The notes under the pieces: model-generated
Told to the model about the DNA's origin: nothing
The model's input: the letters and a program-made list of their open reading frames with translations, nothing else
Databases searched by the model: none
Made by a program: the position numbers and the translations under genes
Shown here: positions 1 to 64,000 of the stretch, in pieces
Layout: every line of letters begins with the position of its first letter
Position numbering within the stretch: position 1 is the stretch's first letter
NCBI RefSeq assembly: GCF_031450785.1
Contig: NZ_JARTWB010000002.1
Location: 1,612,001-1,676,000 of the forward strand
Origin: Caballeronia sp. LZ062
Lineage (GTDB): Bacteria; Pseudomonadota; Gammaproteobacteria; Burkholderiales; Burkholderiaceae
DNA length: 64,000 nucleotides
Direction of reading: 5' to 3'

Positions 1-115
1 CAGCCAGGAAAAAGGCCGCGCCGACGCAAAACCGCCGGACGCCACAACAATCCGCCATTGTAGACCGCCCGGCTTGTCCGATTCAGATGGCGCGCTTGCG
101 GCCGGTCGATGGCTC

Positions 116-121
116 TACAAT
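116..121 (+). promoter_or_regulatory. Putative -10 element for the glycosyltransferase gene
   Basis: TACAAT lies 38 bases before the chosen ATG. No good -35 hexamer sits at 17 bases. A mirror-image TACAAT on the minus strand (57-62) may serve a gene leaving the window to the left. Only the -10 hexamers are seen; promoter function is inferred. Confidence 0.3.
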
Positions 122-159
122 ACGCGCCACAAGCAACCCAGCCGCTACGGCCCGACGAT

Positions 160-927
160 ATGACACACGAGAGCCTCGGCATCGCCATCATCACGCACAA
201 CGCAGCGGCGCGGCTCGCGCAATGTCTCGCATCCGTGTCGTTCGCCGACGATATCGTCGTGATCGACGGCGGCAGCACCGACGCAACCGCCGACATCGCG
301 CGACAGCACGGGGCGCGCGTGATCAGCGCGCCGGACTGGCCCGGCTTCGGGCCGCAGAAGAACCGCGCGCTCGACGCGCTTTCGACTGACTGGGTGCTCT
401 CTATCGACGCCGACGAAGTCGTGACGCCCGAGCTCGGCACAGCAATCCGGCGCGTGATCGCCCAACCGGCTGCCGATGTGTACGCGGTAGACCGACTCTC
501 GAGCTTCTGCGGCGACTGGATCACGCACAGCGGCTGGTACCCCGACTGGATTCCCCGGCTCTTCAGGCGCGGCACCGCGCGCTTCTCCGACGATCTCGTG
601 CACGAACGGCTCGTCGTGCCGCCGGGTGCGGCCGTGGCGCGGCTCGAAGGCAAATTGCTGCACTACTCTTACGAAGACTTCGAGACCGTCTTGCGCAAGC
701 TCGACGCCTACTCGACGGCCGGCGCGCGGCAACGCCACGCCGCCGGCAAGCGCGCCAGCCTCGGCATGGCCGTGACGCGCGGCGCGTGGGCTTTCGTCAG
801 GACCTACATTCTGCGGCGCGGGTTTCTCGACGGGCGATCAGGCTTCATGATCGCCGTCTTTAATGCCCAAACGGTGTACTACCGCTTCGTCAAACTGGCG
901 TATCTGAGCCGGCGCCCGCCTCAATAA
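160..927 (+). CDS. Family 2 glycosyltransferase, LPS core type (WaaE/KdtX-like)
   Basis: Predicted 255-residue GT-A glycosyltransferase that would add a sugar to the lipopolysaccharide core at the inner membrane. The N-terminus reads as a GT2 nucleotide-sugar domain: the beta strand with ITHN (residues 11-14), DGGSTD (36-41), and the metal-binding DADE (83-86). The C-terminal basic segment may lie on the membrane. An ATG at 109 is also in frame, but a TACAAT -10-like element at 116-121 and family conservation beginning at this methionine favour 160. The 3' end overlaps the end of convergent dnaE by 7 bp. The family assignment is solid. The acceptor sugar is inferred from resemblance to WaaE/KdtX proteins, which sit in this genomic place in Burkholderiaceae. 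Confidence 0.85.
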   Translation: MTHESLGIAIITHNAAARLAQCLASVSFADDIVVIDGGSTDATADIARQHGARVISAPDWPGFGPQKNRALDALSTDWVLSIDADEVVTPELGTAIRRVIAQPAADVYAVDRLSSFCGDWITHSGWYPDWIPRLFRRGTARFSDDLVHERLVVPPGAAVARLEGKLLHYSYEDFETVLRKLDAYSTAGARQRHAAGKRASLGMAVTRGAWAFVRTYILRRGFLDGRSGFMIAVFNAQTVYYRFVKLAYLSRRPPQ

Positions 928-3900
928 ACAATCTCGATTTCACTTCCCGCGAACTCCCCGCGCAGCGCGCTGATGAGATCGTCGGTGGGCTTGACACGCC
1001 ACGCGTCGCCCAGACGCACTTCGCCTTCCGCGTGCTCGCTGCGATAAACGATGCTCACGTTCAGCCCGTTCGGGATCGGCGCGGCGCTCTGACGCTGACG
1101 GCCGTTCTCCCTGACCGGCATCGGCGGCGGCGCGGCCTGTTCGCGTGCTGCATGCGCTTCCAGCACGCGGCGCAGCCGCAAGGCGTCGGCGTTGCCGTTC
1201 ATCTCCACCTTCACCGACTGCGCGTAACGGCTGCGCGCGCGTTCGAGGTCCATCGCGGTATCGACGGTAAAGCGGATGCCGCCCGTGAACGCGTCGTTGC
1301 GCGCCTGGCCCTGCACGACGAGCAGTTCGTCTTCCTTGAAAAGCGCCTTGTTCGCTTCGAACTGCTCGTTGAAGACGGTCACTTCGCACTGGCCGGTGCC
1401 GTCGTCGAGATTGACGATCAGCATCTTGCCGCGTTGCGTCATCTGCGTGCGCATCGACGAAATCACGCCTGCGACCAGCTTGTCGCGTCCTTCCTTCAGC
1501 TCGCCGATCTTCTGGCGCACGAAGCGGCGCACTTCGCCCTTGTAGGCGTCGAAAAGATGACCGGACAGATAGAAGCCGAGCGCCGTCTTCTCTTCTTGAA
1601 GCCGCTTTTTGTCCGACCACGCGGGCTCGTCGACGAGTTCATGCTTCTGCAGCGGCGTGTCGCCCACGTCGAAGAGGCCCGCCTGCATGGCGTTGGCGGC
1701 GGCCTGTTCGGCGGCTTCCATCGCGAGCGGCACGGAAGCCAGCAGTTGCGCGCGATTGGCATGAAGCGCGTCGAACGCGCCCGCGCGAATCAGCGCCTCC
1801 ACCGTGCGCCGGTTCACGACGCGCCGGTCGATGCGTTCGCAGAAATCGAACAGATCGGTGAACGCGCCGTCTTCGCGCGCCCGCAGAATCTCCTCGATTG
1901 CGTTCTGCCCGCTGCCCTTCACCGCGCCGAGGCCATAACGAATGATCTTCGAACGCTTCCCGTCCGCGTCAGCGACCGGCTCGAAGCGATACGCCGACTG
2001 GTTGATGTCCGGCGGCAGCACGGTCATGCCGTTCGCGATGCAGTCCTCGAAGAGAATCTTCACCTTGTCGGTGTCGTCCATGGCAAGCGACATGTTGGCC
2101 GCCATGAATTCCGCCGGATGATGCGCCTTGAGCCACGCCGTGTAATACGCGAGCAGCGCATACGCCGCCGCGTGCGACTTGTTGAAACCGTAGCCCGCGA
2201 ACTTCTCCATCAAGTCGAAGATCTCGTCGGACTTCTCGCGCGTGAGACCGTTCTTGGCCGCGCCTTCCGCGAAAATCTCGCGGTGCTTGGCCATTTCCTC
2301 GGGCTTCTTCTTGCCCATCGCGCGACGCAGCAAGTCCGCGCCGCCGAGCGAGTAGCCGCCGATGATCTGCGCCATCTGCATCACCTGCTCCTGATAGACC
2401 ATGATGCCGTAGGTCTCTTTCAGAACAGGTTCGACGCGCGGGTCCGGATACTCGACGATCTCGCGCCCGTGCTTGCGCGCGCAGAAGCTCGGAATCAGGT
2501 CCATCGGGCCCGGACGATACAGCGCGACGAGCGCGATGATGTCCTCGAAGCGGTCCGGCCGCGCGTCCTTCAGCATGCCCTGCATGCCGCGGCTTTCCAG
2601 CTGGAACACGGCGACGGTGTTCGCCTTCTTGAGAATGGTGAACGAAGCCGGATCGTCCAGCGGAACCTGCGCGAGGCTCCAGTCCTTCTTCGACGGATCG
2701 AGGCGGCGAATATAGCGCTCCGCCCAATCCAGAATCGTGAGCGTGGTCAGGCCCAGAAAGTCGAACTTCACGAGGCCGACGGCTTCCACGTCGTCCTTGT
2801 CGTACTGGCTGACGACGCCGCCGTCCTCGCCCTGCGTATAAAGCGGGCAGAAATCCGTGAGCTTGCCGGGCGCGATCAGCACGCCGCCCGCGTGCATGCC
2901 CACATTTCGCGTGAGGCCCTCGACGCGCTGCGCCAGTTCCAGCAACTGATGCACTTCGTCTTCGGTGTCGAAACGCTCCTGAAGCGCCGGCTCTTCCTTC
3001 ATCGCGTCCGCGATGGTCACGTGCTTGCCCGGCTTGAACGGAATCAGCTTCGCGATGCCGTCCGTGAACATGTAGCCGAGATCGAGCACGCGGCCGATGT
3101 CGCGCACCGCCGCCTTCGCCGCCATCGTGCCGAAGGTCGCGATCTGCGAGACGGCGTCCGCGCCGTACTTGCCCTTCACGTACTGAATGACGCGGTCGCG
3201 CCCTTCCTGGCAGAAGTCGATATCGAAGTCCGGCATCGACACGCGTTCCGGGTTCAGGAAGCGTTCGAACAGCAGGTTATAGCGCAGCGGGTCGAGATCC
3301 GTGATGCCGAGCGCATACGCGACGAGCGATCCCGCGCCCGAGCCGCGCCCCGGGCCGACCGGCACGCCATTGTTCTTCGCCCACATGATGAAGTCGGCGA
3401 CGATCAGGAAGTAGCCCGGAAAGCCCATCTTGATGATGGTCCCGCACTCGAAGTCGAGCCGCTTGTAATACGTCTCGCGCTGTGCGTCGCGTTCCGACTC
3501 GTCGGGGAAAAGCTGCGCGAGCCGCACTTCGAGGCCTTCCTTCGACAACTGCACGAGGTAGTCGTCGAGCGACATGCCGTCGGGCGTCGGGAACAGCGGG
3601 AGCTTCGGCTTGCCCAATTCGAGCGTGAGATTGCAGCGTTTGGCGATCTCCACCGTGTTCGCGAGCGCCGACGGAATGTCCGCGAAGAGCGCGCACATTT
3701 CGTCCTGCGTGCGGAAATACTGCTCGGTCGTGAACCGCTTCTGGCGGCGCGGATTGGCGAGAATGTCGCCCTCTGAAATACACACGCGCGCTTCGTGCGC
3801 GGTGTAGTCGTCCGGGGTCATGAACTGCAGCGGGTGCGTGGCGACCACCGGCAGGCCCAACTTGGCGGCGAGCGCCACGGCTTCCTGAATGTACGCCTGC

Positions 3901-4436
3901 TCGCCCGGCTGGCCGGCGCGCTGCAGTTCGATGTAGAACGCGTTCGGGAAAAGTTTCGCCCAACGCTCGGCGTGACGCTCCGCGCTCGCGGTATTGCCCG
4001 CCGCGAATGCCATGCCGATGTCGCCGGTCTGCGCGCCCGATAGCGCGAGTAGACCTTCTGCAAGGCCCTCTTCCAGCCATTCGACCATCACTTCCGCCCG
4101 GCCGCGATACTGGTTCGTGAGCCACGCGCGGCTCAACAGTTCGCAGAGATTCAGGTAGCCGGTCTTGTCGCGCACGAGCAGCAACAGGCGCGAGGGCTTG
4201 TCGCGGTCGGCCGCGTTCGTGATCCAGACGTCGCACCCGGCGATGGGCTTAACGCCCCTGCCGCGCGCTTCCTTGTAGAAGCGCACGAGGCCGAACGCAT
4301 TGGCAAGATCGGTCAGCGCAAGCGCGCCTTGGCCGTCTTCGGCTGCCGATTTGACGACGTCGTCCAGCCGCACGATGCCGTCGGCAATCGAGAATTCGGA
4401 GTGGACGCGGAGATGAACGAAGCGGGGATCTGACAT
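921..4436 (-). CDS. dnaE: DNA polymerase III subunit alpha
   Basis: Replicative polymerase catalytic subunit of 1171 residues, close to the E. coli length. An N-terminal PHP domain starts [11 protein letters not shown]. The polymerase-3 palm contains the catalytic PDFDIDF motif near residue 400, whose aspartates match E. coli D401/D403. Finger, helix-hairpin-helix and OB-fold ([14 protein letters not shown]) regions follow. The start at 4436 is chosen because the PHP domain begins right there; a longer in-frame extension to 4664 has no homology that I recognise and would run through the trhO promoter region. A TACAAT lies only 6 bases upstream of this ATG. Convergent with the glycosyltransferase gene and divergent from trhO. 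Confidence 0.97.
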
Positions 4437-4442
4437 GCCGAT

Positions 4443-4448
4443 ATTGTA
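4443..4448 (-). promoter_or_regulatory. Putative -10 element immediately upstream of dnaE
   Basis: TACAAT on the minus strand, separated from the dnaE ATG by only 6 bases, so transcription would begin at or within the start codon. No convincing -35 is visible. If used, the dnaE mRNA would be leaderless or nearly so. Confidence 0.3.
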
Positions 4449-4656
4449 CATGCGGTCAGTCGCGACATTGCCCGCGAGCGCCGCGTTGGCCGAACGGATA
4501 AGGGGCTCACGGCTCCCGAAATTGAGCACGCGCAAGAGTTTGCGGGACGACGCGCGGACCGGGCCGGGCGCGCCCGCCGTTTGCGGGATAATAGCGGTTT
4601 GCGCGGCGCAACCGTGCCGCGCTGATCCCGTTTTTACGCGTTTTACCGTATCGATC

Positions 4657-5520
4657 ATGAGCATATTGAACCTTTCCGCCTACAAATTCGTCACCATCGA
4701 GGACGGCGCCGCGTGGCGGCCGCTCGTCACCGAACGCTGCAAGGCGCTCGGCCTCAAGGGCACGATCCTGCTGGCGCCGGAGGGCATCAATCTGTTCATC
4801 GCGGGGCCGGTTCCCGAAGTGCGCGAATTCATCGACTACATTCGCACCGATGCGCTCTTCGGCGGACGTTTCGCCGACCTGCAGTTCAAGGAGAGCTTCT
4901 CCGAGACGCAGCCGTTTCGCCGCATGCTGGTCCGGCTCAAGCGCGAAATCATCACGATGAAAAAGCCCGCGATCAAGCCGGAACTCGGCCGTGCGCCGTC
5001 CGTGGATGCGCCCACGCTCAAAACCTGGCTCGACCGCGGTCACGACGACGCCGGCCGGCCCGTCGTGATGCTCGACACGCGTAACGCGTTCGAAGTGGAT
5101 GTCGGCACGTTCGAGAACGCGCTCGACTATCGCATCGCCAAGTTCAGCGAGTTTCCCGAAGTGATCGCGCAGAACCGCGCGGACCTGGAAGGTAAGACGG
5201 TGGTGTCGTTCTGCACCGGCGGTATTCGCTGCGAAAAAGCAGCGATCCACATGAAGGAAGTGGGCATCGACCACGTTTATCAGCTCGAAGGCGGCATTCT
5301 GAAATACTTCGAGCAAGTCGGCGGCGCGCATTACAACGGCGACTGCTTCGTGTTCGATTACCGGACCGCGCTCGATCCGAATCTCCAGCCGACGGCCACC
5401 GCGCAGTGCTTCGGCTGCCGCGCGGTCGTGAGCGTCGAGGACCAGAAGTCGCCCTACTACAAGCCGGGCGAGACGTGCCCCGCGTGTCACCCGGACGCAA
5501 AAGTCGGCCAGGCGGCCTAA
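4657..5520 (+). CDS. trhO: tRNA uridine(34) hydroxylase, rhodanese-like
   Basis: Predicted 287-residue TrhO (YceA) protein, which in E. coli makes 5-hydroxyuridine at tRNA position 34, a step toward cmo5U/mcmo5U. The N-terminal UPF0176 domain includes [13 protein letters not shown] (38-50). A rhodanese domain from about 130 carries the active-site loop [11 protein letters not shown] with the nucleophile candidate C186. The C-terminus has two cysteine pairs (CFGC, CPACH) that look metal-binding. The start is the ATG followed by [11 protein letters not shown], where the family begins. It is divergent from dnaE across 220 bp, and gluQ follows 10 bp downstream, so the two tRNA-modification genes are probably co-transcribed. 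Confidence 0.93.
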
Positions 5521-5530
5521 GCCTCGTCAC

Positions 5531-6403
5531 ATGCGCTATCGCGGCCGCTTCGCGCCTTCGCCGACGGGCCCGCTGCACGCCGGATCGCTCGTCAGCGCGC
5601 TCGCGAGTTTTCTCGATGCCCGCGCGCACGGCGGAACGTGGATCGTGCGAATCGAAGACGTCGACGCGCCGCGCACGGTGCCCGGCGCCGCCGACGACAT
5701 TCTCGCGACGCTCGCGCATCTCGGCATGACGTCCGACGAGCCGCCCGTCTGGCAAAGCCAGCGCGACGACGCCTACACTCACGCCTTCGAGCAGTTGCAA
5801 GCCGGCGGCCTAGTCTATCCATGCGGTTGCACGCGGCGCGAAATCGCCGACTCGCTCGTGCATGCGCACGCGCGTCACGCGACGCTCGCGTATCCCGGAA
5901 CGTGCCGCAACGGCCTCAACGGCCGCGCCGCGCGTGCATGGCGGCTGCGCGTGCCGGACGGCGACGCGGCGCGCATTACATTCGTTGATCGCTGGCAAGG
6001 GGCGCAGTCGCAAGATCTCGCCGCAGAAGTGGGCGATTTCGCGCTCAAGCGCGCGGACGGCTTGTGGGCGTATCAACTCGCGGTCGTCGTCGATGACGCC
6101 GACGCGGGCATCACTCACATCGTGCGCGGCGCGGACCTGCTCGATTCCACCGCCCGGCAAATCTATCTCCAGCAGTGCCTCGGTGTGCCGACGCCCGCTT
6201 ATCTGCACGTGCCGGTCGTCACCAACGAAACCGGCGAGAAGCTGAGCAAGCAGACCGGCGCAACGCCGCTGGATACGACCGCTCCGCTCGGCGCGCTCAT
6301 AGAGGCGGCGCGGCATCTCGGCATCGATGCGTCGGCCGCGCGCTCGCTCGATGCGTTCTATGCACGAGCCATCGCTGACTGGGCGCAGCGATTCGCGTCC
6401 TGA
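5531..6403 (+). CDS. gluQ: Glutamyl-Q tRNA(Asp) synthetase
   Basis: A 290-residue paralogue of the glutamyl-tRNA synthetase catalytic core. It lacks the anticodon-binding domain, as expected of GluQ/YadB, which attaches glutamate to queuosine at position 34 of tRNA-Asp. [14 protein letters not shown] (6-19) contains the HIGH-equivalent motif, and KLSKQ begins at K237 (KMSKS equivalent). A cysteine cluster (YPCGC plus a later C in PGTC) is the known zinc-knuckle region. It follows trhO closely and ends at a strong bidirectional terminator shared with rhlE. Confidence 0.95.
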
Positions 6404-6408
6404 AACGA

Positions 6409-6440
6409 AAAACGGCAGCCGCGAGAGGCTGCCGTTTCTG
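6409..6440. terminator. Bidirectional rho-independent terminator between gluQ and rhlE
   Basis: A perfect 10-bp stem AACGGCAGCC / GGCTGCCGTT (6411-6420 with 6427-6436) with a GCGAGA loop. A-rich sequence lies on the left and T-rich on the right, so it can stop transcription from both convergent genes. Confidence 0.88.
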
Positions 6441-6458
6441 TTCGACGCTCGTGAACGC

Positions 6459-7940
<1,482 letters not shown>

Positions 7941-8403
7941 GGTGACTATCTTGGCTTTCGCTAAAAAACCGCTCGATGCGGCGCGCGTGAACGATCGTGA
8001 ACGATTTCGCCGATCACGCGTGTGTGTTTCGGTGACGCGGAATGACCCGCGACGCACTTGCAAGAGGTTGCGCGCTATTCGTGCGCATGATGCGTGCCTT
8101 GGCGCGCGGCTCGCAACGCAGCCGGCCATCGGGCGTGGGCGGCTGACGCCTGCGTCCCGCCGCCTTCCAGCCGAACGCGACTCATACCTGGATGGAACAC
8201 AGCTTCAATGACGCTTCAACGACACGGCGCGCAAAGAAGTTCGCCGGCAGCGGCGCTGCGCGGCCGCCCTGGCGCAAGCGAAGCGCCGTCGCGGCGGCGG
8301 CACTTTCGCTGCGGGAAAGCCGCACATTGTAGCACCGCATGCCAAAGGGCCCGGACGCAAGTCTCTACGTCCACGCAGCCGCGTCCGCCGTCCCGCTTCC
8401 GCC
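7941..8403 (-). promoter_or_regulatory. Long non-coding leader/promoter region of rhlE
   Basis: 463 bp without a convincing gene. On the minus strand a TACAAT (8326-8331) is the best -10 candidate; it has no clear -35 at normal spacing. It would give rhlE a 5' UTR of about 380 bases. No riboswitch family is recognised. Function is inferred from layout only. Confidence 0.3.
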
Positions 8404-8793
8404 CTACTTCTCGCGCGCCTGGCAGTCCGCGAGCAGCGGCGGTGAATCTTTCGCGGCCATCTCGTCGTAGAGGTTGGCTTGCTTGCCCTTGGTCCACCAG
8501 ACGTACTGATCGGCGGCGTATTTTGCGCCCGACCCAGCGATCACGTTGACGAAGAGCAGCTTGCGCCCGTCGACAGTCAGCGCCGCGAAGCTCTGCCGGT
8601 TGCGCGTGTTCGTGTACTGGACCGTGATGCTCTTGCCGTCGCGGCAGTCGTAGCGCGTGGTGTGCGTCGATGCCGCCTGGATTTGCGGAACGGTTAGCGG
8701 CATCGCGTGCGCGGACGGCGTAGCCAACGCCCACATTGCAAGTAGCGTAGTGGCGAAGAATGCGAGGAGCTTGTTCATCGTTACGTTGTTCAT
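8404..8793 (-). CDS. MliC-family lysozyme inhibitor-like exported protein
   Basis: A small exported protein of 129 residues, or 124 if the second ATG at 8778 is used. A signal peptide with hydrophobic core LLAFFATTLLAMWALA ends at a likely SAHA cleavage site. The mature part holds a MliC-type domain: YDCRDGKSITVQY, a central FVNV strand, and AADQYVWWTKGKQANLYD, with two cysteines that could form a disulfide. Family members are periplasmic or membrane-bound inhibitors of C-type lysozyme. No lipobox is seen, so it is probably periplasmic. A 56-residue lipoprotein gene lies just upstream on the same strand. Confidence 0.75.
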   Translation of the reverse strand: MNNVTMNKLLAFFATTLLAMWALATPSAHAMPLTVPQIQAASTHTTRYDCRDGKSITVQYTNTRNRQSFAALTVDGRKLLFVNVIAGSGAKYAADQYVWWTKGKQANLYDEMAAKDSPPLLADCQAREK

Positions 8794-8819
8794 TGTCTGA
8801 TGCTGGCGGCGCTAGCCGG

Positions 8820-8990
8820 TCAAGGGTCGATGACATCGGCACACGCGTCGGTCGGCGCTGCGGCGACATGGCCGACGACCGGCACGATTTTCAAGCCCGC
8901 CGATGCGATCCGGCACGGCGCGGCAGCGAGCCCGCAGCCAGAAAGCCCGACGCATCCCGCGACCAGCGCGACAAACAATAAGCGTTTCAA
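8820..8990 (-). CDS. Small lipoprotein, DUF6726-like, TTG start
   Basis: A 56-residue peptide read from a TTG codon preceded at 7 bases by an AGGAG ribosome-binding site. No ATG is in frame nearby. The N-terminus KRLLFVALVAGCVGLSGCG contains a lipobox (LSGC), so the mature lipoprotein is only about 37 residues. It contains two further cysteines and an alanine/valine-rich centre (LKIVPVVGHVAAAPTDAC). It resembles the small DUF6726 lipoproteins of Burkholderiaceae, from memory. Function unknown. It lies between purT and the MliC-like gene and is easily missed because of its size and start codon. Confidence 0.65.
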   Translation of the reverse strand: MKRLLFVALVAGCVGLSGCGLAAAPCRIASAGLKIVPVVGHVAAAPTDACADVIDP

Positions 8991-9030
8991 TGTCTTGCTC
9001 CTGTTACCTGCGCCAAGCGCGAGGCGCGTC

Positions 9031-10278
9031 TCAGTTCGTCGAAACCGGCCGTACCTTCGACGCCGCCAGCTTCGCCCGTTCGCGCGCCTCGTCCGTATCG
9101 GCGCCCGTCGCCACCGCGACTCCCATCCGGCGCTTCGCGAAGCTCTCCGGCTTGCCGAAAAGCCGCAGGTCTGCGCCCGGCACGGCAAGCGCCTCGCGGA
9201 CGCCTTCGAACGCGATCCCGGCTTCGTCGAGACCGCCGTAAATGACCGCCGACGCGCCCGGCGTGCTCAGCGACGTATCCACCGGCAAGCCGAGAATGGC
9301 GCGCGCGTGAAGCTCGAATTCGGAGAAACGCTGCGTCGCGAGCGTGACGAGACCCGTGTCATGCGGACGCGGGCTGACTTCGGAAAACCATACGTCGTCG
9401 CCGCGCACGAAGAGTTCCACGCCGAAGAGGCCGCGCCCGCCGAGCGCCGTCGTCACCTTCGCGGCGACGTCGCGGGCTTTCGCGAGCGCGGCGGCGCTCA
9501 TGGCTTGCGGCTGCCACGACTCGACGTAATCTCCCGCCACCTGAACGTGGCCGATCGGCTCGCAAAAGTAAGTCTGCGTCGCGCCGGTCTCGGGATCGGC
9601 CGCACGCACCGTGAGCTGCGTGATTTCGTACTCGAAGTCGATGAAGCCTTCCACGATCACCCGGCCGTGATTGACGCGCCCGCCGGCCAGCGCGTACGTC
9701 CACGCCGGCTCAATGTCCGCGTCGCTGCGCAATACCGACTGCCCTTTCCCCGACGACGACATGACGGGCTTCACGACGCACGGAAAGCCGATCTTCGCGA
9801 TCGCTGCCTTCATCTCGTCGAGCGATTGCGCGAACGCATAAGGCGATGTGGGCAAACCGAGCGTCTCGGCGGCCAGCCGGCGAATGCCTTCGCGATTCAT
9901 CGTGAGTTGCGTGGCGCGCGCTGTCGGAATGACGGTCGCCATGCCGGACGCCTCGATTTCGGCGAGGGCATCGGTGGCGATCGCCTCGATCTCAGGCACG
10001 ATCAGATGCGGCTTCTCGCTTTCAACGAGCGCGCGTAACGCGGCCGGGTCGGTCATGTCGATCACATGCGCGCGGTGCGCGACCGGATGCCCAGGCGCGT
10101 TCGCGTAACGGTCGACCGCGATGACCTCGACGCCCAGCCGCTGAAGCGCAATGATCACTTCCTTGCCGAGTTCGCCCGCGCCGAGCAGCATGACGCGCGT
10201 GGCGCCGGAAGAAAGCGGCGTGCCGATGCGCGAGGCGATGTCCTGCGCTGCGTTCGCGCCGGGTTGGTCAGTCTGCAT
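9031..10278 (-). CDS. purT: Formate-dependent phosphoribosylglycinamide formyltransferase
   Basis: A 415-residue ATP-grasp enzyme of purine synthesis that formylates GAR using formate and ATP, an alternative to folate-dependent PurN. The PreATP-grasp domain starts with [13 protein letters not shown] near residue 30. The ATP-grasp core includes [15 protein letters not shown] and the late motif [17 protein letters not shown]. The length fits the family. The start at 10278 (MQTDQPG) is preferred over an upstream in-frame ATG at 10326. It is monocistronic by appearance, with about 280 bp upstream before the META-domain gene in the other direction. Confidence 0.96.
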
Positions 10279-10560
10279 GCGTGCTCCAGAATCGATTCGG
10301 TTGTGCGTCGGCCTGGCGCCTTTCACGCGCTAAAAACCGATTGATTGCAATGATTGGCGGCGATGTTAACACGCAGCGCCGGGCGTGAACGCTCTGCCGT
10401 TCGGCATATTGACAAGCGATATGGACTCGTGCCCGGGCGGCAAATTCCCGCGCTTCTTTCGAGCCTTCCGCGCGGCGAATGATTTGTTGCATCTCAACGC
10501 TGGACAAACCGTACGACGCCTGCGGTACCCTTACGGCTTTCGCCAGTTCCGGATCGATCG

Positions 10561-11109
10561 ATGTCTTCGCTTCTTCGTCGCGCTTCTTCTTTACGCTCGC
10601 GGGCAGGCCTCGCACTGTGCGCGAGCGTCGCAGTTTCGGTAGCCAGTGTCATCAGCGGGTGTGCCATGCCGAAGCATTCGGACGCGAGCGCGCCGCCCAC
10701 CGATCCTTACAATCCTGCCGCAACGCAGTTGCTCGACGACACGCATTGGGAACTGACGAACTGGACGGAGGCGAACGGCCAGCCGCACGCCCTGCCGGGC
10801 CGCGCGGTGGCCAGTCAGCCGATCACGCTCGATCTTTCGACAGAGAGCGGCCGCCGGCGTGCGAGCGGGTTTTCGGGCTGCAACCGGTACACCAGCACGT
10901 ATGACCTCAAGGACGGCAAGCTGAGCTTCGGCTCGCTCGCCGGCACGCGCATGGCCTGTCCATCGAGTGTAGGCGGCGCCGCGGAGCAGCCTTATCTCGA
11001 CGCGCTGGCTCATGTGTCGAAGAGCGGCGTGCAGATGAATCCGCCGCAAACGCTCGAGTTGACGCTCGATAACGGCGCCGTGCTCGTCTTCGCGCAGCGC
11101 GCTGAATGA
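10561..11109 (+). CDS. META/HslJ-domain lipoprotein
   Basis: A 182-residue exported protein. The N-terminus is basic, followed by a hydrophobic stretch ending in VISGCAM, a lipobox that would give an outer-membrane or periplasmic lipoprotein with Cys34 acylated. The META domain starts about residue 60: LLDDTHWELTNW, then GFSGCNRYTSTYDLKDGKLSFG and the TRMACP motif. These are hallmarks of HslJ-like proteins, which are linked to heat and novobiocin tolerance in E. coli. The role here is not established. No operon partner is apparent. Confidence 0.82.
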   Translation: MSSLLRRASSLRSRAGLALCASVAVSVASVISGCAMPKHSDASAPPTDPYNPAATQLLDDTHWELTNWTEANGQPHALPGRAVASQPITLDLSTESGRRRASGFSGCNRYTSTYDLKDGKLSFGSLAGTRMACPSSVGGAAEQPYLDALAHVSKSGVQMNPPQTLELTLDNGAVLVFAQRAE

Positions 11110-11294
11110 CACGCCGTTGCCGCGCCCGGCTCGCGCGGGACACATCGAACGCGAAGTGTTGCGCGCTTACGCCATGCGCGTCGGGTTTAGCCGTCACCCG
11201 TTAAACTGCTCGATCCATATGCCCGGCACCTGCGCGGCACACGCGCTGGGCGGCCAATTCATCCGTCTCATCCAACCTTGGTTCGATCCCTAGC

Positions 11295-14200
11295 ATGCAC
11301 ACGGTAGTTCTCGGCTGGTTCGGTGCATCAGTCGTCTGGTTTCTCGCTCTCTTCTGGCGCGTCGTCAAATCGGCGCTGCCGGGCGGCGCGGGGCTGCGCG
11401 GTCCCGGCACGATCCGGCTGTGGCTCGGTTTCTTTTGCGTACTGCTGTCGAGCGCGACGCTGGAAGGCGCGCTCGCCGGCGCGGTGGAGGCGCAGGACAA
11501 CGTCAATCGCTGCGGCCGCGCGCTCGCGGGGGCGCTCGCCGGACTCGCGCATGCGCCCGGGGCCATCGCCATCGCGGCCCTGATGTTTGCGATCAGTCTG
11601 CCGTGGCTCATCGAATTCAGCTGGCGTTCGGTGCTCGCGTGGGCTGACGAAGCGTTCGGCTTCGGACTGCCGCAAAGCTGGCTCACGCCGCGCGAAGACG
11701 CCGAACGGGATTCGCGCTCGCGGGAGCCTGCGCGGGCCAAGTCGGGCGCGAAGCGAAGTGCAAAGCCGAGCGAAGAGCCGAGCGGAATGCGTTGGCGCAA
11801 GCGTCGCACGCGAGACACGCCGGCCGCCGAAGTGCCGATGCGAGGCATTCGGGGCGAACGGTTCGATGCGATGGCGTCCCGCACGTCGCCGGACGAGCCG
11901 ACGCTCGGCATGCCTACCGGCCAGCGCAGCGGACGTTATCAGCGACCGACGCCGTGGCGTCCGCCTGCAACGACCGGGCGCGTCGCCAAGGGCGCGGAGG
12001 CTTCGGCCGCGAGCATCGCGGCGACCGCGGAAGCGTACTCGCGACGCCCGGCGTTCGAGCGCGCGGGCACGCCTGTTTCCACTTTCGTCGAGCCCGTTGC
12101 GCCGGACGGATGGTTGAACTCGCTTTCGACGGCAGCGGCGGCGTTGGGATCGACGACTTCGGCCGTGAGGACCGCTCCCGGCGCTTCGCCACGCAGTGAA
12201 GCCGCCACGACAGCCCAACGGTCACATGCACGGTCGCCGTCGCCGTCCCCGGCCCCGGCTTCCACGGCTACGAACAGCGCGGGCCAGCGGTCGTCGGCCA
12301 TGCCGGCGCGCGCTGCCGTGTCCGCGAGCGGTTCGGCTTCTGCGCCGGCGAACGGCATCGCGCCGAGCAGACCGGCTCCGGTCTCCGTTTCGACGTCGAT
12401 TCAGACATCGCGCCCTCCAGTGAGGCGCCCGTTGCCGACGGAGATGACCGGCGATGGCCGCTCGTCCGCCTTTGCGCCGCCAGCGTTCTCGCGTCCGCCT
12501 TCGCCGCCCGTCCCGCCACCGGCACCCGACGCCATTCAGGCGACGCTGCGCTCCATCGAGGAGAAAGCGGCGCTCTGGACGTCGCTTGCCGGCGCGAGTC
12601 TCGCACGCCATCACGAGGCGCAGGCTTCGCCCGCGAACGATGGGGCTTCGGCGGCCGCGGCGGCTTCGGAGCGCGTTAGCGCGGAGTCCGCGACTTCGGC
12701 CGCGAATCCGTGGCTCGCAGGCGATCGCGAGCGTCATTCAGTCCGGCCCGAGGCCGTGGCGCCCCCGGGATTCGCCGCCGTGCCAATGCCCGACGCCGTT
12801 GAACCGACCCTTGCTCCCGCCGAAGACAGCGCGCGGTCGAACGCACCTGTCGAAACATCGCCGGATGCTTCCGGAACGGGCCTGCAACAAGTCGCGACGG
12901 CGCGAATCGATGCCATGCCGGGTACGGCTTCGGCCTCGCCGCAAGACGAGCTTGTACAGGCACCGAACGCGTCGCTGCTAACCCCGGACGCGGGTGCGAA
13001 CGTTCAACGCCGGGCGGAATCGGACGCAGCGTCGGCGCCGCGCGCCGACGCACTCTCGGCAATAGGTTCGCGCGCGCAGCAAGCCGAAGCGCTGAGTACC
13101 GATGATGCATCAGGTGCGACTTCGGAGGCTGGCGAAGACGCCCTACTCCAAGCGAGCACGGTGCCGCACACGGGTTCCGTGGATACCCATGTGTCGATGC
13201 CGGTGACGCCGGAAGAAGGCGCGAATGGTCAGCGTGAACCAGGCACGCACACGGACGTTGTGTCGACTTCCGGCGCCTTTCCCGCAGACCTTCAGCCGAT
13301 GCCGCAGACGGTACCGCTAGGTACACAAGACGCAACGCAGTCAGGCCCGGAGGATCGCGAGGAGGCGTCCGCAGAGTCCAATACCGACTCGACCCCGGCG
13401 TTGGCCTCGCGTCTGCCACAAACGGAGCCTGCTAGCACGGTTGAGGCTCCGCCCGCTGGCTGGGAACCCGCCGCAGACAGTCAACGCGTCACCCATGTAG
13501 ACGCATTGCAAGCTGACGAGGCACACGCTGAGGCCCTGCCGCGCGGCGTCGCCGCGTCGCCGATAGAACACGCGATTACATCGCAGAAAGACGTCGACGC
13601 TGTCGCTGCGACCGCTGTAACGAGCGAGTCAGACGCAGCAACCGAGCGTCTGGCGGCACACGGTCCGATGTCTGGGGGGATCGCGGCCAGCACGATCATG
13701 AACGTCGCGCAGGTGCAGGCTGAACCGCAAGCTTCGACCGGCGCGCAAAGCCAGAACTGGCAGGCCACGTCTGCAACGGGCGACGTCCCTGAGACGGCGG
13801 CAACGCCCGAAACGCACGTTTACGTCGAACGTGAGCCGCTCCCCCAATCGTCCTCGATGAAGGAAACGCCGGCAAACGACCCCGCGCTTCCCGGCATGGA
13901 CACAATTGCAACACCTGGCACGGACGCAAGCACACAACACAGCGAGTCCGCGTTCAACCTAGGAGCGTCAAGAGACGACTGGCGGCTCACGCCGCCAACG
14001 ACTACGAGCGCACAACCCGTCCAACCGGAACCGCGCAGCGCAATCGACCTGCCGGCCTATCCGTTCGATGCCGCCCCGATCCTCCCTCCGCCGTTGCCGC
14101 GCGCGCTCTCGGAGCCGGCCACACACGCGCCGGCCTCGGAGGACACACCGCCCTGGCTCGACCACGAGCCGCCGGCCTTGCGTGCGTTCGACACGCCGCC

Positions 14201-15881
14201 CGCGTTCGACACGCCGCCCCCGTTCGACGCGCACCCGGCGCGCGCACCCATCGACGAGCCCCGCCCCGCCGCAGCCCCCGCTCCAGCCGCCGCGGCTACT
14301 CCGTCCGCCGCGCCCGCTCCAGCCGTCGCGCCCGAGCCGCGACAACCGCTGCGCGGCTTCACGCCGACCGAGTTCGAATTTCACGCGCCGCAGGCGTCGG
14401 CGGTGGAGTTGCCGACGCTCGATCTGCTCGAACCCGCGTCCGACGAAGTGGAGCCCGTCTCCGAGGAACGCCTCGCCGACACCGGACAGCTGATCGAGCA
14501 GCGCCTGCAGGAGTTCAAGGTGCCGGTAACGGTGGTCGGCGCGTCGGCGGGTCCGGTCATCACGCGCTTCGAAGTGGAACCGGCGCTCGGCGTGCGCGGC
14601 AGCCAGATCGTCGGCCTGATGAAAGACCTGTCGCGCGGGCTCGGGCTCACGTCGATACGCGTGGTCGAGACGATTCCCGGCAAAACCTGCATGGGCCTCG
14701 AACTGCCCAACGCCCGCCGGCAGATGATCCGCCTCTCCGAGATTCTCGAAGACGACGTGTATCGCGCGTCGAAGTCGAACCTGACGATTGCGATGGGCAA
14801 GGACATCGTCGGCAATCCGGTGGTGACCGATCTCGCGAAAGCGCCGCACATGCTCGTCGCGGGCACGACCGGCTCGGGCAAATCCGTCGCCATCAACGCG
14901 ATGATCCTCTCGCTGCTCTTCAAGGCCAAGCCGGAGGACGTGCGCCTCATCATGATCGACCCGAAGATGCTGGAGCTGTCCGTCTACGAGGGCATTCCGC
15001 ATCTGCTGGCGCCGGTCGTGACCGACATGAAGCTGGCATCGAACGCGCTGAACTGGTGCGTCGGCGAGATGGAGAAGCGTTATCGGCTGATGTCGGCGGT
15101 GGGCGTGCGCAATCTGCAAGGCTTCAATCAGAAGGTGCGCAACACCGAAGCCGCGGGCAAGAAGCTCACGAACCCGTTCTCGCTGACGCCGGACGCGCCG
15201 GAGCCGCTCTCGACGCTGCCGCTGATCGTCGTCGTCATCGACGAACTGGCGGATCTGATGATGGTTGCCGGCAAGCAGATCGAGCAGTTGATCGCGCGGC
15301 TCGCGCAAAAGGCGCGCGCCGCCGGCATCCACCTGATTCTCGCCACGCAGCGGCCGTCGGTGGACGTCATCACCGGCCTCATCAAGGCGAACATCCCGAC
15401 GCGCGTGGCGTTCCAGGTCTCTTCGAAGATCGATTCGCGCACGATTCTCGACCAGATGGGCGCGGAATCGCTGCTCGGCGCGGGCGACATGCTGTTTCTC
15501 CCGCCCGGGACCGGCTATCCGCAGCGCGTGCACGGCGCGTTCGTGGCCGACGACGAAGTGCATCGCGTGGTCGAGTATCTGAAGCAATTCGGGGAGCCGG
15601 AGTACGAGGAAGGCATTCTGTCCGGGCCGACGCCCGAGGGCGGCTCGCAGGATCTCTTCGGCGAAACGCCCGACGCGGAAGCCGATCCGCTTTACGACGA
15701 AGCCGTGGCGTTCGTCGTGCGCACGCGGCGCGCGTCCATTTCGTCGGTTCAGCGGCAGTTGCGCATCGGCTATAACCGCGCCGCGCGCCTCGTCGAGCAA
15801 ATGGAAGCGGCCGGGCTCGTCTCGCCGATGGGCAGCAACGGCAACCGCGAAGTGCTCGCGCCGCCCGGCCCGGCCGACTGA
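11295..15881 (+). CDS. ftsK: Large FtsK/SpoIIIE-family DNA translocase with very long linker
   Basis: A 1528-residue DNA translocase, about 200 residues longer than E. coli FtsK. Residues 1-130 hold a membrane anchor with about three to four hydrophobic segments. Residues about 140-1050 are a low-complexity Ala/Ser/Thr/Pro/Glu-rich linker, presumably disordered. The motor follows: an alpha domain with [21 protein letters not shown], Walker A GTTGSGKS at 1190-1197, and Walker B in [15 protein letters not shown]-terminal winged-helix gamma domain ([22 protein letters not shown]) would read KOPS sites. Burkholderiaceae often carry two FtsK-type proteins; I infer this is the longer one. It would couple chromosome-terminus segregation to division at the septum. 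Convergent with the CorA-family gene. Confidence 0.92.
14184..14236 (+). repeat. Short tandem repeat in the ftsK linker
   Basis: An 18-base unit (GCGTTCGACACGCCGCCC) occurs twice in a row, followed by a degenerate third copy. It encodes the FDTPP(A/P) peptide repeat. It lies just before the motor domain, in the proline-rich end of the linker. Confidence 0.7.
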
Positions 15882-15898
15882 GCATTCAGCTCACCGCC

Positions 15899-16954
15899 TC
15901 ACCATACGCGCAGCTTGCGCAAGAGGAAGATCGTGATGGCGGCGCAGCCCGCCATCACGCCGATGACAATCCAGAAGGAGTCGGGATTGTGCGTGCCCGG
16001 CAAGCCCGCCACGTTCATGCCGAAGATGCCGGTGAGGAGCGTCGCGGGCATCAGCAGCGCGGACATGATCGCAAGCCACAACAGCTTGCGGTTGATGTCT
16101 TCCGAGAGCAGCGCGGCGATTTCGTCCTGTAACAGCTTGGCGCGCTCGTAAAGCCCTTCGAGTCCGGCGCCCAGACCGTTCAGCACCTGAATGGCCTGCA
16201 CGAGCGCCTCCATCGAACGCGGCTCGGCCCATTCCAGTCGACGCGTGACGAGTTGCGTCAGCGCGTTGCGCTCCGGGTCGATGAAACGCTTGACCTCGAC
16301 CAGCCTGCGTCGCACGTCGCCCAGATGCGCGCGCCAGTTGCCTTGGCCGTTTTCGAGCACGCCCTCCTCCACGTCGTCGAGCCGGTCGCCGATATCGTCG
16401 ATGCGATCCGCGAAGGTTTCGTTGAGCGCGCGGATCAGGCCCGCGAAGAGATCGACGGTATCGCGAAACGTCGCTCCTTCGAGCACGGCGTGGCGCAGAC
16501 GGTCGGTCGATTGCAGCGGCCGCGCCCGCACCGTGATCATGCGGTGGCGGTCCACATAAAAGCGCAGCGCGCTCGTCGCGCGATTGACCTCGCGCACGCC
16601 GGGCAGCGCGGCCTCCGGTGCGGCGGCCACCAGTTCGAGATCGGCGACGACGCCGTACACGAAGTTCGCGCCCATGTGCACGCGCGGCCGCTTGTCCTCG
16701 CCGTTCAGGAACTCGCGGGCGACATCCGGCATCGACGTGACGCCTTCGAGCCAGCTTTCGACCGTGTCGTCGTTTGCCGAGAGATGCAGCCAGGTGAATC
16801 CGTCGCCCGCCACGGCCCGCCGCGCTTCTTCCCATGAAAGCCGCAGCGCGTCGCCGCCGGCGAAGTCGAACGCGCTGATGAATCCCGGCGGCGCCGGTTC
16901 GTCATGACCGGTGCGCGTGCGCCCGGCCGGGTCTTGTGTGCGGGTCGTATCCAA
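15899..16954 (-). CDS. zntB: CorA-family zinc transporter, ZntB-like
   Basis: A 351-residue inner-membrane divalent cation transporter. A long cytoplasmic N-terminal domain leads into a helical funnel (residues about 160-285) and two C-terminal transmembrane helices. The first helix ends with the CorA signature GMN, in TGIFGMNVAGLPG. The loop and helix content match ZntB (GMN with GLPGT downstream) better than CorA proper. ZntB is described as a zinc transporter working with a proton gradient; the substrate here is inferred. An ATG at the very start is preceded by no strong ribosome-binding site, but the length suits the family. Confidence 0.85.
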   Translation of the reverse strand: MDTTRTQDPAGRTRTGHDEPAPPGFISAFDFAGGDALRLSWEEARRAVAGDGFTWLHLSANDDTVESWLEGVTSMPDVAREFLNGEDKRPRVHMGANFVYGVVADLELVAAAPEAALPGVREVNRATSALRFYVDRHRMITVRARPLQSTDRLRHAVLEGATFRDTVDLFAGLIRALNETFADRIDDIGDRLDDVEEGVLENGQGNWRAHLGDVRRRLVEVKRFIDPERNALTQLVTRRLEWAEPRSMEALVQAIQVLNGLGAGLEGLYERAKLLQDEIAALLSEDINRKLLWLAIMSALLMPATLLTGIFGMNVAGLPGTHNPDSFWIVIGVMAGCAAITIFLLRKLRVW

Positions 16955-17070
16955 TGTTGCGTTCCTGGTGTTGCGACAATTTGCTGCCTTACGATTTCAT
17001 CGGGACACCTTTCGATTCCCGATCGACGAATCATGGCGGCACGCCCGAAGCAAGCCGCCCGTCAATCGTA

Positions 17071-17610
17071 CTAGAACTCGTAGCGTCCCAAGAAGAAGGC
17101 GACGTCGCCGTCGTTCAGGCCGGGCAGGCGCGGAATCAGCGTGCCCATCAACGAAACGCGCTTGTAGCGGATCGAACCGATGGGAAAGGCAAGCGGCAAC
17201 GGGAAATAATGCGCGACGTCGCTGCGCGCGGTGAAGCCCGCGAAAAAGCCGCCGCCGACTTGCAAGCCGCCCAGTACAGGCTTCGTGAACCACTGCCGCG
17301 CATAGCCGGCGATCGGCTCGAAGTTGTGATGCGAGTCGGAGAATGCGAAGGCGAAGAGCGCGTCCTCGTTACCGTCGGCATCGGTCCAGTGCTTGCCCGC
17401 GCCGCCGCCGTACGACCACGGATTCAGTTCCTTGCGATCCGTATAGCCGTCGATGTGCCAGCCGTAGCCCGTGATGTACAGATCCCAAGTGCCGTCGTGC
17501 GCGACGCGCATCACACGCTCGCACGCCGACGACATCCAGTCCCGCTTGAAATCGCATTGCCCCTCGTCCGCGTACGCCGCGAACGGAGTGGTGAAACAGA
17601 CGCTTAGCAA
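17071..17610 (-). CDS. pagP: Lipid A palmitoyltransferase PagP, N-terminus out of frame (signal peptide disrupted)
   Basis: The mature part is a full PagP outer-membrane beta barrel. WDLYITGYGWHIDGY carries the catalytic histidine, and FSDSHHNFEPIAGYARQW carries the Asp/Ser pair (E. coli H33, D76, S77). The C-terminus ends in GRYEF, a barrel end with a terminal aromatic. The enzyme moves palmitate from phospholipid to lipid A. In this frame the only initiator is a TTG at 17610, which would leave a truncated, uncharged leader. A good ATG at 17650 lies in another frame, separated by a run of nine A (minus strand). With eight A the product would begin MTKKRAVRAVK followed by IWLLSVCFTTPFAAYA, an ideal signal peptide. 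So the gene is either switched off by slippage, expressed by slippage, or mis-sequenced. The upstream neighbour on the same strand is a lactonase gene. Confidence 0.85.
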   Translation of the reverse strand: MLSVCFTTPFAAYADEGQCDFKRDWMSSACERVMRVAHDGTWDLYITGYGWHIDGYTDRKELNPWSYGGGAGKHWTDADGNEDALFAFAFSDSHHNFEPIAGYARQWFTKPVLGGLQVGGGFFAGFTARSDVAHYFPLPLAFPIGSIRYKRVSLMGTLIPRLPGLNDGDVAFFLGRYEF

Positions 17611-17636
17611 CCAAATCTTGACCGCCCTGACCGCTC

Positions 17637-17645
17637 TTTTTTTTT
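17637..17645 (-). repeat. Poly(A)9 homopolymer at the 5' end of pagP
   Basis: Nine consecutive T on the plus strand, read as nine A three codons into pagP on the minus strand. It lies between the ATG (17650) and the codons of the signal peptide core. It is the exact place where a one-base change decides whether start and mature protein are in frame. Confidence 0.9.
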
Positions 17646-17731
17646 GTCATTGTCGATGGACTGCGTGTCGCTGTGAAGGTGAGACGCCGCGGCGCCGTGC
17701 GACGAAGGCCGCGCGGCGCTTCGTCATGACG

Positions 17732-19072
17732 TCACGAAGGCGAGACGAACTTGAAATCGACCGGGGATCCGATCGACAACTCCTTGGGATCGGACGCCAG
17801 CTCGCCCGTCGCCGGATCGCGGCGGAAGAAATACGCGCTGTCGCTCTCCTGATTGCCGACGACGAGCCAGCGCCCGGTCGGGTCGATGGCAAACTCGCGC
17901 GGCGTCTTGCCGAGCGTCGGATAGCGTTTGAGCAGCTTCAGATGACCGTTCGCGGGATCGACGGCAAAGGCGACCAGCTGGTTTGCGTCGCCGCGATTGG
18001 TCGCGTACAGGAAGCGCCCGTCCGGCGACAAATGCAGCGCGCCGCCGCCTATCTTGCCCTTGGCGCCCGGCGCGGTCATCGGCACGGATTGGGCTTCGGT
18101 GAGCTTGCCGTCCGCGTAGTTGAAGACGAGCACGGACGCGTTCAGTTCGGTCGTCGCATAGGCATGCTTGCCGCTTGAGTCGAAGATCAGATGGCGCGGG
18201 CCGGAACCCGGCTTGACCTGGGTGTAGCGCGCCTCGGTCGGGCCGAAGAGACCGCGGCTGCCGTCTGGCGTATAGCGATAGCTGAACAGCTTGTCCACGC
18301 CCAGGTCCTGCGCGAAAAGATACTTGCCGTCCGGCGAGAAGACCGTCGAATGCACATGCGAGTTGTCCTGCCTGCCCTTCACCGGCCCGCTGCCTTCGTG
18401 ATGCACGGTGAGCACGGACGTGCCGACGTGTCCATCGGCCGAAAGCGGAAAGACCGCGAAGCTGCCGCCGGGATTCGCCGCGACCGAATAGTTGGCGGTG
18501 AGCAGATATTTCCCGTCGGGTGAGATAGCGAGATAGCACGGATCGTTGCCGTCCGACGACACGCGGTTCAGAAAGCTCAATTGTCCGCTCGCGCGATCGA
18601 AGCGAAACGCGCTCACGCCGCCGCGCTGCGACGCCGGGCCGTTGTCGCCGGGCAGCTCGTTCACCGCGTAGACGTAGTTGCGATCGCCGCTGACGACGAG
18701 ATACGACGGATTCACCGTCTGCGCCGACGCGATGCGCGTCAGCTCGCCGTTGCCGGCATCGAAACGGTAGACGTAGATGCCTTCACTTTTGCCGCTGCCG
18801 GTGTACGTGCCGATAAGCAGATCGAAGACATCGCCCGGCTTCGCGCTCGTCGCTGCCGTACCGCTCGCGGCGGTGGCGGGCGGCGTGGCGTTTCCGGGCG
18901 TCTGCGCGAACGACTGCGCGGCGGCAAGCGACAGCATCAGCGCGACGCGTCTCGCCCAGCGCGCCGGCTGCGCGCGCGTCGGTTCGATGATGCGCGCGGG
19001 CCACGGGCGAGAGAGCTGGCGCGGCGTTTGCAACGGCGCACGCATCGCGGCGCGGGAACGGCTCGATTGCAT
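17732..19072 (-). CDS. Exported lactonase-family beta-propeller protein
   Basis: A 446-residue protein with a long basic leader and a hydrophobic segment (VALMLSLAAAQSFAQ) consistent with export. A seven-bladed propeller of the lactonase family follows, starting FDLLIGTYTGSGKSEGIYVY. Repeated blade motifs include SYLVVSGDRNYVYAVNE, YLAISPDGKYLLTANY and FSPDGKYLFAQDLG. Family members include 6-phosphogluconolactonase (YbhE type), but the signal peptide argues against a cytoplasmic pentose-phosphate role. Another periplasmic lactone is more likely, substrate unknown. The start at 19072 is supported by a strong GAGGAGG ribosome-binding site. pagP follows after about 80 bp. Confidence 0.82.
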   Translation of the reverse strand: MQSSRSRAAMRAPLQTPRQLSRPWPARIIEPTRAQPARWARRVALMLSLAAAQSFAQTPGNATPPATAASGTAATSAKPGDVFDLLIGTYTGSGKSEGIYVYRFDAGNGELTRIASAQTVNPSYLVVSGDRNYVYAVNELPGDNGPASQRGGVSAFRFDRASGQLSFLNRVSSDGNDPCYLAISPDGKYLLTANYSVAANPGGSFAVFPLSADGHVGTSVLTVHHEGSGPVKGRQDNSHVHSTVFSPDGKYLFAQDLGVDKLFSYRYTPDGSRGLFGPTEARYTQVKPGSGPRHLIFDSSGKHAYATTELNASVLVFNYADGKLTEAQSVPMTAPGAKGKIGGGALHLSPDGRFLYATNRGDANQLVAFAVDPANGHLKLLKRYPTLGKTPREFAIDPTGRWLVVGNQESDSAYFFRRDPATGELASDPKELSIGSPVDFKFVSPS

Positions 19073-19240
19073 GAGACCTCCTCATCGACTGTTTGCTGCG
19101 TGTTATGGATGCGACGCGCGTTGGCGTCGCGTGACCGGCGTGTGCGGCAGCAAGTTGCGGACCGTCGCACGAAGCCTCGCATCGCTTCCGCACGCGCCCG
19201 TCTGGCCACAGAACTCTAACCAACAAAAGGAGCTGATGCG

Positions 19241-19393
19241 ATGGACATCCACGTAAGCCTCGGGCCGCTCGTCTCGCTGATTGCGGGCATTCTTATTCTC
19301 GTCGTGCCGCGCCTTCTGAACTTCATCGTCGCGATCTACCTGATCGTCATTGGATTGATCGGGCTGTTCGGGATGGGCACGACACACTTGTGA
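19241..19393 (+). CDS. DUF3096 small membrane protein
   Basis: A 50-residue, almost entirely hydrophobic peptide, MDIHVSLGPLVSLIAGILI followed by a second helix (FIVAIYLIVIGLIGLFGMG). The two helices flank a VPRLLN turn, which is the DUF3096 pattern. It has a clear AAGGAG ribosome-binding site. Function is unknown. It is divergent from the lactonase gene. It is too short for most automated open-reading-frame cut-offs. Confidence 0.85.
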   Translation: MDIHVSLGPLVSLIAGILILVVPRLLNFIVAIYLIVIGLIGLFGMGTTHL

Positions 19394-19541
19394 CGCCGAT
19401 GCGCGTCCACGGTTCCGTTCGCCACGTTAGCCAAACGCGAAAAGCGCACCCGCGGGCAGAGCCGCGAAAGTGCGCATCGGAATGTGAAGGTGAAGCCTGC
19501 GCGCCATCGCGATGCGCGATGACGCGATGAGGCGATGACGT

Positions 19542-19790
19542 TCAGCCGTTTGCAAGCTGATCGAGTCGCAAGCGTCCTTGCAGCGAGAGCGCGCCGACCG
19601 ACAGGCCGCTCATGTCGAAGCTATAGCGGCTGAAACAACCGCGTTCGGTGAGAAAGGCCGCCGCTGTGTCCATTGCATTGCGGGAGAGGCCGAGGCGTTT
19701 GTGATCGAGAGGAAGCAAGCTGTCGCTGTCGCGCACGCGGCTCGCAGCGGAAAGAATGGCGATGCAGTCTGCTTTCGACGGATTGAGCAT
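19542..19790 (-). CDS. Hypothetical small protein
   Basis: 82 residues beginning MLNPSKADCIAILSAASRV. It is mixed alpha-like, with a single cysteine near the N-terminus and one in GCFSRYSF. The C-terminal part (MSGLSVGALSLQGRLRLDQL) is glycine/leucine-rich. No signal peptide or membrane segment is seen. I do not recognise a family. I accept it because composition and codon use look protein-like and the opposite-strand alternatives do not. A longer in-frame reading to 19916 looks spurious. Confidence 0.5.
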   Translation of the reverse strand: MLNPSKADCIAILSAASRVRDSDSLLPLDHKRLGLSRNAMDTAAAFLTERGCFSRYSFDMSGLSVGALSLQGRLRLDQLANG

Positions 19791-20174
19791 GATTATGTGT
19801 GTCCTCGAAACGCAAAACGACAAAGGGTGCCGGCCGCCCCGCAAAGCCGACGCAGGAAACGAAACCGACAGCGCGCGAGCTGCGCCCGGCTTGCGTTTAG
19901 CTTCCATTCTAAACATCAGCCGAAACTCAGTTCAACGGTTTCATCGGCGCTTGAATAGTGCTTTTCCGCCAACGCGGTGCGGCGCGCGGTCGCATCGCGT
20001 GAAGGCCGCATCGCGCGACGTTCGCCATGTGCGGGCCATGCGCCCGCTTTTCTGCTCGCCGGGAACGAATGCGGCAGAATGCGACGACATGGACGGGGCC
20101 GATCGAGCAGCCATGCCTTTCGACGACCGTCATGTCAACCGCGGCGCGCGAGCCGCCAGCACACCACGCCACTT
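19791..20174. other. Intergenic region with no recognised gene
   Basis: 384 bp between divergent genes (the small hypothetical and the GH15 gene). I see no convincing gene or hairpin; it probably holds both promoters. No clear -35/-10 pair stands out. Confidence 0.4.
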
Positions 20175-22043
20175 ATGCCCGCTCTGATTGAAGACTACGC
20201 CATGATCGGCGACGGCCACACCGCCGCCCTCGTTTCCCGCGACGGCTCCGTCGACTGGCTTTGCTGGCCGCGCTTCGATTCCGGCGCGTGTTTCGCCGCC
20301 TTGCTCGGCACGCCCGAGCATGGCCGATGGCTGCTCGCTCCGTCCACGGCGGACGGCGAAGCGCCTGTCGTGCGACGTCGTTATCGCGACGACACACTGA
20401 TCCTCGAAACGGATTTCGAAACGCCACAGGGCGCGGTGACGGTGGTCGATTTCATGCCATCGCGTAACGGTCATTCGGAACTGGTGCGTATCGTCATTGG
20501 GCGGCGTGGCGTCGTGCGCATGAAGATGGAACTGGTGCTGCGCTTCGATTACGGATCGGTGGTGCCGTGGGTCAGCCGCCTGCCGAACGATAGCGGCATC
20601 CGCGCCATCGCCGGCCCGGATCTCGCGGTGCTGCGCACGCCGGTGCAGTTGATCGGCGAGAACATGCGAACGACTGCCTGCTTCGACGTGACCGAAGGCG
20701 AGCGCGTGCCCTTCTCGCTCTGCTATTCGCAGTCGCATTTGCGGCTGCCGCCCGCGCACGATCCGCACACGCAACTCGCGCGCACCGAAAATCACTGGCG
20801 CGAGTGGTCCGGCAAAAGCCAGCTCGCGGGCCGCTGGGCGAGCGCGATCCGCCGCTCGCTCATCACGCTGAAGGCGCTCGCGTACGAGCCGACGGGCGGC
20901 ATCGTCGCGGCCCCGACCACGTCGCTGCCCGAGCAGCTGGGCGGCGCGCGCAACTGGGACTATCGATACTGCTGGCTGCGCGACGCCACCATCACGCTGC
21001 TCGCGCTGATGCGCGGCGGCTACTACGATGAAGCCCGCGCGTGGCGCGCATGGCTCGGCCGCGCGATGGCCGGCGCGCCGTCGCAGGTGCAGATCATGTA
21101 CGGCATCGCGGGGGAACGGCGGCTCGCGGAGTGGGAGATTCCGTGGCTGCCGGGCTACGAAGGGTCGCAGCCGGTGCGCGTGGGCAACGGCGCGGTCGAA
21201 CAGTTGCAGCTCGATGTCTATGGCGAAGTCATGAACGCGCTGCATCTCGCCCGCGTCGGCGGCTTGCAGAGCGACGAAACCGCGTGGTCCATCCAGTGCA
21301 CGATGCTCCAGCATCTCGAAACCATTTGGGATCAGCCTGACGAAGGCATCTGGGAAGTGCGGGGCGGCCGCCAACACTTCACGTTCTCGAAGGTCATGGC
21401 GTGGGTCGCGTATGACAGGGCGATCCGTTCGGCGGAACAGTTTGCGCTGCCCGGTCCGGTCGACCATTGGCGCGACATGCGCGCCCGCATCCACGCCGAC
21501 GTCTGCGCGAAAGGCTGGAACCCGACGCTCAATGCGTTCACGCAGATTTATCACGGCGATGCCCTCGACGCGAGCCTGCTGCTGATCCCGCTGCTCGGCT
21601 TTCTGCCGCCGGACGATCCGCGCGTGACCGGCACCGTCCATGCGATCGAAACGAATCTGACGCACGACGGACTCGTCAAGCGGTATCACACGACGGAAAC
21701 GGCCGACGGTCTGCCCCCGGGGGAAGGCACGTTTCTGGCTTGTAGCTTCTGGCTGGTCGACAACCTGGCGTTGCAGGGCCGGATCGACGAGGCGCACGCG
21801 ATGTTCGAGCGACTCGTTGGTCTCGCAAACGACGTCGGGCTGCTGGCTGAGGAATACGACACCGCTGCGAAGCGCATGGTCGGCAATTTTCCGCAGGCGT
21901 TCACGCACGTCGCGCTCGTGCATACGGGGATGAACCTGATGCGCCACGAGCAGGCGATGGCGAAGGCGACCGGACAGCCGTCTCATGCGAACGGGGACGC
22001 GGCCAGCGCGGAGCCTGCGGTCGGCATCAGCGAAGAGAGTTGA
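20175..22043 (+). CDS. Glycoside hydrolase family 15 protein (glucoamylase/trehalase type)
   Basis: A 622-residue protein with an N-terminal beta-sandwich beginning IEDYAMIGDGHTAALVSRDGSVDWLCWPRFDS, which is the standard opening of bacterial GH15 proteins. A catalytic (alpha/alpha)6 barrel follows, with ARNWDYRYCWLRDAT near residue 258, GYEGSQPVRVGNGA, and EEYD near the C-terminus, where the general base is expected. Cytoplasmic, with no signal peptide. Known members hydrolyse alpha-glucans or trehalose; I cannot tell which. The start is the ATG just before PALIEDYA. No trehalose or glycogen genes adjoin it. phaZ follows 330 bp later on the same strand with its own promoter. Confidence 0.88.
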   Translation: MPALIEDYAMIGDGHTAALVSRDGSVDWLCWPRFDSGACFAALLGTPEHGRWLLAPSTADGEAPVVRRRYRDDTLILETDFETPQGAVTVVDFMPSRNGHSELVRIVIGRRGVVRMKMELVLRFDYGSVVPWVSRLPNDSGIRAIAGPDLAVLRTPVQLIGENMRTTACFDVTEGERVPFSLCYSQSHLRLPPAHDPHTQLARTENHWREWSGKSQLAGRWASAIRRSLITLKALAYEPTGGIVAAPTTSLPEQLGGARNWDYRYCWLRDATITLLALMRGGYYDEARAWRAWLGRAMAGAPSQVQIMYGIAGERRLAEWEIPWLPGYEGSQPVRVGNGAVEQLQLDVYGEVMNALHLARVGGLQSDETAWSIQCTMLQHLETIWDQPDEGIWEVRGGRQHFTFSKVMAWVAYDRAIRSAEQFALPGPVDHWRDMRARIHADVCAKGWNPTLNAFTQIYHGDALDASLLLIPLLGFLPPDDPRVTGTVHAIETNLTHDGLVKRYHTTETADGLPPGEGTFLACSFWLVDNLALQGRIDEAHAMFERLVGLANDVGLLAEEYDTAAKRMVGNFPQAFTHVALVHTGMNLMRHEQAMAKATGQPSHANGDAASAEPAVGISEES

Positions 22044-22059
22044 AGAGCATCGGTTTTGT

Positions 22060-22088
22060 TTGGCGTGCGCGCAAGCCGACGCTAGAAT
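22060..22088 (+). promoter_or_regulatory. Sigma70-type promoter of phaZ
   Basis: -35 TTGGCG (22060-22065), 17-base spacer, -10 TAGAAT (22083-22088). This is the best sigma70 match noticed in the window. It points toward phaZ. Confidence 0.6.
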
Positions 22089-22100
22089 GGTGCAATGCAA
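22088..22100 (+). promoter_or_regulatory. Putative PhaR/PhbF operator upstream of phaZ
   Basis: TGGTGCAATGCAA matches, base for base, the motif TG-N-TGC-NNN-GCAA reported for the PHA regulator PhbF of Herbaspirillum (recalled, not looked up). It begins in the last base of the -10 and covers the expected transcription start. Bound repressor would block phaZ initiation. Confidence 0.55.
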
Positions 22101-22372
22101 CACGCCGGATCGCTGCCCAAGAGCCGGGAGTTTTAACCGAACGATTGTATTGCGCACACAGAAAGCGGAAAATGTTGCTCTGTATCAATTTTTTGCACGG
22201 CCAGCCGTTATTCGCGTCAAGGCCCGTCCATGCGTGATTCGCATCGCGTAGCACGAACATAGCAGCCTCGCAGCGGGGTCGAGCCGCCCCACGAGGATTT
22301 TCCATTGCCGTTGAATTGGTTCGCTGGAATCAACGGGCATCACCGGTTTGTACCGAAGTCACTGGGGCCACC

Positions 22373-23644
22373 ATGCTCTATCAAATCCACGAATTTCAGC
22401 GGGCCCTGTTGTCTCCTCTCACGGCATGGGCCCAGGCCGCCTCGAAGTCGTTCGTGAATCCGGCCAGCCCCCTCGCCTACGTTCCCGGCTCCACGCGCCT
22501 CGCCGCCGGATACGAGCTGCTCTACCGGCTGGGGAAGGACTACGAGAAACCGGAGTTCAACATCCATCAGATCGTCAAGGACGGCCACAACATTCCGATC
22601 GTCGAGCAGACGGTGATCGAGAAGCCGTTTTGCCGGCTGCTGCGCTTCAAACGCTTCGCCGATGACAGCGCGACCGTCACGAAGCTGAAGGACGAGCCGA
22701 TCGTGCTCGTGTGCGCGCCGCTCTCCGGGCATCACTCGACGCTTTTGCGCGACACCGTCGGCACGCTGTTGCAGGACCACAAGGTCTATATCACCGACTG
22801 GCTGGACGCGCGCATGGTGCCGGTCGATAACGGCGCGTTCCATCTGGACGATTACATCGAATATATTCAGGAGTTCATCCGCCATATCGGCGCGAAAGAC
22901 CTGCACGTGATTTCGGTATGTCAGCCGACGGTGCCGGTGCTCGCCGCCATTTCACTCATGGCGAGCCGCGGCGAAGACACGCCCCGCACGATGACCATGA
23001 TGGGCGGCCCGATCGACGCACGTCGTAGTCCGACATCGGTGAATTCGCTTGCGAGCGAGCACTCGTATGAATGGTTCGAGAACAACGTCATCTACACGGT
23101 GCCGGCGAATTATCCCGGCGTCGGGCGCAAGGTGTACCCGGGCTTTCTGCAGCATGCGGGCTTCGTCGCGATGAACCCGGAGCGGCATCTCACGGCCCAT
23201 TGGGACTTCTATCAAAACCTGCTGCGCGGTGACGACGACGATGCCGAGCAGCATCGCCGCTTCTACGACGAGTACAACGCCGTGCTCGACATGGCCGCCG
23301 AGTATTACCTCGAGACCATTCGCATCGTGTTTCAGGAGTTTCGACTTGCCGAAGGCACGTGGGACGTGAACGGCGAGCGCGTGCGCCCGCAGGACATCAC
23401 GCATACGGCGCTCTTCACCATCGAAGGCGAGCTCGACGATATTTCCGGCGACGGCCAGACGCGCGCCGCTCATGACCTGTGCACGGGCATTCCGCAGAAA
23501 CACAAGCGCCATTTTACGGCCGAGAAAGCCGGACACTACGGCATTTTCTCGGGTCGCCGCTGGCGCACGATGGTGTATCCGCAACTGCGCGAGTTCATCC
23601 TCGAACACGACAAGTCGCCGAAGACGGAAGCGGTTCCCGCCTGA
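22373..23644 (+). CDS. phaZ: Intracellular polyhydroxyalkanoate depolymerase
   Basis: A 423-residue enzyme that mobilises native PHB granules in the cytoplasm. It has the Cys-type catalytic triad known from Ralstonia eutropha PhaZ1, at the same numbering: C183 in SVCQPTVP, D355 in EGELDDISGD and H388 in KAGHYGIFSGRRWR. Its length and its opening (MLYQIHEFQRALLSP) match the family. The start is the ATG that places the triad in register. Downstream lies a strong bidirectional terminator, then a convergent TetR gene. Regulation by PhaR is suggested by the operator at 22088-22100. Confidence 0.95.
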   Translation: MLYQIHEFQRALLSPLTAWAQAASKSFVNPASPLAYVPGSTRLAAGYELLYRLGKDYEKPEFNIHQIVKDGHNIPIVEQTVIEKPFCRLLRFKRFADDSATVTKLKDEPIVLVCAPLSGHHSTLLRDTVGTLLQDHKVYITDWLDARMVPVDNGAFHLDDYIEYIQEFIRHIGAKDLHVISVCQPTVPVLAAISLMASRGEDTPRTMTMMGGPIDARRSPTSVNSLASEHSYEWFENNVIYTVPANYPGVGRKVYPGFLQHAGFVAMNPERHLTAHWDFYQNLLRGDDDDAEQHRRFYDEYNAVLDMAAEYYLETIRIVFQEFRLAEGTWDVNGERVRPQDITHTALFTIEGELDDISGDGQTRAAHDLCTGIPQKHKRHFTAEKAGHYGIFSGRRWRTMVYPQLREFILEHDKSPKTEAVPA

Positions 23645-23705
23645 GTCGATTCACGCGGCGCAGCGTTTCATTCTGCGCTTCGGTACCGATTCCATTCGCA
23701 AAAGA

Positions 23706-23742
23706 AAAACGTCGCGCCCCTCACAAGGCGCGACGTTTTTTC
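23706..23742. terminator. Bidirectional terminator between phaZ and the tetR gene
   Basis: Stem AACGTCGCGCC (with A-run before it) pairs with GGCGCGACGTT (T6 after it); the loop is CTCACAA-like. A and T tracts on both sides serve both convergent genes. Confidence 0.88.
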
Positions 23743-23760
23743 GTCAGACGACGTCGCTTT

Positions 23761-24393
23761 TCAGCGGCGCGTCAAATAGGCAAGCAGCAGCTCTGTATTC
23801 ATCTTCACCATTTGTTCACGCTGCACGGGTTCGCTGAAGTCGACGCCGAAGCTCACCTGAAGCGTGAAACGATTCGATACGATGTAATAACCCAGGCCCG
23901 ACAGCGTGATATAAAACTTCAGGGGATCGACGTCGGTGCGAAACAGTCCGGCCTTCTGTCCGCGTTCCAGTATGTTCGTGAGCGTCGCAACCACCGGCGA
24001 AATCACCTCGCGCATGTGTTTCGATCCCTTGATATATCTCGCCTCGTGCAGATTTTCGTTATTGATCAACCGCAGCAATTCGGGGTGGTCACGGTAGTAA
24101 TCCCAAACGAAATGCGCGAGGCGCGTCATGGCCTCGATAGGGGCGAGGCCTTCGAGATCGAGCGTGCCCTCTGCCTCGACGAGTGCTGAGAGCGCATGTT
24201 CGAGCACCGCTGTAAAAAGCTGCTCTTTACTACCGAAGTAGTAGTACAGCATGCGCTCATTGGTCTCTGCCCGCCGGGCGATTTGATCCACACGTGCGCC
24301 AAACAGGCCGCCGGCTGCGAATTCTTCCGCGGCGGCAAGCAGGATACGGCGGCGTGTCCCTTCAGGATCTCTTTTGATTTTCGGCTGATTCAT
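23761..24393 (-). CDS. TetR/AcrR-family transcriptional regulator
   Basis: A 210-residue one-component regulator. The N-terminal HTH (residues about 8-55) reads GTRRRILLAAAEEFAAGGL, then VDQIARRAETNERMLYYYFGSKEQLF, which is canonical TetR. The C-terminal ligand domain (VWDYYRDHPELLRLINNENLHEARYI) resembles the NicS/RutR-like group. The start is the ATG followed by NQPKIKRD. No obvious target gene is adjacent: phaZ converges and rsxB is divergent across 330 bp. Ligand and regulon are unknown. Confidence 0.85.
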   Translation of the reverse strand: MNQPKIKRDPEGTRRRILLAAAEEFAAGGLFGARVDQIARRAETNERMLYYYFGSKEQLFTAVLEHALSALVEAEGTLDLEGLAPIEAMTRLAHFVWDYYRDHPELLRLINNENLHEARYIKGSKHMREVISPVVATLTNILERGQKAGLFRTDVDPLKFYITLSGLGYYIVSNRFTLQVSFGVDFSEPVQREQMVKMNTELLLAYLTRR

Positions 24394-24723
24394 GATGGCA
24401 TGAGTCGGGAGCCGCGTTGTCCGGATATGCGTCACGCGGCCCGCATTGGGGTACATGACGTGAACGGGCGCTGCCCATGGTTATGGGGGAACACCGTCCT
24501 GCGGTCAAACGATAAAGCGGTTCGATTATGCGCACATCGCCTCGGCATTGGCAATTAGGATAAGGATCACCTGCGGCGGCCGTCGCGCACATCGGCGATA
24601 ATCACGTCTGCTGCAATTGATCATGCGGTTGCTGCCGCGTTTGGCGTCATTCCGTCTTGAACGCAGCGCTGCCCGCCGTCTTGCTGCTTTCTGCCCGCCT
24701 TATTTGCCACCGCGCAACCTCAC
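24394..24723. other. Intergenic region between tetR and rsxB, no gene seen
   Basis: 330 bp separating divergent genes. An imperfect palindrome near 24449-24463 (GTACATGACGTGAAC) could be a TetR autoregulatory site, but the symmetry is only 10 of 15 positions. Nothing else is recognised. Confidence 0.3.
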
Positions 24724-25569
24724 GTGACCGTAACCGTTTCAAAGACGCTCGCCGAGCGCATCGAAGACCTGCTGCCGCAAACGCAATGCACGAAGTGCGG
24801 CTATCCGGCCTGCCGCCCCTACGCCGACGCCATCGCCGCGGGCGAGGCCGGCTATAACCAGTGCCCGCCGGGCGGCCAGGAAGGCGTCGCGCGGCTGGCG
24901 GCGCTGCTAGGCAAGCCGGAGATTGCGCTCGATACGACGCACGGTGTCGAGCGGCCACGGCCGCTCGCGGTCATCGACGAGAACCTGTGCATCGGCTGCA
25001 CGCTGTGCATGCAGGCGTGTCCGGTCGATGCCATCGCGGGCGCGGCCAAGCAGATGCATACGGTCATCGACGCGCTGTGCACGGGATGCGACTTGTGCGT
25101 GCCGCCCTGCCCCGTCGATTGCATCACGATGATTCCCGTCACGGGCGATGCCACCGGCTGGGACGCGTGGAGCCAGCAGCAGGCCGATGCAGCGCGCACG
25201 CGGCACGACCGGCGCGTCGCGCGCCTCGCGCAGGAGCGGCGTCAAGCCGAAGCGAAAGCGTCCGCGCGGCAGGCGTCGCGCGCGGCGCAGGCAAACGTCG
25301 CAGAAGCGGCCACCGCCCCGACTGCATCGACTGACGACCCCGAAGCGAAGAAGCGCGCCATCATCCAGGCCGCGCTCGAACGTGCGCGCAAGAAGAAGGA
25401 AGAGATGACGAAGCTCGGCGCAGGCCCGAAAAACACCGAACGCGTCAGCCCCGCCGTGCAGGCGCAGATCGACGCCGCCGAAGCGCGGCGCAAGCGCCTC
25501 GGTCTCGTGCCGGATCAAGGCGACGAGAACGGCCATTCGAACGTTAGCGATTCGGACACGACACGATGA
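24724..25569 (+). CDS. rsxB: Electron transport complex subunit RsxB/RnfB
   Basis: A 281-residue iron-sulfur protein starting at GTG. Residues about 22-50 form the Rnf 4Fe-4S cluster domain (CTKCGYPAC with a later NQCPPGG). Two ferredoxin-type motifs follow, [16 protein letters not shown] and [16 protein letters not shown]. After about residue 165 there is a long charged Ala/Arg/Glu-rich tail. The N-terminal membrane segment of classical RnfB is missing. None of rsxA, C, D, G or E is present nearby, so this is an orphan form, common in beta-proteobacteria. nth overlaps its stop codon by ATGA, so the two are translationally coupled; an electron supply role for nearby Fe-S proteins is speculation. 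Confidence 0.88.
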
Positions 25570-26210
25570 ACGCGAAGAAGCGCCGCGCGATCTTCGAGAC
25601 GCTGCAAAGCATCGATCCGCATCCGAAGACCGAACTCGAATACACGACTCCGTTCGAACTGCTGATTGCCGTGATGCTATCGGCGCAGGCCACCGATGTA
25701 TCCGTCAACAAGGCCATGCGCAAGATGTTTCCGGTGGCGAATACGCCCGAGAAAGTGCTCGCGCTCGGCGAAGAAGGCGTCACCGATTACATTCGCACGA
25801 TCGGGCTTTACAGGACGAAGGCGAAGAACGTGATCGCGACGTGCCGGATGCTCGTCGAGCAATACGGCGGCACGGTGCCTGACAATCGCGAGGCGCTCGA
25901 AGGCCTGCCCGGTGTCGGACGGAAGACAGCGAACGTCGTGCTGAACGTTGCGTTCGGGCAACCGACCATTGCGGTCGACACGCATATCTTCCGCGTCGCG
26001 AACCGCACGGGCATCGCGCAGGGCAAGGACGTGCGCGCCGTGGAAGCGGCGCTCGAGAAGAACGTGCCAAAAGAATTCCTTCAGGACGCGCATCACTGGC
26101 TGATTCTGCACGGCCGGTATGTCTGCAAGGCGCGCGTGCCGGAATGCTGGCATTGCGCGATCGAGCCGCTGTGCGAGTATCGTCCGAAGACGCCGCCGCC
26201 TGCGGAATGA
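25566..26210 (+). CDS. nth: Endonuclease III (DNA glycosylase/AP lyase)
   Basis: A 214-residue base-excision repair enzyme removing oxidised pyrimidines. The helix-hairpin-helix [12 protein letters not shown] contains the catalytic K120, and [13 protein letters not shown] contains D138; both have the E. coli numbering. The C-terminal iron-sulfur loop is C-x6-C-x2-C-x5-C ([17 protein letters not shown]). It overlaps rsxB by 4 bp (ATGA). A DUF1841 gene follows after 74 bp. Confidence 0.97.
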
Positions 26211-26284
26211 CCGTCGCCTGCGCGCCGAGCACCGACCTGCCGCCGCATCTACAATAATGAATTCCCGAGCCGAATCAACCTTTC

Positions 26285-26716
26285 ATGTTCAACCCTAGCC
26301 GCGACGAAGTCCGCCAGTTTTTCACCGAGACGTGGCGCAAGGAAAGCGCCGGCGAGATCCTGACGCCGCTCGAAAGCATGGCCGCTGACTGGATCCGCGA
26401 GCATCCCGAATATCAGGCGGAACTCGCCGACCCCGACGCTCGGCAGGCCGACTATTCGCCGGATGCGGGCCGCACCAATCCGTTCCTGCATCTGTCGATG
26501 CACCTCGCCATCAGCGAGCAGTTGTCGATCGATCAGCCACCCGGCATTCGCCGCGCGCACGATCGCCTGGTTGCGCGGCTCGGCTCGCCGCACGACGCGC
26601 AGCACGCGATCATGGAATGCCTCGGTCAGGTGATCTGGGAAGCGCAGCGCAGCAACACGCCGCCGGACACGGACGCGTATCTCGCGCTCATCGAGCGCCG
26701 CGCGTCGCGCGACTGA
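26285..26716 (+). CDS. DUF1841 family protein
   Basis: A 143-residue soluble protein, MFNPSRDEVRQFFTETWRK..., with the conserved middle NPFLHLSMHLAISEQLSIDQP and tail HAIMECLGQVIWEAQR. These match the DUF1841 family of beta/gamma-proteobacteria. Histidines in LHLSMHLA are striking and could bind metal, but no function is known. A TACAAT at 26250-26255 may be its -10. Ends at a bidirectional terminator. Confidence 0.85.
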   Translation: MFNPSRDEVRQFFTETWRKESAGEILTPLESMAADWIREHPEYQAELADPDARQADYSPDAGRTNPFLHLSMHLAISEQLSIDQPPGIRRAHDRLVARLGSPHDAQHAIMECLGQVIWEAQRSNTPPDTDAYLALIERRASRD

Positions 26717-26742
26717 CGCTCAAAACACCCGGCTCCGAAACG

Positions 26743-26768
26743 AAACACCCCGCGCAAGCGGGGTGTTT
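26743..26768. terminator. Bidirectional terminator between DUF1841 and cytochrome c genes
   Basis: An 11-bp perfect stem AAACACCCCGC / GCGGGGTGTTT with GCAA tetraloop; T-rich on the plus side and A/T-rich on the minus side. Confidence 0.9.
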
Positions 26769-26795
26769 GTCATTTCGGACGCTACAGCGACGCGC

Positions 26796-27200
26796 TTACT
26801 TCTTGAGCACGAGACTGCCATCCAGTGATTCGATATACGCGGCGATGTCCTTCAGATCGCTCTGCGACAGGTTCTGCACCTGCGCGGCCATGATCGCGTT
26901 GTTGCGCCCGAAGTTCTGGTTGCCGTTGCCCATCTGATACTGACGCAGCGCCCAGTAAATGTAGGTCGCGTGCTGGCCCGCTAGCTTCGGATATTCGCCG
27001 CTCACCGGCTTGTTGAGACCGGGACCGTGGCAAGCCGCGCAGTTATGGCTTTCGGAAAGCACCTTGCCGTTGCCCGCATCCGCTGCGTGCGCCGTGCTAA
27101 ACGCCGCCGAGCCGACGAGCGCGGCGGCGGCGCATGCGGCCTTGAAACTGAATCGAAGTGCGTGAGACGGTGCCTGAGACTGTGCCTGAGAGGGCTTCAT
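26796..27200 (-). CDS. Class I cytochrome c (c553/c4-like monohaem)
   Basis: A 134-residue exported protein. The signal peptide has a hydrophobic core in ACAAAALVGSAAFSTAHA. The haem motif is CAACH (in NCAACHGPGLN), and the likely axial methionine is in the AIMAAQVQNLSQ segment. The tail LKDIAAYIESL is typical of class I cytochromes. It would carry electrons in the periplasm. The start at 27200 is supported by an AGGAG ribosome-binding site 5 bases upstream. A second, similar cytochrome lies 135 bp upstream on the same strand, so they probably form an operon and serve a terminal oxidase encoded elsewhere. Confidence 0.88.
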   Translation of the reverse strand: MKPSQAQSQAPSHALRFSFKAACAAAALVGSAAFSTAHAADAGNGKVLSESHNCAACHGPGLNKPVSGEYPKLAGQHATYIYWALRQYQMGNGNQNFGRNNAIMAAQVQNLSQSDLKDIAAYIESLDGSLVLKK

Positions 27201-27335
27201 GAATTCTCCTGTCGACCGGTGTTCGAGCTGCGGCGCCTGAACCCGGTCCCATGCAAGATGATGGCTGCCTGCGTTGTCGGATTGCCGTATCAACGGCGGC
27301 CGGCGCTTTGGCCGGCCTGGTCGCGGCAACGTGGA

Positions 27336-27701
27336 TTACTTGTCGGGATTGTTCTTCGACTGCGGCGTCTGCGCGGCGTAATACGCGGCGATATCCGCGA
27401 TATCCTGATCCGACAGCGTCACAGCGATGGCACGCATGGTGTCGAAGTGGCGGTCGCCCTTCTTGTAGGCGTGCAGTGCGTTCGCAATGTACTGCGCATT
27501 CTGGCCGCCCAGCATCGGCACCTCGTAGACCTCGGGGTAAGCCGTGCGATAGCCGGGAATGCCGTGACAGCCGATGCACATCGCGACCTTGCCCTCTGCG
27601 GCCTTTGCATTGCCCACGACGTCGGCGGACGCCTGGGTCGCGAAGCCGGCAAGACCGGACAGCACTGCAATCACGGCAAGTTTGCCGACGAAATAGTTCA
27701 T
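27336..27701 (-). CDS. Class I cytochrome c, first of a pair
   Basis: A 121-residue periplasmic cytochrome with a signal peptide (VGKLAVIAVLSGLAGFATQASA), haem motif CIGCH in MCIGCHGIPGY, and a later MRAIAVTLSDQDIADIAAYYA supplying the probable methionine ligand. It is related to but distinct from the downstream cytochrome. The PGYRTAYPEVYEVPMLGGQ segment matches small c-type cytochromes found in pairs in Burkholderiaceae. The start is the ATG preceding NYFVGKLA. A promoter candidate lies at 27879-27908, leaving a leader of about 170 bases. Confidence 0.87.
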   Translation of the reverse strand: MNYFVGKLAVIAVLSGLAGFATQASADVVGNAKAAEGKVAMCIGCHGIPGYRTAYPEVYEVPMLGGQNAQYIANALHAYKKGDRHFDTMRAIAVTLSDQDIADIAAYYAAQTPQSKNNPDK

Positions 27702-28170
27702 AGCTTGTAACCTAGCATGAGGGGAAATCCGGCGCTCGAAAGCCGCGGCCCGCGCCGAGCGCATCACAACCGCATCACAACCTTCTCGGGACTGTTTGCT
27801 GCCTTCCACCGCTTCAAAGGCGGTGCATGCGCACGACAATGCGGCCGCCTGGCCGCGCAGGCCAAAAAAATCGGGCTAATTGTACCGCGCGGCCACACGA
27901 CCGTCCAATCTCCGAGATAGCCCGAAGCCGCTTCTGGCAATGGGAACCGGCTGAAAGACGCATCGCCTGCCTGCGACAATTCGCCTCTATCCATGCGCCG
28001 CGTCGCGCGTCGTTGCCTGTTCTCAGCAAGCGCCATGCAGCGCTTCCGACTTGCGTTCCAAGGCCGTCGCAGGCGCGGTTGCGGGCGGCTGCAACGATAC
28101 CGGCGAGGCGTCCATCGCAACAGGGCTTCTGACTTATACTGGGATTTTTTTCCTCACCGGAATCTTCGTC
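27702..28170. other. Divergent intergenic region between cytochrome c and moxR
   Basis: 469 bp without a convincing gene. It holds a minus-strand promoter candidate for the cytochromes and a plus-strand TATACT (28135-28140) 30 bases before the moxR ATG. Open frames here look random. Confidence 0.45.
27879..27908 (-). promoter_or_regulatory. Promoter candidate for the cytochrome c pair
   Basis: On the minus strand: TTGGAC (27903-27908), 18-base spacer, TACAAT (27879-27884). An A7 run lies just downstream. Confidence 0.4.
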
Positions 28171-29013
28171 ATGCGCTTCGAAGGCTCATCGCAGTACGTC
28201 GCAACCGACGACCTCAAGCTCGCGGTGAACGCCGCGATGACGCTAGCGCGGCCCTTGCTCATCAAGGGCGAGCCCGGCACCGGCAAGACCATGCTCGCGG
28301 AGGAAGTGGCCGGCGCGCTCGGCATGCCGCTCTTGCAGTGGCATATCAAGTCGACGACGAAAGCCCAGCAAGGTCTTTACGAATACGACGCCGTCTCACG
28401 CCTGCGCGATTCGCAGCTTGGCGACGAGCGCGTGAAAGACATCCGCAATTACATCGTGAAGGGCGTGCTCTGGCAGGCGTTCGAGTCGGACCGTCAAACG
28501 GTGCTCTTGATCGACGAAATCGACAAGGCCGACATCGAGTTTCCGAACGACCTGCTGCGCGAACTCGACCGCATGGAGTTCTACGTCTACGAGACGCGCG
28601 AACTCGTGAAGGCGAAGCATCGGCCGCTCGTCATCATCACGTCGAACAACGAGAAGGAGCTGCCGGACGCGTTCCTGCGCCGCTGCTTCTTCCACTACAT
28701 CAAGTTCCCCGATGCCTCGACAATGAAGGAAATCGTCGAAGTGCATTTCCCCGGCATCAAGCAGGACTTGCTCGCCGCCGCCATGCAGAGCTTCTTCGAA
28801 CTGCGCAACGTCTCGGGGCTCAAGAAGAAGCCTTCGACGTCCGAACTGCTCGACTGGCTGAAGCTGCTGCTCGCCGAAGACATTCCGCCCGAGGCGTTGC
28901 AGTCGTCGGATCAGAAGCAGATCGTGCCGCCGCTGCACGGCGCGCTGCTCAAGAACGAACAGGACGTCGCCCTCTTCGAGCGGCTCTTGTACATGAACCG
29001 CCATAACCGCTAA
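28171..29013 (+). CDS. MoxR-type AAA+ ATPase
   Basis: A 280-residue AAA+ protein of the MoxR class, a chaperone-like ATPase that usually partners with a von Willebrand A protein to insert metals or mature enzymes. Walker A is GEPGTGKT (33-40), Walker B is VLLIDEIDKAD (111-121), sensor 1 lies in VIITSNNEKELPDAFLRRC, and an arginine-finger pair is present in FLRRCF. The start is the ATG before RFEGSSQYV; a longer reading adds unrelated residues. A GNAT gene and a VWA/CoxE-like gene follow with gaps of 36 and 25 bp, making one operon. The client enzyme is not nearby. Confidence 0.9.
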   Translation: MRFEGSSQYVATDDLKLAVNAAMTLARPLLIKGEPGTGKTMLAEEVAGALGMPLLQWHIKSTTKAQQGLYEYDAVSRLRDSQLGDERVKDIRNYIVKGVLWQAFESDRQTVLLIDEIDKADIEFPNDLLRELDRMEFYVYETRELVKAKHRPLVIITSNNEKELPDAFLRRCFFHYIKFPDASTMKEIVEVHFPGIKQDLLAAAMQSFFELRNVSGLKKKPSTSELLDWLKLLLAEDIPPEALQSSDQKQIVPPLHGALLKNEQDVALFERLLYMNRHNR

Positions 29014-29049
29014 TCCGCTGATCAGCACGCCACAGAAAGGAAAACACGC

Positions 29050-29640
29050 ATGAGCCGCTGGATCGAACCCGTCACGCTCGAAGGCGAGCACGTCAGGCTG
29101 GTGCCGTTGACCGTCGAGCACGAACAGGCGCTCGCCGTCGCCTCCGCCGATGGCGAGCTCTGGAAGCTCTGGTACACGAGCGTGCCTTCGCCCGGCACCG
29201 CGCGCGCCTATATCGACGCGGCCATCGACATGCGCGACCGGCTCGGTGCGCATCCGTTCGCGGTCATCGATGCCAAGACGGGCGACGTCGTCGGCTCCAC
29301 GCGCTATTTCAACGTGGAAGCGGCGCACCGGCGGCTGGAAATCGGGCATACGTGGTACGCAAAGCGCGTGCAGCGCACCGCGCTCAATACCGAAGCGAAA
29401 CTGCTGCTGCTCGGGCACGCGTTCGAACAACTGAAGGCCATTGCCGTGGAGTTCCGGACGCATTTCATGAACCACCAGTCGCGGGCTGCCATCGCGCGGC
29501 TGGGCGCCAAGCAGGACGGCATTCTGCGCAATCACCAGATCGGGCGGGACGGCGCGTATCGCGATACCGTCGTGTTCTCGATCATCGAATCGGAATGGCC
29601 GGCCGTGCGTGCGCATCTCAAGCACCGGCTCGACCGCTGA
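29050..29640 (+). CDS. GNAT-family N-acetyltransferase (RimJ/RimL-like)
   Basis: A 196-residue acetyltransferase. It opens LEGEHVRLVPLTVEHEQAL, the usual first strand of RimL-like GNATs. It continues with VVGSTRYFNVEAAHRRLEIGHTWYAK and EAKLLLLGHAFEQL (the acetyl-CoA-binding helix region), then VEFRTHFMNHQSRAAIARLGAKQDG. The target is unknown. Its position between moxR and the VWA gene, with short spacers, suggests it is part of that module, perhaps modifying the ATPase, the VWA protein or their client. Confidence 0.85.
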   Translation: MSRWIEPVTLEGEHVRLVPLTVEHEQALAVASADGELWKLWYTSVPSPGTARAYIDAAIDMRDRLGAHPFAVIDAKTGDVVGSTRYFNVEAAHRRLEIGHTWYAKRVQRTALNTEAKLLLLGHAFEQLKAIAVEFRTHFMNHQSRAAIARLGAKQDGILRNHQIGRDGAYRDTVVFSIIESEWPAVRAHLKHRLDR

Positions 29641-29665
29641 TTCACGTCACGAAGGAGAGCGCGTC

Positions 29666-30841
29666 ATGCTGATCGATTTCTTCTACTCGCTGCGCGACGC
29701 GAAGCTGCCCGTGTCGGTGAAGGAATATCTGACGCTGCTCGAAGCGTTGAAGGCGCAAGTCATCTCGCCGTCGCTCGACGAGTTCTACTTCCTCGCGCGC
29801 ATGACGCTCGTGAAGGACGAGAAGTACTTCGACAAGTTCGACCGCGCGTTCGGCGCGTACTTTCATGGCGTCTCGCAGTTGCCCGACGAAGCCTTCGACA
29901 TTCCGCTCGACTGGCTCAGGAAGCGGCTCGACCGCGAGTTCACGCCCGAGGAGAAAAAGCGCATCGAGGCGCTCGGCGGGCTCGACAAGCTCATGGCGCG
30001 CCTCAAAGAGCTGATGGACGAGCAGAAGGAACGGCACGAAGGCGGCAACAAGTGGATCGGCACCGGCGGCACGTCGCCGTTCGGGCATGGCGGCTACAAC
30101 CCGGAAGGCATCCGCATCGGCGGGGAATCGGCGGGCAATCGCACGGCGGTGAAGGTGTGGGACGAGCGCGCGTTTCGCGATTACGACGATCAGGTGGAAA
30201 TCGGCACGCGCAACATCAAGGTCGCGCTGCGGCGCTTGCGGCGCTTCGCGCGCGAAGGCGCGGCCGAAGAGCTGGACTTGCCCGACACCATCCGCAGCAC
30301 CGCGGCGAACGCGGGCTGGCTCGATCTCAAGATGGTGCCCGAGCGACACAACAACGTGAAAGTGCTGATGCTGCTCGATGTCGGCGGCTCCATGGACGAT
30401 CACATCAAGCGCGTGGAAGAACTCTTCTCCGCCGCGAAGGCCGAGTTCAAGCATCTGGAGTTCTACTACTTCCACAACTGCGTCTACGACTATTTGTGGA
30501 AGAACAATCGCCGCCGACACACCGAGCGCACGCCGACCTTCGACGTGCTGCACAAGTTCACGCCGGACTACAAGTTGATCTTCGTCGGCGACGCGACGAT
30601 GAGTCCCTACGAAGTGCTCCAGCCGGGCGGCTCCGTCGAATACAACAATGCCGAAGCCGGCGCCGTGTGGCTACGGCGGCTCGCCGATCAATTCCCGCAT
30701 CACGCGTGGCTCAATCCCGAGCCCGAGCGGCTATGGGAATATCGGCAGTCCATTTCCGCGATTCGCCATGTGCTTGGCAACCGCATGTATGCGCTGACCC
30801 TGTCCGGCCTGGAAAGCGCCATGCGCGCGCTGTCCAAATAA
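29666..30841 (+). CDS. VWA domain protein, CoxE-like, partner of MoxR
   Basis: A 391-residue cytoplasmic protein. The N-terminal part (FFYSLRDAKLPVSVKEYLTLLEAL) is the CoxE-like helical region. The C-terminal VWA domain carries a MIDAS motif DVGGS at 238-242 and the later SLE/threonine positions in FVGDATMSPYE. A GAAGGAG ribosome-binding site fixes the start. In the family, MoxR and CoxE-like VWA proteins act together in metallo-enzyme maturation. A benzoate-type transporter follows 25 bp downstream, so it may be in the same transcript. Confidence 0.9.
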   Translation: MLIDFFYSLRDAKLPVSVKEYLTLLEALKAQVISPSLDEFYFLARMTLVKDEKYFDKFDRAFGAYFHGVSQLPDEAFDIPLDWLRKRLDREFTPEEKKRIEALGGLDKLMARLKELMDEQKERHEGGNKWIGTGGTSPFGHGGYNPEGIRIGGESAGNRTAVKVWDERAFRDYDDQVEIGTRNIKVALRRLRRFAREGAAEELDLPDTIRSTAANAGWLDLKMVPERHNNVKVLMLLDVGGSMDDHIKRVEELFSAAKAEFKHLEFYYFHNCVYDYLWKNNRRRHTERTPTFDVLHKFTPDYKLIFVGDATMSPYEVLQPGGSVEYNNAEAGAVWLRRLADQFPHHAWLNPEPERLWEYRQSISAIRHVLGNRMYALTLSGLESAMRALSK

Positions 30842-30866
30842 CACGCCAGAAAGAAGCAGAACCCGC

Positions 30867-32066
30867 ATGAAAGCTACGCCGTCTGTCGCGCACGCCCCGC
30901 TGCGCCCTTTTGCCGATACATCGGTGTCCGCGGTCATCGCGGGATTCGTCGCGATGATGACCGGCTACACGAGCTCGCTCGTGCTGATGTTTCAGGCGGG
31001 ACAGGCCGCGCATCTGTCGGACGCACAGATTTCGTCGTGGATCTGGGCGCTTTCCGTCGGCATGGCGTTGTGCACGATCGGGCTCTCGCTGCGTTTTCGC
31101 GCGCCGATTGTCGTCGCCTGGTCGACGCCCGGCGCGGCGCTGCTCGTCACGTCGCTGCCGAACGTGCCATATGCGCAAGCCATCGGCGCGTTCGTCGTCT
31201 GCGCGGTGTTGCTGACGGCGGTCGGCGTCACCGGCTGGTTCGACGCGCTCATGAAGCGCATTCCGTCGGGCATCGCGGCGGCGCTGCTCGCGGGCATCCT
31301 GTTCGAGATCGGCATCGAAATTTTCCGCGCGGCCGAGCATCAGACGGCGCTGGTGCTTGCAATGTTCTTCACGTACCTGATCGTCAAGCGCGCGACGCCG
31401 CGCTACGCCATTCCGGCCACGCTCGCGGCGGGCGTGGCGGTCGCGGGCGCGCTCGGCCTGCTCGACTTTTCGCGCTTTCACGTGGCGTTGGCGCATCCCG
31501 TTTTCACGATGCCTGCGTTCTCGCTTTCCGCCATCGTGAGCATCGGCGTGCCGCTTTTCGTCGTCGCGATGGCATCGCAGAACGTGCCCGGCATCGCCGT
31601 GCTCCGCGCCGACCGCTACACGACGCCCTCCGCGCCGCTCATCGCGACGACGGGTATCGCTTCGCTCGTGCTCGCGCCGTTCGGCTCGCACGGCGTGAAT
31701 CTCGCGGCGATCACGGCCGCGATCTGCACCGGCCCCGAAGCGCACGAACGCCACGACCGGCGCTACACGGCGGCGGTGTGGTGCGGCGTCTTCTACCTGA
31801 TCGCGGGCGTCTTCGGCGCGACCATCGCGGCGCTCTTCGCGGCGTTTCCGAAGGCGCTCGTGGTGTCGGTCGCGGCGCTCGCGCTGTTCGGCTCGATCAT
31901 GAGCGGCCTCACCAACGCCATGCAGGACGTCCGCCAGCGCGAACCCGCGCTCGTCACGTTCATGGTGACGGCTTCCGGCCTCACGCTGCTTTCCATCGGG
32001 CCGGCGTTCTGGGGATTGATCGCGGGCGTCGTGACGCACGTCATTCTGAACGCCCGGCGCGGCTGA
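30867..32066 (+). CDS. benE: BenE-family benzoate/proton symporter
   Basis: A 399-residue inner-membrane protein with about 11-12 hydrophobic segments. Conserved BenE features are AWSTPGAALL (near residue 85), a pattern of glycines in RIPSGIAAALLAGILFEIG, and VAMASQNVPGIAVLRA plus FGSHGVNLAAITAAICTG. Known members import benzoate. There are no benzoate catabolic genes nearby, so the substrate is inferred from family only. It follows the VWA gene by 25 bp. Confidence 0.85.
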   Translation: MKATPSVAHAPLRPFADTSVSAVIAGFVAMMTGYTSSLVLMFQAGQAAHLSDAQISSWIWALSVGMALCTIGLSLRFRAPIVVAWSTPGAALLVTSLPNVPYAQAIGAFVVCAVLLTAVGVTGWFDALMKRIPSGIAAALLAGILFEIGIEIFRAAEHQTALVLAMFFTYLIVKRATPRYAIPATLAAGVAVAGALGLLDFSRFHVALAHPVFTMPAFSLSAIVSIGVPLFVVAMASQNVPGIAVLRADRYTTPSAPLIATTGIASLVLAPFGSHGVNLAAITAAICTGPEAHERHDRRYTAAVWCGVFYLIAGVFGATIAALFAAFPKALVVSVAALALFGSIMSGLTNAMQDVRQREPALVTFMVTASGLTLLSIGPAFWGLIAGVVTHVILNARRG

Positions 32067-32141
32067 CGCGGCCTACAATGCGGGAATCGGGCGGACGTTC
32101 TCCGCGTCGATGAATTACGACCGCATTTCCGAATCACGAAG

Positions 32142-32387
32142 ATGGCTTTACTCGACAAACTGCTGGCGCGCACAGCGCCGCCCGGCGCCCAGAAGCGCAA
32201 GACGATCGTCCGCGTGCTGCTCGACGACGCCGGCCACGTTCAGGACGTCGTCCTGAAGATGAGCTGCGGCGATCCCGAAAAAGACGCGCACGCGCTGGAC
32301 GAAGTCCGCAAGATGCGCTTTGCGCGCGGTCAATTGGGCTCCGGCACGGTGCGGCGCTGGCACGAACTCGCCTACGCCATCGACTGA
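32142..32387 (+). CDS. Small protein resembling a TonB C-terminal domain
   Basis: 81 residues with no signal or membrane segment. The pattern RVLLDDAGHVQDVVLKMSCGD followed by LDEVRKMRFARGQLGSGTV resembles the beta-alpha-beta layout of a TonB C-terminal domain, but without its anchor and proline-rich part. The resemblance is by eye. A TACAAT at 32074-32079 could be the -10. It lies alone between benE and tal. Function unknown. Confidence 0.6.
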   Translation: MALLDKLLARTAPPGAQKRKTIVRVLLDDAGHVQDVVLKMSCGDPEKDAHALDEVRKMRFARGQLGSGTVRRWHELAYAID

Positions 32388-32602
32388 CGCATGACGCCCG
32401 GCCGGCGACGGAACGCCACGCCGCGCTTCCGGTCGAACCAGCGCCGCGCACGCCGCAAGCGCGAAGCGCACGCGCAGGACTAGAATGAGACATTGGCAGT
32501 AGGGGCGAGCCCTGCGCCGTCAAGGCGCTTTGCGGCATCGCGATCATGGACACCCCGCGGGTTACCGCAATTTGACAAGGCGCATGGCGCCGACGACTCG
32601 AC

Positions 32603-33556
32603 ATGACATCCGCTCTCGACCAGCTTAAGCAATACACCACCGTCGTTGCCGATACGGGCGACTTCCAGCAATTCGTTCAGTTCAAGCCGGAGGACGCGAC
32701 TACCAATCCGTCGCTGATCCTGAAGGCCGTCCAGAAGGACGACTACAAGCCGCTGCTCGAGAAAACCGTCAAGGAGCACGCCGGCAAGCCGATGGGCCAG
32801 ATCATCGACCATCTGCTGATCGCCTTTGGCACCGAAATCCTGAAGATCGTCCCGGGGCGCGTCTCGACCGAGGTCGACGCACGCTTTTCGTTCGACACGA
32901 AGGCGTCCATCGACAAGGGTCGCGAAATCATCAAGCTGTACGAAGGCGCGGGCATCAAGCGCGAGCGCGTGCTGATCAAGCTCGCGTCGACGTGGGAAGG
33001 CATCCGCGCGGCCGAAGTGCTGCAGAAGGAAGGCATCCGCTGCAACATGACCCTGCTCTTCTCGCTCGCACAGGCCGCGGCGTGCGCCGAAGCGGGCGCG
33101 CAGCTCATTTCGCCGTTCGTCGGCCGCATCTACGACTGGTACAAGAAGTCGGCCGGCGCCGAATGGGACGAAGTCAAGAACGGCGGCGCGAACGATCCGG
33201 GCGTGCAGTCGGTGCGCCGCATCTACTCGTACTACAAGAAATTCGGCTACAAGACTGAAGTCATGGGCGCGAGCTTCCGCACCGTGAGCCAGATCACCGA
33301 ACTTGCCGGCTGCGACCTGCTGACGATCAGCCCGGACCTGCTGAAGAAACTGGCGGACAGCGACGAGAAGGTCGAACGCAAGCTGTCGCCGGAGCAGGCG
33401 GACAACGAGAGCATCGAGAAGATCAGCGTCGACGAGCCGACGTTCCGCTTCGCGCTCAACGAAGACGCCATGGCGACGGAAAAGCTCTCGGAAGGCATCC
33501 GCGCGTTCGCCGCCGACGCCATCAAGCTCGAAAAGCTGATCGCCGCGTTGCAGTAA
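32603..33556 (+). CDS. tal: Transaldolase
   Basis: A 317-residue TalB-type enzyme of the non-oxidative pentose phosphate pathway, moving a dihydroxyacetone unit from sedoheptulose 7-phosphate to glyceraldehyde 3-phosphate. The opening [17 protein letters not shown] contains the catalytic aspartate D17, DATTNPSL is the family signature, and the Schiff-base lysine is K126 in [12 protein letters not shown]. Its length is exactly that of E. coli TalB. The GC-rich inverted repeat after the stop has no T-run, so I do not call a terminator. Confidence 0.97.
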
Positions 33557-33735
33557 GCGACGGCCGGGGCGCGCGCTGCGCGCCTCCGCGATGGTCTGCC
33601 GCGACGACATTCGGACGAATACGGTCTTGCGGGATTTTTGACGTAAATTGACTTTCTCCGAGTTGGCGCGGCATCCGGTTGCAATAGACTTTCGTGCTTT
33701 GGCGGGAGCGCCGCCTAGGCTCGGAGAAGCAGTCA

Positions 33736-34215
33736 ATGCAACTGGATACGTATCTTTTCTTCAACGGAGAATGCGCGGACGCCCTCGCGCTTTATCAAGC
33801 CGCGTTCGGCGCGCAAATTGAAACGCTCATTCGTTTCCGCGACACGCCGGACGCCGCGAACGTGCCCGCCGAATGGCACGACAAAGTCATGCACGCGCTC
33901 TTCAGCGTGGGCGGCACGGCAATCATGGTGTCGGACGGCCAGTTCGGTCAGCCGCAGCGTGACTACCACGGTTTCACGCTGTCTATCGGCGCCGAAGACG
34001 CCGCGTCCGGCGAGCGCACGTTCAATGCATTGAGCGAAGGCGGCACGGTGCTCACGCCATGGCAGTCCACGTTCTTCACGGCGGGCTTCGGCATGCTCAA
34101 AGACCGCTTCGGTGTGCCTTGGCTCATTAACGTCGTCAACGCGGTGGAATCGGCCGGAGCGCCGCAATCGCCGCAACCGCCGCAGCCGCAGCAAAACGCG
34201 GCGCCGCAGGCCTGA
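33736..34215 (+). CDS. VOC-family PhnB-like protein
   Basis: A 159-residue protein of the glyoxalase/bleomycin-resistance superfamily, PhnB-like group. It starts LDTYLFFNGECADALALYQAAFGAQIETLIRF, continues KVMHALFSVGGTAIMVSDG, and ends DRFGVPWLINVV, all typical. A Pro/Gln-rich tail of about 20 residues follows. The members are dimeric with unknown substrates. It converges on the FUSC gene with only 12 bp between stops. Confidence 0.85.
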   Translation: MQLDTYLFFNGECADALALYQAAFGAQIETLIRFRDTPDAANVPAEWHDKVMHALFSVGGTAIMVSDGQFGQPQRDYHGFTLSIGAEDAASGERTFNALSEGGTVLTPWQSTFFTAGFGMLKDRFGVPWLINVVNAVESAGAPQSPQPPQPQQNAAPQA

Positions 34216-34227
34216 GCGCCCGGCGCG

Positions 34228-35328
34228 TCAGCCGCGAAGCGGCCGCGCGCCCTCGATGTTCCACTGACGCTCGATCTCACTCAGACGCAGCCGCAAGCGA
34301 TCCACCTGCTCCGCGAAACGCATCGCGAGCCAGTGCATGCCCTGCGTCGATTCATCGCCCTCTTCTGCTTTCGCGCTCGTGTTCGCATGGGCGTCCGCGC
34401 GCATGTACAGCAAGCCGACGCGCCCGAAGCGCAGCGCGCGCGCCATTTTCAGCAGCTTCTGCCGCGCCTCCTGCTCGCGCGCCGTGCAATCGGGCGCAAA
34501 ACCGCGCGACGCCTGCGACATGTCCGGCATCGACGTCACCAGCATTTCCAGCGCGGCGAGAATCGAGCGATGCAGCCGCTGAATTTCTTCGAGCCGTGTC
34601 AGCGGCACATGCGTTTCCTTCGCGACGGACTCCATCAGCGCGCGCGACTGCACGAGACGCTGACTCATCGCGAAGAAGCGGCGCGCGGTTTCCTCCGCCA
34701 TCAAAGGCTTGCCATCGAGCAATGCGCCGTAGAGACGCGCACATTCGCGCAGATTGTCGGCGAGCCGATAGCGCCACGAATACGTCGCGTACTGCGGCAG
34801 CACGAAAGAAAACGCCAACGCGATGGCAATGCCGATGAGCACATTCGCCGTCCGCCACAAGCCGACATCGAACGGCGAATCACCGTGGCCCGCGACGATG
34901 ACCATCGTAATCGCCGTGAGCAGCGCGACATAGCCCGCCTTGCCGATGGCGTAGTACGCGCACGCCCCCGCGATGGCCGACATGAGAATGAAGAACAGCG
35001 CGGGCGAACCGAAGAGCGTCTCGACCAGAATCAGCACCAGTCCGATGCCCGCGCCGAGCGCCGTGCCGAGCGCGCGTTCCGCCGCCTTCTTGCGGATATT
35101 GCCGTAGTGCTGCAAACCGCCGACCACAACGAGTAGCGATACCGACGCCCAGCTGCCGTGCGGAATATTGATGCCCGTTGTGACGAGAAAGGACGTCGCC
35201 ATGCCGAGCGCGACGCGCACGGCGTGGATCATCTTCGCGTGCCGATAGCGGAAGAACGGTGAGGCCAGGCCGTGGAACAGCCGCATCGCGCGGCTTTTGC
35301 CCGCTGACGCCGATGTCGATGAAAACAT
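34228..35328 (-). CDS. FUSC-family inner membrane protein
   Basis: A 366-residue membrane protein. Five to six hydrophobic segments occupy residues about 35-180 (for example SLLVVVGGLQHYGNIRKKAAERALGTALGAGIGLVLIL), then a long soluble, helical C-terminal half. The RKKAAERALGTALGA loop is the FUSC/aromatic-acid-exporter signature. Related proteins export aromatic acids (AaeB) or confer resistance to fusaric acid. It is shorter than AaeB and lacks the second membrane half. The start is the ATG before FSSTSASAGKS. Confidence 0.8.
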   Translation of the reverse strand: MFSSTSASAGKSRAMRLFHGLASPFFRYRHAKMIHAVRVALGMATSFLVTTGINIPHGSWASVSLLVVVGGLQHYGNIRKKAAERALGTALGAGIGLVLILVETLFGSPALFFILMSAIAGACAYYAIGKAGYVALLTAITMVIVAGHGDSPFDVGLWRTANVLIGIAIALAFSFVLPQYATYSWRYRLADNLRECARLYGALLDGKPLMAEETARRFFAMSQRLVQSRALMESVAKETHVPLTRLEEIQRLHRSILAALEMLVTSMPDMSQASRGFAPDCTAREQEARQKLLKMARALRFGRVGLLYMRADAHANTSAKAEEGDESTQGMHWLAMRFAEQVDRLRLRLSEIERQWNIEGARPLRG

Positions 35329-35370
35329 GAGTCGCTCGCGTCGGTATGCCGTGTGTCGATCAGCGGGCGT

Positions 35371-35419
35371 CAAACAAAACGCCCGCAACGGCCGGAGGCT
35401 CCGGCAGATTACGGGCGTT
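35371..35419 (-). terminator. Terminator downstream of the MctP permease gene
   Basis: On the minus strand, AACGCCCG (35412-35419) pairs with CGGGCGTT (35378-35385), with an inner GCCGGAG/CTCCGGC stem, then GTTTTGTTTG. It lies between the permease stop and the FUSC start. Confidence 0.75.
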
Positions 35420-35463
35420 AGCGTATCAGACACGCCGCCGCGTCATGCGACGCGGCGCCGGCT

Positions 35464-37017
35464 TCAGCTTTCCACGACGTCCAGATAGTCCTCGGGCCGC
35501 GTGCGGTCGTCAGACCGCTTCAGCCCGATGGCGCGCACCAGCACGCTCACGCCGACCGACACGATCAGGTTGACGATCAGCGCCCACACCGCCGCATAGC
35601 CCGGCACCGCGTAGCCGAACATGTGCACCGTGAAAATCGACCCCTTCAGCTGGAGCGAGACGGCCATCCACGTGCCGACGGCGATACCGACGGCCCAGCC
35701 GATCAAGAGACCGCGATGATCCAGCACGCGCGTATAGAGACCGAGCACGAGCGCGGGCAGCGTCTGAATGATCCAGATGCCGCCGAGCAACTGAAGCTGA
35801 ATCGCGTAGGTGAGCGGCAGCGCCAGAATGAACACGACCGCGCCGACCTTCACGATCAGCGACACGAGCTTGGCGACGTTGGTTTCCTGCTCGGGCGTCA
35901 TCGAGCGGTTGAGAAACTCGCGGTGCACGTTGCGCGTGTAGAGATTGGCCGCTGCGATCGACATGATCGCGGCCGGCACCAGCGCGCCGATGCCGATGGC
36001 CGCGAAGGCCACGCCCACGAACCACGACGGGAAGTAGTGCAGGAAGAGCGCCGGCACCGCGAAGTTCGCGCCGTAAGCCTTGAAGTACGACGCGTACTCC
36101 GGCATGTCCTTCACGCCGGAGGCGAGCGCCATGTAGCCGAGCAACGCCAGCAGCCCGAGCACCAGCGAATACGCGGGCAAGAGCGCCATGTTGCGGCGGA
36201 TGGTGTTGCCCGAGTTCGACGAGAGAATGGCCGTCACCGAATGCGGATACAGGAAGAGCGCGAGCGCCGAGCCGACCGCGAGCGTCGCGTAGGCGCTGTA
36301 GCCGTTCAGACTCGCGGCGTCGGGCGCCTTCAGCAGCAGCTTCGCGGGCGGCACGTTACCGAAAATATGCCCGAAGCCGCCGAGTTGCGCGGGAATCACG
36401 ATCATCGCCGCGATGATGGTGATGTAGATCAGCACGTCCTTGACGACGGCGATCATCGCGGGCGCGCGCAGGCCGGACGTGTACGTGTACGCCGCGAGAA
36501 TCGCGAAGGCGATGATGAGCGGCAGGTCGCCCACGAAGCCCTGTGTGCTGAAACCGAGCGCGCCGATCACCACTTCGATGCCGACGAGTTGCAGCGCGAT
36601 ATACGGCATGGTCGCGACGATGCCCGTCAGCGCGATGGCGAGCGCGAGCATCCGGCTGTTGTAGCGCGCGTGCACGAAGTCGGCGGCGGTCACGTAGCCG
36701 TGGCGCTTCGCGATGCTCCAGAGCTTCGGGAACACCACGAACGCGAACGGATAAATCAGGATGGTGTACGGCAGCGCGAAGAAGCCCGTCGCGCCTGCGC
36801 CGAACACGAGCGCCGGCACCGCGACGAAGGTGTACGCCGTGTAGAGATCGCCGCCGAGCAGGAACCACGTCACGATGGTGCCGAAGCGCCGGCCGCCGAG
36901 GCCCCATTCGTCGAGTTGGCCGAGATCGGCCTTGCGCCAGTGCGCCGCGATGAAACCGAGAATCGTCACTCCGACGAAAAACAGAACGAATACGAAAGTT
37001 GCGGTGACGTTCATCAT
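35464..37017 (-). CDS. mctP: Sodium:solute symporter, MctP-like monocarboxylate permease
   Basis: A 517-residue inner-membrane symporter with about 13 hydrophobic helices. The early segment DEWGLGGRRFGTIVTWFLLGGDLYTAYTFV is typical of SSS transporters, and GALVPAAIMSIAAANLYTRNVHREF is the conserved loop near helix 9. MctP of Rhizobium takes up lactate, pyruvate, propionate and alanine; substrate specificity here is inferred. The start ATG at 37017 overlaps the stop of the upstream DUF3311 gene (ATGATGA), the arrangement expected for this transporter and its small partner. Confidence 0.85.
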   Translation of the reverse strand: MMNVTATFVFVLFFVGVTILGFIAAHWRKADLGQLDEWGLGGRRFGTIVTWFLLGGDLYTAYTFVAVPALVFGAGATGFFALPYTILIYPFAFVVFPKLWSIAKRHGYVTAADFVHARYNSRMLALAIALTGIVATMPYIALQLVGIEVVIGALGFSTQGFVGDLPLIIAFAILAAYTYTSGLRAPAMIAVVKDVLIYITIIAAMIVIPAQLGGFGHIFGNVPPAKLLLKAPDAASLNGYSAYATLAVGSALALFLYPHSVTAILSSNSGNTIRRNMALLPAYSLVLGLLALLGYMALASGVKDMPEYASYFKAYGANFAVPALFLHYFPSWFVGVAFAAIGIGALVPAAIMSIAAANLYTRNVHREFLNRSMTPEQETNVAKLVSLIVKVGAVVFILALPLTYAIQLQLLGGIWIIQTLPALVLGLYTRVLDHRGLLIGWAVGIAVGTWMAVSLQLKGSIFTVHMFGYAVPGYAAVWALIVNLIVSVGVSVLVRAIGLKRSDDRTRPEDYLDVVES

Positions 37018-37268
37018 CGCGCGCCTCCTTGGCCTTGCCCCGCGCGGCCGGACGACAGCGCCTTGGTTTTCTTGTAGACGACGGCCGTGATGACCGCGCT
37101 CACCAGCACCCAGAGAAGCTGATACCAGTAGAAGAACGGGAAGCCCCACAGCACGGGTTCGATCTTGTTGTAAAACGGCACCCACACCACGCCGATCCAC
37201 GGAAGGATCAGAAGCCAGAGCCAATGCTTGTTGCGCGGTTGTCCAGTGCGGCCCGGATCTTGAGCCAT
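37014..37268 (-). CDS. DUF3311 small membrane partner of the MctP permease
   Basis: An 84-residue protein with two hydrophobic helices: WLWLLILPWIGVVWVPFYN, then FYWYQLLWVLVSAVITAVVY. The segment linking them (PFYNKIEPVLWGFPFFYW) is the DUF3311 hallmark. The ATG at 37268 has a GGAG ribosome-binding site and is preferred over an ATG 27 bases earlier. Translationally coupled to mctP by a 4-bp overlap. Presumed accessory subunit or stabiliser of the symporter. Confidence 0.85.
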   Translation of the reverse strand: MAQDPGRTGQPRNKHWLWLLILPWIGVVWVPFYNKIEPVLWGFPFFYWYQLLWVLVSAVITAVVYKKTKALSSGRAGQGQGGAR

Positions 37269-37486
37269 GATGGTCTCCAGTTTGTTTTTGAGCATTTGCT
37301 TCGAGCCGTGGCCCGCGGAGCCGTCCGGTGCGGCGCTCGCGCAGACGACACGCTGCAGAAAGCGCCCCGAAATAACAGGAGGAGTATAGGGACCGCCAAA
37401 ACACGGTCAAGCAGGGAGAATCCCGAGCATTCCCCAGATGTGAAAGGCGCTGAAAAGCGTCAGCGCCCTGCCCGATTCGCTTGCTT

Positions 37487-38371
37487 TCAGATGGAGAAGG
37501 AGCCGCTCAACGGCAACTCCGCGCTTTCGGCAAGCCCCTTCACCCATTTGCGCGCGGGCAAGCCCACTTGCGTTTCGATGAGCTTCGCGCGTTCGCCGAG
37601 CGCGGCGAAGGGCACGTCGAGCGCGGGACCGGCGAACGCAATCGCCACGCGATTGCCGTCGTGAACTTCGGGCAGCGCGATCACGCGATGATCGAATGCT
37701 TCGTTCAGATGGCGCATGTTGCGCACGAAGCTCGGGTGATCGCCGAAGAGGTTGATCGTCACCACGCCCGCTTGCGGCGTCAGACACGCGCGGCACGCGC
37801 GATAGAACGACACGCTGTCGAGCACCGGACCGCGCGCGGTGGCATCGTAAATGTCGATCTGCAACGCGCCGATGGTCCCGTGATTCGCGCGATCGTTGAC
37901 GAACTCCCACGCGTCGCGCTCGGTCACCGTGAGGCGCGCGTCGTCGTAAGGCAGTTCGAACATCGCGCGGGCGGCGATGACGACTGCCGGATTCAGCTCG
38001 ACCGCTTCGACCTTCGCGCGCTTCAGATACCGATAGCAGAACTTCGTGAGCGCCGCCGCGCCGAGCCCCAGTTGCACGATGCGCTCGGGCGTCTCGATGA
38101 ACAGCAGCCACGCCATCATCTGCTGCGCGTATTCCAGTTCGATGTGATCGGGCTTTCTGAGGCGCATCGCGCCTTGCACCCATTCGGTGCCGAAATGCAG
38201 ATAGCGCACGCCACCTTCTTCGGAAAACGTCACGGGCGCGAAGCGCGGTTTGCGCGGCGCGTCGATGCGCGGCGCGTTGGCGAGATCGTCCTCGTCGTGT
38301 CGATGCTTGCTGCCTTTCTTGCGGCTGAACGCACGCGCTTCGGCCGATGCGCGCTTGATGAGAGTCGTCAT
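37487..38371 (-). CDS. Spermidine synthase-like protein (SpeE fold)
   Basis: A 294-residue aminopropyltransferase/methyltransferase-fold protein. A basic N-terminal extension (KKGSKHRHDEDD) precedes a core with RIVQLGLGAAALTKFCYRYL (nucleotide-binding glycine loop), VEAVELNPAVVIAARAMFELP and LQIDIYDATARGPVLDSVSFY. The IDIYDA motif matches the catalytic region of SpeE-like proteins. There is no speD nearby. The start overlaps the upstream glycosylase stop by 4 bp, so it is translationally coupled to the ubiC operon. True polyamine activity is uncertain. Confidence 0.78.
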   Translation of the reverse strand: MTTLIKRASAEARAFSRKKGSKHRHDEDDLANAPRIDAPRKPRFAPVTFSEEGGVRYLHFGTEWVQGAMRLRKPDHIELEYAQQMMAWLLFIETPERIVQLGLGAAALTKFCYRYLKRAKVEAVELNPAVVIAARAMFELPYDDARLTVTERDAWEFVNDRANHGTIGALQIDIYDATARGPVLDSVSFYRACRACLTPQAGVVTINLFGDHPSFVRNMRHLNEAFDHRVIALPEVHDGNRVAIAFAGPALDVPFAALGERAKLIETQVGLPARKWVKGLAESAELPLSGSFSI

Positions 38372-38850
38372 TGTGTGCTGAGAATGTCGCGCCAGATGCG
38401 CAATTTTTGATCGAACGAGAGGATAGCATTGGCGGGACTGGACGACGGCAGCACGAGCGTGGCGTAACCCGCCGCAGCAATCACGGGCGCGAACTTGCCC
38501 GATGTCTTGCCGTTGAAGCACACCTTGCGTAGCTTCGGAAAGCGTTCGCGGAACACGACGAAATCGTTCGGCGATGCATTGCGGATCGCGCTATCGAGGC
38601 TGCCTTCGCGGTCGCATGCGGCGAGCACGTCCCACAAGCCGATGCCGTGCTTCATCACGCGCGCGAGCCGTTCTTCATAAGCGAGTTCGTGCAACGGTTC
38701 GCCGATGACCGCGCCGACCAGGCGCCAGAACTGATTGCGCGGATGTGCGTAGTACTGCGTCGACGCGAGCGACGCGACGCCCGGGAAACTGCCGAGAATG
38801 AGCGTATGCGTATGCGCGTCGCCGACTGGGGGGAAGCCCGCGAGTTTCAT
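38368..38850 (-). CDS. DNA-deoxyinosine glycosylase (UDG superfamily)
   Basis: A 160-residue uracil-DNA glycosylase superfamily protein. [30 protein letters not shown] is the motif seen in the family-6 hypoxanthine glycosylase group, and LPSSSPANA near the C-terminus is the second conserved loop. It would excise hypoxanthine (deaminated adenine) from DNA. The start overlaps ubiC by 4 bp and its stop overlaps the SpeE-like gene by 4 bp, an unusual but tight three-gene operon. Confidence 0.82.
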
Positions 38851-39500
38851 CGCGCTTCGCCGTGCGCGACGCGCTTCGCATACGAACTCAAATGCTCGTA
38901 TGCCCGCGCATGTTCCCGATGCGCAGCATGCGCTGCATCGCGCGATGCGAGCGCGCGCCAGAGCGCATCGAGAAAGCATTCGGTGACCATCAGGGGCGCG
39001 CCGTGTCGCAGGAACACCGACCGCCTCGCGACGAGCGTGTGGCTCGCCTGAGCCTGCATCGCCGCGAGCCGGTACAGCGGATGCCACGCTGTGAGCACGC
39101 GGCTCGCGAGCAGCGAACGCGACACGCCGCTGTCGCTATATAGAAGCTCGGCGAGCGGGCGCGTGCGCAAGCGGCGCATGGACTGCCACACCCCCGTGCT
39201 GTGCGACAGCGCGACGATGCTGTGCGCCGCGACGAACGGCACGCCATCCACCTTCAGCACGACTTCGCGCGTCCAGACCGGCGTGCGCGGCGTCCCGCCG
39301 AGCGCGCGCCATTCGTCGCGCCACGGTTTATCGACGGCTTCGCGCGTGACCTCGACCGTCACGGCGCCGAGCGTGCGCAAGTGGGCAGTCAACGAGCCGC
39401 CACGCGTAAGCCAGTCTTTCTGATCGTCACTGCAAACAGGATGCGGCGCGATGCGCCAGTGGGCATCGACGGGATCGTTGGGAATCAGCATGGCGGCCAT
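38847..39500 (-). CDS. ubiC: Chorismate--pyruvate lyase
   Basis: A 217-residue enzyme giving 4-hydroxybenzoate from chorismate, the first committed step of ubiquinone synthesis. Conserved UbiC parts are [14 protein letters not shown] (residues about 29-42), [22 protein letters not shown] and [10 protein letters not shown], where the family has the LG-LLF like motif. The tail from about residue 180 is unusually His/Ala-rich. ubiA is not adjacent. First gene of the operon with the glycosylase and SpeE-like genes. Confidence 0.88.
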
Positions 39501-39618
39501 TATAAAACCGGCCTCCGGTTCGGATGAATCGTATGGCGGGCGGGGCCCGGGCGGGGGAGACTATCGAATCCGCGCGCCGTCGAGCGCCGGCATAGCAAGA
39601 AACGTTGAGGACATCATA

Positions 39619-39876
39619 ATGACGAAAAACACGAAGCAAACCTCGCCTAAGGTCGCGCATCTCGCCGCCGCAAAACTGCACGATCCGAAGGCTTCCGCTA
39701 TCGCGAACGAATTGGCGGGCTCCGCACTCGCGCAAGCGCATTCCTCGAAGCAGACGAGCGCCCGGATGGAGCACAAGGCGAGCGAAGTGCTGCACAGCGC
39801 GAAGTATTCGCAAGAGACCAAGACGCTCGCCGCATCGGTGCTCGCGCAATCGACGAAGGAACGCAAGGCCAAATAA
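39619..39876 (+). CDS. Small Lys/Ala/Ser-rich hypothetical protein
   Basis: 85 residues starting MTKNTKQTSPKVAHLAAAKL. It is strongly basic and helix-forming, with repeated ASEVL/ALAQ/ASVLAQS stretches and no aromatic residue except one tyrosine. The repetition AAKLHDPKAS ... AGSALAQAHSS ... ASVLAQSTKE hints at internal duplication. A GAGGAC sequence 8 bases upstream can serve as ribosome-binding site. No domain recognised. It could bind nucleic acid; this is inferred only from charge. Ends at a strong hairpin shared with htpG. Confidence 0.65.
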   Translation: MTKNTKQTSPKVAHLAAAKLHDPKASAIANELAGSALAQAHSSKQTSARMEHKASEVLHSAKYSQETKTLAASVLAQSTKERKAK

Positions 39877-39880
39877 AAAG

Positions 39881-39909
39881 GCGCTGCCGGCTCACCCGGC
39901 AGCGCGTTC
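39881..39909. terminator. Terminator between the small basic protein gene and htpG
   Basis: A 10-bp stem GCGCTGCCGG / CCGGCAGCGC (39881-39890, 39896-39905). The minus-strand side is followed by CTTTTTATTT, so it serves htpG best; the plus side has GTTCTTCC and is weaker. Confidence 0.88.
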
Positions 39910-39932
39910 TTCCCTGCGCGTTTCAATAACGC

Positions 39933-41837
39933 TTAATGCGCCAGCAACAACGCATTCGTCCGCTTCACGAAGCTCGCCGGATCTTCCAGCATCCCGCCTT
40001 CGGCCAGCAGCGCCTGATCGAAGAGCAGATGGCACCAGTCCGCGAAATTCGCGCTATCGGCATTCAGCGCTTTGACGAGCGGATGGTCAGGATTCACTTC
40101 GAGAATCGGCTCCGCTTGCGGCGCCTTCTGCCCCGCCGCCTTCAACATGCGCTGCAGATAGCCGCTCATGTCGCCTTCGTCGGCAACGAGACAGCTCGGC
40201 GAATCGGTCAGGCGGAAGGTGAGACGCACGTCTTTCGCCTTGCCTTCCAGCGCCTCCTTCATCTTCTCGACGAGCGGCTTCATCTCCTCGCCGACCTTCT
40301 CCTGCTGCTGCTTTTCCTCGTCGTTGAGCGCGCCCAGGTCGAGGTCGCCGCGCGCCACGCTCGCAAGCGGCTTGCCGTCGAACTCGTTCAGAAACGACAG
40401 CATCCACTCGTCGACGCGATCCGTCAGCAGCAGCACTTCGACGCCCTTCTTGCGAAACACTTCGAGGTGCGGGCTGTTCTTCGCGGCCTGCCAGTTGTCG
40501 GCGGTGACGTAGTAGATCTTCGTCTGCTCGGGCTTCATGCGCGCGACGTAGTCGGCGAGCGACACGTTCTGCACGTCGCTGTCGTTTTGCGTCGATGCAA
40601 AGCGCACCAGCTTCGCGATGCGCTCGCGATTGCTGAAATCCTCGCCGATGCCTTCCTTCAGCACCTGGCCGAACTCGCGCCAGAAAGTCGCGTACTTTTC
40701 CTTATCGGCGTCTTCGGTTGCTTCGGCGGAAGACGTCGCTATTTCTTCGAGCATCGAGAGCACGCGCTTGGTCACGCCTTCGCGGATCGCCTTCACGTCG
40801 CGGCTTTCCTGCAGGATTTCGCGCGAGACGTTGAGCGGTAGATCCGCCGAATCGACCACGCCCTTCACGAAGCGCAGATACGCGGGCAGCAGTTGCTCGG
40901 CGTCGTCCATGATGAACACGCGCTTCACGTAGAGCTTCAGGCCGCCGCGATGTTCGCGGTTCCACAGATCGAACGGCGCGTGCTTCGGCACGTACAGCAG
41001 TTGCGTGTACTCGCTGCGGCCTTCGACGCGGTTGTGCGTCCACGCGAGCGGTTCGTCGTGATCGTGCGAGATGTGTTGATAGAACTGCTTGTACTGCTCG
41101 TCGGTGATCTCGCTTTTCGGGCGCGTCCAGAGCGCGCTTGCCTGATTGACGGTCTCGTCCTCGTCTTTCACGACCATCTCGCTCGTCTCGGCGTCCCATT
41201 CTTCCTTCTTCATCAGAATGGGCAGCGCGACGTGATCCGAGTACTTCTGGATGATCGATTTCAGCCGATGCGACGACAGCAGATCGTCCTCGTCGGCACG
41301 CAGATGCAGCGTGATGGTCGTGCCGCGTTGCGCGCGCTCGATGTCCTCGACTTCGAAATCGCCCTCGCCCGCGCTCGTCCAGCGCACGCCCTGGCTCGCC
41401 GGCAGACCGGCGCGGCGCGTTTCGACCGTCATCTTGTCCGCGACGATGAAGCCCGAGTAAAAGCCCACGCCGAACTGGCCGATGAGCGCGGCGTCCTTCT
41501 GCTGGTCGCCGGAGAGCTTCGAGAAGAATTCCTTGGTGCCGGACCGCGCGATCGTGCCCAAGTGCGAAATGGCTTCGTCGCGGCTCATGCCGATGCCGTT
41601 GTCGTCGATGGTGATCGTGCGCGCGGCTTTATCGAAGGAAACGCGGATGCGCAGATCGGGATCGCTCTCGTACAGCGCGCTGTTTTCGATGGCTTCGAAG
41701 CGCAGCTTGTCCGCCGCGTCCGACGCGTTCGATATCAGTTCGCGCAGGAAAATTTCCTTGTTGCTGTACAGCGAATGGATCATCAGGTGCAGAAGCTGCT
41801 TCACTTCCGCCTGAAAGCTCATGGTTTCTTGCGCCAT
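39933..41837 (-). CDS. htpG: Molecular chaperone HtpG (Hsp90)
   Basis: A 634-residue bacterial Hsp90. The N-terminal ATPase includes [20 protein letters not shown] and DDNGIGM, with [11 protein letters not shown] as the lid/glycine motif. The middle domain includes [28 protein letters not shown], and the C-terminal dimerisation domain ends NALLLAH. Start at the ATG with an AGAGGACC ribosome-binding site. A sigma32-type promoter is recognised 90-117 bases upstream, consistent with heat induction. Confidence 0.98.
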
Positions 41838-41926
41838 GGTCGGGTCCTCTGGTTGATGTCGTCAAATGCTGTCGGGCCGCCGGCCGATGCCGCGTCTTTC
41901 GGCGCGCCGTCCGGCGAATTCGTGCG

Positions 41927-41954
41927 ATATGAGGCCGGCCCGCGCGATTTCAAG
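41927..41954 (-). promoter_or_regulatory. Sigma32 heat-shock promoter of htpG
   Basis: On the minus strand, CTTGAA (41949-41954), 14-base spacer, CCTCATAT (41927-41934). The E. coli RpoH consensus is CTTGAA and CCCCATnT, so the -10 is 7 of 8. The leader would be about 83 bases. Confidence 0.65.
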
Positions 41955-42014
41955 AGCGTCGAGCGTTGCATTCGATAAGATGCGCCTGCGCCACTTCCAA
42001 GCCCGCCGAACGAC

Positions 42015-42557
42015 ATGCTCACGCCCGACCGCCGCTCCCGCCCGCTCACGCCCGGCGAAATCGCGATGGCGCGCCTCGTCTTTCGCGATGCCATCGACTA
42101 TTCGACCGTCCGCGTTCACGCGCGAGCGTACCTGCCCTTCGGTTTGCAGCCGCCGCACACCGCGATGGCGCCGAACGGCAGCCTCTACTTTCCGCGCGCC
42201 TGCCATCGCGACGACTTCTCGGCGTGCGGCATCGGCGACCATATGTGGTTCATCCACGAGATGACGCACGTGTGGCAGTTCCAGCTCGGCTATTGGGTGC
42301 GCGTGCGCGGCGCGATTCGAATCGGGCTCGGTTACGGGTATGCGCTCGGCGCCGAGAAGCGCCTGTCCGACTTCAACATGGAAGCGCAAGGCAATCTGCT
42401 CGCGGACTATTTCGCGCTCAAGTTCTGCGATGCGCCCGGCGCGCTCTACGAACATCGCTACCGGCACGCGCCCGATGCCCTCGCGTGCTATGAAACCGTG
42501 CTCGCGGATTTCCTCGACGCGCCGTTTTCACGACGCCATCTGCCGGGCGGCCGCTAG
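42015..42557 (+). CDS. Vgr-related protein with HExxH metallopeptidase-like motif
   Basis: A 180-residue cytoplasmic protein. The motif HEMTH (H81, E82, H85) followed by an acidic residue E123 in NMEAQGNLLADYF fits a zinc-metallopeptidase layout of the DUF4157-like type. Similar proteins are labelled Vgr-related or Rhs in databases, from memory, yet no type VI secretion genes lie here. No signal peptide. It starts 178 bp from divergent htpG and its stop overlaps the convergent MocR gene by 4 bp. Catalytic activity is inferred from the motif alone. Confidence 0.65.
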   Translation: MLTPDRRSRPLTPGEIAMARLVFRDAIDYSTVRVHARAYLPFGLQPPHTAMAPNGSLYFPRACHRDDFSACGIGDHMWFIHEMTHVWQFQLGYWVRVRGAIRIGLGYGYALGAEKRLSDFNMEAQGNLLADYFALKFCDAPGALYEHRYRHAPDALACYETVLADFLDAPFSRRHLPGGR

Positions 42558-44002
42558 ACCGAGCGCCGCGCAACCTTCTCCAGATGGCCCGCGATCAGCG
42601 CGGGCAGCGCCGGATCGCCGCAATTGGCGACGTTGAAACGCATCCACGTCGTCGGCGACTGCTGCGGCGAAAACAGGCTGCCGGGAGTCAGCAGAAATCC
42701 GGCTTCGTGACCCGCCGCGGCTAGACCATCCGAATCGACGCCCGCGTCGGCCCACAGGAACATGCCCGCCTCGGGCGTCGTGAAAAGCCGCAGCCCAGTG
42801 CTTTCCAGCATACGCGCGGTCTTGTCGCGCACGGTGTCGAGCCGCGCGCGCAGCCGCTCGACATGCCGCCGGTAGTGGCCTTCGGTCAGCACCTTGTAGA
42901 CGACGCGTTCGTTCAGCTCCGGACTTGTCATGCCGACGAGCATCTTCTGGTCGGCGAGCGCGTTGGCCACGTCCACGGAGGCCGCGACGTAGCCCACGCG
43001 CAGATTCGCGGCGAGCGTCTTCGAGAAGCTGCCGAGAAAGATCACGCGCTTCAACTGATCGAGCGACGCGAGGCGCGTGGCGGCGAAGCCCGTCGGGCAA
43101 AGGTCGCCGTAGACGTCGTCCTCCACGACGATGAAGTCGTACTCCTGCGCGAGCTGCAGAATGCGAAACGCCTGCGCCGCCGTCAGCGACGTGCCGGTCG
43201 GGTTGTGCAGCACCGAATTGACGATGAGCATCTTCGGCCGCCACGTGGCGACGAGCGTTTCCAGCGCCTCGAGATCGGGGCCTTGCGGCGTGTACGGCAT
43301 GCCGACGAGCCGCGCGCCCTGCGACGCGAAGCGGCCGAACATCTGAAACCACGCGGGATCGCCGACGATCACCGCATCGCCCGGCTTCACGTAGATGCGC
43401 GCGATCAGGTCGATGGCCTGCGTGATGCCCGAGGTCAGCACGATCTGCTGCTCCGACGCACCAATCTCGAGTTCCGCGAGCCGCGTCTGCAATTGCTGGC
43501 GCAACGGCAGGAAACCGTGCGGTGTGCCGAGGCCGAGCATTTGCGCGCCGGCGAGACGGCTCATGGAGCGCAGCGCGTTGGTGATGAGTTCGCCATCCAG
43601 CCAGCGCGACGGCAGATACCCGAGCCCCGGCCCCTTCTCCGGACTCGCCGTGTGCAGCATGTTGCGCAAGAGCCAGACGACGTCGATGGTGCTCTGCACC
43701 GGCTCTCGTTGCGAGGCGGCCAGCGCCCCCGGCGACGCCGGCGTGATGCGGTCGCGCACGTAGAAGCCCGAGCCGCGCCGCGAATCCAGATAGCCGTGCG
43801 CGACGAGGCGCTCGTATGCCTCGACCACGGTGAAGCGCGACACGCCCTTGTCGATGGCGAGCTTGCGGATGGACGGCATGCGCATCCCGGGCCGGAACAC
43901 GCGCTCGTCGATGCGGCGTCGGCCCCACTGCACGAGTTGATCGACGAGCGTGAGCTGCTCGGCGTCGTGCGGGGCGGGAATCTGGTCGAGCGGAACGGAC
44001 AT
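42554..44002 (-). CDS. MocR-type regulator: GntR HTH fused to aminotransferase domain
   Basis: A 482-residue PLP-dependent transcription factor. Residues about 20-85 form a GntR winged helix (RMPSIRKLAIDKGVSRFTVVEAYERLVAHGYL). The rest is a class I aminotransferase fold with SVLHNPTGTSLT and the PLP lysine in FLGSFSKTLAANLRVGYV. Members (GabR, PdxR, TauR) use PLP or amino compounds as effectors. It is divergent from the VOC/transporter/aminotransferase run, with TACCG half-sites in the gap, so I infer it controls that cluster and itself. Confidence 0.88.
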   Translation of the reverse strand: MSVPLDQIPAPHDAEQLTLVDQLVQWGRRRIDERVFRPGMRMPSIRKLAIDKGVSRFTVVEAYERLVAHGYLDSRRGSGFYVRDRITPASPGALAASQREPVQSTIDVVWLLRNMLHTASPEKGPGLGYLPSRWLDGELITNALRSMSRLAGAQMLGLGTPHGFLPLRQQLQTRLAELEIGASEQQIVLTSGITQAIDLIARIYVKPGDAVIVGDPAWFQMFGRFASQGARLVGMPYTPQGPDLEALETLVATWRPKMLIVNSVLHNPTGTSLTAAQAFRILQLAQEYDFIVVEDDVYGDLCPTGFAATRLASLDQLKRVIFLGSFSKTLAANLRVGYVAASVDVANALADQKMLVGMTSPELNERVVYKVLTEGHYRRHVERLRARLDTVRDKTARMLESTGLRLFTTPEAGMFLWADAGVDSDGLAAAGHEAGFLLTPGSLFSPQQSPTTWMRFNVANCGDPALPALIAGHLEKVARRSV

Positions 44003-44044
44003 GCGGACCTCGGCGGACGGATCAGCGTACGGATGGGCGAAAAC

Positions 44045-44096
44045 TGTACCGAATGGGATCAGGCCGATTGTACCGTTACTGTTCTGGTGATTACCG
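44045..44096. promoter_or_regulatory. Repeated TACCG half-sites, probable MocR operator
   Basis: TGTACCG occurs at 44045-44051 and 44069-44075, with a third related TTACCG at 44091-44096 (spacings 24 and 21 bases). Direct half-sites about two helical turns apart are usual for MocR dimers. They lie between the divergent regulator and VOC gene. Confidence 0.5.
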
Positions 44097-44177
44097 CTAC
44101 ATTTTGCTTTCCCGCGACCGGTACGGACGTCAGACGGGGTTATGCTGTCGCCCCCCGATTACTGCCTCACGCAAGCC

Positions 44178-45014
44178 ATGACCGCTCATCCGCTGAAACT
44201 CGACCATCTCGTGATCGCCGCGCGCACGCTCGAAGAAGGCGCGCAGTTCGTCGCCGCCAGGTTCGGCGTCGAGACATCGCCCGGCGGCGCGCATGGGCAG
44301 ATGGGCACGCACAACCGGCTTCTGAATCTGTGGGGCGGCGCGTATCTCGAAGTGATCGCCGTCGATCCGGGTGCGCCGCCGCGCCAAGCGCCGCGCGCAC
44401 GCCTCTTCGCGCTCGATGACCCGGCGATGCAGGCGCGCCTCGCCGACGGTCCGCAGCTCGTGCACTGGGTCGCGCGCGTCGAGCGTCCGAAGTCGCTTGC
44501 GCGCTGGCAGGAGCAGTATCCGCAACGCATTGCGCCGGTCGTCGCGATGTCGCGCGGCGGCAATACGTGGGGCCTCACTGTTCCCGACGACGGGGCGTTC
44601 CCCGCTTGGCAAGGCGCCGGAGACGGCCTGCTGCCCTCGCTGATTCAGTGGGATACGCCGCGGCATCCGAGCGGCGTGCTGCCGGAAACCGGCATCCTGC
44701 TGCGCTCGCTGACGGGCTATCACCCGAACGCCGAGGCGGTCGCCGAGCAGCTCGCGTGGCTGGGCGCGGCGCATTTGATGCGCGTCGAAGCGACGGCGGG
44801 CGCACCCGTGCTCGTCGCGGAATTCGAGTTGCCGGACGGCTCCGTCGTGACGCTCGGCGAAACCGCCGAATCGTCGGATGCGGCCCGGCGCGCGCAGGAA
44901 GAAACGCAGCAGGCGTCGAACAAACGCCGCCGCGCGAAAGCCCGCAAAGCGGACGAAGACGCGCCGCAGCCCGAACTGCCGCTTTCTCCCGAAACACTCG
45001 ACACACCCGAATGA
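44178..45014 (+). CDS. VOC-family protein, Glyoxalase_3 type
   Basis: A 278-residue protein. The N-terminal VOC domain begins LDHLVIAARTLEEGAQFVAARFGVETSPGGAHGQMGTHNRLL, the Glyoxalase_3 pattern, with YLEVIAVDP as second strand. The second module runs to about residue 235. A basic, low-complexity tail (NKRRRAKARKADED) ends the protein. The substrate is unknown. First gene of a run with an EamA transporter 25 bp downstream. Confidence 0.82.
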   Translation: MTAHPLKLDHLVIAARTLEEGAQFVAARFGVETSPGGAHGQMGTHNRLLNLWGGAYLEVIAVDPGAPPRQAPRARLFALDDPAMQARLADGPQLVHWVARVERPKSLARWQEQYPQRIAPVVAMSRGGNTWGLTVPDDGAFPAWQGAGDGLLPSLIQWDTPRHPSGVLPETGILLRSLTGYHPNAEAVAEQLAWLGAAHLMRVEATAGAPVLVAEFELPDGSVVTLGETAESSDAARRAQEETQQASNKRRRAKARKADEDAPQPELPLSPETLDTPE

Positions 45015-45039
45015 AGCACAAGAAAGGAGACGCCCCACG

Positions 45040-45993
45040 ATGAGAACCCGCGAAACCGAAGGCATGCTGCTCGGCCTGATCGGCGTCGTCATCTTCAGCC
45101 TGACGCTGCCGATGACGCGCATCGTGGTGCAGGAAGTGCATCCGCTTTTGAACGGCCTCGGGCGCGCGCTCGTCGCGGCCATTCCGGCGGCACTGCTGCT
45201 CGCGTGGCGGCGTGAAAAGCGCCCGACGTGGCCGCAGGTCAAGAGCCTCGCGGTCGTCTCGCTCGGCGTGATCATCGCGTTCCCGGTGTTCTCCGCCTGG
45301 GCGATGAAAACCGTGCCCGCGTCGCACGGTGCGGTCGTGAACGGCTTGCAGCCGCTGTGCGTGGCGATCTACGCGGCGTGGCTGTCGCACGAACGGCCGT
45401 CGAAGGCGTTCTGGGCGAGCGCGGTGGCGGGCAGCGCGATCGTCGTCGCGTTTGCGCTGCAGGCGGGCGGCGGCGGCTTGCAGGCGGGCGATCTGTTGAT
45501 GCTCGTCGCGGTCGGCATCGGCGCGCTCGGCTATGCGGAAGGCGCGCGGCTCGCGCGTCAGATGGGCGGCTGGCAGGTCATCTGCTGGGCGCTCGTGCTG
45601 TCCGCGCCGTTCCTCCTGCTGCCGGTGGGCTGGCTCGCGTGGGCGCATCACGCAGCGCACCCGGAGCCGCTCGCGCTGCGCACGTGGCTCGCGTTCGGCT
45701 ACGTCACGCTCTTTTCGCAGTTCATCGGCTTCTTCGCGTGGTACGCCGGACTCGCGATGGGCGGCATCGCCCGCGTCGGACAAGTGCAACTGCTGCAGAT
45801 TTTCTTCACGATGGCGTTTTCCGCGCTCTTCTTCGGCGAGCACGTGAGCGGATCGACGTGGCTCTACGCAGCCGCGGTGATCGTCACGGTGGTGATCGGC
45901 CGCAAGACTGCGGTGCGCGCCGCGCCGGCTGCGGTCAGCAGCGTCGGTACGAGCACGACGCCCGTCGCCGCTCACACCGGCCACGCAAAATAA
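45040..45993 (+). CDS. DMT-superfamily (EamA) transporter
   Basis: A 317-residue inner-membrane protein with ten hydrophobic helices in two EamA repeats. It opens GLIGVVIFSLTLPMTRIVVQEVHP and contains VPASHGAVVNGLQPLCVAIYAAWL and GQVQLLQIFFTMAFSALFFGE, both typical. AAAGGAG precedes the ATG. Members export amino acids or metabolites. It lies between a VOC gene and an aminotransferase gene, suggesting amino-acid related cargo (inference). Confidence 0.88.
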   Translation: MRTRETEGMLLGLIGVVIFSLTLPMTRIVVQEVHPLLNGLGRALVAAIPAALLLAWRREKRPTWPQVKSLAVVSLGVIIAFPVFSAWAMKTVPASHGAVVNGLQPLCVAIYAAWLSHERPSKAFWASAVAGSAIVVAFALQAGGGGLQAGDLLMLVAVGIGALGYAEGARLARQMGGWQVICWALVLSAPFLLLPVGWLAWAHHAAHPEPLALRTWLAFGYVTLFSQFIGFFAWYAGLAMGGIARVGQVQLLQIFFTMAFSALFFGEHVSGSTWLYAAAVIVTVVIGRKTAVRAAPAAVSSVGTSTTPVAAHTGHAK

Positions 45994-46078
45994 CGCACGC
46001 GCGCGATAATCGCAGTTTCCGCGGCTTCCTTGCCCACGCGAACGCAACAACCGAAACCAGAGACAACCGAGACATTTC

Positions 46079-47275
46079 ATGAATCAAGCCGATCTCCGCG
46101 CCACGCCGTGGCAACTCTCCGAACGCGCCCGCAAGCTCACCAGCTCGGCGATTCGCGAAATCCTGAAGGTGACGGAGCGGCCCGAAGTCATTTCGTTTGC
46201 GGGCGGACTGCCCTCGCCGGCCACGTTTCCGGTCGAAGAGATGCGCGAAGCGTCCGAGCGCATCCTGCGCGATCAACCGTCGGCAGCGTTGCAGTACAGC
46301 GCGACCGAAGGCTTCATGCCGCTGCGCGAATGGGTGGCCGCGCGCTATTCGGTGAACGGCGTCACCATCCGCCCGACGCAGGTGCTGATCACGACCGGCT
46401 CGCAACAGGCGCTCGATCTGCTCGGCAAGGTGCTGATCGATCCGGGCAGCCGCGTGCTCGTCGAAACGCCGACGTATCTCGGCGCGCTGCAGTCGTTCTC
46501 GCTGTTCGAGCCGAACTACGTTCAGGTGCCGACGGACGAGTCCGGCCTGATTCCCGAAGGACTCGATGCCGCGCTCGTCGCGAATGCGCGCCTTCTCTAC
46601 GCGCAGCCGAACTTCCAGAATCCGACCGGCCGCCGCCTGCCGCTCGAACGCCGCCGCGCGCTCGCGGCGTTCGCGCAGAAAGCCGCGTTCCCCGTGATCG
46701 AAGACGATCCGTACGGCGCGCTCGACTACGCCGGCGCGCCGTTGCCGACACTGCTCTCGATGGCGCCCGATCACATCGTGCATCTCGGTTCGTTCTCGAA
46801 GGTGCTCGCGCCGGGCCTGCGCGTGGGCTACATCATCGCGCCCGAGGAATTGCACTTCAAGCTCGTGCAATCAAAGCAGGCCACCGACCTGCACACGCCG
46901 AGCCTCACGCAGCGCATCGTGTATGAAGTGGTGAAGAACGGCTTTCTCGATACGCACGTGCCGACCATCCGCGCGCTGTATCGCGATCAGTGCGCTGCGA
47001 TGCTCGCCGCGCTGGAACGCCACATGCCCGCGGGCGTCGAATGGAACCGGCCTGAAGGCGGCATGTTCGTGTGGGTGAAGCTGCCGAAGCATATCGATTC
47101 GATGAAGCTGCTGGAGCAGTCCATCGCGCAGAATGTGGCCTTCGTGCCGGGCGGCCCGTTCTTCGCGAATGAGGCCGAGCACAATACGATGCGCCTTTCG
47201 TTCGTCACGGTTCCGCCCGCGACGATCGACGAAGGCGTCGCGAAGCTCGGCGCGTTGATTCGCGCGAGCCTCTGA
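46079..47275 (+). CDS. PLP-dependent aminotransferase, class I fold (LysN/2-aminoadipate type)
   Basis: A 398-residue aminotransferase. It opens SSAIREILKVTERPEVISFAGGLPSPATFP, the opening typical of LysN-like bacterial aminotransferases. QPNFQNPTGRRLPLERR holds the PLP-phosphate and asparagine contacts, and the Schiff-base lysine is in LGSFSKVLAPGLRVGYI. Unlike the nearby MocR it lacks a DNA-binding domain. It would transfer amino groups from aromatic, branched or aminoadipate-type substrates. RidA follows 50 bp downstream. Confidence 0.88.
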   Translation: MNQADLRATPWQLSERARKLTSSAIREILKVTERPEVISFAGGLPSPATFPVEEMREASERILRDQPSAALQYSATEGFMPLREWVAARYSVNGVTIRPTQVLITTGSQQALDLLGKVLIDPGSRVLVETPTYLGALQSFSLFEPNYVQVPTDESGLIPEGLDAALVANARLLYAQPNFQNPTGRRLPLERRRALAAFAQKAAFPVIEDDPYGALDYAGAPLPTLLSMAPDHIVHLGSFSKVLAPGLRVGYIIAPEELHFKLVQSKQATDLHTPSLTQRIVYEVVKNGFLDTHVPTIRALYRDQCAAMLAALERHMPAGVEWNRPEGGMFVWVKLPKHIDSMKLLEQSIAQNVAFVPGGPFFANEAEHNTMRLSFVTVPPATIDEGVAKLGALIRASL

Positions 47276-47325
47276 CCGCATCTGACCGGGCGCGGCGCGC
47301 CCACCACTCTTTCACAGGAGCAACG

Positions 47326-47787
47326 ATGGCATCCAACGTGTACGACAAGCTGAAGGAACTCGGCATCGACCTGCCCAGCGCGGGCGCGCCGGCCGCCGCC
47401 TACGTGATGAGCGCGCAAAGCGGCAACACCGTGTATCTGTCGGGCCATATCGCGAAGAAGGACGGCAAGCCCTACGTCGGCAAGCTCGGCGACACGCTCA
47501 CGACAGAAGAAGGCAAGGCCGCCGCGCGCAATGTCGCCATCGACCTCATCGCGACGCTGCACGCGCACACGGGCGATCTGACCCGCGTGAAGCGCATCGT
47601 CAAGGTGATGAGCCTCGTGAACTCGACCTTCGATTTCACCGAACAGCACATCGTGACCAACGGCGCGTCGGAACTCATCGCGGACGTCTTCGGCGATGCG
47701 GGCAAGCACGCGCGCTCGGCCTTCGGCGTCGCGCAGATTCCGCTCGGCGCGTGCGTCGAAATCGAGCTGATCGCCGAAGTCGGCTGA
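47326..47787 (+). CDS. RidA-family (YjgF/YER057c/UK114) protein
   Basis: A 153-residue trimeric Rid-fold protein. YDKLKELGIDLPSAGAPAAAYVMSAQSGNTVYLSGHIAKKDGKP and IDLIATLHAHTGDLTRVKRIVKVM match the subgroup with a longer N-terminus. Rid proteins hydrolyse reactive enamine/imine products of PLP enzymes. Its placement right behind an aminotransferase gene fits that role. It ends in a terminator. Confidence 0.9.
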   Translation: MASNVYDKLKELGIDLPSAGAPAAAYVMSAQSGNTVYLSGHIAKKDGKPYVGKLGDTLTTEEGKAAARNVAIDLIATLHAHTGDLTRVKRIVKVMSLVNSTFDFTEQHIVTNGASELIADVFGDAGKHARSAFGVAQIPLGACVEIELIAEVG

Positions 47788-47813
47788 TCGCGACCGTTGT
47801 TGCGCAGTTCCGC

Positions 47814-47846
47814 AAACCCGGCCGCGCGAGCGTGCCGGGTTTTTTT
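47814..47846 (+). terminator. Rho-independent terminator after the RidA gene
   Basis: Stem AAACCCGGC / GCCGGGTTT followed by a T run of seven; loop of 11 bases. It lies between the RidA and PhzF genes. Confidence 0.88.
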
Positions 47847-47868
47847 GTCACCCTTTCACTTTCCAACC

Positions 47869-48759
47869 ATGTCCGCCCGCACCGTGCGCTTCAGTCAGGT
47901 CGATGTTTTCACGTCCGTCGCGTTCGAAGGCAATCCGCTCGCGGTGATCTTCGACGCCGACGATCTTTCCACCGAGCGCATGCAGGCCATCGCGCGCTGG
48001 ACGAATCTCTCGGAGACCGCGTTCCTCTTGCGGCCGACCGATCCGCGCGCCGACTATCGCGTGCGCATCTTCACCACGGCGACCGAGCTTCCGTTCGCCG
48101 GCCACCCGACGCTCGGCACGGCGCACGCGCTGCGGGCGAGCGGCTACGTGCCGAAAGAACCGGGGACGCTCGTGCAGGAATGCGGCGTGGGGCTCGTGAC
48201 GCTGCGCCAGCGCGATGACGAACGCTGGGCATTCGCCGCGCCGCCCGCGCGCATCGTCCCGCTCGACGATGCGCAGCGCGACCGTCTCGCCGCCGCGCTC
48301 GCGCCTGTGGAGATCGATTTCAGCGCCCCGCCGTGCGCCGTGGACAACGGTGCGCCGTGGCTGATCGTACGTTTGCGCGATGCAGCGCAGTGCCTCGCGA
48401 TGGCGCTTCTCGGCGGAGCGCGGCAGGCGCTGACGGCGCTCGTCGGCGAAGTCGGCACCCACGGACTGGTGGTGTACGGTCCGCACGAAAACGGCGTGCC
48501 GGCGACGTTCGAATTGCGCGCGCTGCTGCTCGGCGCGGAGAACGTCGAAGATCCGGTGACGGGCAGTGCGAACGCGGCGCTCGCCGCCTTGCTCACGGCC
48601 CAAGGCAAGCGCCCCGGCGACGCGTACACGGTGCGCCAGGGCACGGCGCTCGATCGCGACGGACGCGTGTTCGTCACCTACGACGACCGCGCCGACGGCT
48701 CACCGGTCTGGATCGGTGGCGACTCCGTGACAGTCATCGACGGCACAATCCGCTTTTGA
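47869..48759 (+). CDS. PhzF-family isomerase-like protein
   Basis: A 296-residue two-domain PhzF-fold protein. It opens FSQVDVFTSVAFEGNPLAVIFDADDLS, holds TELPFAGHPTLGTAHAL in the first half and NVEDPVTGSANAALAALL in the second, with a catalytic glutamate equivalent in LSETAFL. Without phenazine genes it is unlikely to make phenazines; family members isomerise diverse small acids. Start at the ATG before SARTVRF. Sits just behind the RidA terminator. Confidence 0.88.
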   Translation: MSARTVRFSQVDVFTSVAFEGNPLAVIFDADDLSTERMQAIARWTNLSETAFLLRPTDPRADYRVRIFTTATELPFAGHPTLGTAHALRASGYVPKEPGTLVQECGVGLVTLRQRDDERWAFAAPPARIVPLDDAQRDRLAAALAPVEIDFSAPPCAVDNGAPWLIVRLRDAAQCLAMALLGGARQALTALVGEVGTHGLVVYGPHENGVPATFELRALLLGAENVEDPVTGSANAALAALLTAQGKRPGDAYTVRQGTALDRDGRVFVTYDDRADGSPVWIGGDSVTVIDGTIRF

Positions 48760-49017
48760 AACAATGACCTGCGCGCGGCTAGCCGTAAACCCCGAGCGGC
48801 CATGCTTTCGCTTTCTTAATCGCCGCGTCTTCAGTACTATCCGAACAAACGGGAACGGAACAAAGGCGCGGCATCCGTTCCCGCACCCTGCGGCGTCGCG
48901 CGGCACGGTTTGCATCTCGCTCGCCCGCCAGCTTCGTCACCGCGCAAACGGTTGCCCCAGACGGCCAACGCTCGACTAGCGGTATATTGAACGCCCTTTG
49001 GCCGAACCTCTCGACAC
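48760..49017. other. Intergenic region before the diguanylate cyclase gene, no gene seen
   Basis: About 258 bp. TATATT at 48983-48988 might be a -10; no matching -35. No hairpin of note. Confidence 0.3.
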
Positions 49018-49095
49018 ATGCATCGCCACTTCCACCACGCGCGCTTCTTTAGCTGGCACGCGCTTCGCGGCATCGCCGCGCTGGGCGCTCCATGA
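49018..49095 (+). CDS. Possible 25-residue upstream leader peptide
   Basis: A short frame MHRHFHHARFFSWHALRGIA then ALGAP and TGA. The stop overlaps the next gene's ATG (ATGA). It is rich in histidine and aromatic residues. No clear ribosome-binding site precedes it. If translated it would couple translation of the GGDEF-EAL gene. Seen only as an open frame; its reality is uncertain. Confidence 0.3.
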   Translation: MHRHFHHARFFSWHALRGIAALGAP

Positions 49096-51521
49096 AGCGT
49101 GCGCGCTCCCACGCGGCGGGCGATTCGCGCCTTAACGCGCCGTCAGCGCGGCGTCGGCGCGCGCTGCTGGCGATTCCGGTGCTGGGCAGCCTGCTGCTCG
49201 TGCTGCTGTGGGCGGTGATTTACGCGCGGCTTTCGGTGGAACACGAAGCGACCACCCATGAATCGATGGCCTCTGCCGCGATTCTCTCTTCCGCGCTGGA
49301 ACAGCACACGATCAAGGCGATTCATCAGGTCGATCAGATCACGCGCTTCGTCAAATACGAGTACGAGAAAGCGCCCGAGCATTTCAATCTGATCGCGACG
49401 GTCGAAAAAGGCGTGGTGCAGAGCGACACGCTCGTTCAGGTTTCGCTGATCGACGCAGACGGCATCCTGATCGCCAATACGTCGGACCCGCGTCCGAAGC
49501 CGATCGACCTGTCGGACCGCGAGCACTTCAAAGTGCACCTGCGTTCCAACGACGATCTGCTCTATATCAGCCGCCCGGTGCGCGGACGCGTCTCGAACCT
49601 GTGGACGTTGCAGATCACGCGACGGCTCAATCATCCGGACGGCTCGTTCGCGGGCGTGGTGGTCGTCTCGGAAGACCCGGCCTACTTCACGAGCGACTTC
49701 AATAACGTCGCGTCCATCGGGCGCGAAGGCGTCATCGCCGTGGTGTCGGACAACGGCTCGGTGCTTGCGCGCAGCACGGGCATCGCGCTCGCGGAGAACC
49801 CGGCCGGCAACGCGGGGCCGGCGCTCGGCGCACCCAAACCGTCCGTGCCCGCGCGTCCAGCCTTCAGCGCGAGCGGCGTCTATCCGACGTCCGAGCACGC
49901 GTCGGGCATCTATGTCGACCCCATCGACCGCGTGAAGCGCATCGTCTCGTACCGCCATATCGACGGTTATCCGCTCGGCGTGCTCGTCGGTCTCTCGGAG
50001 CGCGAGGAGTTCACCGACTACGACCACACGCGCAACGTCTATCAGCTGATGGCGGGCTTCATTTCGTTCGCGATGCTCGGCTTCTTCGCGGTCGCAACGG
50101 GGCTGATCGGCAAGCTGCTCGGACGCGAGCGCGAGATGACGCATCTGGTCGAATACGACCTGCTCACCGGCTTGCGTAACCGCTATTCGACGCTGCGCGC
50201 ACTGCGGGCCGACGTCGCGCAGACGGACAACATCGGGCGGCTCGCGCTCCTCTTCATCGATCTCGACAACTTCAAGACGGTGAACGACACGCTCGGCCAC
50301 AACGCGGGCGATATCGTGCTGCAAATGACTGCGTCGCGGCTCGCGGAAACGGTGGGCCATAGCGGGACGCTCGCGCGCATCGGCGGCGACGAGTTCGTCG
50401 TGATCGTCAAGGGCGAGGACGTGGAGAAGCGCGCGGTCACGCTCGCCAACGACATCGTGACCATGTTCGCCACGCCCTTCGACGTGCGCGGCAGCGCGTT
50501 CGTGCTGCACGCGAGCATCGGCATTGCGCTGTATTCGGTGTCGAACGAAAGCGAAATCGACTTGCTGAAGAAGGCCGATCTCGCGATGTACAGCGCCAAG
50601 GACGCAGGCAAGAACTGCTACCAGTTCTATTCGCCGCAGTTGTCGCACCGCGCGGACCATCTGATGAAGTGGGAGCAGCAGCTACGCATCGCGCTGACCG
50701 AGCGGCAGCTCTTTCTCGTGTACCAGCCGAAGATCGATCTGGCGCGCCGCTGCATCACCGGGTTCGAGGCGCTCGTGCGATGGAATCATCCGCAGCATGG
50801 GCTCATTCCCGCCAACGAGTTCATTCCGGTGGCGGAATCGACGGGCCTGATCGTCGCGGTCGGCGACTTCGTGATTCATACCGCCTGCGCGCAGCTCGCG
50901 CAGTGGCAGCGCGACGGCTACACGGGTCTGTCGCTCGCGGTCAATATCTCGGCCGTGCAGTTCTGGCGCGGCGACTTGCTGGAGACCGTCGCGCGCGCGA
51001 TCGAATCGTCCGGTATTCCGCCCGCCAAGCTCGAACTCGAAATCACCGAGACCGTGATGGTCGAATATCCGGAACTCGTGCAGGAGAAAATCGTGGCGCT
51101 CAAGCGCCTGGGCGTGCGCATCGCGCTCGATGACTTCGGCACCGGCTATTCGTCGCTTTCGTATCTGAACCGCTTTTCGGTGGATACGCTCAAGGTGGAC
51201 CGCTCGTTCATTCAGGCGATTCCCGAAGACCGCAGCGTCTGCGTGATGGTCTCCGCGATCATCAACCTCGCGCGCTCGCTCGGGCTGACCGTGGTGGTCG
51301 AAGGCACGGAGCGCGAGGAACAGATCGCCTGGCTCGCGGCGCTCGGTCCGGTGGAAGCGCAAGGCTTCCTGTTCTCGCGGCCCGTTCCCGCCGATGGCGT
51401 GCAGGCTCTTCTGGACCGCTTCGGCGTATGCGGCTGGGCGGTAACACGCGGCGCGCCCGGGGTCGGCGCGCTGGGTCACGAGCCGTCGAACACCGCGCTG
51501 AGCGACGAACGCGGCAGTTGA
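49092..51521 (+). CDS. Membrane sensor GGDEF-EAL protein (cyclic di-GMP metabolism)
   Basis: An 809-residue bifunctional cyclic di-GMP protein. A transmembrane helix lies at about 24-44, a periplasmic CACHE/PDC-like sensor at about 50-320 (LLYISRPVRGRVSNLWTLQITRRL and DPIDRVKRIVSYRHI), and a second membrane helix at about 322-345. The GGDEF domain has the intact signature GGDEF at 431-435, and the EAL domain has E559-A-L plus DDFGTGYSSL and the EGTERE segment. Both active sites look intact, so it may make and degrade the messenger depending on signal. A short upstream frame overlaps the ATG. Confidence 0.92.
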   Translation: MKRARSHAAGDSRLNAPSARRRRALLAIPVLGSLLLVLLWAVIYARLSVEHEATTHESMASAAILSSALEQHTIKAIHQVDQITRFVKYEYEKAPEHFNLIATVEKGVVQSDTLVQVSLIDADGILIANTSDPRPKPIDLSDREHFKVHLRSNDDLLYISRPVRGRVSNLWTLQITRRLNHPDGSFAGVVVVSEDPAYFTSDFNNVASIGREGVIAVVSDNGSVLARSTGIALAENPAGNAGPALGAPKPSVPARPAFSASGVYPTSEHASGIYVDPIDRVKRIVSYRHIDGYPLGVLVGLSEREEFTDYDHTRNVYQLMAGFISFAMLGFFAVATGLIGKLLGREREMTHLVEYDLLTGLRNRYSTLRALRADVAQTDNIGRLALLFIDLDNFKTVNDTLGHNAGDIVLQMTASRLAETVGHSGTLARIGGDEFVVIVKGEDVEKRAVTLANDIVTMFATPFDVRGSAFVLHASIGIALYSVSNESEIDLLKKADLAMYSAKDAGKNCYQFYSPQLSHRADHLMKWEQQLRIALTERQLFLVYQPKIDLARRCITGFEALVRWNHPQHGLIPANEFIPVAESTGLIVAVGDFVIHTACAQLAQWQRDGYTGLSLAVNISAVQFWRGDLLETVARAIESSGIPPAKLELEITETVMVEYPELVQEKIVALKRLGVRIALDDFGTGYSSLSYLNRFSVDTLKVDRSFIQAIPEDRSVCVMVSAIINLARSLGLTVVVEGTEREEQIAWLAALGPVEAQGFLFSRPVPADGVQALLDRFGVCGWAVTRGAPGVGALGHEPSNTALSDERGS

Positions 51522-51547
51522 TTCGTTGCCGGGCTTGGATGCCGCGC

Positions 51548-52006
51548 TCAGATGCCGCGCGACAGCACGGCGGTGCCGATCGTCACGATGCCCAGCACGA
51601 GATTGACGACGACGAGCCTTCGGACCGTGCCGACCGCCCGCGCGCCATCCGGCCAGTTCTGCGCCTGCACCGCACGGCGGATGCGCGGGAACACGGCAAA
51701 GCGAATATGCCCGAAGATCAGCATCATCACGATGCCCAAGCCGGCCATTGCGTGAAGCGGCCAAGCGGCGTGCGCGCCGCCGTATTGCGTGAGCAGGAAG
51801 CCGCCCGTCAGCAGAATCACGAGCACGGCGCCCGCGACCCAGTTGAAGAAGCGCGCGAACACGGCTTCCCACAGCGGCAGGCGCAATTGCGGCGCGAGGT
51901 CGCCGAGCGCGGGGCGCAGGCAGAAATGCGCGAACACCATTCCGCCTATCCACACGGCCACGCCGAGCAAGTGAAGGAAGAGCGCGGCTTCGATGGCTTT
52001 CGTCAT
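51548..52006 (-). CDS. CopD-family membrane protein
   Basis: A 152-residue inner-membrane protein with four hydrophobic helices. EAALFLHLLGVAVWIGGMVFAHFCLRPAL contains the conserved H-x-W-x-G pattern of CopD-like proteins, which are copper uptake or haem-containing candidates; histidines in the first and third helices (LHAMAGL) support that. The function is not known and no copper genes adjoin it. It lies in a gap between the GGDEF-EAL gene and parC, reading toward the former. Confidence 0.75.
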   Translation of the reverse strand: MTKAIEAALFLHLLGVAVWIGGMVFAHFCLRPALGDLAPQLRLPLWEAVFARFFNWVAGAVLVILLTGGFLLTQYGGAHAAWPLHAMAGLGIVMMLIFGHIRFAVFPRIRRAVQAQNWPDGARAVGTVRRLVVVNLVLGIVTIGTAVLSRGI

Positions 52007-52088
52007 GGGTGTCGGGGGCAGAAGGCAAGTGAAATTGGCCGTTCGACTGAAGCGCGGCGCGTCAGTTCCGGAACGTCGGGCGTGAAGC

Positions 52089-52130
52089 CAAAAAGAAAAC
52101 GCCTCGCTGTGGGATAGCAGCGAGGCGCTT
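52089..52130 (-). terminator. Terminator downstream of parC
   Basis: Minus strand: GCCTCGCTG pairs with CAGCGAGGC (52101-52109, 52118-52126) and is followed by GTTTTCTTTTT. It lies 21 bp after the parC stop. Confidence 0.88.
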
Positions 52131-52150
52131 GTCTACGCTCTGACGCGAAG

Positions 52151-54472
52151 TCAGCCTTCGAACACCGGCCGCATTTCGCTGACCTTCAGCGAGGTATCCG
52201 GCGTGCGGCCTTTCCTTGCCCGCTTGCCGAGATGCGCTTGCAGTTGCGCGCCCGAGAGCTTCTCGTCGCGAATCTTGCCGCCGCGTCCCGCGCCGGTCAG
52301 CACGACGCCGCGCGCGTCGATGGCGAGCGCCTGACGCAGCGTTTCGTTGGGATCGAGCGTCATCAGCGTGACGCCGCGTCCGCCGCCCGAGAGCGTCTTC
52401 ATCTCGTCCATGCCGAAGACGAGCAGGCGGCCCGTATTCGACAGACACGCGACGTAGAGCGCCCCCGGCAACACCGGCATCGGCGCGAGCGGCGCCGCGC
52501 CTTCGTCGATGGTCATGAACGACTTGCCCGCCTTGTTGCGGCTCACCATGTCGCCCAGCTTCGCGATGAAGCCGAAGCCGTTGCTCGACGCGAGCAGCAA
52601 CGGCTGCTCCGCCGACGCCGCGAAGTAATGCAGCAGATGCGTGCCCGATTCCAGTTCGATCAGCGACGTGACCGGCACGCCGTCGCCGCGCCCGCCCGGC
52701 AGCGCGGCCACCGCCACCGAGTACACGCGGCCGTTGCTGCCCCACGCGATGAGCGTGTCCGGCGTGCGCGCCTGGAACACGGCGTACAGCGAGTCGCCGG
52801 CCTTGAACGTGAAGCCGGCCGGATCGAGCCCGTGGCCCTTCAGCGCGCGCACCCAGCCCTTCTGCGAGACGACGACCGTCACCGGCTCGTCGACGACGCG
52901 CACTTCGAACGTCGCGCGCTTTTCCTGCTGAATCAGCGTGCGGCGGTCGTCGCCATACTGCTTCGCGTCCGCTTCGATTTCCTTGATGAGCAGGCGCTTC
53001 ATCGCGGCGTCGCTGTTCAGCAGTTCTTCGAGCTTTTTCTTCTCGTCGCGCAAGTCGGAGAGTTCCTGCTCGATCTTGATCGCTTCGAGCCGCGCGAGTT
53101 GCCGGAGACGAATCTCGAGAATGTCCTCGGCCTGACGGTCGGAAAGCTTGAAGCGCGCGATCAGCGCCTGCTTCGGCTCCTCCGCCTCGCGGATGATGCG
53201 AATGACTTCGTCGATATTCAGGAAGACGATCATCCGCCCTTCGAGAATATGGATGCGGTCGTTCACCTTGCCCAGGCGATGCTGCGTGCGGCGCGTGACG
53301 GTGACGAACCGGAAGCCGACCCACTCGTGCAGGATTTCGACGATGCCCTTCTGCCTCGGCCGGCCGTCCGCGCCGATCATCACGAGGTTGATCGCGGCGT
53401 TCGATTCGAGGCTCGTATGCGCGAGCAGCGTGTTGACGAACTCCGTCTGGTCGATGCGGCTCGACTTCGGCTCGAACACGAGGCGCACGGGCGCGTCCTT
53501 GCCGGACTCGTCGCGCACGGTGTCGAGCAGCGCCAGCAGCGTTTGCTTGGTCTGCAACTGATCCGGCGTCAGCGTCTTCTTGCCGAGCTTGATCTTCGGG
53601 TTCGTGAGCTCCTCGATCTCTTCGAGCACCTTCTGGCCCGACGTGTTCGGCGGCAATTCGTTGATGACGAGCTGCCACTGGCCGCGCGCGAGGTCTTCGA
53701 TCTTCCAGCGCGCGCGCACCTTCAGACTGCCGCGCCCGGTTTCGTACGCCGCCGAGATTTCCGCTTGCGACGAGATAATCTGTCCGCCGCCCGGAAAGTC
53801 TGGCCCGTTCAGCTTTTCCATCACGCCCGCGTGATCGAGCTTCGGATCGCGAATCATCGCGACGGCGGCTTGCGCGACTTCGCGCAGATTGTGCGACGGC
53901 ACTTCCGTTGCGAGTCCGACCGCGATGCCCGATGCGCCGTTCAGCAGCAAGAACGGCAGCCGCGCGGGCAAGAGCTTCGGCTCTTCGAACGAGCCGTCGT
54001 AGTTCGGCATGAAGTCGACCGTGCCCTGGTCGATTTCATCGAGCAGCAAGCGCGCGATCGGCGTGAGGCGCGCTTCGGTGTACCGCATGGCCGCGGCGCC
54101 GTCGCCGTCGCGCGAGCCGAAATTGCCCTGACCGTCGATGAGCGGATAGCGCATCGAAAAGTCCTGCGCGAGACGAACGAGCGCGTCGTACGCGGACTGG
54201 TCGCCGTGCGGGTGATACTTGCCGAGCACGTCGCCCACGACGCGCGCCGACTTCACGGGCTTCGCGGTGCTCGCGAGACCCATCTCGTTCATCGCGTAGA
54301 GAATTCGGCGCTGCACGGGCTTTTGCCCGTCCGATACGTCGGGCAGCGCGCGGCCCTTGACCACGCTTACCGCGTAGTCGAGATACGCGCGTTCGGCGTA
54401 ATCGCCGAGCGTCAGGTGTTCTCCGTCGGGCGCCGCTTGCTGTTCGGCGAAAAGATCGTCAGTGATTCCCAT
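52151..54472 (-). CDS. parC: DNA topoisomerase IV subunit A
   Basis: A 773-residue type IIA topoisomerase subunit that unlinks daughter chromosomes. The catalytic tyrosine is Y131 ([10 protein letters not shown]). The quinolone-resistance region reads [18 protein letters not shown], with Gln92 where E. coli has Ser80 and Asp96 where it has Glu84. The C-terminal part carries the beta-pinwheel repeats ([32 protein letters not shown]). It is 33 bp downstream of parE on the same strand, and the pair likely forms an operon. Confidence 0.97.
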
Positions 54473-54505
54473 CGAATATCCGTTATGCGTTTTCCGAAGC
54501 CGGCA

Positions 54506-56557
54506 TCAGATGTCCGCTTCCACTTCGTTGCCCTTCTCTTCGAGCCAGCTTCGGCGCGACGCCGCTTCGCCCTTGCCCATCAGCATGGTCATGCGCGAGA
54601 CGGTGAGATCGAAGCCGAGATCGCCCAGACGAACCGGCAAGAGACGCCGCGTGTCGGGGTTCATCGTCGTGTCCCAGAGCTGTTCGGCGCTCATTTCGCC
54701 GAGACCCTTGAAGCGGCTGATGCTCCATTGCGTTTCGCGCACGCCGTCCTTGCGCAGCTTGTCGAGAATCGCTTCGAGTTCGCCTTCGTCGAGCGCGTAG
54801 AGCTTCTGTGCGGGCTTCTTGCCGCGCGCGGGCGCATCGACGCGAAAGAGCGGCGGACGCGCGACGCACACGTGACCGCGTTCGATCAACTGCGGGAAAT
54901 GCTTGAAGAAGAGCGTGAGCAGCAGCACCTGAATGTGCGCGCCGTCCACGTCCGCGTCCGACAGAATGCAGATCTTGCCGTAGCGCAGATTAGAGAGATC
55001 GATCTGATCGTCGGGACCGTGCGGATCGACGCCGATCGCCACCGCGATGTCATGCACTTCGTTGTTCGCGAAGAGCCGGTCGCGTTCGGTTTCCCACGTG
55101 TTCAGCACCTTGCCGCGCAACGGCAGAATGGCCTGGAACTCCTTGTCACGGCCCATTTTCGCGGAGCCGCCCGCCGAATCGCCCTCGACGAGAAAGAGCT
55201 CGTTGCGCGTGATATCGGTCGATTCGCAGTCTGTGAGCTTGCCCGGCAGCACGGCCACGCCCGAGCTCTTGCGCTTTTCGACCTTCTGCCCGGCGCGCGT
55301 GCGCGCCTGCGCCTGGCGAATCACGAGTTCGGCGAGCTTCCTGCCGTATTCGACGTGCTGATTGAGCCACAACTCCAGCGCCGGCCGCGAGAACGACGAC
55401 ACGAGCTTCACGGCGTCGCGGCTATTGAGACGCTCCTTGATTTGCCCCTGGAATTGCGGGTCAAGCACCTTCGCGGACAACACGAACGACACGCGCGCGA
55501 ACACGTCTTCCGCCAGCAGCTTCACGCCCTTCGGCTGCAGGTTGTGAATCTCCACGAAGTTCTTGACCGCCTGAAAGAGCCCGTCGCGCAAGCCGGATTC
55601 ATGCGTGCCGCCAGCGGGCGTCGGAATCAGGTTCACGTACGATTCGCGCAGCAGCGGCCCTTCCTCACTCCACGCGACGACCCACGACGCGCCCTCGCCT
55701 TCCGCGAAGGTGTCCTCCGTCGTGCGCGCGTTGTCCGCGAAACGCTCGCCTTCGAAAAGCGGAATCAGCAGTTCGCTGCCGCCCATGCCTTCCAGCAGAT
55801 AACCGCGCAGACCGTCTTCGTACTTCCACGTCTGACGCTCGCCCGTCTTTTCGATGACAAGCACCACTTCGACGCCCGGCAGCAGCACGGCCTTCGAGCG
55901 CAGCAGGCGCTGCAGTTCGCCAAGCGGCAGATTGGGGGAATCGAAATACTTCGCGTTCGGCCAGGCGCGTACGCGCGTGCCGCTCTTCTTCTCGCCGCGT
56001 TCCGGCGAGCGAGTCGTGAGCGGCTCGATGACGTCGCCATTGGCAAACGCCAGATGCGCGACCTTGTTGTCGCGCCAGACGGTGACTTCGAGGCGCGTGG
56101 CGAGCGCGTTCGTCACCGAGACTCCGACGCCGTGCAGGCCGCCCGAGAACGTGTACGCGCCGCCCGCGGCCTTGTCGAACTTGCCGCCCGCGTGCAGCCG
56201 CGTGAACACGATCTCGACGACCGGCACGCCTTCCTCGGGATGCAGGCCGAACGGAATGCCGCGGCCGTCGTCTTCAACCGAGACGGAGTTGTCCGCGTGC
56301 ACCGTCACGGTGATCTGCTTGCCGTAGCCGCCGAGGGCTTCGTCCGACGCGTTGTCGATGACTTCCTGCACGATATGCAGCGGATTCTCGGTGCGCGTGT
56401 ACATGCCGGGCCGCTGCTTGACCGGCTCGAGGCCTTTCAGCACCTTGATCGATGCTTCGCTGTAGCCGGCCGCCTTCGCGCTCACGGCGCGCGGCTTCGC
56501 GCGTTCGGCGCGCTGTTCGTTGGCTGCTTCGGCCGCACTGGATTTTTTCGTGGACAT
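54506..56557 (-). CDS. parE: DNA topoisomerase IV subunit B
   Basis: A 683-residue subunit. The GHKL ATPase has NASDEALGGYGKQITV, DDGRGIPFGLHP, and GGLHGVGVSVTNAL. The TOPRIM domain carries EGDSAGGSAKMGRDKEFQAILPLRGKVLNTW and DADVDGAHI. The N-terminal leader of about 35 residues before the ATPase is longer and more basic than in E. coli ParE. The start at 56557 (MSTKKSSAAEAAN) is chosen over an in-frame ATG 69 bases upstream. It is first of the parE-parC pair, with uup next upstream on the same strand, 214 bp away. Confidence 0.97.
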   Translation of the reverse strand: MSTKKSSAAEAANEQRAERAKPRAVSAKAAGYSEASIKVLKGLEPVKQRPGMYTRTENPLHIVQEVIDNASDEALGGYGKQITVTVHADNSVSVEDDGRGIPFGLHPEEGVPVVEIVFTRLHAGGKFDKAAGGAYTFSGGLHGVGVSVTNALATRLEVTVWRDNKVAHLAFANGDVIEPLTTRSPERGEKKSGTRVRAWPNAKYFDSPNLPLGELQRLLRSKAVLLPGVEVVLVIEKTGERQTWKYEDGLRGYLLEGMGGSELLIPLFEGERFADNARTTEDTFAEGEGASWVVAWSEEGPLLRESYVNLIPTPAGGTHESGLRDGLFQAVKNFVEIHNLQPKGVKLLAEDVFARVSFVLSAKVLDPQFQGQIKERLNSRDAVKLVSSFSRPALELWLNQHVEYGRKLAELVIRQAQARTRAGQKVEKRKSSGVAVLPGKLTDCESTDITRNELFLVEGDSAGGSAKMGRDKEFQAILPLRGKVLNTWETERDRLFANNEVHDIAVAIGVDPHGPDDQIDLSNLRYGKICILSDADVDGAHIQVLLLTLFFKHFPQLIERGHVCVARPPLFRVDAPARGKKPAQKLYALDEGELEAILDKLRKDGVRETQWSISRFKGLGEMSAEQLWDTTMNPDTRRLLPVRLGDLGFDLTVSRMTMLMGKGEAASRRSWLEEKGNEVEADI

Positions 56558-56771
56558 AGTTGAACGTTGGTCCGGCTCGCGACCACGCGCGGGAATGGTC
56601 ACCGCACGACGCCGCGATGCCGGCAAATGCTTTATCGAATGCCTTGTCGAATGCTCAAGATTGCCTCACCGGATCAGCCTGACGGAGACTTTGCCCGTCC
56701 GCCGATCCGGCCGCGCTAGGAGAATAGCGGTTTTCGCCCGCCGCGCCCACCTCGACGGCGCCAAACGAAGG

Positions 56772-58706
<1,935 letters not shown>

Positions 58707-58826
58707 GGGGATGAATGCGAACGAAGGCGATACCGAGGAAGCGGTCATTGTACCGATGTTCCCTCGCGCCGAAGGTCGCATCGGCCGAACGGACGAGGCG
58801 CGCGCGGCTGGCGGCGCCCCTTTCGC

Positions 58827-59228
58827 CTACTTGACGTGAACCTTGATCGTCTGCGCCATCTCCGGCCCGTACGAGCGATGCGCGCCGTCGCCCAACTGCA
58901 TCGTCAGCGTGTGGTCGCCGGGCGGCAGTTTCACATCGGCTTCGGTCTGCGCCTTGCCGTAATGCAGCGAGGTGTCGCTCGCCGGGATCACGGTCCCCTT
59001 CGGCAACGGGCCGCTGTCGATCAGCAGATGGTGATGCCCCGTGCCTTCGGTCATCGTGCCGGCGGGCGCGAGCGTCATGCCCTCCATGCCGAATTTCACG
59101 TGAACCGGACTCGTGACGGTGGCCCCGTCCTTCGGTTCGACGAAGTACACGCGCGACTGCGCGTGCGCGGGGCCTGCGATGGCCGCCGCGAGCGTGATCG
59201 CGCCGGCTAGAACGGTCTTGGTCAGCAT
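58827..59228 (-). CDS. DUF4399 exported protein
   Basis: A 133-residue periplasmic protein. The signal peptide LAGAITLAAAIAGPAHAQ is clean. The DUF4399 domain follows: RVYFVEPKDGATVTSPVHVKFGMEGM, then GTGHHHLLIDSGPLPKG with a striking triple histidine, and LPPGDHTLTMQLGDGAHRSYGPEMAQTIKVHVK. The GHHHLLID motif suggests metal binding, perhaps copper, but no function is established. Alone between uup and the divergent rubredoxin gene. Confidence 0.85.
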   Translation of the reverse strand: MLTKTVLAGAITLAAAIAGPAHAQSRVYFVEPKDGATVTSPVHVKFGMEGMTLAPAGTMTEGTGHHHLLIDSGPLPKGTVIPASDTSLHYGKAQTEADVKLPPGDHTLTMQLGDGAHRSYGPEMAQTIKVHVK

Positions 59229-59386
59229 GGTCTTCTCCTTTTTGGTGGAGCGAGCGTCGCTCTGGAAAGCAACGGCGACTCAGCATACACCGGCCTTACG
59301 GCCAATCGCATCGGACGCGCCTTTTTGCGACGGCGCTTCGGGTAAGATGCCGGCTCGCAATTTCCATCTCAACCCTAGAGTCTGTC

Positions 59387-59569
59387 GTGAGCGAAGTCAT
59401 CGAATATAAAAGCTGGGTGTGCCTGATTTGCGGCTGGGTCTATCACGAGCAGGACGGCCTGCCTGCCGAAGGCATCGCGCCGGGCACCCGTTTCGCCGAT
59501 ATTCCCGCTAACTGGCGCTGCCCGGAATGCGACGTCGGCAAGGAAGATTTCGTCGTCGTCGAGTTCTGA
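59387..59569 (+). CDS. Rubredoxin
   Basis: A 60-residue rubredoxin starting at GTG. The two iron-binding pairs are CLICG (C12, C15) and CPEC, in the usual arrangement SWVCLICGWVYHEQDGLPAEGI ... ANWRCPECDVGKEDF. It carries one Fe in FeS4 form and transfers electrons in the cytoplasm. Immediate partners (an alkane hydroxylase or reductase) are not nearby. It converges on a methyltransferase gene with 30 bp between the stops. Confidence 0.95.
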   Translation: MSEVIEYKSWVCLICGWVYHEQDGLPAEGIAPGTRFADIPANWRCPECDVGKEDFVVVEF

Positions 59570-59599
59570 AGCAATACGGCGCGGCATTCTCGGCGTCTT

Positions 59600-60343
59600 T
59601 TAGCGCGCCACCGCGATCAACTCGCGGCTCGTCTCGTTCACTGGCGCGCGATTCCAGTCCCCATACCAGTCGATCTGCGCGAAGCCCGCGCGGTTCAGCA
59701 GCAGCGTCAGCTCGTCGCGGCTTCGGAAGCGCAGTTCGCTTTCAGCGCGCAGCGTTTCGGCCTCGCCGTCGAAGCGCGCGTGAGTCGTGAACGCGACGCG
59801 CCCGGTCGCGAGCGGATCGGGGCTCGCGTGCCGCTCTTGCCACACATCGACGGCCCGTCCATCGGCGCTTTGCACGCGTCGCAATGAGCGTTCGGGCGTC
59901 CAGTTCTCCCAAGCCCGCGCCGCGGGATTGCGGCTCTCGAACGCGATGCGCCCGCCGGGACGCAGCGCGCGGCGCGCGGCGCCGAGCGCAGCTAACAGCG
60001 ATGCATCGTCGAGAAACACTTGCGCGACGTGACCGGTCATCACGAGCAAGTCCGCCGCGCCGACGAACGGCAGCGCGGACGAATCGCCTTCGATCCATGT
60101 GACGCGATCGCCGAACGGACGCCCGCGCGCGACCTTCAGCATCTGCGGCGACGGATCGACGCCCGTCACGCGATAGCCGCGTTCAGCGAGCTCGCAGGCG
60201 AGCAGCCCGGTGCCGCATCCGAGGTCGATCACATGCACCGCCGACTCGGCGAGCGCCACGTAGAACGCCGTGTCGGGACCGGCTGGATTGAGCGTGTCGT
60301 AGAGCGCGACGAGGCGCGGGTCGGCGTAAAGACTCATTAGCAT
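59600..60343 (-). CDS. Class I SAM-dependent methyltransferase
   Basis: A 247-residue methyltransferase, starting at 60343 or at the second ATG at 60337. SAM-binding motif I is VIDLGCGTGLLACEL near residue 38, motif II is VTGVDPSPQML, and later motifs appear in DLLVMTGHVAQVF and ALRPGGRIAFESRNP. The substrate is unknown. The first ATG overlaps the stop of the upstream DUF4239 gene (TAATG), so the two are translationally coupled. Confidence 0.85.
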   Translation of the reverse strand: MLMSLYADPRLVALYDTLNPAGPDTAFYVALAESAVHVIDLGCGTGLLACELAERGYRVTGVDPSPQMLKVARGRPFGDRVTWIEGDSSALPFVGAADLLVMTGHVAQVFLDDASLLAALGAARRALRPGGRIAFESRNPAARAWENWTPERSLRRVQSADGRAVDVWQERHASPDPLATGRVAFTTHARFDGEAETLRAESELRFRSRDELTLLLNRAGFAQIDWYGDWNRAPVNETSRELIAVAR

Positions 60344-61146
60344 TAGCGGCTTTGATAGGCGAGCGCCTCGCGCATCGGCTGGCTATGAACCATGATCGGT
60401 CCGGTGAACGGCGTATCGAGATCGAGAATAACGAGCACGGCGGAAGCAATGGATAGCGCGCCGAGCATGATCGTCACGAGTGAAAGCGCGTTGCGCGGCG
60501 CGATCAGCCCGAAGCACAGAAAGATGATGAGCAGCCAGCCGACGAGAATGCGGTCGAACGGATAGGAAATGGTGCCGTGCGCTTCCTCGATCAGCTTCCA
60601 GCGCAGTGCAATGAGCTGGTTGAAGCGCGTGGCTGCGTCGTCGGCCAGCTTGCGGTGATAGGCGTCGGCCGGCTGAAGCAGCCGCACCTGACGCTGCCCG
60701 CGCGTGAGCAGTTCGCCGAGCGCGCGGCTCTCCAGCTTGCCGCTCGCGTGCGGCGACGGTTCCACTTGCGGATAGTAGCCGCCCGGCGGATGCGGTTCCG
60801 CGGGCCACGTGCTCGCGATAGCTGCCGCCGTATAGCTGCGCAAAACGGCGCGCGTGGCATCGAGGTCCGCGCCGTAGTCGCGCATGGCGTCGTCGAGTTC
60901 GATGAGCGCGGCGGCGTAGGCACGCACGTCGTTATCGGTGGTATCGAACACGGTTTTCGCCGACGCCGTGAGCAAGCCCAGCACGAGCGCCGCGAACGTC
61001 ACGAGCATACCGACGACGAGTTGCACGAGCTGCACCGTCTCCTGCGCCTTGTGCTCCTCCGGCAAGAGCGGGCGGATAATCGCGCCGATGCCGGTGCTGG
61101 CGAGCAGCAGGAGGAACACGAGCACCGCGGATTCGATTTCCGTCAT
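60343..61146 (-). CDS. DUF4239 membrane protein
   Basis: A 267-residue inner-membrane protein. Helices run at about 5-25 and 40-62 (VQLVVGMLVTFAALVLGLLTASAKT) and two near the C-terminus (ILVGWLLIIFLCFGLI and LVTIMLGALSIASAVLVILDLDTPFTG). The DTTDNDVRAYAAALIELDDAMRDYG segment is cytoplasmic or periplasmic and helical. This matches the DUF4239 family of unknown function. Operonic with the methyltransferase by overlap. Confidence 0.82.
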   Translation of the reverse strand: MTEIESAVLVFLLLLASTGIGAIIRPLLPEEHKAQETVQLVQLVVGMLVTFAALVLGLLTASAKTVFDTTDNDVRAYAAALIELDDAMRDYGADLDATRAVLRSYTAAAIASTWPAEPHPPGGYYPQVEPSPHASGKLESRALGELLTRGQRQVRLLQPADAYHRKLADDAATRFNQLIALRWKLIEEAHGTISYPFDRILVGWLLIIFLCFGLIAPRNALSLVTIMLGALSIASAVLVILDLDTPFTGPIMVHSQPMREALAYQSR

Positions 61147-61360
61147 GAGCGCATGGGCCGCGAGCGAGATTGGGTGCTCGCATTATCGGGCGGAAACGGC
61201 TTGCGGTCCAATGCCGGCGTGTCGGATCGATCAGACACACGATGGCGTGAAGCGACGCTTGCGGCCGGCGCTGCTTTCAAGGACGCCGGTTCAAAACACC
61301 ACGCCTTCGCGCGCTGCTCGACTTCTTCGCGGCATGCTTCGCCGAGCGGACGGCGCTCGC

Positions 61361-62272
61361 TCACATACCGTCGTCCCAGGGCGGTTCATCGCCAAATGCA
61401 TCTGCGAGGTAATCCACGAATCGCCGCACCTTCAACGGAATGCGCCGCGCGCCGGGATACACCGCCTGTATCAACAGTTCGTTGGCACGGTAAGCCGGCA
61501 GCAGCGCCACGAGTTCGCCACGCCGCACGTGCCCGCCGAACACGAAGCTCGGACCGTAGGCGATGCCCGCGCCGGCTAGCGCGGCGGACAGCAACATCTG
61601 CATGTTGTTCGCGCAGATCCGCGAAGGTCCGTCGATCACATACGCTCGATCGTTCGCGTCGAACAAGGTCCAGTCTCCCGCCGATACGGCCTCGCTGAAA
61701 ACAAGCCTCGGCGCTTCTCGCAGATCCTCTGGCCGATGCGGCGTGCCGTGCCGCGCGAGATAGGCGGGCGATGCGCACACGACCATACGGCATGGCGCGA
61801 TCCGGCGCGTGACGAGTGCGGGATCATCGAGACGACCGATGCGTATCGCCACATCGATGCCCGCGTCGAAGAGGTCGACGTACCGGTCACCGAGATCCAC
61901 TTCGACATTCACTTGCGGATGATCTCCCGCATAGCGTGCGATGACTTCGCCCATATGCAGTGCGCCGAAGGTGACGGGCGCGGCGACCCGCAGCACGCCA
62001 CGCGCCGTCGCTTGCGAATCGCTGACCTCGCGGTTCGCTTCATCGAATGCGTCGAGAATCTGCTTGCTGCGCTCGTAGTAGGCGTGGCCTGCATCGGTCA
62101 AGCTCAGGCGTCGGGTCGTGCGTTGCAGCAGCCGCGCATTCAGCCGCGTCTCGATTTCGCTGACATGCTTGCCGGCCATCGCGGGCGACAGTCCGAAGCG
62201 ACGCGCGGACGCAGCAAGGCTCCCCTCCTCCACCGCGGCGACGAAGACAGCAAGACTCGTCAGTCGGTCCAT
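61361..62272 (-). CDS. LysR-family transcriptional regulator
   Basis: A 303-residue regulator. The HTH is SLAASARRFGLSPAMAGKHVSEIETRLNARLLQRTTRRLSLTDAG near residues 16-60. The co-inducer domain begins GVLRVAAPVTFGALHMGEVI and includes GIDVAIRIGRLDDPAL and MQMLLSAALAGAGIAYGPSFV. A GGGGAG ribosome-binding site lies just before the ATG. It is divergent from the alpha/beta hydrolase gene across 111 bp, a classic pairing for a LysR target. The effector is unknown. Confidence 0.92.
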   Translation of the reverse strand: MDRLTSLAVFVAAVEEGSLAASARRFGLSPAMAGKHVSEIETRLNARLLQRTTRRLSLTDAGHAYYERSKQILDAFDEANREVSDSQATARGVLRVAAPVTFGALHMGEVIARYAGDHPQVNVEVDLGDRYVDLFDAGIDVAIRIGRLDDPALVTRRIAPCRMVVCASPAYLARHGTPHRPEDLREAPRLVFSEAVSAGDWTLFDANDRAYVIDGPSRICANNMQMLLSAALAGAGIAYGPSFVFGGHVRRGELVALLPAYRANELLIQAVYPGARRIPLKVRRFVDYLADAFGDEPPWDDGM

Positions 62273-62383
62273 GGCACTCCCCGATTCGATCGCGGCATTA
62301 TCGACTGTCGCCACCGAACGGGCAATTATCGAATGTGCGCTGCATGCCTACGATTCACGTATTCAACGAACGGGAGCGAATGC

Positions 62384-63547
62384 ATGAAGATCGAAACGAA
62401 CGGCACGCGGATTCATGTGACCGAGCGCGGCAAAGGCGACATGGCGCTCGTGTTCCTGCACTACTACGGCGGTTCGTCGCGGACATGGGACCGGATAGCG
62501 GACGCGCTGTGCGACCGGTATCGGATAGTCGCCACCGACCATCGCGGCTGGGGCGAGTCGGACGCGCCCGCCGACGGCTACCGTATCGCCGATCTGGCAG
62601 ACGATGCACAGGGCGTGATCGAGTCGCTCGGTTTGCGGCGCTACGTGCTCGTCGGGCACTCCATGGGCGGCAAAGTCGCGCAATTCATCGCATCGCGCCG
62701 GCCGAGCGGGCTGCAAGGTCTCGTGCTCGTGGCGCCCTCGCCTCCGTCGCCGACGCTTCTCCCGGAGCCGCAGCACACGACGTTATCGAACGCTTATCGG
62801 TCGCGAGAATCGGTGGAGTTCGTGATGGATCACGTGCTCACCGCCAAACCGCTCGACGCCGCGTGCCGCGAGCAGGTCATCGCGGACAGCATGAAGGGCG
62901 CGCCTCAGGCGAAGGCGGCGTGGCCCGAGATCGCGATGCGCGAAGACATCACGGCTGCGGTGCAGGCCATCGACGTGCCGACCATCGTGATCTGCGGAGA
63001 ACTGGACCAGGTCGACCGCATCGATACCTTGCAGGCGGAACTGCTCACGTACGTGCCGCACGCGGCGATGACCATCCTGCCTGGCGTCGGACATCTGTCG
63101 CCGCTCGAGGCGCCGGCCGAGGTCGCGCGAATCATCGGCCGCTTTATCGGCGCATTGGAAGACGGCCTCACGGGTTGCACGACGCCCGACGAAGTGCCGC
63201 GTGCATTCGATGCGGCGATGAACGCGGGCGATCTGGACGGTGTGCTCCGCGCATTCAGCAACGATGCGACGATGCGCTTGACCAACGGCGTGCTCATCGA
63301 ACAGCGCCCTGCGGAACTACGCGAGGCGATGGCGCAATTACTCGCGATGAAACCGCGCATCCGCAACACGGTGCGCCGCGTGCTGTCGAGCGGAGACCTT
63401 GCACTAGTCTTGACGGACTGGACGCTGAGTGTGGCGTCGCCCGACGGAGAGCCGCATGTCGAGTCCGGTACCGCGACTCAGGTCGTGCAGAAAGGCCGGG
63501 ACGGCGCCTGGCGGTTGAAAATCTCGAATCCGCTGGGGCTTGAGTAG
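62384..63547 (+). CDS. Alpha/beta hydrolase with C-terminal NTF2/SnoaL-like domain
   Basis: 387 residues. Residues 1-265 form an alpha/beta hydrolase: HYYGGSSRTWDRI, a nucleophile elbow GHSMGG near residue 93, an acid in CGELDQVDRI, and a histidine in LPGVGHLSPLEAP. Residues about 270-387 are an NTF2/SnoaL-like domain (VPRAFDAAMNAGDLDGVLRAFSNDATMRL, then VLSSGDLALVLTDWTLSV). Such a fusion is uncommon; the extra domain may bind or dehydrate a substrate. No signal peptide. Divergent LysR suggests substrate-induced expression. Confidence 0.82.
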   Translation: MKIETNGTRIHVTERGKGDMALVFLHYYGGSSRTWDRIADALCDRYRIVATDHRGWGESDAPADGYRIADLADDAQGVIESLGLRRYVLVGHSMGGKVAQFIASRRPSGLQGLVLVAPSPPSPTLLPEPQHTTLSNAYRSRESVEFVMDHVLTAKPLDAACREQVIADSMKGAPQAKAAWPEIAMREDITAAVQAIDVPTIVICGELDQVDRIDTLQAELLTYVPHAAMTILPGVGHLSPLEAPAEVARIIGRFIGALEDGLTGCTTPDEVPRAFDAAMNAGDLDGVLRAFSNDATMRLTNGVLIEQRPAELREAMAQLLAMKPRIRNTVRRVLSSGDLALVLTDWTLSVASPDGEPHVESGTATQVVQKGRDGAWRLKISNPLGLE

Positions 63548-63663
63548 GAAGAAGTGGTCAGCACCGCGATTACATCGGATGTCATTGCGCGTAGCGGCCG
63601 AAATTCGATAGGCTCGGACGCATGGACCGCAGTCACGGCTCGCCCCGACACATGAGGAAGACC

Positions 63664-64000
63664 ATGAGCATATCGCCGCTTCACCAACGGGCCTCCACCG
63701 AATTAGGCGGGCTGCTCCGTCACTGGCGGGAAGTGCGCGGGGTCAGCCAGCTCGAACTCTCGCTAATTGCGGGCATTTCGCAGCGCCAGATCAGCTTTAT
63801 CGAGAGCGGGCGCAGCGTGCCAGGACGGCAAACGCTGCTGACTATCGCGCAGTCGCTGGATGTTCCGCTGCGTGAGCGCAACGCGCTCTTGCTGTCCGCC
63901 GGTTACGCGCCGATGTATTCCGACGCAAAATGGAACGACAATGAAATGTCCGTGGTGATGAGTGCCGCCAAGCGCATGCTTCAGCAGCACGAGCCATTCC
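63664..64000 (+). CDS. XRE-family HTH regulator, MmyB-like, truncated by the window edge
   Basis: The first 112 residues of a regulator. The HTH lies at about 17-70 (LRHWREVRGVSQLELSLIA, then ISQRQISFIESGRSVPGRQ), followed by IAQSLDVPLRERNALLLSAGYAPMY, the signature linking an XRE HTH to the MmyB-like ligand domain. No stop before position 64000, so it continues to the right. Same strand as the hydrolase gene, 116 bp after it. Confidence 0.85.
   Translation, partial: MSISPLHQRASTELGGLLRHWREVRGVSQLELSLIAGISQRQISFIESGRSVPGRQTLLTIAQSLDVPLRERNALLLSAGYAPMYSDAKWNDNEMSVVMSAAKRMLQQHEPF

What the first reader, a model, noticed from the sequence alone, without database searches (positions are those of the whole stretch)
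17600..17650. pagP is split from its start codon at a nine-A tract: candidate phase-variable lipid A palmitoylation
Seen: on the minus strand an ATG (17650) is followed by ACA and nine A. In this frame the reading fails to join pagP. The pagP frame has no ATG, only a TTG at 17610 that leaves an uncharged, short leader. Deleting one A (A8) joins the ATG to a full signal peptide (positive MTKKRAVRAVK, hydrophobic core, AYA cleavage) and an intact PagP barrel with its catalytic His and Asp/Ser. Established: homopolymeric tracts near 5' ends drive slipped-strand phase variation of surface-modifying genes, and A9 can cause transcriptional slippage. Inference: on/off control of lipid A palmitoylation and peptide resistance. 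A sequencing error is the main alternative.
Basis: partly seen in the sequence, partly recalled or inferred. Interest (0 to 1): 0.8.

Follow-up and report, generated by a model that had tools for sequence, protein, structure and literature searches.

The report
Frame-split pagP at an A-tract
In this Caballeronia-like bacterium, the gene for an enzyme that adds a fatty acid to outer-membrane lipid A is cut off from its start codon at a run of nine A's, most likely by a recent slippage mutation or a base-calling slip rather than an evolved on/off switch.

Summary
On the minus strand an ATG (17650-17648) is followed by AC and nine A (17645-17637), and its frame does not join the PagP body (17610-17071), an intact PF07017 barrel. 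The genome is Caballeronia-like. Of 37 relatives compared, 28 have the same ATG in frame, 24 of them with a body that tblastn matches unbroken. Four have it out of frame, all with split bodies; five have no ATG at that column. The window is the only copy with an out-of-frame ATG and an intact body. Base-calling error is not excluded, but 400 kb of this assembly shows no more small frame-changing indels than two sister genomes. The run is not kept across the relatives (2 to 8 A in the 28 in-frame ones), so an evolved phase-variable switch is not supported. Transcript slippage mostly adds single A's, which does not join these frames. Best reading: a recent slippage-made OFF allele of an ordinary, often-lost lipid A gene, like the inlA A6/A7 case of Listeria.

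The parts
17648..17650 (-). ATG start codon shared with most relatives, here not in frame with pagP
   Evidence: 5' alignment and frame table
17637..17645 (-). run of nine A
   Evidence: G000:C2:1629637-1629645
17369..17650 (-). 93-aa ORF read from the ATG; no Pfam match
17611..17646 (-). 12 codons open in the pagP frame without ATG, GTG or TTG (would-be signal-peptide n-region)
17071..17610 (-). PagP lipid A palmitoyltransferase body, 179 aa counted from TTG 17610, PF07017
17732..19072 (-). upstream neighbour, 7-bladed lactonase-like protein (PF10282)
15899..16954 (-). downstream neighbour, CorA-like transporter (PF01544)
17649..17677 (-). sigma-70-like promoter match whose second hexamer overlaps the ATG; probably chance
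   Evidence: 1 found in 16900-19300, shuffles mean 0.3

Best explanation
An ordinary Caballeronia pagP carries a recent slipped-strand length change at a short poly(A) run in the Lys-codon-rich start of its signal peptide. The start codon and the enzyme body are in different frames, so the sequenced isolate makes little or no exported PagP (OFF allele). Such runs change length more often than ordinary sequence, so the state is reversible in principle, but nothing here shows that it is maintained as a switch. Shown: the frame split, the intact body, in-frame relatives. Inferred: that the change is real, recent and silences the gene.
For: The ATG is in frame in 28 of 37 relatives, including the four nearest species, which have the same ATGAC-plus-A-run layout with a shorter run. 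The body is intact and constrained: dN/dS to five relatives 0.106-0.186, among those relatives 0.063-0.18 over 10 pairs. The pagP frame has no ATG, GTG or TTG before TTG 17610. The start region is also out of frame in four decaying copies (L020, L021, L027, L028). The gene is dispensable: 21 of 58 genus genomes have no match at E<=1e-3. G000 shows no excess of small frame-changing indels (5 in 266,043 aligned coding-like bases, against 8 in 252,768 and 7 in 262,521). Precedent: inlA 5' poly(A), A6 to A7 at about 5.5e-7 (PMC2831843 section 9).
Against: No reads were available, so the run length itself is unproven. Only two A/T runs of 7 or more lie in coding-like ORFs of the 400 kb, so calling accuracy at long coding runs could not be measured. 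The base after the run also differs from the T or C of its four nearest relatives, so more than one change happened here and the place of the extra base is not fixed. G000 has more nine-A words than four of the five sister genomes counted (27 in 5.06 Mb against 13-24 in 5.5-6.3 Mb), which could mean biology or over-calling. The fifth, G041, has 70 words, many of them in runs at contig ends.
Confidence: 0.5

Rival explanations
1. Base-calling or assembly error at the A run; the isolate's gene is in frame and ordinary.
For: The body is intact and constrained and 24 of 24 relatives with an unbroken body and that ATG are in frame. The genome is in three contigs, so long reads are likely (inference). 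It has more nine-A words than four of five sisters, and at runs picked in a sister genome its runs are on average slightly longer than the third genome's (by 0.26 and 0.17 bases).
Against: No excess of small frame-changing indels in 400 kb, and none of the five found lies at an A/T run. The length differences at alignable A/T runs are small and mutual: G000-picked runs (52) exceed the others by 0.90 and 0.75 on average, G048-picked (47) by 0.79 and 0.96, G049-picked (51) by 0.33 and 0.59.
Confidence: 0.28
2. Evolved phase variation: the tract is kept as a mutable switch that turns lipid A palmitoylation on and off in sub-populations.
For: Nine A within the first codons of an outer-membrane lipid A gene. 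Long A/T runs of 5 to 8 bases sit closer to gene 5' ends in general (PMC2831843 section 6). MutS and MutL domains lie in open frames, so nothing points to a general repair defect as the cause.
Against: Run length 2-8 in the 28 in-frame relatives, 8 in only five; all nine relatives with an intact body and a run of 7 or 8 are in frame; the four other out-of-frame copies are all decayed. No within-species length variants could be sampled.
Confidence: 0.1
3. Transcriptional slippage at the run gives a minority of in-frame mRNA, so PagP is made at a low level.
For: Poly(A) runs provoke RNA polymerase slippage; tssM of Citrobacter rodentium is rescued so at 11 A (PMC4256274 passages), and frameshifts in A/T runs of Blochmannia genes may be corrected so (PMC3017870 passages).
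Against: 80% of transcription insertions add one nucleotide, and in E. coli only 3 (under 1%) of deletions began in uninterrupted runs (PMC5574713 passages). One added A does not join these frames (40 nt offset). The long run is not conserved.
Confidence: 0.08
4. Translation starts downstream at TTG 17610 (or a rarer start), giving a short, uncharged but working leader; the ATG is not needed.
For: TTG is a legal start and the body follows in frame. A promoter-like match overlaps the ATG.
Against: The leader before the likely cleavage site lacks any Lys or Arg. 28 of 37 relatives keep the upstream ATG in frame. The promoter match is near chance level.
Confidence: 0.04

Closest known systems
inlA 5' poly(A) A6/A7 frameshift of Listeria monocytogenes (Orsi 2010, PMC2831843; abstract and sections 6 and 9 read)
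   Same: Short poly(A) run in the first codons; a one-unit length change puts the protein out of frame at its start; body otherwise present; reversible in principle
   Different: There strains with each length and measured reversion frequencies; here one genome and no rates; different protein and phylum
pagP loss in Bordetella holmesii isolates (PMC5454989, passages only) and Yersinia pestis (PMC7764729, passages only)
   Same: Natural loss of PagP by a one-base or single-nucleotide change; absence of palmitate reported there
   Different: The passages name an added G and a SNP, not a poly(A) run near the start; pathogens; phenotype measured there, not here. One B. holmesii passage writes pagL where pagP seems meant
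Poly(A) transcriptional frameshifting in tssM (PMC4256274) and Blochmannia genes (PMC3017870), passages only
   Same: Frame split at a long A run in an otherwise intact gene
   Different: In tssM insertion of A rescues; here a single added A does not; no RNA evidence here

Membership tests
PagP lipid A palmitoyltransferase | PF07017 domain above its gathering score | tested here: met
   124.9 bits, cut-off 24
PagP lipid A palmitoyltransferase | His, Asp, Ser of the active site (identity as active site recalled) | tested here: met
   H52, D92, S93 aligned to 3gp6
PagP lipid A palmitoyltransferase | signal peptide in one reading frame with the barrel | tested here: not met
PagP lipid A palmitoyltransferase | palmitoylates lipid A | not testable with these tools
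   needs lipid A mass spectrometry
Slipped-strand phase-variable gene | repeat tract at which length sets the reading frame | tested here: met
Slipped-strand phase-variable gene | mutable tract kept in relatives | tested here: not met
   runs of 2 to 8 A, 8 in 5 of 28 in-frame relatives
Slipped-strand phase-variable gene | length variants within a species or culture | not testable with these tools
   one genome per species held; no reads
Programmed transcriptional slippage | commonest slip (one added A) joins the frames | tested here: not met
   40-nt offset; slip types from PMC5574713 passages
Programmed -1 ribosomal frameshifting | slippery heptamer leading into the downstream frame | tested here: not met
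   A AAA AAG is in the ATG frame, but a -1 shift goes to the third frame, not pagP's (sequence)

The most novel reading that the evidence does not exclude
In this Caballeronia clade the 5' poly(A) run of pagP works as a contingency switch, so that cultures hold ON and OFF cells for lipid A palmitoylation, useful when moving between free life and a host and when facing host peptides.
Probability: 0.1. Interest if true: 0.6.

Novelty: new member of a known kind. Interest (0 to 1): 0.3.

Why it matters
If real, it adds a frame-off pagP allele, made at a mutable run, to the known natural losses of PagP, in a genus where pagP is often missing (no match in 21 of 58 genomes). If cultures proved mixed, it would be a simple, directly testable switch of outer-membrane lipid A acylation. 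If an error, it is a caution on calling frame breaks at A runs.

Tried and rejected
First frame-break screens were too noisy to use. One search took the longest ORFs, so antisense and over-extended ORFs gave 30 to 48 'splits' in the five of six comparisons whose totals are visible (the output was cut). One search took reciprocal pairs: G000 7 of 45, G048 5 of 62, G049 3 of 51, so G000 had the highest share; all seven G000 breaks fall within the first 72 residues, where over-extended starts mimic breaks. One search (GC-pattern-filtered ORFs) gave internal breaks 3 of 219 and 4 of 267 genes for G000, 5 of 228 and 5 of 218 for G048, 4 of 270 and 1 of 216 for G049, and N-terminal ones 11 and 7 (G000), 10 and 9 (G048), 7 and 13 (G049). 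(nucleotide indels unique to one genome) was kept as the main control; it cannot see the pagP case itself, which lies before the called ORF start.

A mismatch-repair defect was considered and not supported: the MutS and MutL domains lie in open frames of 932 and 683 aa without stops. A general excess of C runs is absent (23 seven-C words in G000 against 14-48 in four sisters; the fifth, G041, has 850, many listed at contig ends, and was left out).

The protein search (56 proteins, best 81% identity) held neither the window's own product nor its nearest relatives (86-91%), so it says nothing on other strains. The plasmid collection gave no match. Literature: the searches listed no paper whose title or shown abstract start reports pagP phase variation or Caballeronia pagP; one search listed 12 of 42. 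Of the listed papers two (PMC5454989, PMC7764729) were looked into by passages and the rest were not opened. From (15 of 75 listed) four were opened: PMC2831843 (abstract and two sections), PMC5574713, PMC3017870 and PMC4256274 (passages).

Structure prediction was not run; the domain and active-site alignment were enough.

Full report
What is there. The window lies in contig C2 of a 5.06 Mb, three-contig genome whose nearest named relatives are Caballeronia and Burkholderia-named genomes. The PagP body at 17071-17610(-) is the only match to it found in the genome. It scores far above the Pfam threshold for PagP and aligns with the solved PagP chains 3gp6 and 1mm4, with the His, Asp and Ser in place (their catalytic role and the E. 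coli origin of the chains are recalled). It sits between a lactonase-like gene and a corA-like gene on the same strand. Of the 37 non-duplicate relatives, 27 show both neighbours, six only the lactonase, one only corA and three neither, partly because contigs end nearby (counted from its table).

The split. On the minus strand ATG (17650-17648) is followed by AC and nine A. The TTG that opens the PagP ORF is 40 nt downstream of the ATG, so the frames differ; the ATG frame runs on as a 93-aa ORF without a domain. In the pagP frame a TGA overlaps the ATG, and the 12 following codons hold no ATG, GTG or TTG. The TTG product would start inside the hydrophobic stretch with no basic residue before the likely cleavage site.

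Relatives. Sixty-three loci were on hand. I dropped 24 duplicates between the two collections (each the same over the 5' stretch) and L033 (only a C-terminal fragment). That left 38 rows: the window's own and 37 relatives. The shared ATG is in frame in 28 of 37; of these, 24 have a single unbroken tblastn match over the body and four (L024, L029, L030, L032) are broken or truncated further down. It is out of frame in four (L020, L021, L027, L028), all with split bodies; L021, L027 and L028 are named Candidatus Paraburkholderia (leaf-nodule symbionts, recalled). Five have no ATG at that column (L019, L022, L023, L026, L031), among them Paraburkholderia and Trinickia, which may start elsewhere. 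The window is the only one of 38 with an out-of-frame ATG and an intact body. The longest A run in the first 22 nt of the 28 in-frame relatives is 8 (five rows), 7 (five), 6 (one), 5 (five), 4 (three), 3 (five) or 2 (four). The four nearest species share the ATGAC-plus-run layout and are in frame. So the run looks less like a conserved device than a by-product of Lys codons in the signal peptide (inference).

Other long runs. The genome has 24 distinct tracts of nine or more A or T. Eight lie inside a coding-like ORF by a mechanical screen. Four of those ORFs have no Pfam match (L134, L135 and the plus-strand ORFs of L137 and L139). In the other four (lpxC, a porin, rimP, an amidase) the domain begins well after the tract and a later start is plausible. 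pagP's tract is thus probably the only one in the first codons of a gene.

Real or error. No reads were available. I compared 400 kb of the genome with 400 kb of two sister genomes. Isolated frame-changing indels of 1-2 nt in coding-like ORFs that are unique to one genome number 5 in 266,043 aligned bases for this genome, 8 in 252,768 for G048 and 7 in 262,521 for G049; none of the five lies at an A/T run. At alignable A/T runs of 6 or more the length differences are small and mutual, with a slight lean to longer runs in this genome. Against this, the genome has 27 nine-A words in 5.06 Mb, while four of five sisters have 13-24 in 5.5-6.3 Mb; the fifth, G041, has 70, many in runs at contig ends. 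Only two A/T runs of 7 or more lie in coding-like ORFs of the 400 kb, so calling accuracy at such runs could not be measured. The noisier screens are told under Tried and rejected; in one of them this genome had the highest share of breaks, all near N-terminal ends. I put error at about 0.28.

Age and constraint. Pairwise dN/dS of the body beyond the first 20 columns is 0.106-0.186 against five relatives, and 0.063-0.18 among those relatives. Two residues are changed in the window alone against seven relatives that agree (V46I, W67Y); of the four nearest relatives, two have one such change each and two have none. The body is thus constrained, and any loss is recent (inference).

How it most likely works. 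The simplest account is slipped-strand mutation at a short poly(A) run, which silences the gene until the run changes again. In Listeria inlA the same kind of 5' run changed A6 to A7 at about 5.5e-7 and A7 to A6 at about 3.9e-8 (PMC2831843 section 9). Rescue by transcript slippage is less likely, because 80% of transcription insertions add one nucleotide (PMC5574713 passages), which does not join these frames. A -1 ribosomal shift at the in-frame A AAA AAG also leads into the wrong frame. An evolved switch lacks the conservation it should show. Loss of pagP is common in the genus: 37 of 58 genomes, the own one included, have any match at E<=1e-3, several of them fragments. It is also known elsewhere: a one-base pagP difference between Bordetella holmesii isolates and the reference strain (PMC5454989 passages) and PagP loss in Yersinia pestis (PMC7764729 passages).

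Verdict. The sequence observation is confirmed; the phase-variation reading is possible but unsupported beyond the presence of the run. It is a new member of a known kind, of modest interest, settled by accurate re-sequencing of a few colonies.

Noticed in passing
L127:1501-1510 (G000:C2:110247-110256): A run of ten A sits just before the start of lpxC (A10-TT-ATG). In the 24 other genus genomes that match the pattern, the run of five or more A near that start is 5 or 7 long, in some with other bases before the ATG; 33 of 58 genomes do not match the pattern. Effects on lpxC expression are untested.
   Followed up: partly
genus-wide, loci L019-L033: pagP is lost or broken repeatedly in Caballeronia and its relatives: 21 of 58 genomes without a match, several others with split or truncated bodies, and four decaying copies out of frame at the same start region.
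   Followed up: partly
whole genome G000: Nine-A words number 27 in 5.06 Mb against 13-24 in four of five sister genomes of 5.5-6.3 Mb (G041 left out because many of its 70 lie in runs at contig ends), although MutS and MutL domains lie in open frames. Cause unknown.
   Followed up: partly
17649-17677 (-): A sigma-70-like promoter match whose second hexamer overlaps the pagP ATG, so that transcription would start in or near the A run (1 found, shuffles mean 0.3).
   Followed up: no
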